Of a stretch of DNA of 64,000 nt, positions 1 to 64,000 are shown one piece after another. A program made the translations under genes and the position numbers. The notes under the pieces were generated by a model. The model saw only the letters and a program-made list of their open reading frames with translations. It was not told the origin of the DNA and searched no databases. The stretch covers positions 1 to 64,000 of the forward strand of contig NZ_CANLZZ010000002.1 of the NCBI RefSeq assembly GCF_947495725.1. The letters are read 5' to 3'. Source of the DNA: an uncultured Lutibacter sp. (GTDB lineage Bacteria > Bacteroidota > Bacteroidia > Flavobacteriales > Flavobacteriaceae). The stretch's first letter is position 1, and each line of letters begins with the position of its first letter.

Positions 1-15
1 TGACAGATTACAAGT

Positions 16-240
16 GTCATTCTGAGCGGTAGCGAAGAATCTCATGTATTGCTTAGCAGAAGATTCTTCATTTCGTTGCTCTTTATTCAGAATGACAGAT
101 TACAAGTGTCATTCTGAGCGGTAGCGAAGAATCTCATGTATTGCTTAGCAGAAGATTCTTCATTTCGTTTCTCTCCATTCAGAATGACAGTTCGAGTGTC
201 ATTCTGATCAATAGGAAGAATCTCACGTTTTATTGCTAAA
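16..240. repeat. Palindromic repeat array, left part (copies 1, 2 and half of 3)
   Basis: Units begin GTCATTCTGA and end CAGAATGAC, with an inner GAAGAATCTC / AGATTCTTC pair, so each ~81-bp unit is an imperfect inverted repeat. Copies start at 16 and 108 (92-bp period). A third left half at 198-240 stops exactly where the GIY-YIG gene begins. Bases 1-6 (TGACAG) look like the end of a further copy outside the window. Copies 1 and 2 are nearly identical to each other and differ from the copies to the right of the gene (ATGTATTGCTTAGC versus ACGTTTTGATTG in the middle). Confidence 0.9.
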
Positions 241-537
241 CTATATTTCATTGTTTAAAAATTTCCATTCAGCATTAAAACTATTTATTAATTCTTCTTT
301 TTTGTTTCTATTCCAACCTTTGAGTTCTTTTTCTCTTTTAATCGCAAAATTTACATCTTCAAAACGTTCATAATAAATCAAATTAAAGCAATTATATTTT
401 GAAGTAAATGATGATTTTGATGTTTTGTGATATTCTATTCTATCTTTCAAATTATTTGTAACACCAATATATAAAACCGTTTTATTTTTATTTGTTAGAA
501 TATAAACGTAGTAATTATGTGTTCCAATAGTTTTCAT
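241..537 (-). CDS. GIY-YIG nuclease family protein (single-domain, UPF0213/URI type)
   Basis: A 98-residue protein that is one complete GIY-YIG domain. Visible are YYVYIL at the N-terminus, LYIGVT about 15 residues later, an Arg in the following helix (KDRIEYHK), and the C-terminal Glu region IKREKELKGW that carries the metal-binding Glu in this fold. There is no extra DNA-binding domain, as is usual for stand-alone UPF0213 proteins, whose biology is poorly known; a DNA nicking or cleaving role is expected from the fold. The gene sits inside the array: its stop touches a half repeat and its ATG is 16 bp from the next full copy. No promoter box is seen in that 16 bp. The domain looks intact, not decayed. 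A role in spreading or maintaining the repeats is inference. Confidence 0.85.
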   Translation of the reverse strand: MKTIGTHNYYVYILTNKNKTVLYIGVTNNLKDRIEYHKTSKSSFTSKYNCFNLIYYERFEDVNFAIKREKELKGWNRNKKEELINSFNAEWKFLNNEI

Positions 538-553
538 AGCGTTTTATTTAATT

Positions 554-818
554 GTCATTATGAACAATAGTTAAGAATCTCACGTTTTGATTGAAAACAG
601 ATTCTTCATTACGTTGCTCTTCATTCAGAAGGACAGATTTCAATTGTCATTCTGAACAATAGTGAAGAATCTCACGTTTTGATTGAGAACAGATTCTTCA
701 TTACGTTGCTCTTCATTCAGAATGACAAGTTGCGAGTGTCATTCTGATCAATAGTGAAGAATCTCAAGTTTTGATTGGCTAAAGATTCTTCATTCCGTTG
801 CTCTTCATTCAGAATGAC
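554..818. repeat. Palindromic repeat array, right part (copies 4, 5 and 6)
   Basis: Three more units of the same family at 554-634, 646-726 and 738-818, again with an exact 92-bp period. They share the inner variant ACGTTTTGATTG or AAGTTTTGATTG. The last copy runs 10 bp into the 3' end of the LD-carboxypeptidase gene and supplies its stop codon. Each unit could fold into a long hairpin on either strand, so the array may also act as a transcription barrier. Confidence 0.9.
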
Positions 819-1756
819 AATGAAGTGTCTTTTTTTCCAACCTCCAACTCAACCTTCTTCCCTAAAACCAAAGCTCTATTATCATTTAAATGTCCAGCAG
901 GAAAATCAAAAACAACTGGGAATTTTTTTTCTGAAATAATGTCTAAAATAATTTCTTTCGCGTTTTTTCCAAACGGAATGGCGTTATCGTGCATACTAGT
1001 CATTCCACCTACAATTAACCCTTTTAAATTATTGAAATAACCATTTCGTTTAAGGTTCATTAACATTCTGTCTATATGATATAAATACTCATCTAAATCT
1101 TCAATAAATAAAATTTTTCCATCAGTATTAATCGATGTTTTACTTCCTAATAAACTATAAAACATAGATAAATTTCCACCAACTAAAACACCTTCAGCGA
1201 TACCAATTTTGTTTTCTTTGGAAGTAGCTATTTTAAAAGAAAAGGCTTGTCCAAACAAACTAGCTTTTAGAGTATTTTTTGCTTCAACAGTGTTTTTTAA
1301 AATATCTAACGGCATAGTAGCATGTAATGTTTGAAAACCTAAATTATGTAAATGGCTATGTAACACAGTAACATCTGAGTAGCCAATAATCCATTTCGGA
1401 TTCTTTTTAAAATTGTTAAAATCTAATTTATCAATAATTTTAACAGTTCCATAACCGCCACGAGCACACCAAATGGCTTTAATTTTTGGATCATCTAGCA
1501 TTTTCTGAAAATCATTTGCACGTTCTTCATCACTTCCTGCAAACTGATGGTCTTCTAATCCAATTGTTTTTCCAATTTCAACAGTTAACCCCCAACTTTC
1601 AAGTAAATTAATAGCTGGTTTAATGTCTTCTAAACTTATTTTTCTAGCAGTTGAAACAATAGCAACAGTGTCGTTTTTTTGTAAAAAAGTTGGTTGAATC
1701 AATTTTTTTCTTTTTAAATCTAATTGCAAATTACGAAAAGCCATTGAACTATTCAT
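809..1756 (-). CDS. LD-carboxypeptidase (peptidase family S66, LdcA/MccF-like)
   Basis: A serine peptidase expected to remove the terminal D-Ala from peptidoglycan tetrapeptides during wall recycling, in the cytoplasm; MccF-type immunity is the alternative within the family. Family features: [12 protein letters not shown] at the N-terminus, ARGGYG, the nucleophile motif IGYSDVT, the catalytic Glu region [13 protein letters not shown], and the His in [11 protein letters not shown]. The ORF-track start (1792) runs back into the metG leader, so I prefer the Met at 1756 (315 residues) or 1744. The last two codons (Ser, Phe) and the stop lie inside repeat copy 6. Divergent from metG with almost no spacing. 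Confidence 0.85.
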
Positions 1757-1775
1757 TTTTCTAACAAACAATCCG

Positions 1776-1783
1776 TATTTTTG
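1776..1783 (+). promoter_or_regulatory. Putative -7 box of metG (TATTTTTG)
   Basis: An exact match to TAnnTTTG, the Bacteroidota -7 element. Transcription would begin near 1788-1790, after the ORF-track start at 1781, so translation must begin at 1799 or 1805. No TTG lies at the usual 17-21 bp upstream. Confidence 0.4.
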
Positions 1784-1798
1784 CACTTTCAAAATTTT

Positions 1799-3901
1799 AT
1801 GTTGATGAGCAATTCAAAAAGATATACCATTACAGCTGCTTTACCATACACAAATGGACCAGTTCATATTGGGCATTTAGCAGGTGTTTATGTGCCAGCT
1901 GATATTTACGCACGTTATTTAAGAAATACAGGAAACGATGTGCTATACATTTGTGGATCTGACGAGCACGGTGTGCCAATTACTTTAAAGGCGAAGAAGG
2001 AAGGTGTTACGCCACAAGATATTGTAGATAAATACCACGCTATTATTAAGCAATCGTTTAGCGATTTTGGTATTTCTTTTGATAATTATTCTCGTACTTC
2101 AGCAAAAATTCATCACGATACAGCTTCAGAATTCTTTAAAAAATTATACGATGAAGGTAAGTTTATTGAAGAGGCTACAGAACAATTATATGACGAAGAG
2201 GCTAAGCAATTTTTAGCAGATAGATTTGTAATTGGAACTTGTCCAAAATGTGGAAATGAAGAAAGTTATGGAGATCAATGTGAAAACTGTGGAACAAGTC
2301 ATAATGCAACCGATTTAATCAACCCAAAATCTGCAATTACAGGAAACGTACCAACAACCAAATTAACAAAGCACTGGTATTTGCCTTTAGATAAATACGA
2401 AAAATGGCTGCGCGAATGGATTGTTGAAGGTCATAAAAACGATTGGAAAACAAATGTATTAGGTCAAGTAAAATCGTGGTTAGATGATGGTTTAAAACCA
2501 AGAGCTGTTACACGAGATTTAGATTGGGGAATTCCAGTACCAGTTGAAGGTGGAGAAGGAAAAGTGTTATACGTTTGGTTTGATGCGCCTATTGGTTATA
2601 TTTCATCAACAAAAGAATGGGCAGCTCGTGAAGGTAAAGATTGGGAACCATATTGGAAAGATGAAAACACCAAGTTAGTTCACTTTATTGGAAAAGATAA
2701 TATTGTTTTTCATTGCATTATTTTCCCTGCAATGTTAAAAGCTGAAGGAAGTTATATTTTACCTGAAAACGTACCTGCAAACGAGTTTTTAAATTTAGAA
2801 GGAAATAAAATTTCAACCTCTAAAAACTGGGCAGTTTGGTTACACGAATATTTAGAAGATTTTCCAGGAAAGCAAGATGTATTACGTTATGCTTTAACGG
2901 CAAATGCACCTGAAACTAAGGATAACGACTTTACATGGAAAGATTACCAAGCTAGAAATAACAACGAGTTGGTTGCCATTTTTGGCAACTTTATTAATAG
3001 AGTAGTTGTACTTACAAATAAATATTATGAAGGTATAATTCCAGAACCTAATGAGTTTTCTGATGTTGATGAAGAAACACTAGAAAAACTTCAAAAATAT
3101 CCTGGCATTATAGCAAATTCTATTGAGCGTTACCGTTTTAGAGAAGCATCGCAAGAATTAATGAATTTAGCGCGTTTAGGAAATAAATATTTAGCTGATG
3201 AAGAACCTTGGAAACAAGTAAAAACGGATCCAGAACGTGTAAAAACAATTATGTATGTAGCACTGCAAATAGCTGCGGGATTATCGGTTGTTGCAGAGCC
3301 ATTTTTGCCTTTTTCCGCTGAAAAATTAAAACAGATTCTTCGCCTTGCTCAGAATGACAATCAAGATGTCATTTTGAACGATAGTGAAAAATCTCTTACT
3401 TGGAATGATGTTGAAGAAAAAGAAGTGTTAATTGAAGCAAATCATAAAATTGGTAAAGCTGAATTATTATTCGCTAAAATTGAAGATGCTGAAATTCAAG
3501 CGCAATTAGATAAATTAGAGGCAACAAAATTAGCTAACGAAGCAGAAAATAAAGTGGTAGAGCCACAAAAAGACACCATCGAATTTGATGATTTCACCAA
3601 ATTAGATATGCGTGTTGGAACTATTATTGAAGCTGTAAAAGTACCAAAAACAAAAAAGTTATTGCAACTTAAAGTTGATGTTGGTATTGATACACGCACT
3701 ATAGTTTCTGGTATTGCAGAAAGCTTTAAACCAGAAGATATTATTGGTCAAAAAGTAACTGTTTTAGTGAATTTAGCACCAAGAAAATTACGTGGAGTTG
3801 AAAGTCAAGGTATGATTTTAATGACTGATACTCCCGATGGAAAATTGGCATTTATTGAGCCAGGAAACGATTCTGTAAAAAATGGTGAACAGGTGAGTTA
3901 A
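1799..3901 (+). CDS. metG: Methionine--tRNA ligase
   Basis: Charges tRNA-Met in the cytoplasm. Seen in order: class I signature HIGH at residues 23-26, a zinc knuckle CPKCG...CENCG near 150-170, the KMSKS equivalent KISTSKNW near 336, a helical anticodon-binding domain to about 510, and a C-terminal EMAPII-like tRNA-binding domain ([11 protein letters not shown]...GRKL-type region) from about 598. At 700 residues it matches the long form with the C-terminal dimer domain. Start: ATG 1799 (MLMSNSKR) or the in-frame ATG at 1805; the track start at 1781 lies inside the predicted promoter. Oddity: codons 3333-3395 are an in-frame copy of the palindromic repeat found at the start of the window, placed in the linker after the anticodon domain. 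Confidence 0.97.
3333..3395. repeat. Palindromic repeat fragment inside metG (63 bp, in frame)
   Basis: The DNA reads AGATTCTTC...CAGAATGACA, an 8-base spacer, then TGTCATTTTGAAC...AAAATCTC. This is the right arm followed by the left arm of the array units, i.e. the same order as a junction between two tandem copies at 1-818. The 63 bp equal 21 codons without a stop, and encode [20 protein letters not shown]. Confidence 0.85.
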
Positions 3902-3921
3902 AGTTTTAAATGCAAAAATAA

Positions 3922-5427
3922 ATGATAAAAAAAAGTTTAATGAGTTTAATGTTAATATTTGCATTAAACTCATATTCACAAAAAGAAATAGCCATATTTG
4001 AAAATAGTCTTTTAGAATCGTCATCTTCATTAAAGGATGTAATCCCAATTGTTAATGATAAAACTGGTGATATAGCACTTTTTCTAATGGATGCTACTAA
4101 AGTTTATGGTTATTTGTTAAATGATGAATTTAAACTAGTAAAAAGTCTTTCCTCAGATGATAAAAATCGGAAATACAAAGTTTTAATTGGCAAGGGTATT
4201 TCAGATAATAATGATTATAGAATTTATTTTACAAACAATAGGGAAAATAAATTTGCTTCTGTAAAATTTTCATTTGACACAAAAAATATTGATTATAAAG
4301 AGTTTGAATTAACTTCTAAAAAAGAAATGTTGGTTCAAACAGTAACTTTTAATAATCAGTTCTATTTGATTTCCATTCTTAAAAATACTTCCAAATTAAA
4401 TGTGTATAAATTTGATGTTGATGGGAATTACACTAGAACAGAATTGGACTTCACTTCAAACAATTTTATTAATCGATACGATAAAAACACTTCAATATTT
4501 AGTTTAATTACTGAAGGTACGGGAGCATATGGTTTTAAGAAAATGATTAATTTAAAAAAAATTAATGGAAATATCCCTAATTCTATCGAAGTAACTTCAG
4601 AATTATCAAAACTATATTTAAGAGATAACAAGGTGGTATTTACATTTGATGAGAATAAACAATTTACACAAATACTAACCATAAATTTAAATACTTTTGA
4701 AAAAAAGGTAGAACATATAGAAAAACCAAGCTTTAAAAGTGATCTTGAAAAGCCGGTTGAAAGAACAATCATCAGCGATGGAATTTCAAAATCAACCAAT
4801 TCTTATTTAAATGGTGATAACTTATTTATAATCAGTTCTACCCATAACGATTTTTCTTTTGCAGTTAAAAATTTTAATACTCACCAAATGATTAAAGAGT
4901 ATACGGTTTCTAATAACGATTCAATTACTTTTAAAAATACACCAATCATTCAAGAAGGCGGGACTTTTGAAAAATATCGAGAAATGGAGAAAACTAAAAA
5001 GTTTTTAAGAAAAATTACAAGTGGAGATATTGGAGTTTCTGTTTACAGAAAAAACAATACATTTCAAGTAACTTTAGGAGGAAAAAAAGATATCAAAAGA
5101 AGTAGTGGTATGATGATGCCCATGGGAGGTTTTGGAATGCCTATAGCATCTGTGGGCTCGGTATCAGTTTTTTTTAGTCCTACATATTTTGCTTATAATT
5201 CTTATACAGCTACAAAATCAACGCATATAAAAGGGTTATTTGATTTAAATTTTAATCATATTAAAGGTGAGATTGAAATGAATGCTTTTGACAAAATAAA
5301 CAATTTTGAAGAAAAAGAACATGTTTCTAATAATGGTGAAACTGTTTTTAGTTATAAGGATTACTTTATATTAGGAAATTACATAACCAAAGATAAAACA
5401 TACATTTTACGTAAGTTTACTGATTAA
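3922..5427 (+). CDS. Secreted protein of unknown function (501 aa)
   Basis: I do not recognise this family. An N-terminal signal peptide is clear (MIKKSLMSLMLIFALNSYSQ, cleavage likely before QKE); no lipobox Cys, so it is probably periplasmic or exported. The body is made of short alternating strand-like segments rich in Asn, Lys and Thr, with repeated phrases such as FKLVKSL and FNNQFYLISIL, which would suit a beta-propeller, though I cannot count blades. Near residue 393 is an unusual SSGMMMPMGGFGMPIASVGS patch, Met and Gly rich and more hydrophobic than the rest. It starts 20 bp after metG, so it may be read through from metG. No functional link to metG is implied. Confidence 0.75.
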   Translation: MIKKSLMSLMLIFALNSYSQKEIAIFENSLLESSSSLKDVIPIVNDKTGDIALFLMDATKVYGYLLNDEFKLVKSLSSDDKNRKYKVLIGKGISDNNDYRIYFTNNRENKFASVKFSFDTKNIDYKEFELTSKKEMLVQTVTFNNQFYLISILKNTSKLNVYKFDVDGNYTRTELDFTSNNFINRYDKNTSIFSLITEGTGAYGFKKMINLKKINGNIPNSIEVTSELSKLYLRDNKVVFTFDENKQFTQILTINLNTFEKKVEHIEKPSFKSDLEKPVERTIISDGISKSTNSYLNGDNLFIISSTHNDFSFAVKNFNTHQMIKEYTVSNNDSITFKNTPIIQEGGTFEKYREMEKTKKFLRKITSGDIGVSVYRKNNTFQVTLGGKKDIKRSSGMMMPMGGFGMPIASVGSVSVFFSPTYFAYNSYTATKSTHIKGLFDLNFNHIKGEIEMNAFDKINNFEEKEHVSNNGETVFSYKDYFILGNYITKDKTYILRKFTD

Positions 5428-5501
5428 ATAATTTGTTAAACGCGAGCAATTAAATTCTAAACTGTGCTAGAAATAGGATGTAAACACAATTAACTATACA
5501 T

Positions 5502-5534
5502 AAAAAAACCTAAATTTTTTTTTAGTTTTTTTTT
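5502..5534. terminator. Weak bidirectional terminator-like hairpin
   Basis: AAAAAAACCTAAA and TTTAGTTTTTTTTT can pair with one bulge, between the converging 501-aa and glycosidase-like genes. The stem is nearly all A-T, so confidence is low. Confidence 0.35.
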
Positions 5535-5560
5535 AAAATTCTATAAAGGTAATCACTATT

Positions 5561-7987
5561 TTATTCTGCTTGCAACTTAGAAAACCCAATAATTAATTTA
5601 CCTTTTTTGGTTTTCCCCAATAATTTACAAGCAAAGTTTTTTGATGTAATACCATTTCCTAAGCCGTTAAATTCAACTAATAAATTTGCGCCTTTTTTCT
5701 TAGTTTTAACAGCTTTACAACCGCGTCCGTAATCAACTTCTTCTGCAGCTCCAAAACGTAGACTTTTAATGTCTAAATCTTTTTGAGCATCAAAACCATT
5801 TTCAGAAAGAATTAAAATTTTAATAGATTTTGTATTCTTAGTAACTGGTTTTTTATTCAACATTTTTAAACGTTTATGAACTGTAAGTGGCATCACTATG
5901 TTTTTAGAACTGTGCTTGTCTTTTGCTAAATCATCAGCTTTTGGAACATCAATAACGGCCAATGATAAATGAGTTGCACGTCCAAATTTATCGGTTAAAA
6001 CATGTGGACGTTCTAATTTGTACCAGTGTGTTTGCGTTCCATCTTCATAAAACGTATTATTAGGTGTATAGGCTGTTCCTGGATTAAATTTCCAGTAAAT
6101 TCCATCTGGTGAACGTAAATAGATAGCTCGGTAATCTATAAACGCGTTAATCATCATATGAAACTGAATTTCATCTTTCCAAAGTACTGGATCTTCAAAA
6201 TTTGAATTTCTATACTTTTCTGGAATTATAGAATTTCCTTGCAAAGGAGCTGTCATTATTTTATAGATTCCTAAAGGGTTTGTTCCTTCGCTAAGCATCA
6301 TTGCACCTCCTTTGGTTACAAACAAAAAACGGCCATCATCTAATTGAACACCTGATAGATTTCTTTCAAAACGATAAAAACGTTCTGGTTTTTCTAAAGT
6401 TGTATTTGTATCAACTTGCATAATTCCTAATCGTTTCCATGGTCCATTCATAGATTTTGATGAAAACAAAGTTGGTTCCCAATTAATAAGAGAATACATT
6501 AAATAAGTTCCATTATTTAAAATAATGATATCAGGATTATGACCAAGTCCATTATTGAATTCATAGGCAATATCTTTTTCAACTATATAAGGTCCTTCTG
6601 GTTTTTCTGAAACTGCATGAGTAACTGTTGACCTTGGCCATTCCCAATGACCTTTTGTTGCATTTGCAGGCCAACGCGTTACATTCATATGAAATTTTCC
6701 ATCCGTATCTTTTACTGGGCGTCCTCCCCAATAACTCCATTCAGGATCTTCAATTCCATTTTCAGCATCACGAGGTAAAACACCATTGGCTCCCCAAACA
6801 TTTGAAGTCAGTTTTTTATGAATTGACATTGGTAAAATTAAATCGCTAAATGATGCTCCCGAGACCATTTTCACTTTTGCTTTTAATGGTTTTGATGCTA
6901 TACTTTTATTTCCGCTAAAATCTTCGGCAAAAACTACATAGGTGTTTTTAATATCTTTAGAAGGCGTAAAATCTAAATAAAAGTTTCTGGTAATGTTGTG
7001 TGCAATTTCTTGTAAATTATTTCCATACTCATCACCTCTGTAAATCGAATAATTTTTAACATCCTTATCTATACTTTTTTCCCAATAAATTTTAATTTCA
7101 GAATCATATATTTCGGCTTTTAAATTGGTTGGAGGAGCAGGAGCAATAGTATCTTTTTTAGCAATGCTTATTTTGTTAGAAGCACCAGATTCTAATTGAT
7201 TAAATCGTGTAACAACATATGTGTATTTTACGCCGTTAATTAAAGTAGTATCTAAAAAGTTTTTTTCTAAAGTTTCTCCAAGCTTTTCATAAGGTTGCTT
7301 TTCATTAAATTGTCGGTATATGTAAAATGTACTATGTTCATTGGCTAAATTATCTTTCCAAGTTAAATTAATACCATCGTTTTGTACTTCAGCAGAAATA
7401 TTTGGTCCAGTTTTATTGTTGTCAACAACACTAATATTTACATAATGTAAAAATACTTTAATTTCATCTTCGCTATAAAATGTAGCTCTAACAAAAGGTA
7501 AACCAGCTTTAGCATCTTCTTCAGTAACATTATAAGTTCCTTTAAAATGTTCTACAACTTTATCAGAGCCAATTAACTTTACCTTTTCGGCAACAATATG
7601 TTCATTTTTTCCAAAGACAAGACTTAACGATATACTTCCGCTACTTATGTATTCTAAATCTGCTCCAAAACTCCAGTTAATAATATCTCCAGCTTTTGGG
7701 TTTTGATAATCTGGATTTGTATCTAAAATTTTAGATTCTGCAATTCCAATGTCGTTAATGCTAAACATAGTTCCATAATGCAATCCCATTTTATACTCTC
7801 CAAGTCCTTTTACATTATACGTTTTCCAAAATGGAGATTGTTTAGACTGACGCCAATTACCACGAACAGCTTCAAAATCGCCATCATTTACATTTGCGTG
7901 TGGAGCATTATCTCCAAGAAGTATAATTTGAGAGAATGAATTTGTACTAAAAAAGCAAAATAATATTATAACAATTAAATTTTTCAT
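5561..7987 (-). CDS. Secreted multidomain GH43-like (five-bladed propeller) protein with two fibronectin III domains
   Basis: A probable polysaccharide-active enzyme or binding protein. Signal peptide at 1-20 (MKNLIVIILFCFFSTNSFSQ). Residues ~20-185 resemble a jelly-roll carbohydrate-binding module. Two fibronectin type III domains follow (~190-275, with INLTWKDN; ~283-370, with IKIYWEKS). From ~380 to 690 is a propeller like families GH43/GH117: acidic motifs EDPEWSYWGGRPVKD, GLGHNPDIIILNNGTYLMYS and NSNFEDPVLWKD occur at the expected spacing. The C-terminal ~100 residues (DLDIKSLRFGAAEEV...) look like a small beta-sandwich appended to many flavobacterial secreted hydrolases. Substrate is unknown. 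No SusC/SusD pair, sulfatase or other CAZyme is adjacent, so it is not in a visible polysaccharide-utilisation locus. Confidence 0.7.
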   Translation of the reverse strand: MKNLIVIILFCFFSTNSFSQIILLGDNAPHANVNDGDFEAVRGNWRQSKQSPFWKTYNVKGLGEYKMGLHYGTMFSINDIGIAESKILDTNPDYQNPKAGDIINWSFGADLEYISSGSISLSLVFGKNEHIVAEKVKLIGSDKVVEHFKGTYNVTEEDAKAGLPFVRATFYSEDEIKVFLHYVNISVVDNNKTGPNISAEVQNDGINLTWKDNLANEHSTFYIYRQFNEKQPYEKLGETLEKNFLDTTLINGVKYTYVVTRFNQLESGASNKISIAKKDTIAPAPPTNLKAEIYDSEIKIYWEKSIDKDVKNYSIYRGDEYGNNLQEIAHNITRNFYLDFTPSKDIKNTYVVFAEDFSGNKSIASKPLKAKVKMVSGASFSDLILPMSIHKKLTSNVWGANGVLPRDAENGIEDPEWSYWGGRPVKDTDGKFHMNVTRWPANATKGHWEWPRSTVTHAVSEKPEGPYIVEKDIAYEFNNGLGHNPDIIILNNGTYLMYSLINWEPTLFSSKSMNGPWKRLGIMQVDTNTTLEKPERFYRFERNLSGVQLDDGRFLFVTKGGAMMLSEGTNPLGIYKIMTAPLQGNSIIPEKYRNSNFEDPVLWKDEIQFHMMINAFIDYRAIYLRSPDGIYWKFNPGTAYTPNNTFYEDGTQTHWYKLERPHVLTDKFGRATHLSLAVIDVPKADDLAKDKHSSKNIVMPLTVHKRLKMLNKKPVTKNTKSIKILILSENGFDAQKDLDIKSLRFGAAEEVDYGRGCKAVKTKKKGANLLVEFNGLGNGITSKNFACKLLGKTKKGKLIIGFSKLQAE

Positions 7988-8044
7988 ATAAAAATTTTAG
8001 AATAAGACACTTCAAATTTACAGTAAACATTCAATTTGAAAGTT

Positions 8045-8052
8045 TAAATTTG
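8045..8052 (+). promoter_or_regulatory. Putative -7 box of tex (TAAATTTG)
   Basis: Matches TAnnTTTG, 23 bp before the tex ATG. A mirror-image CAAATTTA at 8013-8020 would serve the divergent glycosidase-like gene on the other strand. Neither has a well-spaced upstream TTG. Confidence 0.35.
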
Positions 8053-8074
8053 TAAAAAATAAGCTTACCAACAA

Positions 8075-10207
8075 ATGCAAATCTTAAACTTCATACAAAA
8101 CAACACAAATCTTCCAATAAAAGGAATTGAAAACACGGTTCAATTATTAAATGAAGATTGTACCATTCCATTTATTTCTCGTTATAGAAAAGAACGAACA
8201 GGAAATTTAGACGAAGTTCAAATTGGTGATATAGTAAAATATAAAAGTCAATTTGAAGAATTGGAGAAAAGAAAAGGTGCTATTTTAAAAGCTTTAGCTG
8301 AACAAGAAGTTTTAACGGGTGAATTAAAACTAAAAATTGAGGCTACAACGGATTTAACGGTTTTAGAAGATATTTACCTTCCTTTTAAGAAAAAACGCAA
8401 GACAAAGGCTGAAACTGCTCGAAAAAACGGATTAGAACCGCTTGCTAAAATGATAATGAGCCAGCGTGTGAATGATTTGGAATATACCGCCTCAAAATAT
8501 ATTAGTGAAGAGGTAGAAAATGAAGATAAAGCAATAGAAGGTGCACGATTTATAATTGCGGAATGGATTAATGAACGTACAGATATTAGAAATAACATTC
8601 GTTATCAGTTAGAACGTTTTGCAACTATTAGCACCAAAATTGTTAAGGCAAAAAAAGAAGAAGAAAAAGCGCAAAAATTTAGAGATTATTTCGATTGGTC
8701 CGAAAGTTTAAACCGCTGTCCTTCTCACAGGTTATTAGCTATTTTAAGAGCCGAAAAAGAAGGCTTTATTCGAGTTAAGATTGAAATAGATAATGAACGC
8801 GCATTGACTAAAATCGAAGATAGAATTATTCGTTCAAATAATGAATGTAGCCAACAAATTAGGTTGGCAATTCAAGATTCGTATAAACGTTTGTTGTTTC
8901 CTTCTTTATCAAATGAAGCTCTTAATAATGCAAAGGAAAAAGCAGACGATAATGCAATACAAGTTTTTGCTAAAAACTTAAAACAATTATTGTTGGGTGC
9001 TCCTTTAGGTGAAAAAAACATTTTAGCTATTGATCCAGGTTTTAGAACTGGTTGTAAGGTAGTTTGTTTAAATGCCCAAGGAGGATTGGAATATAACGAA
9101 ACAATTTATCCGCACGCTCCAAAAAACGATTCAATTGGCGCTATGAAAAAAATTAATTCGTTGGTTGATGCTTATAAAATTGATGCTATAGCTATTGGAA
9201 ATGGAACGGCATCTAGAGAAACGGAACAATTAATTAGAAAAATGCGATTTAATAAAGATGTAGAAGTTTTTGTTGTAAGTGAGGCTGGTGCAAGTATTTA
9301 TTCGGCTTCAAAAATTGCAAGAGACGAGTTTCCAAACTACGATGTTACTGTTCGTGGAGCAGTTTCAATTGGTAGAAGATTAGCCGATCCGTTGGCAGAA
9401 TTGGTAAAAATTGATGCAAAATCTATTGGAGTTGGACAATATCAACACGATGTGGATCAAACTAAGCTACAAAATTCGTTAGATGTTGTTGTAGAAAGTT
9501 GTGTAAATTCGGTAGGTGTAAATATAAATACGGCAAGTACATCTTTGCTAAGTTATGTTTCGGGGATTGGTCCAAAATTAGCTGAAAATATTGTAAAACA
9601 TAGAGATGAAAACGGAGCTTTTTTGTGTAGAAATGACATTAAAAAAGTTGCTCGTTTAGGTAATAAAGCATTTGAACAAGGTGTAGGTTTTTTGAGAATT
9701 AAAAACGCTAAAAACCCGTTAGATGATTCGGCTGTGCATCCTGAAAGTTATAAAATTGTTGAACAAATGGCAAAGGATGAGAAAACAACAGTTGAAAATT
9801 TAATTGGAAATAAAGTGGTACTTCAACAAATAAATTTAGAAAAATATATTTCTTCGAGTGTAGGTTTACCTACTTTAAAAGATATTGTTGCCGAACTTGA
9901 AAAACCAGGCTTAGATCCTCGTGAAAAAGCCAAGGTGTTTACCTTCAACCAAAATATTAGAACTATTACCGATTTACATGAAGGTCAGTTATTACCAGGA
10001 ATTGTTAATAATATAACCAATTTTGGCTGCTTTGTAGACATTGGAATTAAAGAAAGTGGTTTGGTGCACGTTTCTAATTTAGCCGATAAATTTGTAAGTG
10101 ATGTAAGATCTATTGTTAGCTTGCACGAACAAGTAATTGTACGAGTTTTAGAAGTTGATGTGGCAAGAAAACGTATTCAACTTAGTTTAAAAGGTATTAA
10201 TAATTGA
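8075..10207 (+). CDS. tex: Tex-like RNA-binding transcription accessory protein
   Basis: A cytoplasmic nucleic-acid-binding protein thought to act with RNA polymerase. The 710 residues have the full Tex architecture: N-terminal helical Tex domain with FISRYRKERTGNLDE, a YqgF-like RNase H-fold domain starting at LAIDPGFRTGCK (~318), helix-hairpin-helix repeats around VSGIGPKLAENIV (~490), and a C-terminal S1 domain (LPGIVNNITNFGCFVDIG, ~635-705). The start at 8075 gives the conventional N-terminus. Single gene, divergent from the glycosidase-like gene, followed by a strong terminator. Confidence 0.95.
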   Translation: MQILNFIQNNTNLPIKGIENTVQLLNEDCTIPFISRYRKERTGNLDEVQIGDIVKYKSQFEELEKRKGAILKALAEQEVLTGELKLKIEATTDLTVLEDIYLPFKKKRKTKAETARKNGLEPLAKMIMSQRVNDLEYTASKYISEEVENEDKAIEGARFIIAEWINERTDIRNNIRYQLERFATISTKIVKAKKEEEKAQKFRDYFDWSESLNRCPSHRLLAILRAEKEGFIRVKIEIDNERALTKIEDRIIRSNNECSQQIRLAIQDSYKRLLFPSLSNEALNNAKEKADDNAIQVFAKNLKQLLLGAPLGEKNILAIDPGFRTGCKVVCLNAQGGLEYNETIYPHAPKNDSIGAMKKINSLVDAYKIDAIAIGNGTASRETEQLIRKMRFNKDVEVFVVSEAGASIYSASKIARDEFPNYDVTVRGAVSIGRRLADPLAELVKIDAKSIGVGQYQHDVDQTKLQNSLDVVVESCVNSVGVNINTASTSLLSYVSGIGPKLAENIVKHRDENGAFLCRNDIKKVARLGNKAFEQGVGFLRIKNAKNPLDDSAVHPESYKIVEQMAKDEKTTVENLIGNKVVLQQINLEKYISSSVGLPTLKDIVAELEKPGLDPREKAKVFTFNQNIRTITDLHEGQLLPGIVNNITNFGCFVDIGIKESGLVHVSNLADKFVSDVRSIVSLHEQVIVRVLEVDVARKRIQLSLKGINN

Positions 10208-10234
10208 TGTTGTAAAGTAACAAACATATTATAT

Positions 10235-10266
10235 AAAAAAAAGAGGCTATAAAATAGCCTCTTTTT
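10235..10266. terminator. Bidirectional intrinsic terminator
   Basis: AAAAAGAGGCTAT, an AAA loop, ATAGCCTCTTTTT: a perfect 13-bp stem with A and T tracts on the two sides. It lies between tex and the converging outer-membrane protein gene. Confidence 0.85.
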
Positions 10267-10289
10267 AGTTTCTTATAATAATCTACAAG

Positions 10290-11105
10290 TTAAAATTTAA
10301 ACCCAAGTTTGAAAGAAAATTGAGCAAAGAAAGAAACAGTATTGTTTTCAGATTGTAGATTTAATAATCCAGAACCTGGTGTTTTTACACTTGCTATATA
10401 AGTATACGAAACTGGTTTGATATCAAAACCGAAGAAAACATCTTTGGCAACATAATAATCAACTCCAGCAACTGCTTGTACACCAAAAGCTGTAATATCA
10501 GCTTGACGAGTACCTAATAAAGCAGGTGAAACTAAATTATTATTGTTATCAAGTGTCATTTCAGTATAGTAAGATTGTCTAGCATAATCAAATGGTAAAG
10601 CAAATCCTAAATAAGGAAATAATCTATCATTTTTTGTTGTAAACATCCATTGAGCTCCAATTGTAGCATTAACTGTTACATCTTCAGAAGCATCAACTCC
10701 AGCATAAGCAGGTACGTTAGTGTTTGTTACTCCAGGAACAGGTAATACTCCAGGGGTATTTCTTAAAATTGCTCCACCAGCTAAGGTTAAAGCGAATTTT
10801 TTACCCACATAATATCTACCTTCAGCTCCTATCATATTTGTAATACTATTGCTGTTATTGTTTACGGTATTATCATACGCCGCAGTTCCATCAACAACAA
10901 GAGTACTAGGTACAACTAAACCACCATTTAGATATGCTCCTCGTCCAAAAACCATTGCCGCTGTAAAGTCTCCTTTTTGTGGCGCAAATTTACTTGCAGC
11001 ATCATCACAACAGTTAACTGTGCAGACATGGTCTGAATCTTTATCCTGTGCATTAACACTAAGTGTTAATACAAAAATAAAGCATAAAATTAAATATTTT
11101 TTCAT
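10290..11105 (-). CDS. Outer-membrane beta-barrel protein (BT1926-like)
   Basis: 271 residues with a signal peptide (MKKYLILCFIFVLTLSVNAQ), then a short Cys-containing stretch (HVCTVNCCDD), then alternating amphipathic strands typical of a small 8- or 10-stranded barrel, ending in aromatic FKLGFKF as outer-membrane barrels do. Phrases such as GAEGRYYVGKKFALTLAGG and AVAGVDYYVAKDVFFGFDIKPVSYTY match flavobacterial OmpW/BT1926-like proteins. It lies 85 bp after the giant coiled-coil lipoprotein on the same strand with no promoter box of its own that I can see, so it is probably the second gene of that operon. A physical partnership of barrel and lipoprotein is inference from this order. Confidence 0.75.
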   Translation of the reverse strand: MKKYLILCFIFVLTLSVNAQDKDSDHVCTVNCCDDAASKFAPQKGDFTAAMVFGRGAYLNGGLVVPSTLVVDGTAAYDNTVNNNSNSITNMIGAEGRYYVGKKFALTLAGGAILRNTPGVLPVPGVTNTNVPAYAGVDASEDVTVNATIGAQWMFTTKNDRLFPYLGFALPFDYARQSYYTEMTLDNNNNLVSPALLGTRQADITAFGVQAVAGVDYYVAKDVFFGFDIKPVSYTYIASVKTPGSGLLNLQSENNTVSFFAQFSFKLGFKF

Positions 11106-11140
11106 ATGTTTTAGTTCTTTAAGAGTTAAAATTTGTTTTT

Positions 11141-11170
11141 ATAAAGGGCTGCCGTTAAACAGCCCTTTAT
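11141..11170. terminator. Intercistronic hairpin between lipoprotein and barrel genes
   Basis: ATAAAGGGCTG, an 8-base loop, CAGCCCTTTAT: a perfect 11-bp stem. In the direction of the genes (minus) it is followed by UAAAAACAAAUUUU, a poor U tract, so it could attenuate rather than stop transcription into the barrel gene, or protect the upstream mRNA end. In the plus direction the U tract is better. Confidence 0.55.
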
Positions 11171-11190
11171 TGTTTTTATTCCTAAAGATC

Positions 11191-13629
11191 TTAAGATGCT
11201 AATGCAGCATCCATTAACGCTTTGTATTCAGCAGCAATTGCTACTGCGTTTGCATGTCTTGCAGTTAAAGTGTCAATTAAAGCTTGAAGGTATGCTAAGT
11301 AAGCAGTATCAGCAGCTTCTTCAACTTGAGCTTCAGCTAAAGCAACTGTAGCAGCTTCAATATCATCCATTGCGTCAGCTACATCTTCTTGTAAATCTTC
11401 AATGTAATCAGCTATATCTTCTAAGTTATCAGCTCCCCAACCACCGTAAGCGTTGATTAAGTTAATTGCTAATTCTTCTTCAACTTCTAAAGCAGCTAAT
11501 TCTTGCTCAAGAACCCAGTATACTTGCCATTCAGCAATAATCATTGCGTGTAAATCAGCTTGTAAAGAACTTAAGTAACCTTCAGATGCAATATAAGCAT
11601 CGTATTCAGCTACCATTGCATCAACAACAGCTTGTTTAGCATCTATAATAGGTTGGATAGCAACAATTGCAGCTTCCCATACAATAATATCAGCTTCAGC
11701 ATCAGCAATCCAATCTTCTAAATCTTCTTTAGTAGTAGCTTGGAAATCAGCTAAATCATCTTCAGCCTCATCTAAATCATCAGAAGCATCAACTTCAGCG
11801 TCATCAGCAGCATCAGAAGCATCTACTGCATCATTGTAAGCAGTTTCAGCAGCATCAAATTCAGCTTGAGCAGCAGCTTCTACAGTTGCACCATCTTCGT
11901 ATAATCCTTTTTTGTACTCGTAATCTTCTTGAGCAGCTAATAAATCATCAGCATAAGTATCAAGAGCAGCATTTGCAGCATCAACATCAGCTTGTGCAGC
12001 AGCAGTAAGAGCTTTTTGAGCATCTAAAGCAGCAACAGCATCATTGTATAAATCTTCGTTAGTTTCAGATGTATCATCAACTTCTAAGTCATAGTAGTCA
12101 CCAGCAGCAGCAACATCATTACCATCAGTATTAGTAACTTGGATTAAAGGTACAGCAGCACCAGTTAATGGAGAACTAGTACCAGCATCAACAGGATCCA
12201 TATCTACATTACCTGTAGTGTTAGGACCTCCAGGAACTGGAGTAGCAACATAAATGTAAGTAGTTAATGCATCAGCATGGTTACCCATAAGCATATCAGG
12301 ACCAGCAAACCAAGTTACACCAGCAGGTGAAGCTTCGAAATTTGTTTGTCTTAAATCATATTCAGCCTGAACTACAACTTCTGCAGCAACTTCAACCGCT
12401 AAAGCAGCTTCAGCAGCAGCTAAATCAGCTAATAAAGGAGCTTCTCCAGCTTCTAAAGTAGCAAGCAATGTAATAGCAGCTTGTAAGTTAGCGTATAAAT
12501 CAGCGATATCATCTTGAATAAGAATTAAAGCAGCTTCTTTTTCATCTTTTAAAACTAAAGCATCATCTTCAACTTCTTGAGCAGCAACAGCAGCATCTTC
12601 AGCAGCTTCTAAAGCAGTTTCAGCATCAGCTACAGCAGTTTCTAATGCAGCTTCATCAGCGTCATAAGTAGTCCAATCAGCAGTCCAATCAGCGATATCA
12701 GCAGTTGCGTCAGCGATGTCTTCTTCTAAACCTTCTTTTTCATCTTGAGCATCTTCTAAGTCACCTAAAGCTTCTTCGTATCTATCAACAAACTCGTCAG
12801 CTACATCATTTTCAGCGTAGATAGCCATAATTTTGTTGTATTGCTCAGCGATTTCAATTTCTTTAGCATCAATCATGTCATCAATAGCATCTTCGTCAGC
12901 ATCTAATTGAGAACGGATAGCTTCCATAGAAGTAGGATCAGCCATAACAGCTTCTAAATCTGCAATTTCAGCTTCTAAAGCAGCTTTCTCAGCTTCAGCA
13001 GTAGCAATATTTGCTTCTAACTTAGCAATAACGTAAGCCCAAGAAAAAGTGTCCATTCCATAGTCAGTTAACATTAACTCAGCTTCAGCTAAATCAGCTT
13101 CAGCAGTTAATTTTTCACTAAGAATTGAGTTAGCAGCATTCATAGCATTTCTGTAAGCATAAGCATATTCAGTAGCAATTTGCGCTCCTAAAGCTTCTAA
13201 GTCAGCAGCTAATTCAGCCATTTCAATGTTAAAGTTAGCGTTTGCAACAGCTAATTCATTTTGAGCGTTTTGAACTGCTAATGCAGTTTCAGCAGCTAAT
13301 TTTAATAAATTTTGCTCGTTAACTAATAATTGGTTTGCGTTTGCAATACTGACAGTTTCAGTATTAGCATCAATTTGTGCAGCCAATGCAGTGTACTGAG
13401 CTGCTTGAGCTTCTAATACAGCCGCTTGAGCATCTTGTGCATTTGCTTCTGCAAGTAATAAGGTAGCCTCAGCATCTTGTACTGCAGCTTGTGCAGCAAT
13501 TAAGTCTGCTTGTGCTTCGTAAATAGCTTCTACGACTGGAGAAACTTCGTTCTCAATACAAGACGTAAAACTGGCACTAAATAAGGTAGTTGCCAACAGA
13601 ACTACCGACAATTTTTTTAAATGTTTCAT
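11191..13629 (-). CDS. Very long Ala/Asp/Glu-rich coiled-coil lipoprotein (812 aa)
   Basis: I do not know a named family. Residues 1-24 are a lipoprotein signal (MKHLKKLSVVLLATTLFSASFTSC, acylated at Cys24). The rest is dominated by Ala, Asp, Glu and Leu in heptad-like runs (AAQAAVQDAEATLLLAEANAQDAQ; EADLAEAELML; DAAETAYNDAVDASDAADDAEVDASDDLDEAEDD), i.e. long acidic coiled coils. These are interrupted near residues 425-520 by a non-helical Gly/Pro/Thr/Asn-rich segment (GVTWFAGPDMLMG...VPGGPNTTGNVDMDPVDAG). Aromatic residues are few. Such a protein could span the periplasm as a tether or spacer anchored in a membrane. The best Bacteroidota-type promoter in the window precedes it, and the outer-membrane barrel follows. 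Its Ala/Glu codons make this stretch richer in GC than its surroundings. Confidence 0.8.
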   Translation of the reverse strand: MKHLKKLSVVLLATTLFSASFTSCIENEVSPVVEAIYEAQADLIAAQAAVQDAEATLLLAEANAQDAQAAVLEAQAAQYTALAAQIDANTETVSIANANQLLVNEQNLLKLAAETALAVQNAQNELAVANANFNIEMAELAADLEALGAQIATEYAYAYRNAMNAANSILSEKLTAEADLAEAELMLTDYGMDTFSWAYVIAKLEANIATAEAEKAALEAEIADLEAVMADPTSMEAIRSQLDADEDAIDDMIDAKEIEIAEQYNKIMAIYAENDVADEFVDRYEEALGDLEDAQDEKEGLEEDIADATADIADWTADWTTYDADEAALETAVADAETALEAAEDAAVAAQEVEDDALVLKDEKEAALILIQDDIADLYANLQAAITLLATLEAGEAPLLADLAAAEAALAVEVAAEVVVQAEYDLRQTNFEASPAGVTWFAGPDMLMGNHADALTTYIYVATPVPGGPNTTGNVDMDPVDAGTSSPLTGAAVPLIQVTNTDGNDVAAAGDYYDLEVDDTSETNEDLYNDAVAALDAQKALTAAAQADVDAANAALDTYADDLLAAQEDYEYKKGLYEDGATVEAAAQAEFDAAETAYNDAVDASDAADDAEVDASDDLDEAEDDLADFQATTKEDLEDWIADAEADIIVWEAAIVAIQPIIDAKQAVVDAMVAEYDAYIASEGYLSSLQADLHAMIIAEWQVYWVLEQELAALEVEEELAINLINAYGGWGADNLEDIADYIEDLQEDVADAMDDIEAATVALAEAQVEEAADTAYLAYLQALIDTLTARHANAVAIAAEYKALMDAALAS

Positions 13630-13701
13630 TTTGTAACTTTTTAATTAATATTCTTTAAAATTTAAATAGGTTAATAAACTTGTGTTATTACAATTAGTTA
13701 A

Positions 13702-13731
13702 CAAAACTACATAAAAAATTTTATTATGCAA
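13702..13731 (-). promoter_or_regulatory. Promoter of the coiled-coil lipoprotein operon (TTG-N19-TAGTTTTG)
   Basis: On the minus strand, TTG (13731-13729), exactly 19 bases, then TAGTTTTG (13709-13702), an ideal fit to the Bacteroidota -33/-7 pattern. It predicts transcription starting near 13697 and a leader of about 68 bases. Confidence 0.6.
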
Positions 13732-14493
13732 TAATTGATTTGCTAAAACTAATGTTTTTTTGATGTATATATCATTATTTTATTATTAAAGTGGTATAAT
13801 ATGTTAAAAAACAATAGATTAAATTTAAGTATAACAAAATAATTTTGAAAATAATTTTGGGATATTTTGTGTTATTTGGTTAAAAAAAATGTTGATTATT
13901 GGTAGTTTTAACCTAAAAAGGTAATAGAAATCTACTTGTTTGTCTTGTTAAAGAGCAAGAAATGATTTTTTATGAGAGAAATTAACTAGGGACAAAGGTA
14001 ATTTTGCATTTAATTAAAAAAATACTAAAAGTTGATGCAATATAAGTTAAAGTACAACCAAATATGGTTAAATTTAATTAGTAATAAGTATTACTATATA
14101 TTAAACTAAATTATATGTTTAACTTTAGTTTTTAAGTTATTAGTGCTGATTATCATAAAGTTGCTTTTTAATTAATGTTTATTGGGATAGCAAAATTATA
14201 GTTTTTAGTTATTTTTTAATTATAACATTTAGTAGTGTAATAATACTCCTATTAATATAGGTTGTAATTTAATGCATTTAGTGTTTTTTAATTATTATTA
14301 AGCATTAAACTATTTTTTAGAGTATTGCTTTATTAATTAGTATAATGTTATAACGGAATTTTATAAATAACAATACCGTACTTTTTAACTATATAAAGTT
14401 TAAATTAGTTTACAAGATAGAATAATGATGTTATTAGCTGTTATTTAGTAGTTAATGTTCTGCTAATTAATGAGTTTGGTTATGTGTAGTCGT
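13732..14493. other. Long AT-rich gap without a recognisable gene
   Basis: Part of a 920-bp interval (13630-14549) with no convincing ORF or RNA. It is very A/T rich, with stops in all frames. Isolated promoter-like boxes occur (for example TAATTTTG and, on the other strand, TACCTTTG near 13995-14010) but neither has a correctly spaced TTG. No direct or inverted repeat of note was seen. Confidence 0.5.
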
Positions 14494-14522
14494 TTGTAAA
14501 CGATTATTTTTTTGTATATTTA
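14494..14522 (+). promoter_or_regulatory. Putative promoter of the HNH-like gene
   Basis: TTG at 14494-14496, 18 bases, then TATATTTA (one base off TAnnTTTG), 28 bp before the ATG. The TTG lies in a small inverted repeat, CGTTTGTAAACG, that could be an operator. Confidence 0.35.
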
Positions 14523-14549
14523 CGTAACTACTAATTAAAATGTGACGAG

Positions 14550-15113
14550 ATGATTAATTTTAGAAATGAAATTTGGAAGCGGTATATAAATGATTTATTT
14601 GTTGAAGAAGATGAATATTTAATTTCTAATTATGGAAGGGTTCAACGTAAAAAGAGTTTTAATGATGTTTGGGAATTTTCAAAATCGTCATTAGTTAGTG
14701 GTTACGACACATTTTGGGTGCGTAAAAAAGGTAAAGACCGTTCTAGTTATTGCTATACACATAGAGTTGTTGCAGAATTGTTTTGTGAAAAAGAAGAAAA
14801 TCAATTATATGTTATCCATTTAAATTTTGATAAGCTTAATAATGAGGCAAGTAATTTAAAATGGGTAACAAAATCTGAAATGTTTTTGCATCATAAAAAA
14901 AATCCAAAAAAATTAGAGCGATTTGGAAAGAGAACTTATTCTAAATTAACTGAAGGAAGAGTTCGGTTAATAAAAAAGAAAATTTTTGATCCTAATAGAA
15001 AAACTAGATTAAAAATGATTGCAAAACAATTTGGCATTTCAGAAATGCAATTGTATAGAATAAAATCGGGAGAAAATTGGGGTAATGTAAAAATTGATGA
15101 TAAAAAAGAATAG
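14550..15113 (+). CDS. NUMOD4/HNH-like protein with C-terminal helix-turn-helix
   Basis: 187 residues. The N-terminus (EIWKRYINDLFVEEDEYLISNYGRVQRKKS) is a NUMOD4 motif, found in phage and intron HNH nucleases. The middle resembles HNH_3: first His in THRVVAELF, then VIHLNFDKLNNEASNLKWVT. In active enzymes this reads V-N-H; here the Asn is Ile, though the following His and the later Asn are kept, so catalysis is doubtful. The C-terminal ~60 residues (KMIAKQFGISEMQLYRIKSGENWG) are a good helix-turn-helix. From memory, very similar stand-alone proteins with this ending are common in Flavobacteriia, which suggests a domesticated DNA-binding role. The zinc-ribbon gene follows 9 bp downstream. No mobile element surrounds it. 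Confidence 0.7.
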   Translation: MINFRNEIWKRYINDLFVEEDEYLISNYGRVQRKKSFNDVWEFSKSSLVSGYDTFWVRKKGKDRSSYCYTHRVVAELFCEKEENQLYVIHLNFDKLNNEASNLKWVTKSEMFLHHKKNPKKLERFGKRTYSKLTEGRVRLIKKKIFDPNRKTRLKMIAKQFGISEMQLYRIKSGENWGNVKIDDKKE

Positions 15114-15122
15114 CTTATAAAT

Positions 15123-15470
15123 ATGAAAAAAAATTGTTTGGAGTGCGGTGAAGTACTCAATGGAAGAATAGATAAAAAATTCTGTTCGGATTATTGCAGA
15201 AATTCTTACAACAATAAAATTAACAAAGACAGTAAAAATTTAATAAGGAATGTAAATAACAGACTTCGAAAAAATCACAAATTACTTTCCGATCTAAATA
15301 CCACAGGAAAAACAAAAGTTACTAGAACAAAATTATTAGACGGAAATTTCGATTTTAATTTTTTTACTTCAATATATACAACCAAAACAGGGAACACCTA
15401 TTATTATATATATAACCAAGGTTATTTGGCTTTGGATAATGATTATTACTTATTAATAAAAAAAGAATGA
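15123..15470 (+). CDS. DUF2116-like zinc-ribbon protein
   Basis: 115 residues. The N-terminus carries CLECGEVLNGRIDKKFCSDYCRNSYNN, a treble-clef/zinc-ribbon pattern of C-x2-C ... C-x3-C as in DUF2116-type proteins. The remainder is basic, then a Tyr-rich strand region (TKTGNTYYYIYNQGYLALDNDYYLLIKK). Nucleic-acid or protein binding is likely, but the function is unknown. It starts 9 bp after the HNH-like gene, so the two are very probably co-transcribed and may act together. Confidence 0.65.
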   Translation: MKKNCLECGEVLNGRIDKKFCSDYCRNSYNNKINKDSKNLIRNVNNRLRKNHKLLSDLNTTGKTKVTRTKLLDGNFDFNFFTSIYTTKTGNTYYYIYNQGYLALDNDYYLLIKKE

Positions 15471-15616
15471 TATACTGTTTAAATGATTGCTATTATTAAA
15501 GAACAATAGTTTTGATACACTTTTTTATGAAAAATTACTTGAACAATCGTTGCTTTTAGTTTATAAAACCAAAATAAAAAGCAAGCAAAAATTAATACAG
15601 CACAATATTTTAAAAA

Positions 15617-17929
15617 ATGATTCCAAAAAAATACCTTCAAGTTGTTTCCTTATTAATTATAGTTGCCACCGTTTATTTTAGTTTTTATTCTTTAACTCCT
15701 ACCGATGAAAATTTAAATTTAACTAATTCTAAGTTTTCAACTTCAAATGCGGTTCATCATTTAAAAGAAATTTCAAAAGAACCACATTATACAGGTTCTA
15801 TAGCGCATAATAATGTGCGGAACTATTTAGTTTCAGAATTTAAAAAATTAGGACTTCAGGTTGAAATTCAAGAACAAGTAGCTGTTAATAAAAAATGGAA
15901 GTCAGCAACAAACTGTAGAAACATTGTTGCTAAAATTAAAGGAAGTGAAAATGGAAAGGCGTTACTGTTGCTTTCGCATTACGATTCTAATCCGCATTCT
16001 TCTTTAGGTGTAAGTGACGCGGCAAGTGGAGTTGTTACCATATTAGAAGGTGTTAGTGCTTTTTTGGCTAAAAACCAAACCCCAAAAAATGACATAATTA
16101 TTTGTATATCCGATGCTGAAGAACTTGGGTTATTGGGCGCAAATGCTTTTGTAAACCATCACCCTTGGGCAAAAGACGTAGGTTTGGTTTTAAATTTTGA
16201 GGCACGTGGTAGTGGTGGCCCAAGTTATATGCTGCTCGAAACCAATAGCGGAAATAAAAAACTGATAGAAGCTTTCCAAGAAGCAAAAACTCCTTTTCCT
16301 GTTGGAAATTCGTTAATGTATAGTATTTATAAAATGTTGCCTAATGATACCGATTTAACCGTTTTTAGAGAAGATGGAAATATTGATGGGTTTAATTTTG
16401 CTTTTATTGGCGATCATTTTGATTATCACACCGCACAAGATTCTTTTGAAAGAATGGATTTAAAATCTCTTAACCACCAAGCTACTTATTTGGTTGCTTG
16501 TTTAAATTATTTTGCAAATAGCAATTTAAGTAATTTAAAGGCTAAAGAAGATTTTGTGTTTTTTAACTTTCCTTATTTAGGAATGGTTTATTACCCATTT
16601 GCTTGGGTATTGCCAATGTTTGTAATTTGTGTACTTTTTTTTATAGTTTTAATTACTATTGGAATATTAAAAAAGAAGCTCACTATTATTGGGATGCTAA
16701 AAGGATTTATTCCTTTGGTTTTTTCAATGTTGTTTTCTGTGTTTTTTACTTATTATGGATGGCAACTATTGCTAAAAATTCATCCACAGTACAATGATGT
16801 TTTACACGGTTTTACATATAACGGATATTATTATATTGCCATGTTTGTATCTTTTAGTTTGGCAATTTGTTTTTGGTTTTATAAAGGTTTTTTTAAAAAA
16901 AGAACCGGACAAGATTTATTAGTAGCTCCGCTAATTATTTGGTTGTTAATAAATGGGTTAATTGTTTTTTATTTAAAAGGAGCTGGTTTTTTTATTATTC
17001 CCGTGCTATTATTACTAGTAATGCTGGCGATTTTAATTTTTTCTAGCTTAAATAAAGACCATACATTAGTGTTTACCATATTGTCAATACCTGTATTAAT
17101 ACTATTTGTGCCTTTTATAAAAATGTTTCCCGTTGGGTTGGGATTAAAAATGTTGAGCGTTGCTTCAATTTTTACAGTATTACTTTTTGGTTTTTTAGTT
17201 CCAATATTTAAAAAGTATACTAAAAATAACAAGTTAATGAGGCTGTTTTTACTAATTGGTTTAATGGCTTATGTTTCGGCAAGTTTAAAGGCTTCTTATT
17301 CTGAAGATCGAAAACAACCAAACAGTATAATTTATGTGCATGATGTTCTTAAAAATGAAGCATATTTTGCAACATACAATACTAAAACAGATAATTTTAC
17401 AGAACAATATATAGGAACTAAACCAATAGTTGGAAGCTATGATACCAGTACTTATGCAAGTAAGTATAAAACAAAAATTCAATTATACACAAAAACAAAT
17501 ATTCGAAATCTTCAAAAACCAGAAATATCAATAATTTCTGATACAATAGTAAACAATAATCGAAGCATTTGTTTAAGTGTTAAATCAAATAGAAATGCCA
17601 ATAGAATTAGTCTAATGGCTAATAAACCAATTAAGTTTAAAGACTTGATAATTAATAATGAATCTATTGCAAATAATATGCAGAATAATTTTAAATTTGA
17701 AGTAAATACTGGAACTATAATAACTTATTATAGAACTAGTAAAAATGAAATTATTAATATTGAGATGATTGTAGACAAGGATCAGAAATTTGATATAGAC
17801 ATTTTAGAAACTAAATATGATTTACTTTCAAATTCACTATTTAAATTTCAACCAAGATCAGAAATTATGATGCCAATGCCATTTGTAGTAAATGATGCTA
17901 CCTTAATAAAAACAACAATGAAATTTTAG
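15617..17929 (+). CDS. M28 family zinc aminopeptidase with multi-spanning membrane domain
   Basis: 770 residues. One N-terminal membrane anchor (YLQVVSLLIIVATVYFSFYSL) is followed by an M28 peptidase domain at ~40-300. Zinc ligands and catalytic residues are visible: SHYDS (~120), SDAASG, the Glu pair in SDAEELGLLGA, the Glu in NFEARGSGG, and the final His in DHFDYHTAQDS. Then come about eight hydrophobic helices (~320-560) and a C-terminal extracytoplasmic beta-rich region with little similarity to known domains. This matches the membrane M28 (Fxna/ERMP1-like) arrangement common in Bacteroidota. Probably a peptide hydrolase with its active domain in the periplasm. The DUF2891 gene follows after 2 bp, which suggests coupled expression. 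Confidence 0.85.
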   Translation: MIPKKYLQVVSLLIIVATVYFSFYSLTPTDENLNLTNSKFSTSNAVHHLKEISKEPHYTGSIAHNNVRNYLVSEFKKLGLQVEIQEQVAVNKKWKSATNCRNIVAKIKGSENGKALLLLSHYDSNPHSSLGVSDAASGVVTILEGVSAFLAKNQTPKNDIIICISDAEELGLLGANAFVNHHPWAKDVGLVLNFEARGSGGPSYMLLETNSGNKKLIEAFQEAKTPFPVGNSLMYSIYKMLPNDTDLTVFREDGNIDGFNFAFIGDHFDYHTAQDSFERMDLKSLNHQATYLVACLNYFANSNLSNLKAKEDFVFFNFPYLGMVYYPFAWVLPMFVICVLFFIVLITIGILKKKLTIIGMLKGFIPLVFSMLFSVFFTYYGWQLLLKIHPQYNDVLHGFTYNGYYYIAMFVSFSLAICFWFYKGFFKKRTGQDLLVAPLIIWLLINGLIVFYLKGAGFFIIPVLLLLVMLAILIFSSLNKDHTLVFTILSIPVLILFVPFIKMFPVGLGLKMLSVASIFTVLLFGFLVPIFKKYTKNNKLMRLFLLIGLMAYVSASLKASYSEDRKQPNSIIYVHDVLKNEAYFATYNTKTDNFTEQYIGTKPIVGSYDTSTYASKYKTKIQLYTKTNIRNLQKPEISIISDTIVNNNRSICLSVKSNRNANRISLMANKPIKFKDLIINNESIANNMQNNFKFEVNTGTIITYYRTSKNEIINIEMIVDKDQKFDIDILETKYDLLSNSLFKFQPRSEIMMPMPFVVNDATLIKTTMKF

Positions 17930-17931
17930 TT

Positions 17932-19029
17932 ATGAGAAATGTATTTTTAATTATTTTACCATTATTAGTTATTTATTCATGTAAAAAAGTAGAACAGAAA
18001 CAGGTTGTTGAAAAAGAAGTTGTTTATTCAAAACCTCAATTAACTAATAAAAGCGCCACTTATTTATACCATTTTGCTTTCGACTGTATTGATCAAGAAT
18101 ATCCAAATAAATTGGGTCAAGTTTTAGGCGATGCTACCTATTTAAAAGAGCCTTCAGAATTACATCCGGCGTTTTATGGATGCTTTGATTGGCATTCCTC
18201 AGTTCATGGACATTGGACTTTGCTAAATATTATTCGTAATATTCCTAATTTTGAAAAGAAGGATGAAATTTTTAAAAAAATTCAAAAGAATATTACTCAA
18301 GAAAATATTTTAAAAGAGGTATTGTATTTTGATGACGAACATAATAAAACTTTTGAAAGAACTTATGGTTGGGCCTGGTTGTTAAAAGTTGCTGAAACTT
18401 TACAAGATTGGAATACTCCAGAAACCAACGAACTATATCAAAATTTAGAACCACTTGTAAAATTAATTGAACAAAAATATATTGAATTTTTACCAAAATT
18501 AAAGTACCCAATTAGGGTAGGTGAGCATCCAAACACCGCTTTTGGAATGTCGTTTGCGTTAGACTATGCAAAAAAATATTCGCCAGAGTTAGCGCAAATT
18601 ATTAATGAAAAAGCAAAAGAATATTATTTAAACGATAAAGGGTGTCCTATAACTTGGGAACCTGGAGGATTCGATTTTTTATCACCATGTTTACAAGAAG
18701 CTTCACTTATGTTAAAAGTGCTTCCAAAAGAAGACTTTGTAATTTGGTTAGATCAATTTTTACCTGATTTTAGAGAAAACCCAGATAGTTATCTAGAAGT
18801 TGCAGAAGTTACTGATAGATCGGATGGTAAACTAGCTCATTTAGATGGTTTAAATTTTAGTAGAGCTTGGTGTTTATACGAAATTGGCTTAGAATTAGAC
18901 AATGCAAAAATGCTAAATTTAGCAACGAAGCATTTTGAATATAGCTATAAAAAAATGGACTCTGGCGAATATGCCGGAGCCCATTGGTTAGCGTCTTTTG
19001 CGCTATATGCTATACTTAAAAGTAATTAA
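17932..19029 (+). CDS. DUF2891 family lipoprotein
   Basis: 365 residues with a lipoprotein signal (MRNVFLIILPLLVIYSC, Cys17). The body matches DUF2891, a family with an (alpha/alpha) barrel-like pattern; diagnostic phrases are LHPAFYGCFDWHSSVHGHW, TFERTYGWAWLLKVAETL, and GGFDFLSPCLQEA. The conserved His, Asp and Trp residues suggest a hydrolase or isomerase pocket, but no function is established that I know of. Located just after the M28 peptidase (2-bp gap). Its stop overlaps the stop of the converging pyk gene by 3-4 bases, so no terminator fits between them. Confidence 0.85.
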   Translation: MRNVFLIILPLLVIYSCKKVEQKQVVEKEVVYSKPQLTNKSATYLYHFAFDCIDQEYPNKLGQVLGDATYLKEPSELHPAFYGCFDWHSSVHGHWTLLNIIRNIPNFEKKDEIFKKIQKNITQENILKEVLYFDDEHNKTFERTYGWAWLLKVAETLQDWNTPETNELYQNLEPLVKLIEQKYIEFLPKLKYPIRVGEHPNTAFGMSFALDYAKKYSPELAQIINEKAKEYYLNDKGCPITWEPGGFDFLSPCLQEASLMLKVLPKEDFVIWLDQFLPDFRENPDSYLEVAEVTDRSDGKLAHLDGLNFSRAWCLYEIGLELDNAKMLNLATKHFEYSYKKMDSGEYAGAHWLASFALYAILKSN

Positions 19030-20462
19030 GATTTTTGATATTGGGTAATTTTCATTGTATTTGCCATACCTCTTTCCTTAACAGGCATTGAGGTAATATT
19101 AATTGCAAAATCTCCTTCTTGTAAATAACCTCTTTCGGCTGCTAAATTATTAATATCTTCAATTGTTTGGTCTGTGCTTACAAAACGATCGTAATAAACA
19201 CCTTTAACACCCCACAATAAATTTAGCATTGCTAAAATTCTTCTATTTGATGAAAATACTAAAATATTAGATTTCGGTCTCCAAGAAGATATTTGAAAAG
19301 CTGTATAACCAGAATCGGTTAATGTAGTTATAACTTCTGCATTAATAGAGTTTGCCATAAGAGAAGCCTGATGACAAATAGTTTTTGAAATAAAACGCTC
19401 ATTAACACATTGAATATATTTTTCTGGAATTGAAATTAGTGGTGAATTCTCAACATTTTCAATAATTCTTCTCATTTGTTGAATTACTTGTAATGGAAAT
19501 TTACCAACAGATGTTTCACCAGAAAGCATTACGGCATCGGCACCATCCATTATTGAGTTTGCAACATCATTAACTTCAGCTCTAGTTGGAACCTGATTTT
19601 CAATCATAGTTTCCATCATTTGAGTAGCAATAATTACTGGTATATGAGCCTTTTTAGCAGCTAATACCAATCTTTTTTGAATTAGTGGTACTTTTTCCAT
19701 AGGTACTTCAACACCTAAATCTCCACGAGCAACCATTAAAGCATCACAAACTGGCGTAATTTTATCAATATTATGAACTGCTTCAGGTTTTTCAATTTTA
19801 GCAATAATTGGAATTTTATGATCTGATAATTCCTTAATTACATCTTGTAATTGAATAATATCTTCTGGAGTTCTAACAAATGATAGTGCAATCCAGTCTA
19901 CATCTAAACCAATGGCAAAAACAACATCTTTTTGATCTTTTTCTGTTAAAGCAGGTAAAGATATTTTTGTGTTAGGTAAATTAACTCCTTTTTTAGATTT
20001 TAATGGTCCACCTCTTAATACTTTTGTAGTTACTGAATCAATTCTATTTGTTGCAGTTACCTCAAAAAGTAATTTTCCATCATCAACTAAAATATGTTCA
20101 CCAACTTGTACATCTTTAGGGAAGTTAGTATAAGTCATATATGCCTTATCTTTGGTTCCCTCACATTTTTCGGTAGTATAAGTAAAAGTATCTCCAATAT
20201 TTAGTTCAACTCCATCTTGCATCATTCCAACTCGTAGTTTTGGTCCTTGTAAATCGGCTAAAACTGCTACATTAAAATTGCGGCGCTTATTAATTTCTCT
20301 TATAATATTAACACGTCGTTCAACATCTGGATATTCCGCGTGCGAAAAGTTTATTCTAAATACATTTACACCGGCGTCTATCATTGTTTCTATAACTTCC
20401 TTAGTGTCACATGCTGGACCTAAAGTTGCTACTATCTTGGTGCGTTTTCTGTTTTGTGCCAT
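19026..20462 (-). CDS. pyk: Pyruvate kinase
   Basis: Converts phosphoenolpyruvate and ADP to pyruvate and ATP, the last step of glycolysis. 478 residues with RTKIVATLGPA at the N-terminus, the substrate/metal region PIIAKIEKPEAV...DALMVARGDLGVE, ATQMMETMI, and MDGADAVMLSGETSVGKFP. The C-terminal allosteric domain is present but short. Last gene of the acpP-fabF-rnc-IPExxxVDY-pyk run; only 2 bp separate it from the preceding gene. The order links fatty-acid synthesis and glycolysis genes and is familiar from other Flavobacteriia. Confidence 0.97.
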   Translation of the reverse strand: MAQNRKRTKIVATLGPACDTKEVIETMIDAGVNVFRINFSHAEYPDVERRVNIIREINKRRNFNVAVLADLQGPKLRVGMMQDGVELNIGDTFTYTTEKCEGTKDKAYMTYTNFPKDVQVGEHILVDDGKLLFEVTATNRIDSVTTKVLRGGPLKSKKGVNLPNTKISLPALTEKDQKDVVFAIGLDVDWIALSFVRTPEDIIQLQDVIKELSDHKIPIIAKIEKPEAVHNIDKITPVCDALMVARGDLGVEVPMEKVPLIQKRLVLAAKKAHIPVIIATQMMETMIENQVPTRAEVNDVANSIMDGADAVMLSGETSVGKFPLQVIQQMRRIIENVENSPLISIPEKYIQCVNERFISKTICHQASLMANSINAEVITTLTDSGYTAFQISSWRPKSNILVFSSNRRILAMLNLLWGVKGVYYDRFVSTDQTIEDINNLAAERGYLQEGDFAINITSMPVKERGMANTMKITQYQKS

Positions 20463-20464
20463 AA

Positions 20465-20920
20465 TTAAAAAATTAGGTTATTTTTTGATTTTAAACTGTT
20501 AGTTTCTATTTGGTATGAAGTTATAATTTGATCAATATTGTTTAATTTTTCAATTATATTCATTAAAAAATACTCATTACATCCCTCAATTTTTAACAAG
20601 AAATCAACTTTCTTTTTTTCAGGTATTAAATAGGAAGTTGTACTATAGTTGCCTCCAAATAATCCATCTGCATATTGTTCATTAATAACATTTAAGAATT
20701 TGTTATTAATTAGATAATAATTCATGAATGTTTTTTCATCTTTCCATTCAAATAGAGGAAATTCGGCATCCGAATCTTTAAAATCTAAACTCTCATTATA
20801 TCTTTTAAATTGAGAATTTAAATTTTTATTAATTAAATATGCCAATCTATAATCGTCTTCAGTTGAATGAATTCCAATTAATAAATAATCATCTTCCAAG
20901 TCAAACGTTAAATGTTGCAT
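20465..20920 (-). CDS. IPExxxVDY family protein
   Basis: 151 residues of unknown function. The signature that names the family is present as YLIPEKKKVDFLLKIEG. Acidic and soluble, no signal peptide. These proteins are regularly found between rnc and pyk in Flavobacteriia, as here. A TATTTTTG box on the minus strand (20950-20943) might give an additional internal promoter, because the gap to rnc is 87 bp. Confidence 0.8.
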   Translation of the reverse strand: MQHLTFDLEDDYLLIGIHSTEDDYRLAYLINKNLNSQFKRYNESLDFKDSDAEFPLFEWKDEKTFMNYYLINNKFLNVINEQYADGLFGGNYSTTSYLIPEKKKVDFLLKIEGCNEYFLMNIIEKLNNIDQIITSYQIETNSLKSKNNLIF

Positions 20921-21007
20921 ATATCGATGAAAATTAAAGTTGCAAAAATACTATTGTTTAATTACAGTAACTAATTATTTTACGAAATCGTATTCGATAA
21001 TACATTT

Positions 21008-21748
21008 CTAAATATTTGAAATCTCTTGTTGAAAAGAATAATAAGCCCTTTTTGCAGCCGTTTCTTCAGCTTTCTTTTTAGAAGTGGCTCTTCCCTTTGA
21101 AATTATTTTTCCATCTAAAAAGAGTTTAACACTAAAGTGTTTTAAAGTGTCTTTTCCGGTATCTTCATAAACTTCAAAAACAAAATCTTTTTTAACTTTT
21201 TGACACCACTCAATAAAAATACTTTTGTAGCTGGTTATTTTACCTTCAAGTTTTGGAACATCAACATAAGGGTAAATAACTCTTTTAAAAATAAATTTTT
21301 TACAATAATTATAACCTCTGTCTAGATAAATTGCGCCAATTAGTGCCTCAAAAATATTACCATGAATATTTTCTCCAAATTTAGATTTTGAAACATTACT
21401 GCGAACAAAACGAAATAAATCTAAATCTTTACCAAGTTCATTTAAGTGTTCTCGGCTAACAATTTTAGATCTCATTTGAGTTAAATAACCTTCGTCTCCA
21501 GATGGAACTTCTTGAAATAAGTACGATGCGATTACTGCACTAAGCATAGCATCTCCCAAAAATTCTAAACGTTCATAATTTATTGGAAGTCCAGTATTTT
21601 TGTCAAATTCTTTTATTGAACGATGAATAAATGCTTTTTTATAAAAATGTAAATTTTTTGGTTTAAAACCAATAATTTTTTTTAAATCAACATAAAATAC
21701 CTCATCCTTTTCAGAACGAGTTTCAATAATTTTTCGAATGAAGTTCAT
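21008..21748 (-). CDS. rnc: Ribonuclease III
   Basis: Cleaves double-stranded RNA in rRNA and mRNA processing. 246 residues: endonuclease domain with signature ERLEFLGDAMLSAV and the second acidic motif GNIFEALIGAIYLD, then a dsRNA-binding domain (YKSIFIEWCQK... ending KGRATSKKKAEETAAKRAYYSF). It starts 9 bp after fabF. The acidic metal ligands (E-x6-D ... E) are intact. Confidence 0.96.
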   Translation of the reverse strand: MNFIRKIIETRSEKDEVFYVDLKKIIGFKPKNLHFYKKAFIHRSIKEFDKNTGLPINYERLEFLGDAMLSAVIASYLFQEVPSGDEGYLTQMRSKIVSREHLNELGKDLDLFRFVRSNVSKSKFGENIHGNIFEALIGAIYLDRGYNYCKKFIFKRVIYPYVDVPKLEGKITSYKSIFIEWCQKVKKDFVFEVYEDTGKDTLKHFSVKLFLDGKIISKGRATSKKKAEETAAKRAYYSFQQEISNI

Positions 21749-21757
21749 TCAGTTGTT

Positions 21758-23008
21758 TTATTCAAATTTTTTAAAGAGTACACAAGCATTGTGTCCTCCA
21801 AAGCCAAATGTGTTGCTCATTGCAACTTTTACATCACGTTTTTGTGCTTTGTTAAACGTGAAATTTAATTTACTGTCAATTTGATCGTCACTAGTAGAAT
21901 GATTTATTGTAGGAGGTACAATGCCATTTTTTATAGCTAAAATTGAAGCAATAGCTTCAATAGCTCCGGCAGCACCTAATAAGTGACCAGTCATTGACTT
22001 AGTTGAATTTATATTTAAGTTATAAGCGTGTTCGCCAAAAACTTCTAAAATTGCTTTCGATTCAGCTATATCTCCAAGTGGAGTAGAAGTACCGTGCATA
22101 TTAATTGCATCAATGTCTTCTGGTTTCATATTAGCATCTCTTAAACAATTTAACATTACATTTCTTGCGCCTAATCCTTCTGGATGAGGAGCAGTAATGT
22201 GGTGTGCGTCAGCCGAAAGACCTCCACCACCAACTTCTGCATATATTTTTGCTCCACGAGCTATTGCATGTTCGTATTCTTCTAAAATAAGAGCGCCTGC
22301 ACCTTCTCCTAAAACAAATCCATCGCGATCCTTATCAAAAGGTCTCGATGCAGTTGCCGGATCATCATTTCTTGTTGAAAGTGCTTGTAGTGCATTAAAA
22401 CCACCCATACCTGCTATTGCAACAGCTGCTTCCGAACCTCCGGTTACCATTACATCTGAATACCCTAAACGAATATAGTTTAAAGCATCTATTATAGCAT
22501 TAGATGATGATGCACATGCTGATACAGTTGCAAAGTTTGGTCCTCTAAATCCATATTTAATAGAAATTTGACCAGGTGCAATATCTGCAATCATTTTTGG
22601 GATAAAGAAAGGATTAAATCTTGGTGTTCCGTCACCATTGGCAAAATTGATACATTCGTTTTGGAAAGTTTCTAAACCTCCAATACCTGCACCCCAAATT
22701 ACACCAACCCTATCTTTATCAATGTTTTCTAAATCAAAATTGGCGTCGTTTATGGCTTCATCAGATGCTACCATAGCATATTGAGAAAACTTATCCATTT
22801 TACGAGCCTCTTTTCGGTCTATAAAATCTCGAACATCGAAATTTTTAACCTCGCAAGCAAAACGAGTTTTGAACTTGGATGCATCAAAATGTGTAATTGG
22901 AGCTGCCCCGCTAACACCGTTAACAAGCCCATTCCAATATTCTTCAATATTATTTCCTATTGGAGTCAATGCTCCAAGTCCAGTAACTACTACTCGTTTT
23001 AATTCCAT
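21758..23008 (-). CDS. fabF: 3-oxoacyl-[acyl-carrier-protein] synthase II
   Basis: Elongates fatty acids by condensing malonyl-ACP with acyl-ACP. 416 residues, standard length. Active-site Cys in TVSACASSSNAI, and the two catalytic His in NMHGTSTPLGD and KSMTGHLLGAAGA are present; C-terminal NTFGFGGHNACVLF is typical. Seven bp after acpP, so the carrier and its elongating enzyme are co-expressed. Confidence 0.97.
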   Translation of the reverse strand: MELKRVVVTGLGALTPIGNNIEEYWNGLVNGVSGAAPITHFDASKFKTRFACEVKNFDVRDFIDRKEARKMDKFSQYAMVASDEAINDANFDLENIDKDRVGVIWGAGIGGLETFQNECINFANGDGTPRFNPFFIPKMIADIAPGQISIKYGFRGPNFATVSACASSSNAIIDALNYIRLGYSDVMVTGGSEAAVAIAGMGGFNALQALSTRNDDPATASRPFDKDRDGFVLGEGAGALILEEYEHAIARGAKIYAEVGGGGLSADAHHITAPHPEGLGARNVMLNCLRDANMKPEDIDAINMHGTSTPLGDIAESKAILEVFGEHAYNLNINSTKSMTGHLLGAAGAIEAIASILAIKNGIVPPTINHSTSDDQIDSKLNFTFNKAQKRDVKVAMSNTFGFGGHNACVLFKKFE

Positions 23009-23015
23009 ATAAAGA

Positions 23016-23252
23016 TTACTTTTTAGCTTCTTCGATATAGCTAATTGCTTGACCTACAGTTCCAATGTTTTCTGCTTGATCGTCTGGTATTTGAATATCG
23101 AATTCTTTTTCAAATTCCATGATTAACTCAACAGTATCAAGTGAGTCTGCTCCTAAATCGTTAGTAAAGCTAGCTTCTGTTGTTACTTCATTTTCGTCAA
23201 CGCCTAATTTATCTACGATAATGGCCTTTACTCTTGATGCAATGTCTGACAT
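23016..23252 (-). CDS. acpP: Acyl carrier protein
   Basis: Carries growing acyl chains on 4'-phosphopantetheine. 78 residues, acidic, with the modification site Ser in [17 protein letters not shown]. First gene of the operon that continues through fabF, rnc, the IPExxxVDY gene and pyk. Confidence 0.97.
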
Positions 23253-23283
23253 AATTTTTTAATTTTTAAATTTAATTACTCGG

Positions 23284-23311
23284 CAAAAATATAAAACTTT
23301 TATGAATTCAA
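23284..23311 (-). promoter_or_regulatory. Promoter of the acpP operon (TTG-N17-TATTTTTG)
   Basis: Minus-strand TTG at 23311-23309, 17 bases, TATTTTTG at 23291-23284. Predicted leader about 25 bases. Confidence 0.5.
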
Positions 23312-23424
23312 AATCTTTTAAACCATAAAAGATGCTAAGCACGCATAATAAATATGTTTTTTTATCTTTTTTTAAGTAATTGTTGCTAATTATTTATTTT
23401 ATTTGTGAACAACAAGTTTTAATT

Positions 23425-23994
23425 ATGAATCGTATAGTAATACTGGCTTCAGGTTCTGGGTCAAATGCCGAGAACATTATAAAGTACTTTAATAATAATA
23501 AATCTGTTTCTGTTACTCAAGTGCTTTCTAACAAGAAAGATGCCAAAGTTTTAGAGCGTGCTAAAAGGTTAAAAATCAGCAATTCATATTTCAATAGAGA
23601 TGACTTTTCAAAGTCGGATAAAATATTAGAATTACTAAAAGAACATGCTGATTATGTAATTTTAGCAGGTTTTTTATGGAAAATTCCAGAATCAATTATT
23701 AATGCTTTTCCTAATAAAATAATTAATATTCATCCTGCACTTTTGCCAAAATTTGGAGGAAAAGGGATGTATGGAATGCATGTTCATAACGCAGTTGTAG
23801 AAAATGAAGAAAAAGAATCTGGTATAACAATTCATTATGTTAATGAAAATTATGATGAAGGTGCAATTATTTTTCAAGAAAAGTTTAAAGTTCTACCTTC
23901 AGATACTGCAGATGATGTAGCAAATAAAGTGCATAAATTGGAATATGAATATTTTCCTAAAGTTATAGAGCAAGTTATTTCAGAAAATGGCTAA
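23425..23994 (+). CDS. purN: Phosphoribosylglycinamide formyltransferase
   Basis: Adds a formyl group to GAR in purine synthesis, using 10-formyl-THF. 189 residues from the Met at 23425 (MNRIVILASGSGSN); the longer ORF-track start at 23380 adds an unconserved hydrophobic stretch and is unlikely. Motifs: ASGSGSNAENI phosphate loop, the catalytic Asn-His region INIHPALLPKFGGKGMYG, and the Asp in YVNENYDEGAIIFQE. Divergent from acpP; overlaps the RNase H gene by 8 bp. Confidence 0.95.
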   Translation: MNRIVILASGSGSNAENIIKYFNNNKSVSVTQVLSNKKDAKVLERAKRLKISNSYFNRDDFSKSDKILELLKEHADYVILAGFLWKIPESIINAFPNKIINIHPALLPKFGGKGMYGMHVHNAVVENEEKESGITIHYVNENYDEGAIIFQEKFKVLPSDTADDVANKVHKLEYEYFPKVIEQVISENG

Positions 23995-24619
23995 GAAAAA
24001 ATTCTATGTAATATGGAAAGGTGAAAAAACGGGTATTTTCAGTTCGTGGAATACTTGTAAAAAATATATTGCCAATTTTAAGGGTGCTCAATACAAATCT
24101 TTTGCATCAAAAAAGGATGCAGAGGAAGCATTTAAAGGTAAATATGAGGACTATAAAGGTAAAGATACCAAGAAAGTTCAGTTGTCTTCAGACGAGCTTA
24201 AAAAAATAGGTAATCCTTTATTTCCATCTTTAGCCGTAGATGCTGCGTGTTCTGGAAATCCAGGAAAAATGGAATACAGAGGAGTAGATGCTAAAACAAA
24301 AAAACAATTTTTTATTCAAGGTCCTTTTGAAGAAGGCACAAATAATATTGGTGAATTTTTAGCATTGGTGCATGGTTTGGGCTTTTTAAAACAGCGAAAT
24401 TTAAATATTCCCATATATTCCGACTCTCGAATTGCAATTAGTTGGGTTAAAAAAGGTCAATGTAGAACGAATTTACCTATTACATCTAAAAACAAGGAAT
24501 TGTTCGATTTTGTAAAACGCGCAGAGAAGTGGTTGAAAGAAAATACCTACACAACAAAAATATTAAAATGGGAAACTAAAGTTTGGGGTGAAATTCCGGC
24601 TGATTTTGGAAGAAAATAA
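23987..24619 (+). CDS. rnhA: Ribonuclease H with N-terminal viroplasmin domain
   Basis: Degrades RNA in RNA-DNA hybrids. 210 residues. The first ~50 (KKKFYVIWKGEKTGIFSSWNTCKKYI...KDAEEAF) form a viroplasmin-like hybrid-binding domain, as in eukaryotic RNase H1. The RNase H fold follows with the acidic residues visible in AVDAACSGNPG, NIGEFLALVHGL, IYSDSRIAI and the last Asp in PADFGRK. Translationally linked to purN by an 8-bp overlap. Confidence 0.9.
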   Translation: MAKKKFYVIWKGEKTGIFSSWNTCKKYIANFKGAQYKSFASKKDAEEAFKGKYEDYKGKDTKKVQLSSDELKKIGNPLFPSLAVDAACSGNPGKMEYRGVDAKTKKQFFIQGPFEEGTNNIGEFLALVHGLGFLKQRNLNIPIYSDSRIAISWVKKGQCRTNLPITSKNKELFDFVKRAEKWLKENTYTTKILKWETKVWGEIPADFGRK

Positions 24620-24640
24620 ATATTAAAAATTAACTTTTGG

Positions 24641-25054
24641 TTATTCAATGTTTAAGTTCAGTACTTTTTCTACAATTTCCTTTAGTTCTTTCGGTGGGTT
24701 ACCATGGTCAAATGTTTGTGATTCATAAACCTTTGATTTTAAATTAATATTAAGAGTGGCGTGCAAAGCCCCATCATATAATCTTTTATCTGAAGAGGGT
24801 TTAAACGAATTTATATCTTCTAGATTTAACTTATTTATTAAACGTTTAATTTCATTCCAATAAGTAGTAGGTGTTTCTCTTCTAATTTTATTCTCATTTT
24901 CATTTTTTTCTATAATTTTTGAGCTGATTTTAACTTGAATGGTTTTTCCACGTGTAGATGCATTGTATGTTATAATTATTTCATCTGAAACTTTTTGGCT
25001 AGAACATGAAATTGTTAATATGGTTGCTAAAATTAGAAAGTTTAAAGGTTTCAT
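24641..25054 (-). CDS. Small lipoprotein of unknown function
   Basis: 137 residues. Lipoprotein signal MKPLNFLILATILTISC (Cys17). Core phrases such as TPTTYWNEIKRLINKLNLEDINSFKPSSDKRLYDGA and a C-terminal PPKELKEIVEKVLNL recur, as I recall, in small flavobacterial lipoproteins without known role. Converges on rnhA and lies beyond the terminator that ends the M43 protease gene, so it is probably a separate unit. Confidence 0.65.
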   Translation of the reverse strand: MKPLNFLILATILTISCSSQKVSDEIIITYNASTRGKTIQVKISSKIIEKNENENKIRRETPTTYWNEIKRLINKLNLEDINSFKPSSDKRLYDGALHATLNINLKSKVYESQTFDHGNPPKELKEIVEKVLNLNIE

Positions 25055-25081
25055 TTATAATTAGTTTAAATTAAAAATACT

Positions 25082-25110
25082 AAAAAAAGGAGCTAATAGC
25101 TCCTTTTTTT
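25082..25110. terminator. Intrinsic terminator after the M43 protease gene
   Basis: AAAAAAAGGAGCT, loop AAT, AGCTCCTTTTTTT: a perfect 13-bp stem with a T tract in both directions, 22 bp downstream of the protease stop. Confidence 0.85.
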
Positions 25111-25131
25111 AATCCCTAGTTTATATATTTT

Positions 25132-26193
25132 TTATTGTACAAAACTTTCTCTTGTTCCTCCTGTGGCAAATATTGCTCTCATTCTATCATTTTGACCTTC
25201 ACTAAACATATACATACAATTGTCATTAACATAGTCCATATAATTCATAGTCATATCATTAGATCTACAATTAACTGTTGGATAAGAAGGGCAACCATAG
25301 TTTGGTCCATCTGAACTTGGAGTATCCGATACAAAATCATCTTGTTTACATCTTCCGTCTCCCCAAATATGACGTAAATTTAACCAGTGACCAACTTCGT
25401 GAGTTGCTGTTCTACCGTGCCCATATTGTCCTCCGGCTGTATTTTCTCCAAAGAAATCAGATCCAATAACAACACCGTCTGTAGCTGGACTTCCTCCAGG
25501 AAATTGTGCGTACCCTAAAATTCCACCGCCTATTTCACAAACCCAAAAGTTTAATTTGTTGGCAGGATCTGAGGCATCAATTCCTCCTTGTTCAGAATCT
25601 TTCATTGCGTCATTAGTTCCCCAAGAACTTTTAGTTGATTCTTTTCTTATAACTTGATCTAATACAAACGTAATATCGGTATCGGCAACTAAACCAGCAA
25701 ATTCAGCTGGAACTTGAGATGTTAATGGATTATTGTTATTAAAATCTTCATTTAAAATTGCGATTTGAGAATTTATATGAGCTGCAGTTACTGGATGCGC
25801 AGGGTCTTCAAGAATGTTTACTACCACAGGAATTGTAATTGTTCCAGTATAAGGAGTAGGAGTTGTTCCTCCACCATTACCATTACCATTACCTGGTTTA
25901 GTTGGTTTCCCCTTAAAAGCAATATATGTTCTAGTATGTTTTTCTACATTATATAATTTTTTATACAATCCCGGATTTTCATTTAATTGCCTATTCAATA
26001 CTTTCATACTGTGGCATTTATCACCATGAGAACCTTGAGAGCTTTTAGCAGCAACATCATCATCAGTGTATACGTAAAAATCACTCATGTCAATTTCCGT
26101 TATTTCTTGGTTTGGAGATACTTCATCAGTATTATCTTGACAGGCTACTATTGCTAAGGCTAGAATTGCAAAAAATAAAATTAATTTTTTCAT
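25132..26193 (-). CDS. M43 (pappalysin-like) zinc metalloprotease, lipoprotein
   Basis: 353 residues. Lipoprotein signal MKKLILFFAILALAIVAC (Cys18). A Gly/Asn linker (GNGNGNGGGTTPTP) precedes the catalytic domain, which carries the extended zinc site HEVGHWLNLRHIWGD and the downstream Met-turn MNYMDYVND, both diagnostic of M43 metzincins. Cys residues around the site (GRCKQDD, NYGCPSYPTVNCRSN) may form disulfides. It probably degrades extracellular protein at the cell surface. There is no type IX C-terminal sorting domain; the lipid anchor holds it. Sits between sufS and its own terminator. Confidence 0.88.
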   Translation of the reverse strand: MKKLILFFAILALAIVACQDNTDEVSPNQEITEIDMSDFYVYTDDDVAAKSSQGSHGDKCHSMKVLNRQLNENPGLYKKLYNVEKHTRTYIAFKGKPTKPGNGNGNGGGTTPTPYTGTITIPVVVNILEDPAHPVTAAHINSQIAILNEDFNNNNPLTSQVPAEFAGLVADTDITFVLDQVIRKESTKSSWGTNDAMKDSEQGGIDASDPANKLNFWVCEIGGGILGYAQFPGGSPATDGVVIGSDFFGENTAGGQYGHGRTATHEVGHWLNLRHIWGDGRCKQDDFVSDTPSSDGPNYGCPSYPTVNCRSNDMTMNYMDYVNDNCMYMFSEGQNDRMRAIFATGGTRESFVQ

Positions 26194-26273
26194 GTTAGTT
26201 TAAAAATTTTGTTAAAAAATTGATGTTTATCTTAAATAAGATGGTCGAATATATTAAAAAAATGTTAAAAAGC

Positions 26274-26302
26274 ATCTATTTGATAATTATTATCAAATAG
26301 AT
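26274..26302 (-). terminator. 29-bp perfect palindrome, probable sufS terminator
   Basis: ATCTATTTGATAAT, T, ATTATCAAATAGAT. On the minus strand the hairpin is followed by GCTTTTTAACATTTTTTT, fitting a terminator 60 bp after sufS. An operator role for the M43 gene downstream cannot be excluded. Confidence 0.5.
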
Positions 26303-26364
26303 ATTAAAGAAAAAATGAAAAAACTTACTTATGAAAGGGAAAACCGTAATTGATTAAATAAAAG

Positions 26365-27579
26365 TTAACTCAACATTGTTTTTGCTTTTATCAAAGCGTC
26401 ATATAAAATATCAATTTCCTCAAAAGTGTTGTAGAAAGCAAATGAAGCTCTAACTGTACCAGGAATGTTATAAAATGCCATAATTGGTTGCGCACAATGG
26501 TGACCTGTTCTTACAGCAATTCCTAATTTATCTATAATACTTCCAATATCAAAAGGATGAATATCTCCTATGTTAAATGAAATTACTGCAGTTTTATTTT
26601 TAGCGGTACCATAAATTTTTAAGCCTTCAATTTGCAATAATTTTTTAGTGGCATATTTTAATAACTCATTTTCATAAGCTTCAATTTCATCAAAACCAAT
26701 ACTATTCATATAGTCAATGGCAGTTCCAAAAGCAATTCCTCCCGCTATATTAGGTGTTCCTGCTTCAAATTTATGAGGTAAATCGGCGTATGTTGTTTTT
26801 TCAAAGGTTACTTGTTTTATCATTTCACCACCACCTTGATATGGAGGTAACTTATTTAACCATTCTTCTTTTCCATACAATATACCTACACCTGTAGGAC
26901 CGCATAATTTATGAGCAGATGCCACATAAAAATCGACATCTAAAGCCTGAACATCAGGTTTAATATGTGGACAGCTTTGAGCGCCATCAATTAATACTGC
27001 TGCTCCAAATTTATGCGCTTTATTAATAATTTCTTGTATTGGGTTTATGGTTCCTAAAGCATTTGAAACATGATTTACAAATACTAGTTTTGTTTTATTT
27101 GAAAGAAGTTGGTCATATTTATCCATTAATAACTCTCCTTCAAAATTCATTGGAATTACTTTTAATATAGCTCCAGTGCGTTCGCATAACATTTGCCAAG
27201 GAACTATGTTAGAGTGATGTTCCATTGTTGAAACAATAATTTCATCTCCTTCTTTTAAAAGGGAAGTAAATCCTGTTGCTACAATATTAATACTGTGTGT
27301 TGTGCCAGCTGTTAGTATAATTTCGTAGCTGTTTTTAGCGTTGAAATGATGTTGTAATTTTATACGTGCTTCTTCATAAGCGTCAGTTGCAAGCTGACTT
27401 AAAGTATGAACACCTCTATGAATATTTGAATTTATAGTTGAGTAGTAATTTACAATGCTGTCAATTACAATCTGAGGTTTTTGACTTGTAGCGGCATTAT
27501 CTAAATAAACGAGTGGTTTTCCATTAACTTTTTCTTTTAAAATTGGAAAATCGGCTCGAATTTTTTCAATATCAATCAT
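26365..27579 (-). CDS. sufS: Cysteine desulfurase SufS
   Basis: A PLP enzyme that takes sulfur from cysteine for Fe-S cluster assembly. 404 residues with the group II pattern: N-terminal IRADFPILKEKVNGKPLVYLDNAATSQKP, ETHHSN-like TMEHHSNIVPW, PLP Lys in VASAHKLCGPTGVGILYG, and the catalytic Cys in RTGHHCAQPIM. In many relatives sufS lies directly after sufD; here it is 10.5 kb away on the same strand. No sufE follows; the next gene is the M43 protease. A TAATTTTG box on the minus strand (27614-27607) may give it its own promoter. Confidence 0.95.
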   Translation of the reverse strand: MIDIEKIRADFPILKEKVNGKPLVYLDNAATSQKPQIVIDSIVNYYSTINSNIHRGVHTLSQLATDAYEEARIKLQHHFNAKNSYEIILTAGTTHSINIVATGFTSLLKEGDEIIVSTMEHHSNIVPWQMLCERTGAILKVIPMNFEGELLMDKYDQLLSNKTKLVFVNHVSNALGTINPIQEIINKAHKFGAAVLIDGAQSCPHIKPDVQALDVDFYVASAHKLCGPTGVGILYGKEEWLNKLPPYQGGGEMIKQVTFEKTTYADLPHKFEAGTPNIAGGIAFGTAIDYMNSIGFDEIEAYENELLKYATKKLLQIEGLKIYGTAKNKTAVISFNIGDIHPFDIGSIIDKLGIAVRTGHHCAQPIMAFYNIPGTVRASFAFYNTFEEIDILYDALIKAKTMLS

Positions 27580-27606
27580 ATGTGCTTTTTAGAATCATTC
27601 TAAATA

Positions 27607-27614
27607 CAAAATTA
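27607..27614 (-). promoter_or_regulatory. Putative -7 box of sufS (TAATTTTG)
   Basis: Exact TAnnTTTG match on the minus strand, 28 bp before the ATG; no well-spaced TTG. It would make sufS independent of the exporter operon upstream. Confidence 0.3.
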
Positions 27615-27659
27615 CAAAATTGAGATTATTAAATACTTCTAAATAAGTAAAAGTTAATT

Positions 27660-28781
27660 TTAAGTGGTTTTTTTATAACTTAAAACGGCTAATCCGTTCA
27701 TAGCAATGGCATAAATTAGTGTTTTTGTTAATTGTGGTAAAATTTCATTAAAACCTGCGCCTTTTAACATTACCATACGCATTACTTCAACAAAATATTT
27801 TATAGGATTTAATTCTGTAATTAATTGCGCCCAATTTGGCATACTTTCAATAGGTGTAAAAAGACCACTCATTAAAATAAAAATTACCATAAAAAACCAC
27901 GAAATAAACATTGCTTGTTGTTGTGTATCTGTAAAGTTTGAAATAAATAATCCTATTCCTAAAATTACTAAAATATAAATGGAAGTGTATAAATACATTA
28001 ATAATAAACTACCAACAATAGGTACATTAAAAAGTAATTTAGCAATTAATAAACCGACAGATAAAAGCACTAATCCCAGTAACCAAAATGGAAATAATTT
28101 ACCAATAATTAATTCGTGTTTTTTAATTGGAGTAACGTTTATTTGTTCTAAAGTGCCTATTTCTTTTTCTCTAACAATGTTCATTCCAGATAGGAAAAGC
28201 GTAATCATTGTTACTAATAAAACTAAAATTCCAGGCACCATAAAAGTTTTATAATTTAATGTTTTATTGAACCAAAAAGAAGGTATGCTTGTTATGTTTT
28301 GGTATTTTATAGATGTGTTTGAGGGTTGAATTAAATTTGATTGTGCATTTTTATTAAATGATTGCAATATTTGATTAATATACACATTTGTAACGCCAGC
28401 TGCAGCGCCATCAATAGCATTTATGGTTACACCTACGTCTGTTTTTTTATCTTTTAGTAAATTGCGTTCAAAGTTTGAAGGAATTTCTAAAATTACATCA
28501 ACATCACCTTTTAGCATTGCTGAATTTGCTATTTTGTTTGAAGGATATTTGGCAAGTACATTAAAATATGTTGAAGCATCAAATTTTGAGATAAGCTCTC
28601 TAGAAAATGAAGAATTATCAGTATCTATATAAGAGAATTTAATGTTTTTAACTTCAAACGTAGCTGCATTTGAAAGAATTACTAGTTGGACTATTGGTAG
28701 CACAAATATAATAGGAAGCATTCCTTTATTTCTAAAGATTTGTCTAAATTCCTTTTGAATTATGTATAGAATTGTATTCAT
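27660..28781 (-). CDS. ABC-2 type transporter permease (YbhR/YbhS-like), second
   Basis: 373 residues: an N-terminal helix after IIQKEFRQIFRNKGMLPIIFVLPIVQL, a ~150-residue extracytoplasmic domain (KNIKFSYIDTDNSS...), then five membrane helices with the ABC-2 signature GMNIVREKEIGTLEQINVTPIKKHELIIGK. That is the YhhJ/YbhS layout of exporters working with an HlyD-type adaptor. Last gene of the operon, 24 bp or more after its paralogue; the two presumably form a heterodimeric channel. Confidence 0.9.
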   Translation of the reverse strand: MNTILYIIQKEFRQIFRNKGMLPIIFVLPIVQLVILSNAATFEVKNIKFSYIDTDNSSFSRELISKFDASTYFNVLAKYPSNKIANSAMLKGDVDVILEIPSNFERNLLKDKKTDVGVTINAIDGAAAGVTNVYINQILQSFNKNAQSNLIQPSNTSIKYQNITSIPSFWFNKTLNYKTFMVPGILVLLVTMITLFLSGMNIVREKEIGTLEQINVTPIKKHELIIGKLFPFWLLGLVLLSVGLLIAKLLFNVPIVGSLLLMYLYTSIYILVILGIGLFISNFTDTQQQAMFISWFFMVIFILMSGLFTPIESMPNWAQLITELNPIKYFVEVMRMVMLKGAGFNEILPQLTKTLIYAIAMNGLAVLSYKKTT

Positions 28782-28805
28782 TTTTTAATTTTCTTGCTAA
28801 CTAAA

Positions 28806-29912
28806 TTATTCCAATCTAATTTTATATTTTTTAATACTAACTACAATAAAAAACAGTGTCATTGCAACTAAAATGAGTGTTTCTTTCCAAATAAAAGTGA
28901 GTCCAATTCCTTTTAACATTATTCCTTTTATAATTATAATAAACCATTTTGCAGGAATAATATTACTTAAAATTTGAAGCGGTACAGGCATACTTGTAAT
29001 TGGAAAAATAAACCCCGAAAGTAAAATTACAGGCAGCATTAAAGCCATTAAAGAAATCATCATTGCGGTTTGTTGTGTTGCTGAAACTGTTGAAATTAAA
29101 ATTCCTAAAGACAAGGATGTAATTATAAATAAAATACTTTCGGCACCTAGCAAAAACAAACTTCCTTCTACTGGCATTTTAAAAACAAACATGCTTAGTA
29201 CAATAATTACAATTGCATTTATAATGGATAAGAAAATATATGGAACCACTTTACCAATAATAACCTGAAATGGTTTTAATGGCGAAACCAATAGAATTTC
29301 CATAGTGCCTAATTCTTTTTCTCGCGTTATTGAAATGGAAGTCATCATGGCCGAAACTAACATTAAAATAATAGTCATAACCCCTGGAACAAACATAAAA
29401 ACACTTTTTAATTCCTGATTGTAAACCATACGTGTTTTTGGTACAATTTGGTAAGCTAATTTTATATTTTTGTTATTGGTTTTTGAATAGTTTTGTAAAA
29501 TTGCGCTCACATAATTACTTATTGTATTTGCTGTATTTGGATCTGTGGCATCTGTTATTATTTGAACTGTAGCGTTATTTTCTGTAATTAATTTTTTACT
29601 AAAATCAGTTTCAAAATTTAAAACAGCTTTTACTTTACCTTTTTTAAATATAGCTTCTATTTCATTTTCATTTTGAATAAAATCTTCTACACTAAAATAC
29701 TTTGAAGAAGCTATTTTATTTATAATTTCTTCTGTTTTTGTATCTTTTGAATTATTTAAAATAGCAATATCTACATTATTAATTTCATTTGTAATTGCAA
29801 AACCAAAAAGCATTATTTGTACTATTGGCATTCCAAATAAAATGAATAATGAGCGTTTATCTCTAAAGATATGGTAAAACTCTTTTTCTATAAATCCTAT
29901 AAATCGTTTCAT
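28806..29912 (-). CDS. ABC-2 type transporter permease (YbhR/YbhS-like), first
   Basis: 368 residues from the Met at 29912 (MKRFIGFIEKEFYHIFRDKRSLF); the longer track start at 29948 adds an unlikely leader. Same layout as the neighbour: one N-terminal helix, an extracytoplasmic domain, then five helices with SITREKELGTMEILLVSPLKPFQVIIGK. Clearly a paralogue of the downstream permease, pairing with the two ATPases upstream. Confidence 0.9.
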   Translation of the reverse strand: MKRFIGFIEKEFYHIFRDKRSLFILFGMPIVQIMLFGFAITNEINNVDIAILNNSKDTKTEEIINKIASSKYFSVEDFIQNENEIEAIFKKGKVKAVLNFETDFSKKLITENNATVQIITDATDPNTANTISNYVSAILQNYSKTNNKNIKLAYQIVPKTRMVYNQELKSVFMFVPGVMTIILMLVSAMMTSISITREKELGTMEILLVSPLKPFQVIIGKVVPYIFLSIINAIVIIVLSMFVFKMPVEGSLFLLGAESILFIITSLSLGILISTVSATQQTAMMISLMALMLPVILLSGFIFPITSMPVPLQILSNIIPAKWFIIIIKGIMLKGIGLTFIWKETLILVAMTLFFIVVSIKKYKIRLE

Positions 29913-29929
29913 ATATATTGTTGTTAAAA

Positions 29930-30017
29930 AGAGGAGCGATTGCCACAATTTTGTGACTAAAATTTTGTAATCACAGTTAATTTTTCATTATTAATTGTGA
30001 TTAAGTTTTGCTCTTCT
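29930..30017. other. Structured intercistronic segment in the exporter operon
   Basis: Between ATPase and permease genes. The core hairpin AATCACAGTTAA (29969-29980) pairs with TTAATTGTGATT (29991-30002) with one G-U pair; outer AGAGGAGC and GCTCTTCT can close a longer stem. There is no U tract right after it in the gene direction, so mRNA stability or translation control is more likely than termination. Confidence 0.4.
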
Positions 30018-30055
30018 GATTTCTAACTTTTTTCCATTTATTGTCTAACTATTTT

Positions 30056-30784
30056 TTAACCTCTAGCTAATTTTAAAAACACATCATTCATACTTTTAGC
30101 TTTGTATTTTTCTTTAAGATTTTTTGGAGTATCTAATGCTTCAATTTTACCATTAACCATAATTGAAACTCTGTCGCAATATTCTGCCTCATCCATATAA
30201 TGCGTTGTTACAAAAATTGTAGTTCCTTGGTTGGCTGTTTTATAAATCATTTCCCAAAATTGGCGTCGTGTAATTGGATCTACGCCACCAGTGGGTTCGT
30301 CTAAAAAAACAATTTTAGGGTTGTGTAGCAAAGCAACTGAAAAAGCTATTTTTTGTTTCCAACCTAATGGCAGTGAACTTACCAGATTATTTACAATTTC
30401 CTGTAAACCTAATTCTTCAACTAACAGCTGTCTTTTTTCATTAATCTGTTTGCGAGTTAAGCCGTAAATTCCTCCAAAAAAAGTAATATTTTCTTTAACA
30501 GTTAAATCATCATATAAGGCAAATTTTTGACTCATATATCCTATGTTTTTTTTAATACTGTTAGGGTTTTTATATACATTAAAACTTGCAACTTCTGCCT
30601 CTCCTGAAGTTGGATTAGAAATACCAATCAACATTTTCATTGCGGTTGTTTTTCCTGCACCATTGGCACCTAAAAAACCAAAAATTTCCCCTTTTTTAAC
30701 TTCAAAAGAAATTGCATTTACTGCGGTAAAATCACCAAATTGTTTGGTTAAATTTTCAACTTTTATTACAGTTTCTTCTTTCAT
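30056..30784 (-). CDS. ABC transporter ATP-binding protein (exporter, second ATPase)
   Basis: 242 residues, one complete nucleotide-binding domain: Walker A GANGAGKTTAMK, a Q-loop in GYMSQKFALYDDLTV, a degenerate signature SLPLGWKQKIAFSVAL where LSGGQ is expected, Walker B IVFLDEPTGGVDP, and switch His in VTTHYMDEAEYC. The loss of LSGGQ resembles the second half of the fused double ATPase YbhF. Works with the neighbouring ATPase and two ABC-2 permeases. Confidence 0.9.
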   Translation of the reverse strand: MKEETVIKVENLTKQFGDFTAVNAISFEVKKGEIFGFLGANGAGKTTAMKMLIGISNPTSGEAEVASFNVYKNPNSIKKNIGYMSQKFALYDDLTVKENITFFGGIYGLTRKQINEKRQLLVEELGLQEIVNNLVSSLPLGWKQKIAFSVALLHNPKIVFLDEPTGGVDPITRRQFWEMIYKTANQGTTIFVTTHYMDEAEYCDRVSIMVNGKIEALDTPKNLKEKYKAKSMNDVFLKLARG

Positions 30785-30802
30785 TTATTTTATTATTAAA
30801 TC

Positions 30803-30882
30803 CGTTATTCCGAACTTGATTCGGAATTTTATTGTGTTGATTTTCAATTATTATAAGAACCTGAAACAAGTTCAGGTTGACG
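30803..30882. repeat. Dispersed palindromic repeat, second type, between the two ATPase genes
   Basis: Left arm CGTTATTCCGAACTTGATTCGG and right arm CCTGAAACAAGTTCAGGTTGACG. Each arm is itself a small inverted repeat (TTCCGAA/TTCGGAA; ACCTGAA/TTCAGGT), and the arms also match each other in inverted orientation (CGTTATTCCGAACTTG versus CGTCAACCTGAACTTG). Ends in CGTTA/TGACG, similar to the GTCATTC/GAATGAC ends of the array at 1-818. Confidence 0.7.
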
Positions 30883-30908
30883 AAAATTAACCATTATATT
30901 AGTTTAAC

Positions 30909-31811
30909 TTACTTAGCCAATTCCATAAAAGTATCTTCAATGGTGGGTTGCGTTTCGCTTATTTCAATGTTTTGTAATTCATTTTGTTTTAAAAACTCAA
31001 TTAAATCATTAGGTTTAAAAAGGTCTCTTTTATCGGTATAATGTACAAATTCACCAAAAGGATAAACGCTGTACATAAATTCGTAATTTTTTAAGCATTT
31101 TATAAGTTTGTACATATTATTAGCGCTTACATTATAAATTGCTTTAGGGTAATGTTTTACAATTTCTTTAGGAGTGTCAATTTCTAAAATTTCACCATCC
31201 TGAATCAATGCAATTCTATCGCATAATGCGGCTTCATCCATATACGGAGTAGATACTAGTATAGTAATTCCCTTTTTTTGAAGCCGTTTTAACATTTCCC
31301 AAAATTCCTTTCTAGAAACAGGATCAACTCCAGTGGTTGGCTCATCTAAAAACAACACTTTTGGTTTGTGAATTAAAGCACAACACAAAGCTAATTTTTG
31401 TTTCATTCCGCCAGATAATTTTCCAGCTCTTCTATTTTTAAAAGGTTCAATTTGAACGTAAATATCTTTAATTAAATCGTAGTTTTCTTCAATTGTTGTC
31501 CCAAAAATAGTAGCAAAAAAGTTTAAGTTTTCTTCAACCGTTAAATCTTGATACAGTGAAAATTTACCAGGCATATAACCTACATTATTTCTAATTTGTT
31601 TATAATCTTTAAAAACATCAAAACCGGCAACAGAAGCTGTTCCTTTATTAGCGATTAAAAGGGTTGTTAAAATTCTAAATAATGTTGTTTTTCCTGCGCC
31701 ATCTGGTCCAATTAAACCAAATAATTCACCTTTTTCAACATTAAAAGTAATGTTTTGTAAAGCGCTAACTTTATTATAAGATTTGCTAATATTTTTAAGA
31801 GAAATACTCAT
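30909..31811 (-). CDS. ABC transporter ATP-binding protein (exporter, first ATPase)
   Basis: 300 residues. Complete domain: Walker A GPDGAGKTTLFR, Q-loop region GYMPGKFSLYQDLTVEENL, proper signature KLSGGMKQKLALC, Walker B VLFLDEPTTGVDP. The switch position reads VSTPYMDEA, i.e. Pro where His is normal, so this subunit may be the catalytically weaker half in that respect while its partner lacks LSGGQ: the two defects are complementary, as expected for an asymmetric pair. The C-terminal ~70 residues form an extra domain, as in YbhF/DrrA-like ATPases. Confidence 0.9.
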   Translation of the reverse strand: MSISLKNISKSYNKVSALQNITFNVEKGELFGLIGPDGAGKTTLFRILTTLLIANKGTASVAGFDVFKDYKQIRNNVGYMPGKFSLYQDLTVEENLNFFATIFGTTIEENYDLIKDIYVQIEPFKNRRAGKLSGGMKQKLALCCALIHKPKVLFLDEPTTGVDPVSRKEFWEMLKRLQKKGITILVSTPYMDEAALCDRIALIQDGEILEIDTPKEIVKHYPKAIYNVSANNMYKLIKCLKNYEFMYSVYPFGEFVHYTDKRDLFKPNDLIEFLKQNELQNIEISETQPTIEDTFMELAK

Positions 31812-31817
31812 TAGTAA

Positions 31818-32279
31818 TTATTCAAAATAGTTTTTATATTCTTTTAAATGAATGTTTAATTTGTTGAAATTTTCTTTGCTAGTTTCAATATTTGAAGCTG
31901 TTAAACCTTTAAATAAATTATTCATAGGAATTAAAAATACATGTAGATTTTCATGTGCTTCCCCTGTCATAGTACATTTTTGAATAATAGAATTAAACTC
32001 GCCTTCTAAATTTAGTTTTAAAGTTTTGTATGCATCAGCATTTTCTTTTTCGGAAAAATTAGACATTATTTGAAGCATAGCGTTAATTCCATTAGTAGTT
32101 TCAGGATTCGCTTTCCAAAGTTTACCGTTGTTTAATTGTAGTTTTTCGGCTTTGTTATGGTGTTGTTTTTCAGTTTGTTGAATTTGCTCTGAATCTGACT
32201 TTTTTTCAGCAGTATTTTTGCAAGAAATTGCTAAAAATAATAGTGTAATTACTAATAAAAGTTGTTTAAAATTTTTCAT
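31818..32279 (-). CDS. Cys/Met/His-rich small lipoprotein in exporter operon
   Basis: 153 residues. Lipoprotein signal MKNFKQLLLVITLLFLAISC (Cys20), a polar linker with QHHNKAEK, then a helical domain with the striking stretch IQKCTMTGEAHENLHVFLIPMNNL. Cys, Met and two His in this spacing could bind a soft metal such as copper; similar C-x-M-x-G-x-A-H motifs occur, as I recall, in periplasmic proteins near heavy-metal genes in Bacteroidota. Function is unproven. It overlaps the preceding membrane-protein gene by 4 bp and precedes the first ATPase by 6 bp, so it belongs to the operon. Confidence 0.7.
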   Translation of the reverse strand: MKNFKQLLLVITLLFLAISCKNTAEKKSDSEQIQQTEKQHHNKAEKLQLNNGKLWKANPETTNGINAMLQIMSNFSEKENADAYKTLKLNLEGEFNSIIQKCTMTGEAHENLHVFLIPMNNLFKGLTASNIETSKENFNKLNIHLKEYKNYFE

Positions 32280-32641
32280 TTGGATTGAGTTTTTAAATTT
32301 AAAGTTAGAAGAGCAATTATACTCCAGATACTTATTCTAAAAACCATAGCTTTTATACTTTCTGAAGCAACATTTTCATTAAAAAAGGATAGATAAAAAA
32401 GCAGCGTAATGTGTGATGCTAAAATAAAAATAATGGCTTTTTTAGTAAATTTATTTGTTGTCCAAATAAGATAAGCTACAATTATTGAAATAAACCCATA
32501 TATTACATTGTAAGTTACTAACCAATTGAGTACTGTATAGTTTTTTGTATCAATTCCCAACAAAACTTTTGAACCTGCAACTATAGACATTATTCCTATT
32601 ATAAATGCAAGTATTGAAGCTATTTTAAACACATTTTTCAT
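32276..32641 (-). CDS. Small four-helix membrane protein in exporter operon
   Basis: 121 residues from the Met at 32641 (MKNVFKIASILAFIIGIMSIVAG), which avoids overlap with the adaptor gene; the track start at 32665 adds eight residues. Four hydrophobic segments (KIASILAFIIGIMSIVAG, VTYNVIYGFISIIVAYLIW, AIIFILASHITLLFYLSFF, FRISIWSIIALLTLNL). No known domain recognised. Possibly an accessory part of the exporter or of the metal-ligand lipoprotein that overlaps it. Confidence 0.7.
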   Translation of the reverse strand: MKNVFKIASILAFIIGIMSIVAGSKVLLGIDTKNYTVLNWLVTYNVIYGFISIIVAYLIWTTNKFTKKAIIFILASHITLLFYLSFFNENVASESIKAMVFRISIWSIIALLTLNLKTQSK

Positions 32642-32646
32642 AATTA

Positions 32647-33537
32647 TTAATTTTCTGAAATCCACATTTCAGCAGGCATTCCAATTTTTAAACTACCATC
32701 ATTTTTTACATTAATTTTTACGGCATAAACCAAGTTTACGCGTTCTTCTTTTGTTTGTATTATTTTAGGTGTAAATTCTGCTTCGGAAGCTATCCAAGAA
32801 ATTATTCCTGAATAATTTTTCATAGTTTCGCCCTCGTCAATTTTTACAGTTACTTCTTGTCCTATTTTAATGGTTGCCAATTGAGGTTCGCTTACATAAA
32901 CACGCAATTCCATAGTAGTTAAATCTGCTATTTTATAAAGTGGTTTTCCAAAAGAAACTACTTCATTAGGTTCTGCATATTTTACTAAAACTGTTCCTGG
33001 AACTGGATTTATAATATTGCTTTTGTATAGTTGATCTTCCAATTGTTTTAATTGAATATCTAAACTTTTTATTTCATTTACAACAGGTGCATTTTGTATT
33101 TCAATACTTCTAATTTGCTGGTTTAATACATCAATTTTACCATTAATAGCATCTAATTGTTGTTGTGTTCCTGCATTTTCTTTAAGTAAGTTTTCAATTC
33201 TATTTTTTGAAATATTAGCAGTTTTTAATTCAGCTTTTAAAACGCTTATTTGCGATAAAACTCCTTTAGATTTAGAAAAAATTATTTCTTTTGAAGTTTG
33301 TAATTGATGTTTTTTTAAAGCTAGTTGAATAGTATCTATATATCCAACAAATTCACCTGTTTTTAAATGCTTTCCTTCTTCAACTTCAAATTGTAAAAGC
33401 TTGCCATTATTTTCTGCTGAAATTGTAATTTCTGTAGCTTCAAAATTTCCATAACCATCGGCTTTTTCGTTGTTTTTACAAGAAATTAAAGCACTTGTGA
33501 GTATGATTATTGCAATAAATTGATTCGTAATTTTCAT
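32647..33537 (-). CDS. HlyD/YbhG-type membrane-fusion lipoprotein
   Basis: 296 residues, the periplasmic adaptor linking the inner-membrane ABC exporter to the TolC-like channel. Lipoprotein signal MKITNQFIAIIILTSALISC (Cys20). A lipoyl-like half (GNFEATEITISAENNGKLLQFEVEEGKHLKTGEFVG), a helical hairpin (~70-165), the second lipoyl half (SNIINPVPGTVLVKYAEPNEVV) and a beta barrel (ELRVYVSEPQLATIKIGQEVTVK) follow in order. Three bp after the tolC-like gene. Confidence 0.92.
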   Translation of the reverse strand: MKITNQFIAIIILTSALISCKNNEKADGYGNFEATEITISAENNGKLLQFEVEEGKHLKTGEFVGYIDTIQLALKKHQLQTSKEIIFSKSKGVLSQISVLKAELKTANISKNRIENLLKENAGTQQQLDAINGKIDVLNQQIRSIEIQNAPVVNEIKSLDIQLKQLEDQLYKSNIINPVPGTVLVKYAEPNEVVSFGKPLYKIADLTTMELRVYVSEPQLATIKIGQEVTVKIDEGETMKNYSGIISWIASEAEFTPKIIQTKEERVNLVYAVKINVKNDGSLKIGMPAEMWISEN

Positions 33538-33539
33538 TG

Positions 33540-34796
33540 TTAAATTCCTTTTATAATGTTGTAATTTGCTTTTGCTAAAAGCATTTCAATTTTATGAGTA
33601 CTTAAGCTATTTTCAGCTTCAAATAAATTAGTGATTTCGGTAATATATGCAGAGGAAGTAATAACCCCGTTTTTTAGCTGAGATTCAGCAGATTTTAGTA
33701 TTTTTTTTCTTAACTCAATAATTTCTTTGTCCGAATTAATTAAGCTTGAAAATTTATTAATGTCAGTTTGTTTTTGTTGAAGTTCAATTGTAGTATTTAA
33801 CTGGAAAACTTCTTGTTCATTGGTTACAATATCTTTATTAATTAGTAAAGATTCTCGTTGCTTTTTATTGGAATTCCAATCAAAAATATTCCAGTTTAAT
33901 TTTATCCCAACTTGATAAAATGTTTGAAACGAATTGTCTAACATATTTAAACCTGGATTTCCATAGCCACCTGTTGCAAAACCCATTAAATTTGGTACAT
34001 TTTGTTTTGAAATAAGATTTTCTGAGGTTTTAATTGATTCTTTTTTAAGTTCAAATAATTCAAGTTCAGGTCTTGTTATGTTGCTATTAAAGTCGGTTAA
34101 AACTATCGGTGTTTCAAATTCAGAAGTTGTTGAAATTGGAGCCCCAATAAGTTGAGATAAAGATTTAATTAAACTATTTTTTGTTAGATTTATTTCTTCA
34201 AATTGTTGTTTAATTTTTAATAATTCGGCTTCTAAAACACTGTCTGAAGTTGGTAATAAAACACCGAATTTTATACCTGCATGTACTTCTTTTAATTTTG
34301 CTTTAAGCAATGTTTCTTTAGAAGTTAATAAATCTAATTTTTCATTAAATAGTAAAATTGAAAAATAGTATGAATTTACCTGCTTTTTAAGTTGGTATAA
34401 GTTTACTTCAACTTGTTTTTGTTGTGCTTTTAAATTGGCTTCACTTACTTTAGTAGTTGCATCAATTAATCCTCCGTTGTAAATTAGTTGATTTATTGAA
34501 AGTGTTGCTTTGTATTGGTCTTTATTTGGCGGTTCTACTGTTAAATTAGGAATGGAAATAGGCATTTGCGTAACATCTGATTGATATGTTGTTTGTGCAG
34601 CTAATTCAATTTTAGGTAATTTTTTTGTTGCAATGGAAGCTAAATCTAGTTCATTCTGGTTTGCAAGTAAAGCGTTTTGTTTTGCTAAAGGGTAATTTTT
34701 ATTCAGTAAAGAATAACAGGTTTCTAAGCTTAATTTTTCTTGTGAAAAAAGTGTTATAGAAAGAAATAGGAGCAGTAAAGTTTGTATTTTTTTCAT
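33540..34796 (-). CDS. TolC family outer-membrane efflux protein
   Basis: 418 residues with signal peptide (MKKIQTLLLLFLSITLFSQ). OEP pattern: N-terminal LSLETCYSLLNKNYPLAKQNALLANQNELD, strand/helix repeat PKIELAAQTTYQSDVT, and the second repeat with MGFATGGYGNPGLNMLDNSFQTFYQVGIKLNWNIFDW. Long coiled helices form the periplasmic tunnel. Second gene of the operon, 78 bp after tetR; that gap contains CCTAACTTTTGTAGG, a weak inverted repeat resembling the operator ahead of tetR. Confidence 0.92.
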   Translation of the reverse strand: MKKIQTLLLLFLSITLFSQEKLSLETCYSLLNKNYPLAKQNALLANQNELDLASIATKKLPKIELAAQTTYQSDVTQMPISIPNLTVEPPNKDQYKATLSINQLIYNGGLIDATTKVSEANLKAQQKQVEVNLYQLKKQVNSYYFSILLFNEKLDLLTSKETLLKAKLKEVHAGIKFGVLLPTSDSVLEAELLKIKQQFEEINLTKNSLIKSLSQLIGAPISTTSEFETPIVLTDFNSNITRPELELFELKKESIKTSENLISKQNVPNLMGFATGGYGNPGLNMLDNSFQTFYQVGIKLNWNIFDWNSNKKQRESLLINKDIVTNEQEVFQLNTTIELQQKQTDINKFSSLINSDKEIIELRKKILKSAESQLKNGVITSSAYITEITNLFEAENSLSTHKIEMLLAKANYNIIKGI

Positions 34797-34874
34797 TTTT
34801 ATTCTTTTTTAAATACCTAACTTTTGTAGGTTAAACATAGTGTTGTGTAGTTCTTGTGTAAACAGGAATTTATA

Positions 34875-35486
34875 CTAAACTTTTAAAGCGTTAATTATAA
34901 AGTTTGAAACTTCAGTGGCTCGTTCTTCTAATAATTTATTATAATCTTCATCACTAATTTTTAAAAATCCTTTTAAAAGTGGTGATGCTATAAAAGGAAA
35001 AATATTTAGAGCCATAATATTAATAAAAAGTTGTTCTGGTTTAATAGATGTTATTTTCCCTTTTTCAATATTTTCATTTATTTGATTTTTAAATTTTTCA
35101 ATATTTGGAAAATGTTTTTCAGTAATTAATTTTTGAACAAATTCTGGATTTCTATTCAGTTCGTTTATTATAAAACTTGGTAAATACGGATGTTTAATTA
35201 TAAATGAAATGTAGTTTTTTGTAAAATTTTTAATTTTATCCATTAACGAATCATCGTTATTTAATGCTTTGTTTAATTGTGGAGCAAGTAATGAAAAAAC
35301 ACTTTTAAAAACAGCTTCAAAAAGTAGTTGTTTGCTTCTGTAATAATAATGTAGTAGCGCTTTGTTTATGCCAGCTTCATCAGCAATTTCTTGCATACGT
35401 GCACCGTCCATTCCTTTGCGTTGAAAAATAGTTTTGGCAGCATTTAAAATATTAGATTCTGTTGAATCGTCTTTAGTTTTTTTCAT
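34875..35486 (-). CDS. TetR family transcriptional regulator
   Basis: 203 residues. N-terminal HTH typical of TetR (NILNAAKTIFQRKGMDGARMQEIADEAGINKALLHYYYRSKQLLFEAVF) and a divergent helical ligand-binding domain. First gene of the exporter operon, with a 16-bp operator-like palindrome and promoter immediately upstream, so autorepression and ligand-induced expression of the exporter are likely. Comparable to CecR (YbiH) of the enterobacterial ybh operon by position. Confidence 0.92.
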   Translation of the reverse strand: MKKTKDDSTESNILNAAKTIFQRKGMDGARMQEIADEAGINKALLHYYYRSKQLLFEAVFKSVFSLLAPQLNKALNNDDSLMDKIKNFTKNYISFIIKHPYLPSFIINELNRNPEFVQKLITEKHFPNIEKFKNQINENIEKGKITSIKPEQLFINIMALNIFPFIASPLLKGFLKISDEDYNKLLEERATEVSNFIINALKV

Positions 35487-35504
35487 TTTATTTAACTATA
35501 TGGT

Positions 35505-35520
35505 TTAACCAAATGGTTAA
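35505..35520. promoter_or_regulatory. TetR operator candidate TTAACCA-AA-TGGTTAA
   Basis: Perfect 7-bp arms separated by AA. It starts directly beside the -7 box of the tetR promoter and covers the predicted transcription start, the usual place for a TetR repressor. The overlapping TGGTTTAACCA adds a second half-site. Confidence 0.6.
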
Positions 35521-35550
35521 CAAATGTAAAATCTTTTTTTGAACTGACAA
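35521..35550 (-). promoter_or_regulatory. Promoter of the tetR-exporter operon (TTG-N19-TACATTTG)
   Basis: Minus strand: TTG at 35550-35548, exactly 19 bases, TACATTTG at 35528-35521. Predicted start near 35515, inside the operator, with a leader of about 30 bases. Confidence 0.6.
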
Positions 35551-35567
35551 AATAAATAGTAATTTTA
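35539..35567 (+). promoter_or_regulatory. Putative promoter of the serine hydrolase gene
   Basis: TTG at 35539-35541, 18 bases, TAATTTTA (one base off TAnnTTTG), 23 bp before the ATG. It overlaps the divergent tetR promoter back to back. Confidence 0.35.
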
Positions 35568-35590
35568 GCCTAATATTTAATATAATTGAA

Positions 35591-36937
35591 ATGAAAAAAA
35601 TAGTAAAATTTGGGGTAATTCCTTTGCTGATAATTATTGTTGGAATTGTAATTTATAATTATCCCAGATTAAATATTATTACTGGTTTTTCAGCTAAAAG
35701 TGTCTGTTCTTGCACGTTTGAAGCAAATAGAAGTTTGGAATCTATTGAAAAAGGAGATAATGGTTTTAGCCCAATAAATACTGCAAAGAATGAAATTGAT
35801 TACGAACACAAATCGGTAACATCATCAATTTTTGGATTGAAAAAAAGAACAGCTATCTACAAAGAAGGAATAGGGTGTGTTTTGGTTCCCGAAAATTTTA
35901 ATGATGAAATTTTATTTAAGCCAAAACGTAAATTTAGTAATAATAAGCTTCCTTACCCCTATGGAAATCTTCCTCAAAAAGATACAATTTTCGGCAATAT
36001 AAATTATAGATCCTTACAACAGGCTGTTGAAAATGCATTTGATAAAGCCGGTGATTCCATTAAGAAAACTAGAGCTGTTTTAGTGCTATATAAAGGGGTT
36101 ATTGTTGGTGAAAAATATGCTGAAGATTTTTCAAAAGACTCAAAATTATTGGGTTGGTCTATGACTAAAAGCATTACAAGTGCTGTTTTGGGTGTTTTGG
36201 AAAAACAAGGTAAAATAAATATAAATCAAACCAATCTATTCCCTGAATGGGAACAGGATGAGCGTTCAAAAATTACTTTAAATAACTTATTGCAAATGAA
36301 TAGTGGATTGGAATGGGTAGAAGATTACAATACCATTTCAGATGTTACTAAAATGTTGTTTTTAGAAAAAGATATGGGTAAGGTTCAATTGGAAAAATCT
36401 TTAATAAGTAAACCAAATAATAGTTGGAATTATTCTTCAGGGACTACCAATTTAATTTCGAAATTTATTAGAAATCAATTTAATTCACATCAGGATTATC
36501 TAGATTTTTGGTATAATGAATTAATTGATAAAATTGGAATGAATTCTATGCTAATTGAAACAGATGTATCTGGGAATTATATAGGTTCTAGTTATGGTTG
36601 GGCAACTGCACGCGATTGGGCTAAATTTGGATTGTTGTATTTAAACAATGGAAATTGGAATGGAGAAGAAATTTTATCTGAAAATTGGATAAATTATACT
36701 AAATCCCCTACAAATACTTCAAATGGAGAATATGGAGCGCAATTTTGGTTAAATGCAGGTGGTATTTATCCAAATGCGCCTAAAGATTTGTATTCGTGTA
36801 ATGGCTACCAAGGGCAATATGTTTTTATTATTCCATCAAAAGAACTGGTTATTGTTCGTTTTGGTTTGGCAGAGAATCCGATTTTTAACACAGATAAATT
36901 TTTGAAAGAAGTATGCAACTCCGTTGCAACAAATTAA
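35591..36937 (+). CDS. Serine hydrolase (class C beta-lactamase / esterase EstB family)
   Basis: 448 residues. An N-terminal membrane anchor (FGVIPLLIIIVGIVIYNY) is followed by ~100 unassigned residues and a beta-lactamase-related domain. The S-x-x-K nucleophile is in LGWSMTKSITSAVLG (~195), the second motif Tyr in NSWNYSSGTTNLIS, and C-terminal GYQGQYVFIIPSKELVIVRFG replaces the K-T-G strand. Such proteins are carboxylesterases, D-aminopeptidases or penicillin-binding-like; a true beta-lactamase is less likely. Divergent from tetR. Confidence 0.85.
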   Translation: MKKIVKFGVIPLLIIIVGIVIYNYPRLNIITGFSAKSVCSCTFEANRSLESIEKGDNGFSPINTAKNEIDYEHKSVTSSIFGLKKRTAIYKEGIGCVLVPENFNDEILFKPKRKFSNNKLPYPYGNLPQKDTIFGNINYRSLQQAVENAFDKAGDSIKKTRAVLVLYKGVIVGEKYAEDFSKDSKLLGWSMTKSITSAVLGVLEKQGKININQTNLFPEWEQDERSKITLNNLLQMNSGLEWVEDYNTISDVTKMLFLEKDMGKVQLEKSLISKPNNSWNYSSGTTNLISKFIRNQFNSHQDYLDFWYNELIDKIGMNSMLIETDVSGNYIGSSYGWATARDWAKFGLLYLNNGNWNGEEILSENWINYTKSPTNTSNGEYGAQFWLNAGGIYPNAPKDLYSCNGYQGQYVFIIPSKELVIVRFGLAENPIFNTDKFLKEVCNSVATN

Positions 36938-36994
36938 ATATTTATTGTTTACAAAATATTTTATTCTTCTATATTAATTGTAAATTGCAATATC

Positions 36995-38080
36995 ATGGGG
37001 AAAATAAAAGTATACTTACCTGCTTTTTCGCTTCTTGTTTTTATAGTTTCAAGTGTTGCACAAAATCATCAATTAGTGACGGTTACAGAAGTTATTTCTG
37101 GAAACGATACTAACAATGTTTTATTTAAAGCGCAATCAACCCAAATTCCCTCGTTGTCTTACATTAGAGCTCAAAAAGTTAAAGGTCCTCAAAATGGAAT
37201 ATTTACAATTCATGAAGATAATATAAGATATGTTTCGCTATCAAAAATAAAAGGTATTCCAAATAATTTAAGTAAAATTCGTTTTACCTTTTTGCAAACT
37301 GATGCTGTATCAGTAATTCCACCATCAAATTTTAGATTTATTATTAATGATATTGACGGGCCAAATAATGAGGCGCTGTCTACATATTGTAATGAATGTT
37401 TAGAGGCTATTGGTACTTCAGTTGAAACTAATTTAATTTTAAATATAAACCCTCCAACAATTGATGCGGTAGGTTCTTTAGAAGAGAACGAAGGTCCCAC
37501 TAGCAGAGTTATGTTTGATTTTATAAATGTAACTTATGTCGAATTTGAAAATTATGCAAATGAAGGATATTTAAAAGATTTTGATTTAAATGATGATTAC
37601 CCAATTGCTCAGCCAATTTACACAAAGTGTAAAAAAGTAGAGCAAATTGATTTTAAAGAAGATACTATCATATCTTGGTCTAAAGAAGTTTTAAATAAAT
37701 CTAGAGGGGTTTTAAAAGTTAACACCAACCCAATTTATTTTAATAGAGATAAATTTGATATTAGAAACGATGCAGTTTTAGAGTTGACTAAAATACAATC
37801 TTTATTAAAAATGTATCCAAAACTTAAGATAGAAATAGGATCACATACAGATTCTAGGGAAAATGACGATTATAATTTAGAATTGTCTGAAAAAAGAACA
37901 AATTCGGTGCTGTCTTGGTTGTTTAATAAAGGTGTATCTCCAAATCAATTATCGGGAAAAGGTTATGGTGAAACAAAATTGGTAAACAATTGTTCAAACG
38001 GTGTAAATTGTTCGGAAGAAGCGCATCAATTAAATAGAAGAACGGAATTTGTTGTTTTAAACCCTGAAGTTATAAAATAA
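36995..38080 (+). CDS. OmpA family protein
   Basis: 361 residues. Signal peptide (MGKIKVYLPAFSLLVFIVSSVAQ), a ~220-residue N-terminal domain of unclear type (with THLILNINPPTIDA-like strands and a CNECLEA motif), then a C-terminal OmpA peptidoglycan-binding domain: INTNPIYFNRDKFDIRNDAVLEL-like start, IEIGSHTDSRENDDYNLELSEKRTNSVLSWL, GYGETKLVNNC. It should tether the outer membrane to the wall. The domain is complete, including the Asp and Arg that bind diaminopimelate (HTDSR, RRTEF). Confidence 0.85.
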   Translation: MGKIKVYLPAFSLLVFIVSSVAQNHQLVTVTEVISGNDTNNVLFKAQSTQIPSLSYIRAQKVKGPQNGIFTIHEDNIRYVSLSKIKGIPNNLSKIRFTFLQTDAVSVIPPSNFRFIINDIDGPNNEALSTYCNECLEAIGTSVETNLILNINPPTIDAVGSLEENEGPTSRVMFDFINVTYVEFENYANEGYLKDFDLNDDYPIAQPIYTKCKKVEQIDFKEDTIISWSKEVLNKSRGVLKVNTNPIYFNRDKFDIRNDAVLELTKIQSLLKMYPKLKIEIGSHTDSRENDDYNLELSEKRTNSVLSWLFNKGVSPNQLSGKGYGETKLVNNCSNGVNCSEEAHQLNRRTEFVVLNPEVIK

Positions 38081-38109
38081 AAAAGCCACATTTTAAATGC
38101 GGCTTTTTT
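38078..38109. terminator. Bidirectional terminator between the OmpA-family gene and sufD
   Basis: AAAAAAGCC-A-CATTT and AAATG-C-GGCTTTTTT pair with one mismatch; T tracts on both strands. It separates the converging genes. Confidence 0.75.
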
Positions 38110-38127
38110 ATTTTAAAGAATAATTAA

Positions 38128-39450
38128 TTATAAATCAAATCCTAATTCTACACCTAAGTTTTGGGCAATAAGTTTAGTTATTTTAGATTTTAATTTTGGA
38201 ATTTTAATTTTTTCTACAACATCATTTCCAAATGCAAATAACAATAACGCTTTGGCTTCTTTTTTAGGAATTCCTCTAGTTTGCATGTAAAATAAAGCAC
38301 TTTCATCTAATTGCCCAATGGTACAACCGTGCGAACATTTTACATCATCAGCAAATATTTCTAATTGTGGTTTAGCATTAATTGTAGCTCCATCACTTAT
38401 TAAAATATTATTATTTTGTTGAAAAGCATTGGTTTTTTGAGCTTCTTGTTGTACCATAACCTTTCCATTAAAAACACCAGTTGATTTATCATCGTAAATA
38501 CCTTTGTAAAGCTCATGACTTTCGCAATTAGGATATTTATGATTTACTAACGTGTGGTTGTCTACGTGCTGCTTCTCGTTTAAAATAGAGATTCCATTTA
38601 GGTTAGAAGTAATATGTTCTCCTTCATGGTAAAATTCTAAATTATTTCGGATAATTTTTCCCCCAAAAGAATATGTATGCACTGAAGCTACACTTTGTTG
38701 CTTTTGAGAAACAAAAGTGCTGTCAATTAAAGATGAATTTTTAGTGTCATCTTGTATCTTATAAAAATCTACAATAGCTCTTTTATGAACGAAAATTTCT
38801 GTAACAGAATTAGTTAAAGTAGTATTTTTAGAAAGATTTTGATGACGCTCAATAATTTGTACATGTGAATTTTCACCTACAATTACTAAATTTCTAGGCT
38901 GAAGCATAACATTACTTTCATTACCTGTTGAAAAATTCAATATTTGAATTGGTTTTTGAACAATAGTATTTTTTGGGATATTAATAAAAGCACCTTCTTT
39001 AGTAAAAGCAGTATTTAAATCGGCTAAACTATTATTATCTTTTGCTATTGTATTAAAATAATTGTCAACAATCATTTTATATTTTGGACGAGATAAGGCC
39101 GAAGATAAAACACAAACATCACAATCATCATGTGTGGTATCTGAAAGAAACGAATTAAATACACCATCAATAAAAATTAATGTGTACGATTCAATATCAT
39201 TCATTAAATACTCCTTAATATCCTTAAATCCAATAGATTTATCTGTTGAAGGAAATAAACCTAAATCTTTTTTTAGAATAGATCTTAAACTTGTATACTT
39301 CCACTCCTCATCTTTTTTTGTAGGAAATCCTTCCTTTTCAAAATTTTGCATTGCCTTTGAGCGTATTGAGTGTACATTTGAATCTAAGTCCAAACCACCT
39401 TTGTTTTCAAAAGCTAAAAATGAAGAAACTAATTTTTCTTTTAATTCCAT
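38128..39450 (-). CDS. sufD: Fe-S cluster assembly protein SufD
   Basis: Scaffold subunit of the SufBC2D complex. 440 residues; N-terminal helical part (GFPTKKDEEWKYTSLRSILKKDLG) and the right-handed beta-helix core ending in the conserved DDVKCSHGCTIGQLDESALFYMQTRGIPKKEAKALLLFAF. Last of sufA-B-C-D, 6 bp after sufC. Confidence 0.95.
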   Translation of the reverse strand: MELKEKLVSSFLAFENKGGLDLDSNVHSIRSKAMQNFEKEGFPTKKDEEWKYTSLRSILKKDLGLFPSTDKSIGFKDIKEYLMNDIESYTLIFIDGVFNSFLSDTTHDDCDVCVLSSALSRPKYKMIVDNYFNTIAKDNNSLADLNTAFTKEGAFINIPKNTIVQKPIQILNFSTGNESNVMLQPRNLVIVGENSHVQIIERHQNLSKNTTLTNSVTEIFVHKRAIVDFYKIQDDTKNSSLIDSTFVSQKQQSVASVHTYSFGGKIIRNNLEFYHEGEHITSNLNGISILNEKQHVDNHTLVNHKYPNCESHELYKGIYDDKSTGVFNGKVMVQQEAQKTNAFQQNNNILISDGATINAKPQLEIFADDVKCSHGCTIGQLDESALFYMQTRGIPKKEAKALLLFAFGNDVVEKIKIPKLKSKITKLIAQNLGVELGFDL

Positions 39451-39456
39451 AGTTTA

Positions 39457-40194
39457 TTATTTCAACCAGTCGTAACCTTTTTCTTCTAATTCTAAAGCTA
39501 ATTCTTTTCCTCCAGATTTTACAATTTTTCCATTATATAGAACATGTACATAATCGGGTACTATGTAATCTAACAAACGTTGGTAGTGTGTAATAACTAA
39601 AACAGCATTGTCTTTGTTTTTTAGTTTGTTTACTCCATTAGCCACAATTTTTAAAGCGTCAATATCTAATCCTGAATCTGTTTCATCTAAAATAGCTAAT
39701 TTAGGTTCAAGCATTGCCATTTGAAAAATTTCATTACGTTTCTTTTCACCACCCGAAAAACCTTCGTTTAAAGAACGTGATAAAAACTTGCGATCAATTT
39801 CTAATAAATCTGCTTTTTCACGAATAAGTTTCAGCATTTCTTTTGCTGGAAGTTCTTCTAAGCCTTTAGCTTTTCTAGTTTCGTTAATGGCAGTTTTAAT
39901 GAAATTTGTTACGGTAACACCTGGAATTTCAACAGGGTATTGAAAAGATAGAAAAACGCCTTTGTGTGCTCTTTCTTCTGGTGCTAAATCTTCTAAATCT
40001 TCATTATTTAAAAATACAGCTCCTTCCGTAACTTCATATTCTTCTTTTCCTGCAATTACTGCAGATAAAGTACTTTTTCCCGAACCGTTTGGTCCCATAA
40101 TAGCATGAACTTCACCAGGTTTAATTTCAAGATTAATTCCTTTTAAAATCTCTTTATCGTTGATACTTGCGTGTAAATTTTTTACTTCTAACAT
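39457..40194 (-). CDS. sufC: Fe-S cluster assembly ATPase SufC
   Basis: ABC-type ATPase that drives SufB-SufD conformational change. 245 residues: Walker [14 protein letters not shown], signature [13 protein letters not shown] (SufC-specific), Walker [18 protein letters not shown], and switch His [12 protein letters not shown]. Co-transcribed with sufB (11 bp gap) and sufD. Confidence 0.97.
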
Positions 40195-40205
40195 TTTTAT
40201 ATTTT

Positions 40206-41654
40206 TTATCCTACGGACCCTTCTAAACTTATTTCTAATAATTTTTGTGCTTCAACAGCAAATTCCATTGGTAATTTATTTAGTACTTCTTTACTAAATC
40301 CATTTACAATAAGTGCAATTGCTTTTTCAGTATCAATACCTCTTTGATTACAATAAAATAACTGATCTTCACCAATTTTACTTGTAGTAGCTTCATGCTC
40401 AATTTGAGCAGTTTTATTTTTTGCTTCAATATATGGAAATGTATGTGCGCCACATTGATTACCCATTAGTAAAGAGTCACATTGAGAAAAATTACGTGCA
40501 TTTTCTGCTCGTGCTCCTATATGAACTAAACCTCTATATGAGTTTTGCGATTTTCCTGCAGAAACACCTTTTGAAATAATGGTACTTTTGGTGTTTTTGC
40601 CTAAGTGTATCATTTTTGTTCCGGTATCTGCTTGTTGAAAGTGATTAGTTACTGCTATTGAATAAAATTCACCTACCGAGTTATCGCCTTTTAAAATACA
40701 ACTTGGATATTTCCAAGTAACGGCACTTCCGGTTTCAACTTGTGTCCAAGAAATTTTTGCGTTTTTTTCGCATAAACCTCTTTTAGTTACAAAATTGTAC
40801 ACACCACCTTTTCCTTCAGCATCTCCAGGGAACCAGTTTTGTACAGTAGAATATTTAATTTCTGCATCATCTAATGCAATTAGTTCTACAACCGCTGCGT
40901 GTAATTGATTTTCATCACGAGCTGGAGCTGTACAACCTTCTAAGTAACTTACATAACTTCCTTTATCAGCAATTACAAGTGTACGTTCAAACTGTCCTGT
41001 TCCACCTTCATTTATTCTAAAATAAGTTGAAAGTTCCATTGGGCAAGTTACACCTTTTGGTATGTAACAGAAAGATCCATCTGAAAATACAGCTGAATTT
41101 AATGCAGCGTAAAAATTATCTGTTGTTGGAACAATAGTACCTAGATATTTTTTAACAAGTTCAGGATGTTCTTGAATTGCTTCAGAAATTGGCATAAAAA
41201 TAATACCTTTTTCGTTTAATGTCTTTTTAAATGTTGTTGCAACTGAAACCGAATCTACAACAATATCTACCGCAACATTCGATAAACGTTTTTGTTCATC
41301 AATAGAAATTCCAAGTTTTTCAAAAGTTTTTAATAATTCAGGATCCACCTGGTCTAAACTATCTAATTTTGGTTTTTGAACTGGCGCTGAGTAATAGCTT
41401 ATGTCTTGAAAATTTGGTTTTTCGTAATTAACATTTGCCCAATCTGGCTCTGTCATTTCTTTCCAAACTTTAAAAGCATTTAATCGCCATTCTGTCATCC
41501 ATTCAGGTTCATTTTTCTTTTTTGAAATTGCTATTACAACTTCTTCATTTAAACCTACAGGAAACTTATCAGCCTCGATATCGGTGTAAAAACCGTATTC
41601 GTACTCTTTAGTTTCGAGTTCTTTTTTTAAATCGTCTTCAGTAAATTTATTCAT
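40206..41654 (-). CDS. sufB: Fe-S cluster assembly protein SufB
   Basis: Main cluster-building scaffold. 482 residues, full length. Family phrases: [41 protein letters not shown], the Cys in [17 protein letters not shown], and the C-terminal [29 protein letters not shown] with [22 protein letters not shown]. Second gene of the suf run. Confidence 0.97.
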
Positions 41655-41663
41655 TACAAATTT

Positions 41664-41993
41664 TTAAAGTGAAAAACTTTCGCCACATCCACAAGTGCGT
41701 TGAGCGTTAGGATTGTTAAATACAAATCCGGTTCCGTTTAATCCACCAGAATACTCTAATGTTGTGCCCACCAAATATAAAAAGCTTTTTTTGTCGACAA
41801 TAATTTTTATGCCATTATCTTCAAAAACTTTATCATCATTTTGGTTTTCTTTGTCAAATTTTAAATCGTATGAAAGTCCAGAGCATCCGCCACTTTTTAC
41901 CCCAACTCGCACAAAATCAACTTCTGGGTTAAACCCATCATCTTTCATAAGCTCAACTACTTTCTTTTTTGCTAGTTCCGAAACTTTTATCAT
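41664..41993 (-). CDS. sufA: Iron-sulfur cluster assembly accessory protein (HesB/IscA, SufA-like)
   Basis: A-type carrier that hands clusters to apo-proteins. 109 residues with the three invariant Cys: SGGCSGLSYDL and the C-terminal CGCGESF. First gene of the suf operon, 9 bp before sufB, preceded by a TATATTTG box. Confidence 0.93.
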   Translation of the reverse strand: MIKVSELAKKKVVELMKDDGFNPEVDFVRVGVKSGGCSGLSYDLKFDKENQNDDKVFEDNGIKIIVDKKSFLYLVGTTLEYSGGLNGTGFVFNNPNAQRTCGCGESFSL

Positions 41994-42025
41994 AATTCCT
42001 TATATAGATTAATTCTAAATTAGTG

Positions 42026-42033
42026 CAAATATA
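42026..42033 (-). promoter_or_regulatory. Putative -7 box of the sufABCD operon (TATATTTG)
   Basis: Exact TAnnTTTG match on the minus strand, 33 bp before the sufA ATG. No TTG at standard spacing, which would fit regulation by an activator or simply a weak promoter. Confidence 0.35.
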
Positions 42034-42116
42034 GGACAAAAAACGAGTTTTTACACTAATTTAAGATGAATAATATTGATAGTGTCATTGATGTTACCTA
42101 TTCAAAATTTATAATT

Positions 42117-42124
42117 TATCTTTG
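42117..42124 (+). promoter_or_regulatory. Putative -7 box of thiL (TATCTTTG)
   Basis: Lies 4 bp before the ATG at 42129 and after the ORF-track start at 42066. It rules out the longer start if functional, and predicts a leaderless or almost leaderless mRNA. Confidence 0.4.
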
Positions 42125-42128
42125 CAAA

Positions 42129-43181
42129 ATGATAGAAGATAAGAACCAATCTCGTACAAGTATATCAGAATTAGGAGAATTCGGATTGATAAAACACTTA
42201 ACTCAAAACTTTAAAATTCAGCAAAAATCTACATTAATTGGTGTTGGTGATGATGCTGCAGTTATTGATTTTAATGATAAAAAAGCATTGGTAACAACCG
42301 ATTTATTAATTGAAGGTGTACATTTTGATTTAAGTTATATGCCTTTAAAACACTTGGGTTACAAGGCTGTTATGGTTAACTTATCGGATGTTTATGCTAT
42401 GAATGGAACTGCGTCTCAGATTACGGTTTCTATTGCCGTATCAAATCGTTTTCCGCTGGAAGCAGTTGAAGAATTGTACGAGGGAATATATTTGGCTTGT
42501 AACGGTTATAATATTGATTTGGTTGGTGGAGACACAACTTCATCAGTAACCGGATTGGTAATTAGTATTACAGCTATTGGAGAAATAAATAATGATGATG
42601 TTGTAAAAAGAAATACGGCAAAACCTAATGATTTACTTGTTGTTTCGGGTGATTTAGGTGCGGCTTATTTAGGATTGCAAGTTTTGGAGCGCGAAAAGAA
42701 AGTTTTTGAAGTGAACCCAAACTCACAACCAGATTTAACTAATTATTCGTATTTAATTGAAAGACAATTAAAACCAGAAGCAAGAAAAGATATTGTTAAA
42801 TTGTTGAAAGATTTGGATGTTAAACCAACATCAATGATTGATATTTCGGACGGTCTTTCTTCTGAAATTTTACACATTTGCTCGCAATCTAAAGTTGGAT
42901 GCGATTTGTATGAAGAAAAAATTCCTTTAGATCCTCAGGTTATTTCAACTTGTGAAGAGTTTGAATTAAATAGCACAACTATTGCATTAAGTGGAGGTGA
43001 AGATTATGAATTGTTGTTTACAATTTCTCAAGAAGATTTTCCAAAAATTAAAGCAAATCCACATTTAACCGTTATTGGCCATATAACAGATGAATCTTTT
43101 GGTGCAAATTTAGTTACAAGAGCTGGGCAAAAAATTGAACTTACCGCTCAAGGTTGGAATCCTTTGAAAAACGAATCTTAA
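42129..43181 (+). CDS. thiL: Thiamine-monophosphate kinase
   Basis: Phosphorylates TMP to the active cofactor TPP. 350 residues from the Met at 42129 (MIEDKNQSRTSISELGEFGLIKHL); the track start at 42066 adds 21 unconserved residues and lies upstream of the promoter box. Motifs: IGVGDDAAVID, VTTDLLIEGVHFD, DLVGGDTTSS, SGDLGAAYLGL, MIDISDGLSSEI, LSGGEDYELLF, all conserved in ThiL. Stop overlaps the stop of the converging hydrolase gene by 4 bp. Confidence 0.95.
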   Translation: MIEDKNQSRTSISELGEFGLIKHLTQNFKIQQKSTLIGVGDDAAVIDFNDKKALVTTDLLIEGVHFDLSYMPLKHLGYKAVMVNLSDVYAMNGTASQITVSIAVSNRFPLEAVEELYEGIYLACNGYNIDLVGGDTTSSVTGLVISITAIGEINNDDVVKRNTAKPNDLLVVSGDLGAAYLGLQVLEREKKVFEVNPNSQPDLTNYSYLIERQLKPEARKDIVKLLKDLDVKPTSMIDISDGLSSEILHICSQSKVGCDLYEEKIPLDPQVISTCEEFELNSTTIALSGGEDYELLFTISQEDFPKIKANPHLTVIGHITDESFGANLVTRAGQKIELTAQGWNPLKNES

Positions 43182-43837
43182 TTTAAATGTTTCTTTCTAT
43201 AATAATCATATAACAAAGTAATATTTGACGAAACTGACATGCCATTTGGGTTTAAACCAAGCTCGCCTTCGGGTATAGTATGGTTTAATTCTTTATAATA
43301 ATTATCCCAAAATTCTAATGTTTTATTAGTTTTAGGATCTTTAAAAGTCATTGGATTTAATTGAAAAGGATTTGTTTCTGAGTTAATTTTATGAAACATT
43401 ACATAAAGTAATTCGGAGCAATAATAATTATCATCACCAATAATATAAATTTTGTCGTAAGGCAAACCAACTAACGTTTTTCCATATTCAATAGCAGGTT
43501 TAATAAGATGTTTATATTGCGTATTTAATTCTGCCGCAACAACTTTGGATTTGCCATTTATTTGGTTTCTATTTAAAAATGTTTCAATAGAAGTTAATTG
43601 AACGCCTGTAGTAATAGCTTCTAAAACTTTTAATTCATTGGAATCTTTAACCACAATTCCAACATGAGTAAAATTGTAATTTAGGTTTGTTTTTGTTACT
43701 TTTTTTATAGCATCATCAATATTTTCTTTATCTAGATCTTGAAAAAGTATGTCGCCTTCTTTTAATTTAAATTTATTTATGTTACAAGATATAAACAATA
43801 AACACAAGAGAAGAAGGGATAAAATTTTCAAAAACAT
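43178..43837 (-). CDS. YiiX/YebB-like NlpC/P60-family cysteine hydrolase, lipoprotein
   Basis: 219 residues. Lipoprotein signal MFLKILSLLLLCLLFISC (Cys18). Permuted papain fold: KLKEGDILFQDL, the catalytic His in NFTHVGIVVKD, and the Cys in DNYYCSELLYVMF near the C-terminus. Expected to hydrolyse an amide or thioester, perhaps in cell-wall peptides or lipids; substrate unknown. Its start overlaps the end of the alpha/beta hydrolase gene by 10 bp, so the two are one unit. Confidence 0.8.
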   Translation of the reverse strand: MFLKILSLLLLCLLFISCNINKFKLKEGDILFQDLDKENIDDAIKKVTKTNLNYNFTHVGIVVKDSNELKVLEAITTGVQLTSIETFLNRNQINGKSKVVAAELNTQYKHLIKPAIEYGKTLVGLPYDKIYIIGDDNYYCSELLYVMFHKINSETNPFQLNPMTFKDPKTNKTLEFWDNYYKELNHTIPEGELGLNPNGMSVSSNITLLYDYYRKKHLN

Positions 43838-44610
43838 TGTTTTCCAAATTTTAAAAGCGTTTGAATAAGATCGTTTTTATTCTCAATATAACTCATATGC
43901 CCGTCTGGAAATTCAACAATCTGCACAGGTGTATTTTTGGTTTGATTTATTAATGTAGTATATTCTAATGCTGGATCTTGTTTACCAATTATCAATAAAA
44001 TTGGGAATTGTGCATTTTTTAATATTGAAGTTTGATCTTTTCTAATTTTCATTCCTTCCAAAGCAGCAACAATACCTTGTGGTGAAATTTGTAAAGCTTG
44101 GTTGGTTATGTCCTTAATTTGTTCAGTAAAAATTGTTCTGTTTTTTTCCGAAAAAAGCATTGGAATTGCAATTCGAATAAATGTTTTATGATTTTGTTTT
44201 ACAGCAATTACACCGCGATCTCTGTTTTTCTTTTTCTCTTCCGAATCTGGTAATGCAGTTGAGTTCATTAAACATAAACCTTTTATGTTTGAAGGAAAAA
44301 GTTTTGAAAAACTTAAAGCAATATAGCCACCCATACTGTGTCCAACAAGAATATATTTGCGCAATCTTAAGCTATCTAAAACTGCTTTTACCATTTTTGC
44401 TTGGTCTTCCATTGTATGAATGTATCCAAGGCTTTCAGTTTTTCCATGACCCAATAAATCAATGCAAATAACCCTATAATTTTTTGAAAGAATGCTCACT
44501 GTGGAGTTCCACATTGTTTTGTTTTCGAGAAAACCATGTAATAATACAATGGAACTTCCTTTTCCAGTTTCAGAAAAATAAACTTTTATGTTTTTATGAA
44601 ATATAGGCAT
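43828..44610 (-). CDS. Alpha/beta hydrolase
   Basis: 260 residues, a soluble serine hydrolase. Oxyanion motif SIVLLHGFLENKTMWNS, nucleophile elbow LVGHSMGGYIAL, catalytic Asp in LLIIGKQDPALEY and His in FPDGHMSYIEN. Closest in style to the YbfF/MenH-like esterases. Overlaps the following cysteine hydrolase gene by 10 bp. Confidence 0.88.
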   Translation of the reverse strand: MPIFHKNIKVYFSETGKGSSIVLLHGFLENKTMWNSTVSILSKNYRVICIDLLGHGKTESLGYIHTMEDQAKMVKAVLDSLRLRKYILVGHSMGGYIALSFSKLFPSNIKGLCLMNSTALPDSEEKKKNRDRGVIAVKQNHKTFIRIAIPMLFSEKNRTIFTEQIKDITNQALQISPQGIVAALEGMKIRKDQTSILKNAQFPILLIIGKQDPALEYTTLINQTKNTPVQIVEFPDGHMSYIENKNDLIQTLLKFGKQCF

Positions 44611-44642
44611 ATCTCAATTTTAAAAAATAGAAAATATTTTGT

Positions 44643-45299
44643 TTAGTTTTTTAAACCTTTTATTGCTGAAAAAGCCTTGTCAACAACATCTTCTTCTACT
44701 AATATTGTAAATTCATTGGTTGTAGAAACTACTTCGTATAATGAAATTCCTTCCCAAGCTAAACGCTTAAAAAATTGATAATATAAACCGGCAATTTTAG
44801 TGTTGTCTTTTGGTAAGCCAATTGTTATAGCCGATAAATGATCTTGTACGGCTGTACAAACTTCATTTTTATAAAATTCTTCAATTTTTTCTTTTAAAGC
44901 TGTAGTTATTAAAACATTACTCTCATGAACACCGCGTGTAAAAGTGTAAAAAATATGAGAATCATCTTTAATAATTTCTAAAGTTTTTAAATGAGCTTGA
45001 ATTAAAGTTGGTGAATTTTTAAACGTGTAATCAGATAAATCCGATCGAACTGTAATATCTCCTAAATTTTGAAGAGCTTTATTCAATTTAATTTTATTAG
45101 CCATTTCTTTTGGCGGGCTATATCGTCTCAAAGCCATCATTATGGCTCCAGATTTTACAGGTTTACGTAACATTTTAGATATAGGATCTCTAAGTTCTTC
45201 AGCTAAAGCACTATAATTTAAAATATTTCGTGTTAAAGCATCTTCTAAAAAAGGTTGGGAAACTAAAATTTCTTCTACACAAGTGGCTATTGTTCTCAT
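44643..45299 (-). CDS. ACT-like domain protein divergent from aspartate kinase
   Basis: 218 residues, no signal peptide. The N-terminal ~75 residues (FLEDALTRNILNYSALAEELRDPISKMLRKPVKSGAIMMALRRYSPP) look like a winged-helix or HTH-type segment. The rest contains two ACT-like beta-alpha-beta units (SAITIGLPKDNTKIAGLYYQFFKRLAWEGISLYEVVSTTNEFTILVEEDVVDKAFSAIKG). The C-terminal unit resembles the regulatory ACT domain of aspartate kinases. Homologues, as I recall, sit beside lysC in other Flavobacteriia. A regulator responding to an amino acid is plausible, not proven. Confidence 0.65.
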   Translation of the reverse strand: MRTIATCVEEILVSQPFLEDALTRNILNYSALAEELRDPISKMLRKPVKSGAIMMALRRYSPPKEMANKIKLNKALQNLGDITVRSDLSDYTFKNSPTLIQAHLKTLEIIKDDSHIFYTFTRGVHESNVLITTALKEKIEEFYKNEVCTAVQDHLSAITIGLPKDNTKIAGLYYQFFKRLAWEGISLYEVVSTTNEFTILVEEDVVDKAFSAIKGLKN

Positions 45300-45375
45300 C
45301 TATGTTAAATAGTTAACAGTTTGTGCAAAATTAGTTTATAATTTTTAAATATGCACGCAAAGTTTAAAATCATTT

Positions 45376-45383
45376 TAAATTTG
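45376..45383 (+). promoter_or_regulatory. Putative -7 box of lysC (TAAATTTG)
   Basis: Exact TAnnTTTG match 20 bp before the ATG. In the same 103-bp divergent region a minus-strand TAATTTTG (45333-45326) with a TTG 24 bp further (45360-45358) would serve the ACT-like gene. Confidence 0.35.
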
Positions 45384-45402
45384 TAGTTCTAAAATTAAGA
45401 AA

Positions 45403-46728
45403 ATGAAAGTTTTAAAATTCGGTGGAACATCGGTTGGTTCAATAGAAAATATTAAGCGTGTTAAAGAGATTATTACTGATGGAGACAAAAAAATAGTTGT
45501 TTTATCGGCAATGTCAGGTACAACAAATGCATTGGTCGAAGTTTCTGAAAATATAAAAGAAGCTTTAGTTGATGAGGCTTTAAAAAACATAGACACTTTA
45601 TATGCCAAATATCAGGTTGTAATTGATGAATTATTTGAAGCTTCTGAATTAAAGCAAGAAGTAAGTAATTATATTGATCAGGTTTTTGATTATTTAAAAT
45701 CTTTAACTTCTGAAAAACACAATGAATTTTTATATAATAAAATTGTTTCTCAGGGAGAATTAATGTCTACATATATGTTTACAAAATACCTAAATCAAGA
45801 AGGAGTTAATGCACGTTTGCTTCCAGCTTTAGGATTTATGCGTATTGACAAATCTAACGATCCAGACGATTTTTATATCAAACAAAATTTACAACGTATT
45901 ATAGATGAAGCTTTACCAGCAGATATTTACATTACTCAAGGTTTTATTTGTTTAGATGCTTACGGAAATGTTGCCAATTTACAACGTGGAGGTAGTGATT
46001 ATACGGCTACAATTATAGGTGCAGTTGTTGAAGCTGATGAAGTTGAAATTTGGACGGATATTGACGGAATGCATAATAATGACCCGAGATTTGTTGAAAA
46101 TACTCACGCAATTTCAAATTTAAGTTTTGATGAAGCTGCTGAGTTAGCTTATTTTGGAGCTAAAATTTTGCATCCACAAACGGTAATGCCTGCGCGCGAA
46201 GCAAACATTCCTGTTCGTTTAAAAAACACTATGGATCCAGAATCGTATGGAACATTAATTTCTCAAGAAACAGAAGGAGATGGAATTAAAGCGATAGCGG
46301 CAAAAGATGGTATTACTGCAATTAAAATTAAATCTGCAAGAATGCTTCAAGCTCATGGATTTTTGAAAAAAGTATTTGAAATTTTCGAAAAATATGAAAC
46401 TTCAATAGACATGATTACTACCTCAGAGATTGCAGTATCATTAACTATTGATGATGCTTCAAATTTAGATTCAATTACTGAAGAATTGGAGAAATTCTCA
46501 ACTGTTGAGGTTGATAGTAAACAAACGATTATTTGTTTAGCAGGTCATTCAATAGTTAAACATGCAGATACGCATAGATTATTTGAAGTATTGAAAGATA
46601 TTTCGGTAAGGATGATATCTTATGGAGGAAGTAATAATAATATATCATTATTGGTAAATACCGACGACAAAATTACTGCCTTAAAAAAGTTAAACACATA
46701 TGTGTTTGATACGGCAGTTTCAAAATAA
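45403..46728 (+). CDS. lysC: Aspartate kinase (monofunctional)
   Basis: First step of the aspartate pathway to Lys, Thr and Met. 441 residues: KFGGTSVGSIENI, VVLSAMSGTTNALVE, catalytic LQRGGSDYTATIIG, then two C-terminal ACT domains (ITAIKIKSARMLQAHGFLKKVFEIFEKYETSIDMITTSEIAVSLTID and TIICLAGHSIVKH...ISVRMISYGGSNNNISLLV). The ACT pair implies feedback inhibition. No homoserine dehydrogenase fusion. Confidence 0.95.
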   Translation: MKVLKFGGTSVGSIENIKRVKEIITDGDKKIVVLSAMSGTTNALVEVSENIKEALVDEALKNIDTLYAKYQVVIDELFEASELKQEVSNYIDQVFDYLKSLTSEKHNEFLYNKIVSQGELMSTYMFTKYLNQEGVNARLLPALGFMRIDKSNDPDDFYIKQNLQRIIDEALPADIYITQGFICLDAYGNVANLQRGGSDYTATIIGAVVEADEVEIWTDIDGMHNNDPRFVENTHAISNLSFDEAAELAYFGAKILHPQTVMPAREANIPVRLKNTMDPESYGTLISQETEGDGIKAIAAKDGITAIKIKSARMLQAHGFLKKVFEIFEKYETSIDMITTSEIAVSLTIDDASNLDSITEELEKFSTVEVDSKQTIICLAGHSIVKHADTHRLFEVLKDISVRMISYGGSNNNISLLVNTDDKITALKKLNTYVFDTAVSK

Positions 46729-46754
46729 GTTTTACGAATAAATTTATTGGTTAA

Positions 46755-46790
46755 AAAAAAACCTCGAATTACTTAATTCGAGGTTTTTTT
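46755..46790. terminator. Bidirectional intrinsic terminator between lysC and pepP
   Basis: AAAAAAACCTCGAATT, loop ACTT, AATTCGAGGTTTTTTT: perfect 16-bp stem, T tract on both strands. Confidence 0.88.
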
Positions 46791-46809
46791 ATGTAATGTA
46801 TTTTGTAGA

Positions 46810-48102
46810 TTAACTATTCATTAAATCTTCAATTTCTTCAACTTCAATAGGAATATTTCTCATTAAGTTAAACGGTTCTCCTTTTTCTTGAATAACAACA
46901 TCGTCTTCTATTCTTATTCCCATATTTTCATCTGGAATATAAATTCCAGGTTCAACTGTAAAAACCATATTAGCCTTCATAGGAGTTTTTAACGCTCCAT
47001 AATCGTGCGTATCCAAACCTAAATGATGGGAAGTACCATGCATAAAGTATTTTTTGTATGCTGGCCAATTAGGATCTTCATTTTTAATATCATTTTTATC
47101 AATCAATCCTAAACCTAACAGTTCCGATGTCATTAGTTTACCAACTTCTTTGTGGTACTCTCCCCAAAGAGTTCCTGGAGTTAGCATTTTTGTAGCTTCA
47201 TTTTTAACTCTTAAAACTGCATTATAAACTGCTTTTTGACGGTCAGAAAAACGTCCATTAACTGGAATAGTTCTAGTCATATCACTTGAGTAATTTGCAT
47301 ACTCGGCGCCCACATCCATTAACAACATATCTCCGTCTTTACACATTTTGTTATTTTCAATATAATGCAAAACACAAGCGCTATACCCAGAAGCAATAAT
47401 TGGTGTATATGCAAAACCTTTTGAGCGAGCTCTTAAAAATTCGTGCATATATTCAGCCTCTAATTCATATTCCATAATGCCAGGTTTTACAAAAGGCAAT
47501 ATTCTACGAAATCCTTTATTAGTAATTTCACAGGCAGTTTGCATTTGTTCAATTTCTTCAGGTTCTTTTACACCTCTAATAGCTTGCATTATTTGCCCAC
47601 TTTTTTCCCATTTGTGAGCAGGAAAATCTTTTTTACATTTTTTAATAAATCTATCTTCTCGTGTTTCAATTTTAACAGCTTGTCTATAATGTTCATTTGT
47701 ATTAAAATAAACTGTTTCGGCTTCAGTCATTAAATCATAAAAAACTTTATCAAATTCTGATAACCAATAAATTGTTTTAATTCCAGACACTTCGGCTCCT
47801 TCTTTTTTTGAATATTTTGCTCCGTACCAAATTGCAATATGTTCGTTTGTTTCAGTTAAAAACAATATTTCTCTATGATTTGGATCAATTGCATCAGGAA
47901 AAAGTACTAAAATGCTTTCTTCTTGATCAGCGCCACTTAAATAAAACAAATCACGACTTTGTTCAAAAGGCATTGTGCTATCTGCGCCAGTTGTAAAAGT
48001 GTCGTTAGAATTAAAAACTGCTATTGATTTTGGTTTCATTTGAGCTGTGAATTTTGCTCTGTTTTTTATAAAAAGTTGATTATTTATGGGAGCGTATTTC
48101 AT
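46810..48102 (-). CDS. pepP: Xaa-Pro aminopeptidase (aminopeptidase P)
   Basis: Removes the N-terminal residue before proline. 430 residues: N-terminal domain (FIKNRAKFTAQMKPKSIAVFNSND), catalytic pita-bread domain with metal ligands in MLLMDVGAEYANYSSDMTRTIPV (two Asp), HGTSHHLGLDTHD (His), TVEPGIYIP (Glu) and RIEDDVVI (Glu). Single gene, dimetal enzyme, cytoplasmic. Confidence 0.94.
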   Translation of the reverse strand: MKYAPINNQLFIKNRAKFTAQMKPKSIAVFNSNDTFTTGADSTMPFEQSRDLFYLSGADQEESILVLFPDAIDPNHREILFLTETNEHIAIWYGAKYSKKEGAEVSGIKTIYWLSEFDKVFYDLMTEAETVYFNTNEHYRQAVKIETREDRFIKKCKKDFPAHKWEKSGQIMQAIRGVKEPEEIEQMQTACEITNKGFRRILPFVKPGIMEYELEAEYMHEFLRARSKGFAYTPIIASGYSACVLHYIENNKMCKDGDMLLMDVGAEYANYSSDMTRTIPVNGRFSDRQKAVYNAVLRVKNEATKMLTPGTLWGEYHKEVGKLMTSELLGLGLIDKNDIKNEDPNWPAYKKYFMHGTSHHLGLDTHDYGALKTPMKANMVFTVEPGIYIPDENMGIRIEDDVVIQEKGEPFNLMRNIPIEVEEIEDLMNS

Positions 48103-48203
48103 TTTTAAATGTTTTTTAGGTTATAAAAGTCTTAATTATTTAAAATAAAAAGGATTCATTTTTCATTATTAATAAATAATGGAAATAATTAGTAACAAAG
48201 TTA

Positions 48204-48211
48204 TAAATTTG
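48204..48211 (+). promoter_or_regulatory. Putative -7 box of the ChaN-like gene (TAAATTTG)
   Basis: Exact TAnnTTTG match, 34 bp before the ATG. Confidence 0.35.
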
Positions 48212-48245
48212 TTCGGACTGAAACCTTAAAAATTCAATATTATTT

Positions 48246-49100
48246 ATGCGAAAACTAATAGTATTTCTACTTGTAATCTCATTTTCAGCAAGTATTCTTT
48301 CTCAAAATAAACCAGCTTACAAATTATATACAGCAAAAGGAAAAAAAGTATCCTATAAAAAAATGCTTGGTAAAATGGAAAAAGCTGATGTTATTTTATT
48401 TGGAGAACATCATAACAATCCTATTGTACATTGGTTGCAACTTGAAGCTACTAAAGATTTGGAAAATAAGCGAAATTTAGTTTTAGGAGCTGAAATGATT
48501 GAGACGGACAATCAGCAGGAGTTAAATAAATATTTAGCTGGAGAAATTTCCCAGCGTGCACTTGATACTTTAGCCAGGTTATGGAATAATTATTCAACAG
48601 ATTACAAACCGTTGGTTGATTTTGCAAAAGAAAAAAAATTAAACTTTATTGCTACAAACATTCCAAGGCGCTACGCTAGTAAAGTTTTTAGAGGCGGTTT
48701 TGAAGTTTTAGATAAATTACCTTCAAAAGAAAAAGAATGGATTGCCCCATTGCCAATTAAATATGATGCAACATTGCCAGGATATGTTAATATGAAAAAA
48801 ATGATGGGCGGTCATGGTGGAGATAATTTACCAAAAGCACAAGCCATAAAAGATGCAACAATGGCTTATTTTATTTTAAAAAATAAACCGTTAAATAAAT
48901 TATTTGTGCATTATAACGGCTCATATCATTCAGATAATTATGAAGGAATTTTTTGGTATTTAAAACAGCAAAACCAATCATTATCTATTGTAACTATTAG
49001 TGTTGTAGAGCAAGAAAAAATTAAAAAGTTTAATAAAGATTATAAATTTAAGGCCGATTTTATAATTATAGTTCCTGTTAATATGACTAAAACATACTAG
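48246..49100 (+). CDS. ChaN-like (haem-binding uptake, Tiki superfamily) secreted protein
   Basis: 284 residues. Signal peptide (MRKLIVFLLVISFSASILSQ) without lipobox. Core matches ChaN/DUF399: DVILFGEHHNNPIVHWLQLEATKDL, VLGAEMIETDNQQELNKYLAGEIS, FIATNIPRRYASKVFRGGFEVLDKLP, and HYNGSYHSDNYEGIFWYLKQ. Related proteins bind haem or have a metal-dependent peptidase-like (EreA/Tiki) pocket built on the GEHH and NGSYHSD motifs. It lies 37 bp before the histidine kinase gene, so a shared theme of haem or oxygen is possible. Confidence 0.8.
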   Translation: MRKLIVFLLVISFSASILSQNKPAYKLYTAKGKKVSYKKMLGKMEKADVILFGEHHNNPIVHWLQLEATKDLENKRNLVLGAEMIETDNQQELNKYLAGEISQRALDTLARLWNNYSTDYKPLVDFAKEKKLNFIATNIPRRYASKVFRGGFEVLDKLPSKEKEWIAPLPIKYDATLPGYVNMKKMMGGHGGDNLPKAQAIKDATMAYFILKNKPLNKLFVHYNGSYHSDNYEGIFWYLKQQNQSLSIVTISVVEQEKIKKFNKDYKFKADFIIIVPVNMTKTY

Positions 49101-49137
49101 TTAAGACCTGTTTTCCAAATTAAGTAATAATTAAATA

Positions 49138-50442
49138 GTGTTAAATTTAACAATACAGTTAATATTTTTTGTTATTTTCGAAACACTAAAACTAAAAAAA
49201 GACACCGCATTGCCTATTCTATTTCATGAAAACCTTAATGTTTTCAATGTTTTATTTGAAGCAGTTTCAGAAGGAGTAATAGTTGTTGATGAAAATCAGA
49301 CAATTGTTGTAACAAATGCTGCTGCAGAAAAAATGTTTGGATATTCTAAAGATGAATTAGTAAACCAGCATTTACAATTATTAATTCCAACAAGGTATCA
49401 TAAAAATCATGGTGGCCATTTTAAATCATTTTATAAAAAATCTGAAACACGTCAAATGGGTCAGAATACCGATTTATATGGAGCACATAAAAACGGAGCA
49501 AATATACCAGTAGAAGTTGGGTTGAATCCATTTGAAATTGAAGGGAAAAAGTATGTAATGTCTATAGTTATTGATATTACAATTAGAAAAAAATCAGAAG
49601 CTAAAATTTTAGAATTAAATAGCCTATTAGAAGGGAAAATTTCCAAAAGAACAATAGAGTTAAATAATACAGTAACCAACCTAAAAGAGGAGATTGAAAA
49701 AAGGGTAAAAGCTGAATCTAAATTAAGGAAGGCCCTTAAAAAAGAGAAAGAGTTAAATGAATTAAAAACAAAGTTTTTGTCGCTTGTTTCTCACGAGTTT
49801 AAAACACCATTAAGCGGAGTTTTAAATGCAGCCGTATTAATTGGGAAATACAAGCTCACCGAAATGCAAGACAAAAGAGAAAAACATTTATTAACAATTA
49901 AAAATAAAGTGCATTATTTAGACGGTATTTTAAATGATTTTTTATCGGTAGAAAGGATGGAGTCGGGGAAAGTTACATATAAATATGGAAATTTTAAACT
50001 TAGCAAAGTAGTAAATGAAGTTATTTACAATGCAAATCTAATGTTAAAAAGTGGGCAACATATTAATTACCCTAAAAATATAGACAACATAGATCTTTAT
50101 CAGGATGAAAAAATACTAGAACTTATTTTATCAAATGTATTAAGCAACGCTATAAAATATTCACCAGAAAACACAAATATCGATTTTCAAATTAAAGAAA
50201 CAACCGATAAAATTTTATTTCAAATATCAGATCAAGGAATAGGCATTCCTCCAAAAGATCAAAAATATATTTTCAATCGTTATTTTAGAGCTGAGAATGC
50301 TTTAACAAATCAAGGAACAGGTATAGGTTTAAACATTGTAAAAGGACATTTAGAAAGTTTAGGAGGAAAAATAGAATTTAGAAGTATATTTAATGAAGGT
50401 ACTACATTTACAATTCAACTACCATTAATTAGCAAAGAATGA
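49138..50442 (+). CDS. Soluble PAS-domain sensor histidine kinase, FixL-like
   Basis: 434 residues by the GTG at 49138; a TTG at 49210 (giving 410 residues starting LPILFHENL) fits the conserved part better, since the first 24 residues look unlike a domain and a TATTTTCG box lies within them. No membrane helix in the conserved part. One PAS domain (~40-150) whose sequence follows FixL: EKMFGYSKDEL, LLIPTRYHKNHGGHF, and KNGANIPVEVGLNPFE. The His of YHKNHGG aligns with the FixL haem-ligand position, but such a His also occurs in non-haem PAS domains, and the FixL oxygen-sensing Arg is not kept. Then a coiled linker, HisKA with LVSHEFKTPLSGV, and a HATPase with NAIKYSPE, DQGIGIPPK and GTGIGLNIV. 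Overlaps the regulator gene by 4 bp (ATGA). Confidence 0.9.
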   Translation: MLNLTIQLIFFVIFETLKLKKDTALPILFHENLNVFNVLFEAVSEGVIVVDENQTIVVTNAAAEKMFGYSKDELVNQHLQLLIPTRYHKNHGGHFKSFYKKSETRQMGQNTDLYGAHKNGANIPVEVGLNPFEIEGKKYVMSIVIDITIRKKSEAKILELNSLLEGKISKRTIELNNTVTNLKEEIEKRVKAESKLRKALKKEKELNELKTKFLSLVSHEFKTPLSGVLNAAVLIGKYKLTEMQDKREKHLLTIKNKVHYLDGILNDFLSVERMESGKVTYKYGNFKLSKVVNEVIYNANLMLKSGQHINYPKNIDNIDLYQDEKILELILSNVLSNAIKYSPENTNIDFQIKETTDKILFQISDQGIGIPPKDQKYIFNRYFRAENALTNQGTGIGLNIVKGHLESLGGKIEFRSIFNEGTTFTIQLPLISKE

Positions 50443-51500
50443 AAAAAATATTAATAATTGAAGACGACTCAGTTTTAAGAGAAACCACGGCCGAAATTTT
50501 AGAATTAGAAAATTATAAAGTAGTTACTGCTGCCAATGGAAAAAGAGGTGTAGAACAAGCTCGAATAATGTTACCAGATTTGATAATTTGTGATATAATG
50601 ATGCCAGAGCTTGATGGTTATGATGTGTTTAAATTACTTTCAGAAGATTCCAAAACAAAAAAAATACCTTTTATTTTTATGTCGGCCAAAACTGAAATGA
50701 AAGATGTAAGAAAGGGAATGGATTTAGGAGCAGATGACTATTTAACTAAACCAGTTGAAGAAGAATTGCTTTTAAGCGCAATAGAAAGTCGACTTGCGAA
50801 ATCTGAATTGTTAAACGAGGCTGAAATTATTGAAGAAGAGGCTGAGGAAGAGGTAGATGAAACGCTTGAGAATATTTTAAATTTGGACGATTTAAAAAAT
50901 TATTTTTGCGATTATGGTACAGCAAGAACATATAAAAAAGGAGAATATATATACAAGGAGCAAGAAAATTCGAATTACGTTTATTTAGTATATAAAGGAA
51001 AAGTAAAAGGAGTAAAAATTGATGAATTTGGAAAAGAATTAATAATTACTGTCAACAAAGATGATGACCTTTTTGGATTTTCGGCATTATTTGAAGGGGC
51101 AAGAAATTATGAATCTGCAATTGCCATGGAGAAAGTGGAAATTATGAGTGTTTCTAAAAACACTATTCAATCAATATTAAAAAATAATTATCAACTTTCG
51201 TTAGATATTTTTCAATTGATAAATGAAAATTTAACAGAAATAAAAGATCAGTTACTTCAAATGGCCTATGGTTCAATGCGAAGAAAAACAGCTAAAACAA
51301 TTATTAAATTTGCCCATAAAATGAGGCAAAAAACCACAAATAGTATTAATATTTCCAGAAGAGACTTAGCAAGTGTTGCCGGAATTGCAACCGAAAGTCT
51401 TATTAGAACTTTGACCGATCTTAAAAAAGAAGGAGTTATTGAAATTGAAGGAAGAAATATTAGAATTATCGATTTAGAAAAATTGGAAGCTATCTATTAA
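50439..51500 (+). CDS. Response regulator fused to a CRP/FNR-type DNA-binding protein
   Basis: 353 residues. Receiver domain 1-120 with the phospho-acceptor Asp52 (IICDIMMPELDG), Thr/Ser region FIFMSAKTEM and Lys in YLTKPVE. A Glu-rich linker (EIIEEEAEEEVDETLENI) leads to a cyclic-nucleotide-binding-like beta roll (~150-260; GEYIYKEQENSNYVYLVYKGKVKGV) and a CRP winged helix at the C-terminus (ISRRDLASVAGIATESLIRTLTDLKKEGVI). No N-terminal or central Cys cluster, so it is not an Fe-S FNR. Phosphorylation by the overlapping PAS kinase probably controls DNA binding. In effect FixJ-type input and FixK-type output in one chain. Confidence 0.93.
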   Translation: MKKILIIEDDSVLRETTAEILELENYKVVTAANGKRGVEQARIMLPDLIICDIMMPELDGYDVFKLLSEDSKTKKIPFIFMSAKTEMKDVRKGMDLGADDYLTKPVEEELLLSAIESRLAKSELLNEAEIIEEEAEEEVDETLENILNLDDLKNYFCDYGTARTYKKGEYIYKEQENSNYVYLVYKGKVKGVKIDEFGKELIITVNKDDDLFGFSALFEGARNYESAIAMEKVEIMSVSKNTIQSILKNNYQLSLDIFQLINENLTEIKDQLLQMAYGSMRRKTAKTIIKFAHKMRQKTTNSINISRRDLASVAGIATESLIRTLTDLKKEGVIEIEGRNIRIIDLEKLEAIY

Positions 51501-51550
51501 TTTCTGATTTATTCATTTCAAAATCATAAGTTTTCAAATCATAATTTCAC

Positions 51551-51593
51551 TGATTTATGTCATTTCTTATTAATACTGCATTCTATATGTTTG
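51551..51593 (+). promoter_or_regulatory. CRP/FNR-like site plus -7 box ahead of the universal stress protein gene
   Basis: TGA-TTTATG-TCA (51551-51562) has the half-site spacing of CRP/FNR sites; extended, CTGAT-TTAT-GTCAT fits TTGAT-N4-ATCAA at 7 of 10 bases. The -7 box TATGTTTG is at 51586-51593, so the site centre falls at about -42, the class II activator position. There is no -33 TTG, as expected if an activator replaces it. Confidence 0.5.
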
Positions 51594-51610
51594 CAGTAAT
51601 ATTAGGAAAC

Positions 51611-52456
51611 ATGAAGAACGTATTAATTTTAACTGATTTTTCTGATAAATCATGGAACTCTATTGAGTATGCTCTTGGTTTATTTCAAAACACACAATGT
51701 ACCTTTCATTTGTTACATGCTGGTAAGAGAAACGAAAATGAAGTTGAGAATGAAATTTATGACCAATTTCAAATGGTTAAAGTTTTTAATAAGCGAGACA
51801 CCAAAAGGGCTTTTGACGTGTTATTGCAAAAGTTAAAAACTCTTTCGCTAAAAGGAAATCATAAATTTGTGTCTGTTTTAGACAATAATAATATAGTTGA
51901 AGCGGCAAGAAATCAAATAAAAAATAATAAAATAGATTTAATTGTTATTGGCGCAGATGATATGACGCTAAAAGGTAAAATTAATAAAAACTCTATTTCC
52001 GAAGATGTAATTACAAAAGTTAAATGTTCTGTACTGGTGGTTCCAGAAGAAGCAAGGTTTACGGGGTTATTTCAAATTGGAGTTCCAACAGATTTTACTA
52101 ATTTTTATGAAGCTAAATTATTACAAGACTTAACAAATAGAGGTAGTTATAGCAATTCGGCCCTGCGTTTTCTATACCTTAGTAAAGAAAATGATAAATT
52201 AAATAAAGAGCAAAGTTGGAACAAAGAAACATTGCACGATTATTATATTAATAAAGAACATTCTTTTCATTCTGAAGTAAATCCAAACTTAGAAATTTCA
52301 ATGCAAAAATTTATTGAAGAAAAGAAAATAGATATTGTTGTTTTAGCGGCTAAAAACCTAAATTTATTTGAACAAATTTTATTTAGGCCAAAAACCGAAC
52401 GTTTAGATTATTACTCAAAAACACCTTTCTTAGCTTTGCACCAATCCAATTTTTGA
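51611..52456 (+). CDS. Universal stress protein, tandem Usp domains
   Basis: 281 residues from the Met at 51611 (MKNVLILTDFSDKSWNSIEYALGLF); the track start at 51557 lies upstream of the promoter box. First Usp domain to ~145: LTDFSDKSWNSIEYAL, VIGADDMTLKGKINKNSISEDVITKVKCSVLVVPE, i.e. the ATP-loop G-x2-G-x9-G pattern is weak. The second Usp-like half is more divergent, ending KIDIVVLAAKNLNLFEQILFRPKTERLDYYSKTPFLAL. Usp proteins of this kind often rise under low oxygen or stasis. It follows the REC-CRP gene on the same strand, probably as its regulatory target. Confidence 0.85.
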   Translation: MKNVLILTDFSDKSWNSIEYALGLFQNTQCTFHLLHAGKRNENEVENEIYDQFQMVKVFNKRDTKRAFDVLLQKLKTLSLKGNHKFVSVLDNNNIVEAARNQIKNNKIDLIVIGADDMTLKGKINKNSISEDVITKVKCSVLVVPEEARFTGLFQIGVPTDFTNFYEAKLLQDLTNRGSYSNSALRFLYLSKENDKLNKEQSWNKETLHDYYINKEHSFHSEVNPNLEISMQKFIEEKKIDIVVLAAKNLNLFEQILFRPKTERLDYYSKTPFLALHQSNF

Positions 52457-52477
52457 TAAATTTAGCAAACAGTTTAA

Positions 52478-53092
52478 ATGAAAATAATTATAACACTAAC
52501 TATTTTATTTTTAGGAGCTCAACTATTTTCTCAAACAAATTATCAAAAATTTAAGTCGCAAGATTTTCCCATTAAAAAGTGGATTATTTTTCATCCTTTG
52601 AAAGCAAAAAAGGCTGAAATTTTATCGAAAAAAGCATTAAAAATTTCAGACTCAATTGCAGCTACAAATTTATTTAGTAACGACAAATTTGGCGGAAGTG
52701 TTGATGCCTTTAGACATGCTTTTTGGATGGCAACACTTCGTCAGCAAATTGGCAAGTGTGCTGCTCAAAGTTTAGGAAAAGCTTACGAAAGAAGTAATAA
52801 AAGAACATTTAAACGAAGTAATAGAAAAGGAACAACATCATTTTATGATAAACCTTCAAAAAAGATGGATTTGTTCAATAATAAAGTAGGTTTGAGTTTA
52901 GTAAAAAGAAATCAAATTATTAATAAAAATGAGTTGATAATTATTATTGTACAAGCAATTAAAAACGGGAAACTTAAAATTTTAAAAAAGGATTCATTTG
53001 GTAATTTTTTAAATTGTAAAGGGCAACGCTTAAATTTAATTGAAGTTAAAGGTTGGAGAAATGACAAGTGTCTTGTTTCTTCAAATAAATAG
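52478..53092 (+). CDS. DUF6973-like secreted protein
   Basis: 204 residues. Signal peptide (MKIIITLTILFLGAQLFSQ). The conserved core GGSVDAFRHAFWMATLRQQIGKCAAQSLGKAYERSN, with GG-x-x-D-A-x-R-H-A-x-W, marks a family of short secreted or toxin-linked proteins of unknown activity; the conserved Asp, Arg and His suggest an enzyme. The remainder is basic. It starts 22 bp after the universal stress protein gene, probably co-transcribed. Confidence 0.65.
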   Translation: MKIIITLTILFLGAQLFSQTNYQKFKSQDFPIKKWIIFHPLKAKKAEILSKKALKISDSIAATNLFSNDKFGGSVDAFRHAFWMATLRQQIGKCAAQSLGKAYERSNKRTFKRSNRKGTTSFYDKPSKKMDLFNNKVGLSLVKRNQIINKNELIIIIVQAIKNGKLKILKKDSFGNFLNCKGQRLNLIEVKGWRNDKCLVSSNK

Positions 53093-53159
53093 TATTTTTT
53101 GTAACTAATTTGGTAAATAATTGGATATAAATAATTTTCATAAATGTATTTTTAACGCT

Positions 53160-53167
53160 TATCTTTG
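53160..53167 (+). promoter_or_regulatory. Putative -7 box of the 410-aa outer-membrane protein gene (TATCTTTG)
   Basis: Exact TAnnTTTG match, 48 bp before the ATG; no well-spaced TTG. Confidence 0.35.
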
Positions 53168-53215
53168 TTGTTCGGTATAATGATTGTGGCATCTGGTTAA
53201 AAATATTTTAAAAAA

Positions 53216-54448
53216 ATGAAAAAATTATTTACAATTCTATTATTATTGCTTTGTTTTCAGGTATCAGCAAACGATAAAAGACCAGCGGAATTAAATGTTT
53301 ATTTGGATTGTAGTAAATGTGATCACGCATACATTAAGCAAAACCTTAGCCATGTAAACTTTGTTAGAGATCAAAAATTTGCAGATGTATATATTTTAGT
53401 TAGAACTCAAAGAAATGGAAGTGGAGGAGTAAAATATGAATTTGAGTTTCAAGGCCAACACAAATATAAAAAAATGAGAAATAGATTGAGTTTCTCTACA
53501 AAAACAGATGATACTCGAAATGAAGTAAGAGATTTAGTTTTTGAGTATTTAAAATTAGGGTTGGTAAAATTTTGGATTAGAAGTGGTAACGATGATGTTA
53601 TTTCTATTCAATTAAAAGAAGATGATAATAAAATTGAGGCAGAAGAAGTAATTGACCTATGGAATAAATGGGTGTTTAATATTGGTTTTAGAGGAAATTT
53701 TAGCGGTGAAGAAGTGAAAGAAACCAAGTATTTAAATTACAATGCTTCAGCAAAAAGAGTGACTGAAAAAAATAAATTATTTTTAAGAATTAGCAGAAGT
53801 AAGGATAAAAAAACATTTAAAAAAGAAGATGGTAATACGGTTACAAATCAGGAAGCAACCACATTTTATTTTTCTGATGTTTTTAGTTTAAATAGTCATT
53901 GGTCTGCGGGTTTTTTTGGAGCATTTCATGAATCAACTTATAGAAATTATGATTATTCGGCTTGGCTAAAACCAGGAATTGAATATAATTTTTTCGATTA
54001 TAAGGAATCTTCAAAAAAGCAATTAATCCTTTCTTATAGAATTGGTGGAATTCAAAACGATTATATAGAAACTACATTATTTAATAAGGATAAAGAATTA
54101 TTGTGGGAGCATGGCTTAAATCTTGGGGCCGCGGTTCAACAAAAATGGGGAAATATTTCAGGGGAAATATCTTACGAAAGTTATTTGCATGACACCTCAC
54201 TAAGGGCATTTACATTTGATTTAGGTACAAACTTTCGATTGTTTAAAGGATTTTCGTTAAGTGTAAATGGAAGTTATGATATTACAGATAATCAAATTAA
54301 CTTAGCTGGAGGAGATTTAACTATTGAAGAGCTTTTATTAGCACAAAAACAGTCTCAATCGGGTTTTCAATATGCACTTAGATTTGGGTTAAATTATTCT
54401 TTTGGTTCTATGTACAATACCATTGTAAATCCTAGGTTTAGTTTTTAA
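53216..54448 (+). CDS. Outer-membrane beta-barrel protein of unknown function
   Basis: 410 residues. Signal peptide (MKKLFTILLLLLCFQVSAN). The N-terminal ~110 residues (NVYLDCSKCDHAYIKQNLSHVNFVRDQKFADVYILVRTQRNGSGG...) form a small alpha/beta domain with two Cys spaced C-x2-C, recalling nucleotide- or polysaccharide-binding periplasmic modules. From ~150 on, alternating strands (WVFNIGFRGNFSGEE, LFLRISRSKDKKTF, WSAGFFGAFHESTY, KQLILSYRIGGIQ, FSLSVNGSYDITDNQ) end in NTIVNPRFSF, a typical barrel terminus. I recall similar annotated-as-hypothetical proteins in Flavobacteriaceae. No clear link to its neighbours. Confidence 0.7.
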   Translation: MKKLFTILLLLLCFQVSANDKRPAELNVYLDCSKCDHAYIKQNLSHVNFVRDQKFADVYILVRTQRNGSGGVKYEFEFQGQHKYKKMRNRLSFSTKTDDTRNEVRDLVFEYLKLGLVKFWIRSGNDDVISIQLKEDDNKIEAEEVIDLWNKWVFNIGFRGNFSGEEVKETKYLNYNASAKRVTEKNKLFLRISRSKDKKTFKKEDGNTVTNQEATTFYFSDVFSLNSHWSAGFFGAFHESTYRNYDYSAWLKPGIEYNFFDYKESSKKQLILSYRIGGIQNDYIETTLFNKDKELLWEHGLNLGAAVQQKWGNISGEISYESYLHDTSLRAFTFDLGTNFRLFKGFSLSVNGSYDITDNQINLAGGDLTIEELLLAQKQSQSGFQYALRFGLNYSFGSMYNTIVNPRFSF

Positions 54449-54784
54449 ACTTGTACCTTTAAAAATTAGTTTTTTTAGGAAAATTTATTGGTTTGCTGCT
54501 CATTAATTTCTAATTAAAGTTTCTAGCCATATTTCTATAGGCTAATTATCCTATTTTTGAATTTTTCTCAATAAAATGTTAATCCGTAAAAAAAGGTGGA
54601 AAATTGAAAATAAAAGAGCTTTTTTTATGTGTAAAATTGTTGAATTTGCTGTATTTATTGTTGATTTATTAATTTTTTCATACATTTATTTTATAATCAT
54701 TCTAAATAGCGGAATAAGAATAAATATTCTTTAATTAAAAAGGAGAATTGAGTATCTTTGTGGCTTCAAAAAAAATAATAAAAA
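54449..54784. other. 336-bp gap before sdhC
   Basis: No gene. It holds an AT-only hairpin (TTTTTAAA/TTTAAAAA) followed by TTAGTTTTTTT just after the barrel gene, possibly a weak terminator; a small hairpin TAGCC...GGCTA near 54524-54545; a TATTTTTG box at 54552-54559; and the sdh box described separately. Confidence 0.5.
54753..54760 (+). promoter_or_regulatory. Putative -7 box of sdhCAB (TATCTTTG)
   Basis: Exact TAnnTTTG match, 24 bp before the sdhC ATG. An AAAAAGGAGAATTG stretch stands before it. No TTG at 17-21 bp, so an activator may help. Confidence 0.4.
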
Positions 54785-55453
54785 ATGAGCGTTTTATCAT
54801 CATCAATTGCAAGGAAAGTAGCAATGGCTTTGTCAGCACTTTTCCTTATCATTTTCTTAATTATTCATTTAGCAGTTAATTTAACATCCTTATTTAGTGC
54901 AGACGTTTTTAATGAGGCGTCTCATTTTATGGGTACAAATCCATTAATACAGTTTGCAATGCAGCCAGTATTAATTTTTGGAGTTGTATTTCACTTTGTT
55001 ATGGGTTTTATTTTAGAGCTAAGGAATAAGGGAGCGAGAAATGTAAAGTATGCTAAATTTAATGGAGCTGCAAGTTCTTCTTGGGCATCTAGAAATATGA
55101 TTATTTCTGGAGGTGTAATTTTAGCATTTATTGTTATTCACTTTTTAGATTTCTGGATTCCAGAATTAAACACTAAATATGTTCTTGGGGATATGTCTGG
55201 TTTACACAATGGAGAATTCAGGTATTTTGAAGAGTTACAACACAAATTTGTTCCTATTTGGAGAGTTGCTGCATATATTGTAGCGTTTGTATTATTAGGA
55301 TTGCATTTAATGCATGGTTTTCAATCTGCATTTCAATCAATGGGCTTTAACAACAAATATTCTGGTTGTGTAAAAACATTTGGAAAAATTTATTCTGTTG
55401 TAATTCCTTTAGGTTTTATTATTGTAGCATTATTTCACCACTTAAACCATTAA
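54785..55453 (+). CDS. sdhC: Succinate dehydrogenase cytochrome b subunit (b558 family)
   Basis: Membrane anchor and quinone-binding subunit of complex II. 222 residues with five hydrophobic helices: VAMALSALFLIIFLIIHLAVNL, LIQFAMQPVLIFGVVFHFVMGFIL, MIISGGVILAFIVIHFLDFW, VAAYIVAFVLLGLHLMHGF, VVIPLGFIIVALFHHL. His residues in helices 1, 2, 3 and 4 can ligate two haems, as in single-anchor type B enzymes. 12 bp before sdhA. Confidence 0.94.
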   Translation: MSVLSSSIARKVAMALSALFLIIFLIIHLAVNLTSLFSADVFNEASHFMGTNPLIQFAMQPVLIFGVVFHFVMGFILELRNKGARNVKYAKFNGAASSSWASRNMIISGGVILAFIVIHFLDFWIPELNTKYVLGDMSGLHNGEFRYFEELQHKFVPIWRVAAYIVAFVLLGLHLMHGFQSAFQSMGFNNKYSGCVKTFGKIYSVVIPLGFIIVALFHHLNH

Positions 55454-55465
55454 TCTTAGAAAACT

Positions 55466-57469
55466 ATGACGACTTTAAATTCAAAAGTACCACAGGGTCC
55501 AATAAAAGATAAATGGACAACTTATAAAGAAAATGTAAATCTTGTTAACCCAGCAAACAAACGTAATATAGATGTTATTGTAGTTGGAACTGGATTAGCA
55601 GGAGGTTCTGCGGCGGCATCGCTGGCAGAATTAGGATATAACGTAAAAGCTTTTGCTTACCAAGATTCTCCGCGTAGAGCGCATTCAATTGCAGCACAAG
55701 GAGGTATCAACGCAGCAAAAAATTATCAAAATGATGGAGATTCTAACTATCGTTTATTTTACGATACTGTAAAAGGAGGAGATTACCGTTCACGTGAAGC
55801 TAACGTTTTTCGTTTGGCTGAAGTATCAGGAGCTATTATAGATCAATGTGTTGCACAAGGTGTACCTTTTGCACGTGATTATGGTGGATTACTTGATAAC
55901 CGTTCATTTGGTGGTGTATTAGTATCTCGTACTTTTTACGCTAAAGGACAAACAGGACAACAATTATTATTAGGTTGTTATTCTGCAATGAACCGTCAAA
56001 TTGCTCGTGGAAAGATTGAAATGTTCAATCGTCACGAAATGTTAGACGTTGTAAAAGTTGACGGAAAAGCAAGAGGTATTATTGCACGTGATTTAATTAC
56101 TGGTGAAATTGAGCGTCATTCAGCTCACGCAGTAGTTATTGCAACAGGTGGTTATGGAAATGTATATTTCTTATCTACTAATGCAATGGGATCTAATGCG
56201 ACTGCAGCTTGGAAAATTCATAAAAAAGGAGCATATTTTGCAAATCCTTGTTTTACACAAATTCACCCAACGTGTATTCCACGTTCAGGTGATTACCAAT
56301 CTAAATTAACGTTAATGTCAGAATCATTACGTAATGATGGTAGAATTTGGGTTCCTGCAAAAATTGAAGATGCAAAAGCAATTCAAGAAGGTAAATTAAA
56401 ACCTACACAAATTGCAGAAGAAAATAGAGATTATTACTTAGAAAGAAGATACCCTGCATTTGGTAACTTAGTGCCTCGTGATGTTGCATCTAGAGCCGCA
56501 AAAGAACGTTGTGACGCTGGTTATGGAGTAAATGCTACGGGTGAAGCGGTATATTTAGATTTTGCATCGGCCATTGCTCGTTATGGAAGTGAAAAAGCTA
56601 AAGTTCAAGGAATCTCTAATCCTTCAAAAGAAGTTATTACAGAATTAGGAGAAGCTATTATTGAAGCTAAATACGGTAACTTGTTCCAAATGTACGAGAA
56701 GATCGTTGATGAGAATCCGTATAAAACACCTATGATGATTTATCCAGCTACACACTATACAATGGGTGGTATTTGGGTTGATTACAACTTAATGACAACA
56801 GTACCTGGTTTATACTGTATTGGTGAAGCTAACTTTTCAGATCACGGAGCAAACAGGCTTGGAGCTTCTGCTTTGATGCAAGGATTGGCTGACGGATATT
56901 TTGTATTACCTTACACTATTGGTGAATACTTAGCAGATGATATTAGAACTGGAAAAATTTCAACTAATTCTCCTGAGTTTGATGCAGCTGAAAAAGAGAT
57001 TAAGGATAAATTAGAATTCTTCGTTAGTAATAAAGGATCACATTCTGTAGATTATTTCCATAAAAAACTAGGTTTAGTAATGTGGAATAAAGTAGGAATG
57101 GCTCGTAATGAAAAAGGATTAAAAGAAGCTATCAAAGAAATTCAAGATATTCGTGAAGATTTCTGGAAAAATGTAAAAGTTCCAGGAAGTTTAAATGAAA
57201 TGAATGTTGAACTGGAAAAAGCGGGTAGAGTTGCAGATTTCTTAGAATTAGGAGAATTATTTGCTAAAGATGCTTTAGAAAGAAACGAATCTTGTGGAGG
57301 TCATTTCCGTGAAGAGTATGTTACTGAAGATGGAGAAGCACTTCGTGATGATAAAAATTATGCTTATGTTGCTGCTTGGGAATACACAGGAAAACCAAGT
57401 GAAGCTATTTTGCATAAAGAAGAATTAGAATTTAAAGATATTGAATTAAAAACTCGTTCATACAAATAA
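55466..57469 (+). CDS. sdhA: Succinate dehydrogenase/fumarate reductase flavoprotein subunit
   Basis: Oxidises succinate to fumarate in the TCA cycle. 667 residues: FAD loop [21 protein letters not shown], the covalent FAD His in [18 protein letters not shown], active-site regions [26 protein letters not shown] and [21 protein letters not shown], and [32 protein letters not shown]. The non-classical length and sequence match the Bacteroidota/epsilon type B family. Confidence 0.97.
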
Positions 57470-57477
57470 GAAAGATT

Positions 57478-58221
57478 ATGAATTTAACGTTAAAAATTTG
57501 GAGACAAAAAGGGCCTCAAGATAAAGGTCAAATGGTCGAATATAAAGTAACTGATATTTCAGAACATATGTCTTTCTTAGAAATGATGGATATATTAAAC
57601 GAAAGTTTAGTTGCGAAAGACGAAGAGCCAATAGCTTTTGATCACGACTGTAGAGAAGGTATTTGTGGTATGTGTTCTTTACATATCAATGGTGAACCAC
57701 ACGGTCCGGATAGAGGAATAACAACTTGTCAGTTACATATGCGTATGTTTAAAGATGGTGATACTATTTATATTGAGCCATGGAGAGCTAAAGCATTCCC
57801 TGTAATAAAAGATTTAATTGTAGATCGAATGGCTTTTGAACGTATTCAACAAGCGGGAGGGTATATTTCGGTTAATACTTCAGGAAATACGCAAGACGCA
57901 AACGCAATTCCAATTCCAAAGAAAGATGCAGATTTATCTATGGATGCCGCTGCTTGTATTGGTTGTGGAGCTTGTGTTGCTAGTTGTAAAAACTCAAGTG
58001 CAATGTTATTTGTTTCTGCAAAAGTATCTCAGTTTGCTTTATTACCTCAAGGTAAGGTTGAAGCTGCAGACCGTGTAAGAAATATGGTAAAACAAATGGA
58101 TGAAGAAGGTTTTGGTAACTGTACTAACACTGGTGCTTGTGAAGTTGAATGTCCAAAAGGAATTTCATTAGAAAATATAGCACGAATGAATCGTGAATAT
58201 TTAAAAGCTAGCATTATCTAA
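57478..58221 (+). CDS. sdhB: Succinate dehydrogenase/fumarate reductase iron-sulfur subunit
   Basis: Passes electrons from FAD to quinone. 247 residues. [2Fe-2S] site [18 protein letters not shown]...GITTCQLH; [4Fe-4S] and [3Fe-4S] sites [13 protein letters not shown] and [15 protein letters not shown]. All Cys ligands are present. Ends the sdhCAB operon. Confidence 0.97.
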
Positions 58222-58243
58222 ATTTATTTTAGAAATAATATAT

Positions 58244-58276
58244 AAAACCTGTTTCTTACAAGAAACAGGTTTTTTT
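58244..58276 (+). terminator. Intrinsic terminator of sdhCAB
   Basis: AAAACCTGTTTCT, loop TACA, AGAAACAGGTTTT followed by TTT: 13-bp stem and T tract 23 bp after sdhB. Confidence 0.88.
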
Positions 58277-58361
58277 GTGCCACAAATATTCTAAATAGAC
58301 AAGGTAATTTATGTAAATAAGAAAATTATGTATATTTAAAAGATTATATAAAAGACCTGAA

Positions 58362-59531
58362 ATGAAATTATTTAAAAATTGGACCTTATTTATTGTTTTT
58401 TTTATTGGAGTTGTATCAATAAATGCACAGCAGGAGAAAATTATATTAGAAGGTGTTATAATAGATGAAAATAATATGACAATTCCTTATGCTTCAATTA
58501 CTATTATCAATAAAAATAATGGTACTTCAAGTACAGAAGAAGGTGGTTTTAGTCTATCCGTTTCAAAAGAAAACTTAAAAGATTCTTTATTAATATCAAG
58601 TATTGGATTTGAATCTTTAAAGCTTAAAATTCAAGATTTTATCAATAATAAAAATAAAAATATTATTATTAAAGAGCACGTAACTTCTTTAAGTACAGTA
58701 GAAATCATTAAAAATATAGATTACGTAAAAAGAGCAATTAAAAATGTACGTCAAAATAGTGTAAGCTCTAGACATCAATTAAAAATTCTTTATCGAAGAG
58801 CTTCAGAAGAAGAGGGTAAATCAAGATTTTTTGTAGAACACTACTTAAATGTAATTGATTATGGACCCGGAACAAGTGGGTTTAATAATATTGAAATTGT
58901 TGAAGGTAGAAAATCAGCCGATTATCGTTTTATAAAAAAGAAGTTTCCAATTCATAATATTAAGGTGATGGCTACTAGAAACCCGATAAGAAATGGAATT
59001 AATCTTAAACAGTATAAATGGACAAAAAAAGGGGATACATCCTATGATGGCGAAGATGTAGTTATAATGGAAGGTCGAAAAGGTAAATGGAATTTTATTA
59101 GATTGTATATAGGGGTTGATACCTATGGTATATATAAAATTGAGACTTCCGATTTGGATGCTGTGTATGTTTATAAAAAGAATAAAGATGGAAAACTATA
59201 TTTAAGTTATCATAATCGTGTATGGGAATCTGAGGAGTTGCTGCCAGAATTTCAACGAAAGCTAGCCAAAAAACCAGAAGGTACAAAAGTTAAAGTTGCT
59301 TATAGACACGAGGCTTTTGTTATGAATATTGAAACTGATAGAAAAAAAATAAAATTTGGAAAACATTATAACCAGGTAATGGATATGGGAGATATGAAAG
59401 TTCCCTACAATGCAGAATTTTGGAAGAATTTTAATGTACCACCAGATACTGAGTTTTTTAGAAAAATTAAATCTGAATTAGAATCTCATTATGGAGTTCC
59501 ATTGAAAAAACAATATGAACTAGTTAACTAG
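58362..59531 (+). CDS. CarboxypepD_reg-like domain secreted protein
   Basis: 389 residues. Signal peptide (MKLFKNWTLFIVFFIGVVSINAQ). Residues ~27-105 are a carboxypeptidase-regulatory-like beta sandwich (LEGVIIDENNMTIPYASITIINKNNGTSSTEEGGFSLSVSKENLKDSLLISSIGFESLKLKI), the module also seen at the start of SusC/TonB-dependent receptors. The C-terminal ~280 residues lack a plug or barrel and resemble the DUF5686-type companion region (HQLKILYRRASEEEGKSRFFVEHYLNVIDYG...). So it is a stand-alone surface or periplasmic protein, not a receptor. Function unknown. Confidence 0.75.
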   Translation: MKLFKNWTLFIVFFIGVVSINAQQEKIILEGVIIDENNMTIPYASITIINKNNGTSSTEEGGFSLSVSKENLKDSLLISSIGFESLKLKIQDFINNKNKNIIIKEHVTSLSTVEIIKNIDYVKRAIKNVRQNSVSSRHQLKILYRRASEEEGKSRFFVEHYLNVIDYGPGTSGFNNIEIVEGRKSADYRFIKKKFPIHNIKVMATRNPIRNGINLKQYKWTKKGDTSYDGEDVVIMEGRKGKWNFIRLYIGVDTYGIYKIETSDLDAVYVYKKNKDGKLYLSYHNRVWESEELLPEFQRKLAKKPEGTKVKVAYRHEAFVMNIETDRKKIKFGKHYNQVMDMGDMKVPYNAEFWKNFNVPPDTEFFRKIKSELESHYGVPLKKQYELVN

Positions 59532-59552
59532 AATAAAAATTAAAATATATAA

Positions 59553-60710
59553 ATGCCAACTTATAAATCGAGTATTCAGTCTAAATTACAAAATGTTGAA
59601 AGCTCCATTTTTTCAGTAATGAGTGGTTTGGCTTTTAAACACAAAGCCATTAATTTATCCCAGGGATTTCCAAATTTTGAAAGTTCTTTAGAACTTAAAA
59701 AAATGGTAAATAATGCCATGTTAAATGGGAAAAATCAATATGCTCCAATGGCAGGCATATTTAGTTTGCGAAGAACTATTTCTGAGAAAACAGAAAATTT
59801 ATATGGAATACATTATAATCCAGAAAATGAAATAACCATAACAGCCGGAGCAACTCAAGCCATATTTACAGCTATTGCGGCAACAATAAATAGGGCTGAT
59901 GAGGTAATTATATTTAAGCCAGCTTATGACAGTTATGAGCCAACTATTGAATTGTTTGGAGGAAAAGTTGTTTCCTATCAATTAAATCCAGAAACGTTTA
60001 AAGTGAATTGGGATGAGGTGAGGATGTTAATTACTCCCAAAACCAAAATGATTTTAATTAATACGCCTCATAATCCTTCGGGAAAGGTATTTTCTAAAGA
60101 AGATATGATAGCTCTTGAAAAATTGTTAGTTGGAACTAACATTATTTTGTTAAGCGATGAGGTTTACGAACATATTATTTTTGATGGAACTCAACACCAA
60201 TCGGCTGCCTTATTTCCAGGTTTAGCAGAAAGAACGTTTATAACAGCCTCATTTGGAAAAACTTTTCATAACACAGGTTGGAAAGTAGGGTATTGTATGG
60301 CTCCGAAAGAATTAATGAAAGAATTTCAAAAAGTGCATCAGTTTAATGTGTTTAGCGTTAATCATCCAATGCAAGTTGGGTTGGCAAAATATATACAAAA
60401 TCCGCAAACTTATTTAAAATTAGGTGATTTTTATCAAGAAAAAAGAGACCTTTTTTTAAGTTTAATGAAAGATTCTCGTTTTAGTTTTGCGCCATCAAAT
60501 GGTACATATTTTCAATTAATGAATTATAAAAATATAACAGACGAAGCCGATGTTGATTTTGCGATAAGATTAATAAAAGAATATGGAGTTGCTTCAATTC
60601 CAATTTCGGTTTTTAACGAAAATAACTTAGATACAAAAGTATTACGTTTTTGTTTTGCTAAAACAAATGATACCTTAAAACAAGCAGCAGAAATATTATG
60701 CAACATTTAA
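59553..60710 (+). CDS. PLP-dependent aminotransferase (methionine/glutamine transaminase, YbdL-like)
   Basis: 385 residues, fold type I. NLSQGFPNFESS, TAGATQAIFTAIAA, LINTPHNPSGKVFS, and the PLP Lys in ITASFGKTFHNTGWKVGYCMAPKEL are present; Arg in VLRFCFAK binds the substrate carboxylate. The next gene is an omega-amidase overlapping by 13 bp, so the pair fits the glutamine (or methionine) transaminase-omega-amidase route that cleans up 2-oxoglutaramate-type products in methionine salvage. Confidence 0.9.
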   Translation: MPTYKSSIQSKLQNVESSIFSVMSGLAFKHKAINLSQGFPNFESSLELKKMVNNAMLNGKNQYAPMAGIFSLRRTISEKTENLYGIHYNPENEITITAGATQAIFTAIAATINRADEVIIFKPAYDSYEPTIELFGGKVVSYQLNPETFKVNWDEVRMLITPKTKMILINTPHNPSGKVFSKEDMIALEKLLVGTNIILLSDEVYEHIIFDGTQHQSAALFPGLAERTFITASFGKTFHNTGWKVGYCMAPKELMKEFQKVHQFNVFSVNHPMQVGLAKYIQNPQTYLKLGDFYQEKRDLFLSLMKDSRFSFAPSNGTYFQLMNYKNITDEADVDFAIRLIKEYGVASIPISVFNENNLDTKVLRFCFAKTNDTLKQAAEILCNI

Positions 60711-61474
60711 AAATAGCTTTAATTCAATCTGAAATAGTTTGGCAAAATGCAGAACTTAATAGAATTAACTTTATAGAAATGATAAAAAACATTTCTAAAG
60801 ACGTTGATTTAATTGTTTTTCCTGAAATGTTTACCACTGGGTTTAGTATGCAGCCAAATGCAATTGCAGAATCTATGGATGGTAAAACGGTTCAATGGAT
60901 GCAAAAATTAGCTTTAAAAAAGCAAGCAGCTGTTGCAGGAAGTGTTATTATAAAAGATGAAAGTAAATTTTATAATAGGTTTTTATTTGTGCACCCATCA
61001 GGAAAAATAGAATTTTATAACAAAAGGCATTTATTTACATTGGCTGGCGAGGAGAAAGTATATACTGCAGGAGAAGAAAAAGTAATTATAAATTATAAAG
61101 GTTGGAAAATTTGCCCGCAAGTTTGTTACGATTTACGTTTTCCGGTGTTTTCCAGAAACATTGAAGAATATGATGTGTTACTATATGTTGCAAATTGGCC
61201 TAAATTAAGAATTTTAGCGTGGGATACTTTATTAAAAGCACGTGCCATTGAAAATATGTGTTATACTATTGGAGTTAATAGGATAGGCGCTGATGCAAAT
61301 AATTTAGAATACAATGGTCATTCAGCAGTGTACAATTGTTTAGGTGAAATTCAAAGTAATTTAGATGAAGAGAAAAGTTTAGTTCAACAAATTGAATTGA
61401 ACAAAAGCCATATTATCGATACACGAAAGAAATTAAATTTTTTAAACGACAGAGACTCTTTTCAAATTAATTAG
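60698..61474 (+). CDS. Nitrilase-superfamily omega-amidase (YafV-like)
   Basis: 258 residues. Catalytic Glu in LIVFPEMFTTGFSM, Lys in YNKRHLFTLAGEE, Cys in KICPQVCYDLRFPVFSRN; the Glu-Lys-Cys triad is intact. The sequence style (FTTGFSMQP, YDVLLYVANWP) matches YafV/Nit2-type amidases acting on alpha-keto-glutaramate. Coupled to the aminotransferase by a 13-bp overlap. Confidence 0.9.
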   Translation: MQHLKIALIQSEIVWQNAELNRINFIEMIKNISKDVDLIVFPEMFTTGFSMQPNAIAESMDGKTVQWMQKLALKKQAAVAGSVIIKDESKFYNRFLFVHPSGKIEFYNKRHLFTLAGEEKVYTAGEEKVIINYKGWKICPQVCYDLRFPVFSRNIEEYDVLLYVANWPKLRILAWDTLLKARAIENMCYTIGVNRIGADANNLEYNGHSAVYNCLGEIQSNLDEEKSLVQQIELNKSHIIDTRKKLNFLNDRDSFQIN

Positions 61475-61553
61475 TTTTATTTTAAGAAGTACAATTTTCA
61501 TTATAGAAAAATAAAAAAGTACAAGTATATTTTAGAAATGTACTTTAGAAATT

Positions 61554-61600
61554 AAAAAAAAGCTCAAGTGAAAATTAAATATGCACTTGAGCTTTTGAAT
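61554..61600. terminator. Bidirectional terminator after the omega-amidase gene
   Basis: AAAAGCTCAAGTG, 13-base loop, CACTTGAGCTTTT, A tract before and T after. A smaller hairpin AAAGTACA...TGTACTTT lies just upstream (61516-61545). Confidence 0.75.
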
Positions 61601-61611
61601 GAATAAACTTT

Positions 61612-62607
61612 TTAGGTTAATGGATTCATCCATTTAAAGTTATATTTTGTGTCGGGTACAACTATTCGTTCTGTTATTCTGTACATTCTATCCGGTAATT
61701 TCATTAAATAATCTCTAGCTTTTTCTCCTTCAGAGGTTAAACCTGTGATTTTGTCAATTTCCCAAGTAGAGTTTAGTTTTTTAATAATATCTACATAATC
61801 AAAACCAGTATAAACTCCAGCTCTTTGTGCTACGGTCGAAAATTGATCGAACAATGTTCCTTTTGCTTCCCCAGAATGACGTAAATGCACTGCAGGCATT
61901 ACAATTTTATGTTTCATCATATGTTGAAAAGCTAGCATCATTTCGCTTGGGTCATGTTGAAATATTTGACGCACAAATTCTGTGTAAGCTAAATGGTGAC
62001 GCATTTCATCTCCGGCAATTATTTTAGACATTTTAGCTAATAATTTGTGACCATTTTTTCGAGCTATTTTAGCGACATTATTATGCGATACATAAGTTGC
62101 CAATTCTTGAAAACTGGTATACACAAAATTCTTATATGGATCACGAGATGTTCCAATGTCAAAACCATCGCTTATTAAATGTTGAGTGGTAATTTCCACT
62201 TCGCGCATATTAACTCTTCCAGAAAGATATAAGTATTTGTTTAAAACATCTCCGTGTCTATTTTCTTCACCTGTCCAGGCTCTAATCCATTTTGCCCATC
62301 CATTATCTCCTTGTTCATTGCTGTGTTGAGAAATTCCTTCTACGTCTAAAAGCCAAGATTCATAAGTGGGTAGAGCTTCTTCGGTTATAGTGTCGCCAAC
62401 TAAAACAACCCAAAAATCATCATCCATTTCTTTTGATAATTCTCGAATCTCTTTAACTTCTTCTAAAAAGTTTTCACTTTGAGAATTGGGTAAAAAATCT
62501 GTAGGTTGCCAAATTTTTTCAGGTGTAATTAAAAACTTTTCTACAAAAGTATCTATATTTTTTTCAAGGGTTAGCATTACCTCTAACCGGATATTGTGTA
62601 ATGACAT
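61612..62607 (-). CDS. Acyl-[acyl-carrier-protein] desaturase
   Basis: Introduces a double bond in acyl-ACP, a soluble diiron enzyme. 331 residues with both E-x2-H motifs: GEENRHGDVLNKY and GDEMRHHLAYTEF, and WQPTDFLPNSQSENF near the N-terminus, as in plant stearoyl-ACP desaturases and their flavobacterial counterparts. Needs oxygen. Start at 62607 (MSLHNIRLEVMLTLEKN) is preferred over the in-frame Met at 62577. A 21-bp palindrome sits 14 bp upstream. Confidence 0.9.
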   Translation of the reverse strand: MSLHNIRLEVMLTLEKNIDTFVEKFLITPEKIWQPTDFLPNSQSENFLEEVKEIRELSKEMDDDFWVVLVGDTITEEALPTYESWLLDVEGISQHSNEQGDNGWAKWIRAWTGEENRHGDVLNKYLYLSGRVNMREVEITTQHLISDGFDIGTSRDPYKNFVYTSFQELATYVSHNNVAKIARKNGHKLLAKMSKIIAGDEMRHHLAYTEFVRQIFQHDPSEMMLAFQHMMKHKIVMPAVHLRHSGEAKGTLFDQFSTVAQRAGVYTGFDYVDIIKKLNSTWEIDKITGLTSEGEKARDYLMKLPDRMYRITERIVVPDTKYNFKWMNPLT

Positions 62608-62620
62608 GTTCGTTTTTTTT

Positions 62621-62641
62621 AGTTTAGTAGGCTACTAAACT
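62621..62641. promoter_or_regulatory. 21-bp palindrome AGTTTAGTAG-G-CTACTAAACT, operator candidate
   Basis: Perfect 10-bp arms around one G, between plsC and the desaturase gene and covering the plsC stop codon. In the gene direction it is followed by A residues, not T, so it is not a terminator. It lies 14 bp before the desaturase ATG. Either an operator for a fatty-acid regulator or a hairpin controlling translation. Confidence 0.5.
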
Positions 62642-63366
62642 ACGGAATTTTTTATAGTACTTTCAACTTTTTGAAATAGCTCTTCAAATTTCATTGATTT
62701 TGCTTCAATTGCTTCGTGAAATTCTAAAGTAACATTTACGCCAACTTCTAAAGGAAACATTCCATATTTATTTAGTTTCCAGCAATTATTAATTGTTACA
62801 GGAACTACATAAGCTGAAGGTGCAAATTTGGTTAACATTTTTAATCCGTTTTCCGAAAATCGTCTTGGTTCACCATTTTTACTTCTAGTGCCCTCAGGAA
62901 AAATTACAGCTGCATAGTTGTTTGCTTCAATATATTTTCCAAAATCTTTTAAAGCAGCAAGTGATTGGCGAGGATCTTTTCGGTCAATTAATACAGATCC
63001 ACCATGAGTTAAATTATAAGATACACTTGGAATTCCTTTTCCTAGTTCTATTTTTGAAACAAATTTAGGGTGATAATCTTTTAAAAAACAAGCAAGCGGA
63101 CAAATATCATGCATGCTTTGGTGATTTGATACTATTATTAAAGGAACGTTTTTGGGTATAGGATAATTGCTTATAAATTTGATTTTTGTACCTAATACAT
63201 AAAGTAGATAGGTTAGTGTGCAATTCATAATATCTACAATTGCTTTATGCCCTTTATATTTTCCAATATTAAAACCTAACCATTGTAGACCATGAAAAAA
63301 CACTAAAAAAATTCCGTAAAAAAGATAGAATATTACTGATAGTATATAAGATATAATTTTTTTCAT
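62635..63366 (-). CDS. plsC: 1-acyl-sn-glycerol-3-phosphate acyltransferase
   Basis: Makes phosphatidic acid from lysophosphatidic acid at the inner membrane. 243 residues: an N-terminal membrane helix (ISYILSVIFYLFYGIFLVFF), the HX4D motif in VSNHQSMHDIC, the second motif in GSVLIDRKD, and VIFPEGTRSKNGE. 27 bp before the desaturase gene, so the two lipid genes are probably one unit. Confidence 0.9.
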   Translation of the reverse strand: MKKIISYILSVIFYLFYGIFLVFFHGLQWLGFNIGKYKGHKAIVDIMNCTLTYLLYVLGTKIKFISNYPIPKNVPLIIVSNHQSMHDICPLACFLKDYHPKFVSKIELGKGIPSVSYNLTHGGSVLIDRKDPRQSLAALKDFGKYIEANNYAAVIFPEGTRSKNGEPRRFSENGLKMLTKFAPSAYVVPVTINNCWKLNKYGMFPLEVGVNVTLEFHEAIEAKSMKFEELFQKVESTIKNSVV

Positions 63367-63377
63367 GCTAATTCTCT

Positions 63378-63408
63378 AAAAAAAATCCCAAGCAATAAGC
63401 TTAGGATT
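63378..63408 (-). terminator. Terminator after the small membrane protein gene
   Basis: On the minus strand AATCCTAAGC, TTATT loop, GCTTGGGATT with one G-U pair, then TTTTTT. Lies between this gene and plsC. Confidence 0.65.
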
Positions 63409-63416
63409 GTATTATT

Positions 63417-63851
63417 TTAATTTGAAAACCATTGAGACCAAGGAATGCGACTTAATATTAAAATTAATGCAATTGCATAAAATACTGCAATTGTTTTAAA
63501 TTTAGAATTATCAGTTGTTTTCTTTTTGTGTTTAGAGAAACCCATAGTAATTAAAGTAATTGCAATAATACCTACTATAGGGTGTTCTACTAAAATTTTT
63601 CTCAACTCACTATTTTTCATAACCTCTCCCATTCCAATTCCTCTCATGGTTTCATAAAATGAAGAAGTGTAAAATGCAATAAACCCTATTATAAGTTGAA
63701 TATGAGACGTAATAAGGGCAAATAATGAAATTCGTAAATCTTTTGCTTCAAATTTTTTCTTAGAAGTTAAACCAATTATTGCGTTTATGGTAGCAATAAT
63801 TAAAATTGCCAAAACAACGTAAGCCCAATAAGAATGAATTGTTTTAATCAT
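63417..63851 (-). CDS. Small four-helix membrane protein
   Basis: 144 residues from the Met at 63851 (MIKTIHSYWAYVVLAILIIATINAIIGL); the track start at 63878 overlaps a promoter box. Four hydrophobic segments with conserved His and Trp/Phe residues at helix starts (IHSYWAYV, TSHIQLIIGFIAFY, EHPIVGIIAITLITMG, IAVFYAIALILILSRIPW). In flavobacterial genomes such proteins are sometimes mislabelled ribosomal protein L27; they are membrane proteins, possibly cytochrome b561-like haem binders. Role unknown. Confidence 0.7.
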   Translation of the reverse strand: MIKTIHSYWAYVVLAILIIATINAIIGLTSKKKFEAKDLRISLFALITSHIQLIIGFIAFYTSSFYETMRGIGMGEVMKNSELRKILVEHPIVGIIAITLITMGFSKHKKKTTDNSKFKTIAVFYAIALILILSRIPWSQWFSN

Positions 63852-63875
63852 AATTGTTTGTTTTTTTAGTTCCGA

Positions 63876-63883
63876 CAAATTTA
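63876..63883 (-). promoter_or_regulatory. Putative -7 box of the small membrane protein gene (TAAATTTG)
   Basis: Exact TAnnTTTG on the minus strand, 25 bp before the preferred ATG at 63851. It argues against the longer ORF start at 63878. The last 117 bases of the window show no other feature. Confidence 0.4.
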
Positions 63884-64000
63884 GGTAAATAAAATTGATT
63901 TTATTTTTGGAAATGCAAGAATGTTAAAAATAAGGTCTTACTGCGAATATGAAAATTATTCACCTTTTTAGGGGTAATATTAAACTAAATTCAAAAATTA

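Follow-up and report, generated by a model that had tools for sequence, protein, structure and literature searches.

A PAS histidine kinase and a REC-CRP fusion regulator as a predicted two-component system for low oxygen and related stress in Lutibacter and other Flavobacteriaceae

Two overlapping genes of an uncultured Lutibacter sp., encoding a soluble PAS histidine kinase and a response regulator that joins a receiver to a CRP-type DNA-binding module, are proposed to form a two-component system for low oxygen and related stress, in which the REC-CRP protein would act as a class II activator of the adjacent universal stress protein (USP) gene and of other genes. Based on comparative sequence analysis, the probability of this reading was put at roughly 0.6. 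The pair lies in a stretch of 64,000 nucleotides, the whole of which was analyzed and is referred to as the window.

Gene Organization and Conservation

Both genes were confirmed in the list of open reading frames, where they overlap by the sequence ATGA (Table 1). Pfam assigned PAS_9, HisKA and HATPase_c domains to the kinase, and Response_reg, cNMP_binding and HTH_Crp_2 domains to the regulator, bearing out the original prediction of a soluble PAS kinase overlapping a REC-CRP fusion. The regulator was 90% identical to that of L. citreus. A TTG codon occurred at the matching place in 5/5 Lutibacter loci and gives the kinase the length found in most relatives (409–413 aa), so that translation probably starts at TTG 49210, with the upstream GTG 49138 being less likely. 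For the USP gene, ATG 51611 is the more likely start, because the part of the reading frame that begins at 51557 overlaps the predicted operator and promoter. A gene for a DUF6973 protein (52478–53092; Pfam) was found directly 3' of the USP gene.

Table 1. Features of the kinase, the regulator and the USP promoter region in the window.
Feature	Position	Strand	Basis and remarks
Soluble PAS histidine kinase	49210..50442	+	410 aa from TTG 49210; ORF open from GTG 49138; Pfam
FixL/DosP-type PAS domain (PAS_9)	49270..49581	+	Pfam; PDB sequence matches; AF2 model pLDDT 89.6; Foldseek best match Ec DOS haem PAS
His codon, haem-ligand position of FixL and DosP	49408..49410	+	Alignment; His in 64/71 relatives
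Thr codon, position of FixL Arg214/Arg220 and DosP Arg97	49468..49470	+	Alignment; Arg in 46/71 relatives
H-box His (SLVSHEFKTP), predicted phosphorylation site	49792..49794	+	Invariant among relatives
REC-CRP fusion response regulator	50439..51500	+	353 aa; Pfam
Asp52 codon, predicted phospho-acceptor of receiver	50592..50594	+	Invariant, 73/73
Recognition helix TESLIR with Glu319 and Arg323, FNR-type	51390..51407	+	Glu and Arg invariant, 73/73; cf. host FNR-like TESAIR
Predicted operator TGATTTATGTCA	51551..51562	+	Centre −41.5 of USP promoter; conserved site; sigma-A map in PMC9723704
Predicted −7 box TATGTTTG	51586..51593	+	Exact spacing conserved; transcription start expected near 51598
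USP gene, first predicted target	51611..52456	+	ORF open from 51557; PF00582; conserved neighbour

The comparison set consisted of 80 related loci and the window (81 loci). An adjacent kinase–regulator pair was found in 73 of these 81 loci, and a USP gene stood directly 3' of the regulator in 76 of the 81, making the kinase–regulator–USP triad recurrent across Flavobacteriaceae; the USP gene (PF00582) that had been noted behind the regulator is indeed a conserved neighbour. Other frequent neighbours encoded further USPs, a ribosome hibernation factor (PF02482), a HemN-like radical SAM protein, DeoC, thioredoxin (named by eye) and a CcoI-like ATPase. The ChaN gene reported to precede the kinase is present in the window (PF04187, E 5e-59), but it adjoined the pair in only 5/81 loci, all from Lutibacter, and was rejected as a conserved partner or part of the system. 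In one relative (L208, G066:C80:285000-304900), the REC-CRP gene was part of an island that also carries genes for nitrous oxide reductase, HemN and several USPs, along with many copies of the composite site described below. The searchable literature, in which subscription papers are thinly covered and absence is no proof, yielded no description of the kinase/REC-CRP family, and the pair is conserved and apparently unstudied.

The PAS Sensor Domain

In a search of PDB sequences, the PAS domain of the kinase aligned with S. meliloti FixL (E 7e-14) and E. coli DosP (E 2e-13), and all sequences matched at <1e-6 were haem PAS domains, namely FixL, DosP or FG214. The motif YHKNHGG places a His of the window kinase at FixL His194/His200 and DosP His77, consistent with the alignment to FixL and the haem-ligand His that had been predicted. 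Foldseek searches with the AF2 model ranked Ec DOS first and FixL next. The oxygen-sensing Arg is missing from the window kinase, as also predicted, although most relatives have it (Table 1); Thr is found where DosP has Arg97, and Gln where DosP has Met95. The functional roles of the haem His and the O2-contacting Arg in haem PAS domains have been described (PMC10765370, PMC4263535). Since Thr replaces this Arg, O2 sensing by the window kinase appears doubtful, and redox or NO sensing plausible.

The distal Arg trait changed nine times on the tree. His and Arg together were mostly absent from the other PAS domains of six Flavobacteriaceae genomes. Among 16 distant plasmid-borne PAS domains that were sampled, most of them without haem proof, His occurred in 15/16 and His with Arg in 12/16; because of the latter count, the residue pair is better taken as a clade marker than as proof of haem, and its value as a haem-specific signature is weakened. 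It is possible, if rather doubtful, that the PAS domain holds no haem and serves another ligand or a structural relay, the signal of the circuit being unrelated to oxygen. The frequent His of the distant domains would fit such a role, as would the FixL Arg206 position, which is not conserved among the kinase relatives, and the absence of the distal Arg from the window kinase; however, among solved structures haem PAS domains come closest in both sequence and fold, the two residues rarely occur together in other Flavobacteriaceae PAS domains, the hydrophobic distal positions are retained, and the predicted targets are low-oxygen genes. A second alternative, to be held no more than tentatively, is a haem-binding window kinase that, having lost the distal Arg, responds to NO or redox state and not to O2. 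This is suggested by Thr at the Arg position, given that the R97A substitution in DosP raised autoxidation >400-fold (PMC4263535), and also by the nos genes in the one related island and the host NorB/NorC-like genes beside a predicted site (by eye). Against it, loss of the Arg could simply be loss of function, and the kinase of L. flavus retains Arg at the equivalent distal position.

Two more kinase and REC-CRP pairs were present in the host genome (L111:7039-9335 and L112:5765-7973). One has His and Ser at the haem positions (kinase paralogue at C7) and a USP gene behind it, and the other has neither the haem-position His (C3 paralogue) nor an adjacent USP gene. Nine loci (L009, L014, L022, L025, L050, L054, L058, L066 and L077) encode longer kinases of about 625–684 aa, in which a LOV-type domain, bearing the photoactive motif NCRFLQ, is inserted between the first PAS domain and the kinase core; the domain from L009 matched LOV domains of solved structure, the lowest E being 1.7e-33. 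Signals of light and of low oxygen may come together in these kinases. A link between LOV gain and loss of the distal Arg was suggested by raw counts, yet it was unsupported on the tree (five independent gains, sign test p 0.5).

The REC-CRP Regulator

Asp52 and Lys104 of the receiver were invariant among relatives, and the phosphorelay residues as a whole (H-box His; receiver acidic pocket, Asp, Ser/Thr and Lys) were invariant or conservatively kept. The fusion of receiver and CRP module stands as predicted, but the receiver is not FixJ-like, with no FixJ-named chain among the best 60 of its 325 PDB matches. Once the two REC-CRP paralogues were set aside, the CRP half was nearest to an FNR-like protein of the host, which leaves the suggested collapse of a FixJ and FixK cascade into one protein unsupported as history. 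The N-terminal Fe-S cysteine cluster is absent from the window regulator, where the receiver takes its place, and Cys157 of the CRP part is Cys in only 9/73 family regulators. The Arg/Glu of the cyclic-nucleotide pocket, at positions for which we take E. coli CRP as the reference, are absent from the corresponding positions of the window regulator, where the family as a whole shows no conserved Arg.

Ten CRP-family proteins, including three REC-CRP fusions, were detected in the host by a PF13545 search, which may miss a divergent member. The recognition helix TESLIR of the window regulator is nearly equal to the TESAIR helix of the FNR-like protein beside the cbb3 cluster. The gene for this Cys-rich protein (L114:7085-7771) is divergent from genes for a CcoI-like ATPase and cbb3 oxidase; no exact composite site was found in the host stretch that carries these genes.

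Predicted Operator and Promoter of the USP Gene

TGA-N6-TCA was present in 76/76 regulator-to-USP intergenic regions, compared with a mean of 3.0 and a maximum of 8 in dinucleotide shuffles, and in 74/76 of them a −7 element, TAnnTT, began exactly 23 nt after it. The composite TGA-N6-TCA-N23-TAnnTTTG occurred 114 times in the 80 loci, versus 0–9 times with other spacings and twice as the reversed pattern; it clustered around the REC-CRP gene, and the window had one match versus 0.04 expected. In F. psychrophilum, the sigma-A box TAnnTTTG was mapped to −12 to −5 (PMC9723704). Given this map position and the fixed spacing, the predicted site would be centred at −41.5. A scan for E. coli-type sigma-70 promoters gave matches near chance level. 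The position −41.5 is that of class II activation by CRP and FNR.

Genes Behind the Sites and Their Candidate Readers

The host genome contained 20 composite sites versus 1 for the reversed control, 4/20 of them falling within long reading frames of the opposite strand. Intergenic host sites preceded genes for two USPs, 2-oxoacid:ferredoxin oxidoreductase, pyruvate phosphate dikinase (PPDK), Hsp20, CcsBA, an MlaE permease and a glyoxalase-family protein interpreted as methylmalonyl-CoA epimerase, which together resemble a low-oxygen and dormancy set. Family-wide, the composite site was found before USP, ribosome-hibernation, HemN, KorA, PPDK and Hsp20 genes. Genes like NorB and NorC adjoin a predicted site in the host (by eye). 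The FNR-type class II sites before microaerobic and stress genes, together with the FixL/DosP-type PAS domain, favor the oxygen- or redox-type circuit originally proposed, while the signal of the window kinase itself stays conjectural.

Across 148 Flavobacteriales genomes, site density per Mb was 0.78 with neither regulator, 1.92 with an FNR-like protein only, 2.37 with REC-CRP only and 2.80 with both, against about 0.1–0.2 for the reversed control. The difference between REC-CRP-only and neither had a p of 0.006 (four REC-CRP-only genomes; genomes >1.4 Mb; uncorrected for relatedness), and adding REC-CRP where an FNR-like protein was present raised the density marginally (p 0.05). Because FNR-only genomes carry composite sites too, the sites are not specific to REC-CRP, and they were rejected as proof for REC-CRP alone. 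Nevertheless, sites are kept in four genomes without an FNR-like protein, where they precede USP, HemN, KorA, Hsp20, PEP carboxykinase and cytochrome c genes (names by eye). REC-CRP has the only Glu-x-x-x-Arg helix detected in the CRP family in three of the four; the fourth (G034) has one further protein with such a helix, and it is there that a site precedes cbb3 oxidase. The kinases of all four have both His and Arg. The assignment of sites to regulators rests on conservation and elimination, by which REC-CRP is the best candidate for the reader in the FNR-less genomes, and REC-CRP and the FNR-like protein probably share the sites in the host. That the USP operator belongs instead to the cbb3-linked FNR-like protein, with REC-CRP acting elsewhere or modulating and the low-oxygen link coming from FNR, is unlikely: it would agree with the nearly identical recognition helices and with composite sites in genomes that have an FNR-like protein and lack REC-CRP, but not with sites persisting before similar genes in the FNR-less genomes, mostly without another candidate helix, nor with a site in every region beside the regulator gene and the clustering of sites around that gene.

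Proposed Mechanism

In the two-component system proposed here, the soluble kinase would sense through its FixL/DosP-type PAS domain and phosphorylate Asp52 of the receiver, and the phosphorylated REC-CRP protein would bind TGA-N6-TCA centred at −41.5 and activate transcription as a class II activator. The adjacent USP gene would be the first target, with other USPs, the hibernation factor, HemN and anaerobic metabolism genes as further targets family-wide. In the window kinase, with Thr for the O2-contacting Arg, the O2 response is probably altered, and the protein may report redox state or NO. The sequences themselves show the domains, the invariant phosphorelay residues, the recognition helix, the site with its exact promoter spacing, and the retention of sites without an FNR-like protein; that phosphate is transferred, that the regulator binds DNA and activates instead of repressing, that the PAS domain holds haem and that the ancestral signal was O2 are inferences.

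A broader and more speculative possibility is a REC-CRP low-oxygen system common to the Flavobacteriaceae whose sensor has been re-tuned repeatedly, the Arg being lost in several lineages (here toward redox or NO) and LOV inserted in others, such that light and oxygen would converge on one regulon. Flavobacteriaceae are major marine and sediment degraders, and their switch to low-oxygen life is poorly understood. The family offers a conserved regulator together with a precisely defined operator, its position in the promoter and a list of targets, each open to testing. Its sensors also form a natural series, some having the O2-contacting Arg and some lacking it, some with LOV and some without, for studying how a haem-type PAS domain changes its signal.

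Comparison with Known Systems

The system shares with rhizobial FixL-FixJ-FixK the PAS type, in a soluble or membrane kinase, the relay through two components, and a protein of CRP/FNR type as the last regulator before the microaerobic genes. It differs in having the receiver and CRP module in one protein, without FixJ likeness or a LuxR-type HTH, and in its targets, which here are USP and stress genes; as for the FixL-type haem-PAS sensor, the F-alpha His is present, while the distal Arg of the window kinase and a REC-LuxR partner of FixJ type are not. The best fold match, the haem PAS domain of E. coli DosP, has the His77 position in common with the kinase and the Arg97 position with most relatives, but the output here is a histidine kinase, and Gln and Thr occupy the Met95 and Arg97 positions. 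FNR/Anr regulators are similar in the TGA-N6-TCA site (76/76), the Glu-x-x-x-Arg helix (73/73), the class II position and overlapping targets (HemN, cbb3 oxidase), whereas the window regulator has no N-terminal cysteine cluster and receives its input through the receiver.

DosR targets in mycobacteria include several USPs and Hsp20; in DosS/DosT the haem domains are GAF domains, and the HTH of DosR is of LuxR type. In place of a GAF haem kinase and a REC-LuxR regulator, the window encodes a PAS kinase with CRP-type output (Pfam). The present system would nonetheless resemble DosRST/DevR and OsdR of Streptomyces (PMC5069765) in placing a dormancy-like gene set, including several USPs and Hsp20, under a two-component system. 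Judging from these comparisons, the system would work like the FixLJ-K and DosR systems and yet belong to neither, because it has an FNR-type output and a receiver that is not FixJ-like, and because the window kinase lacks the distal Arg.
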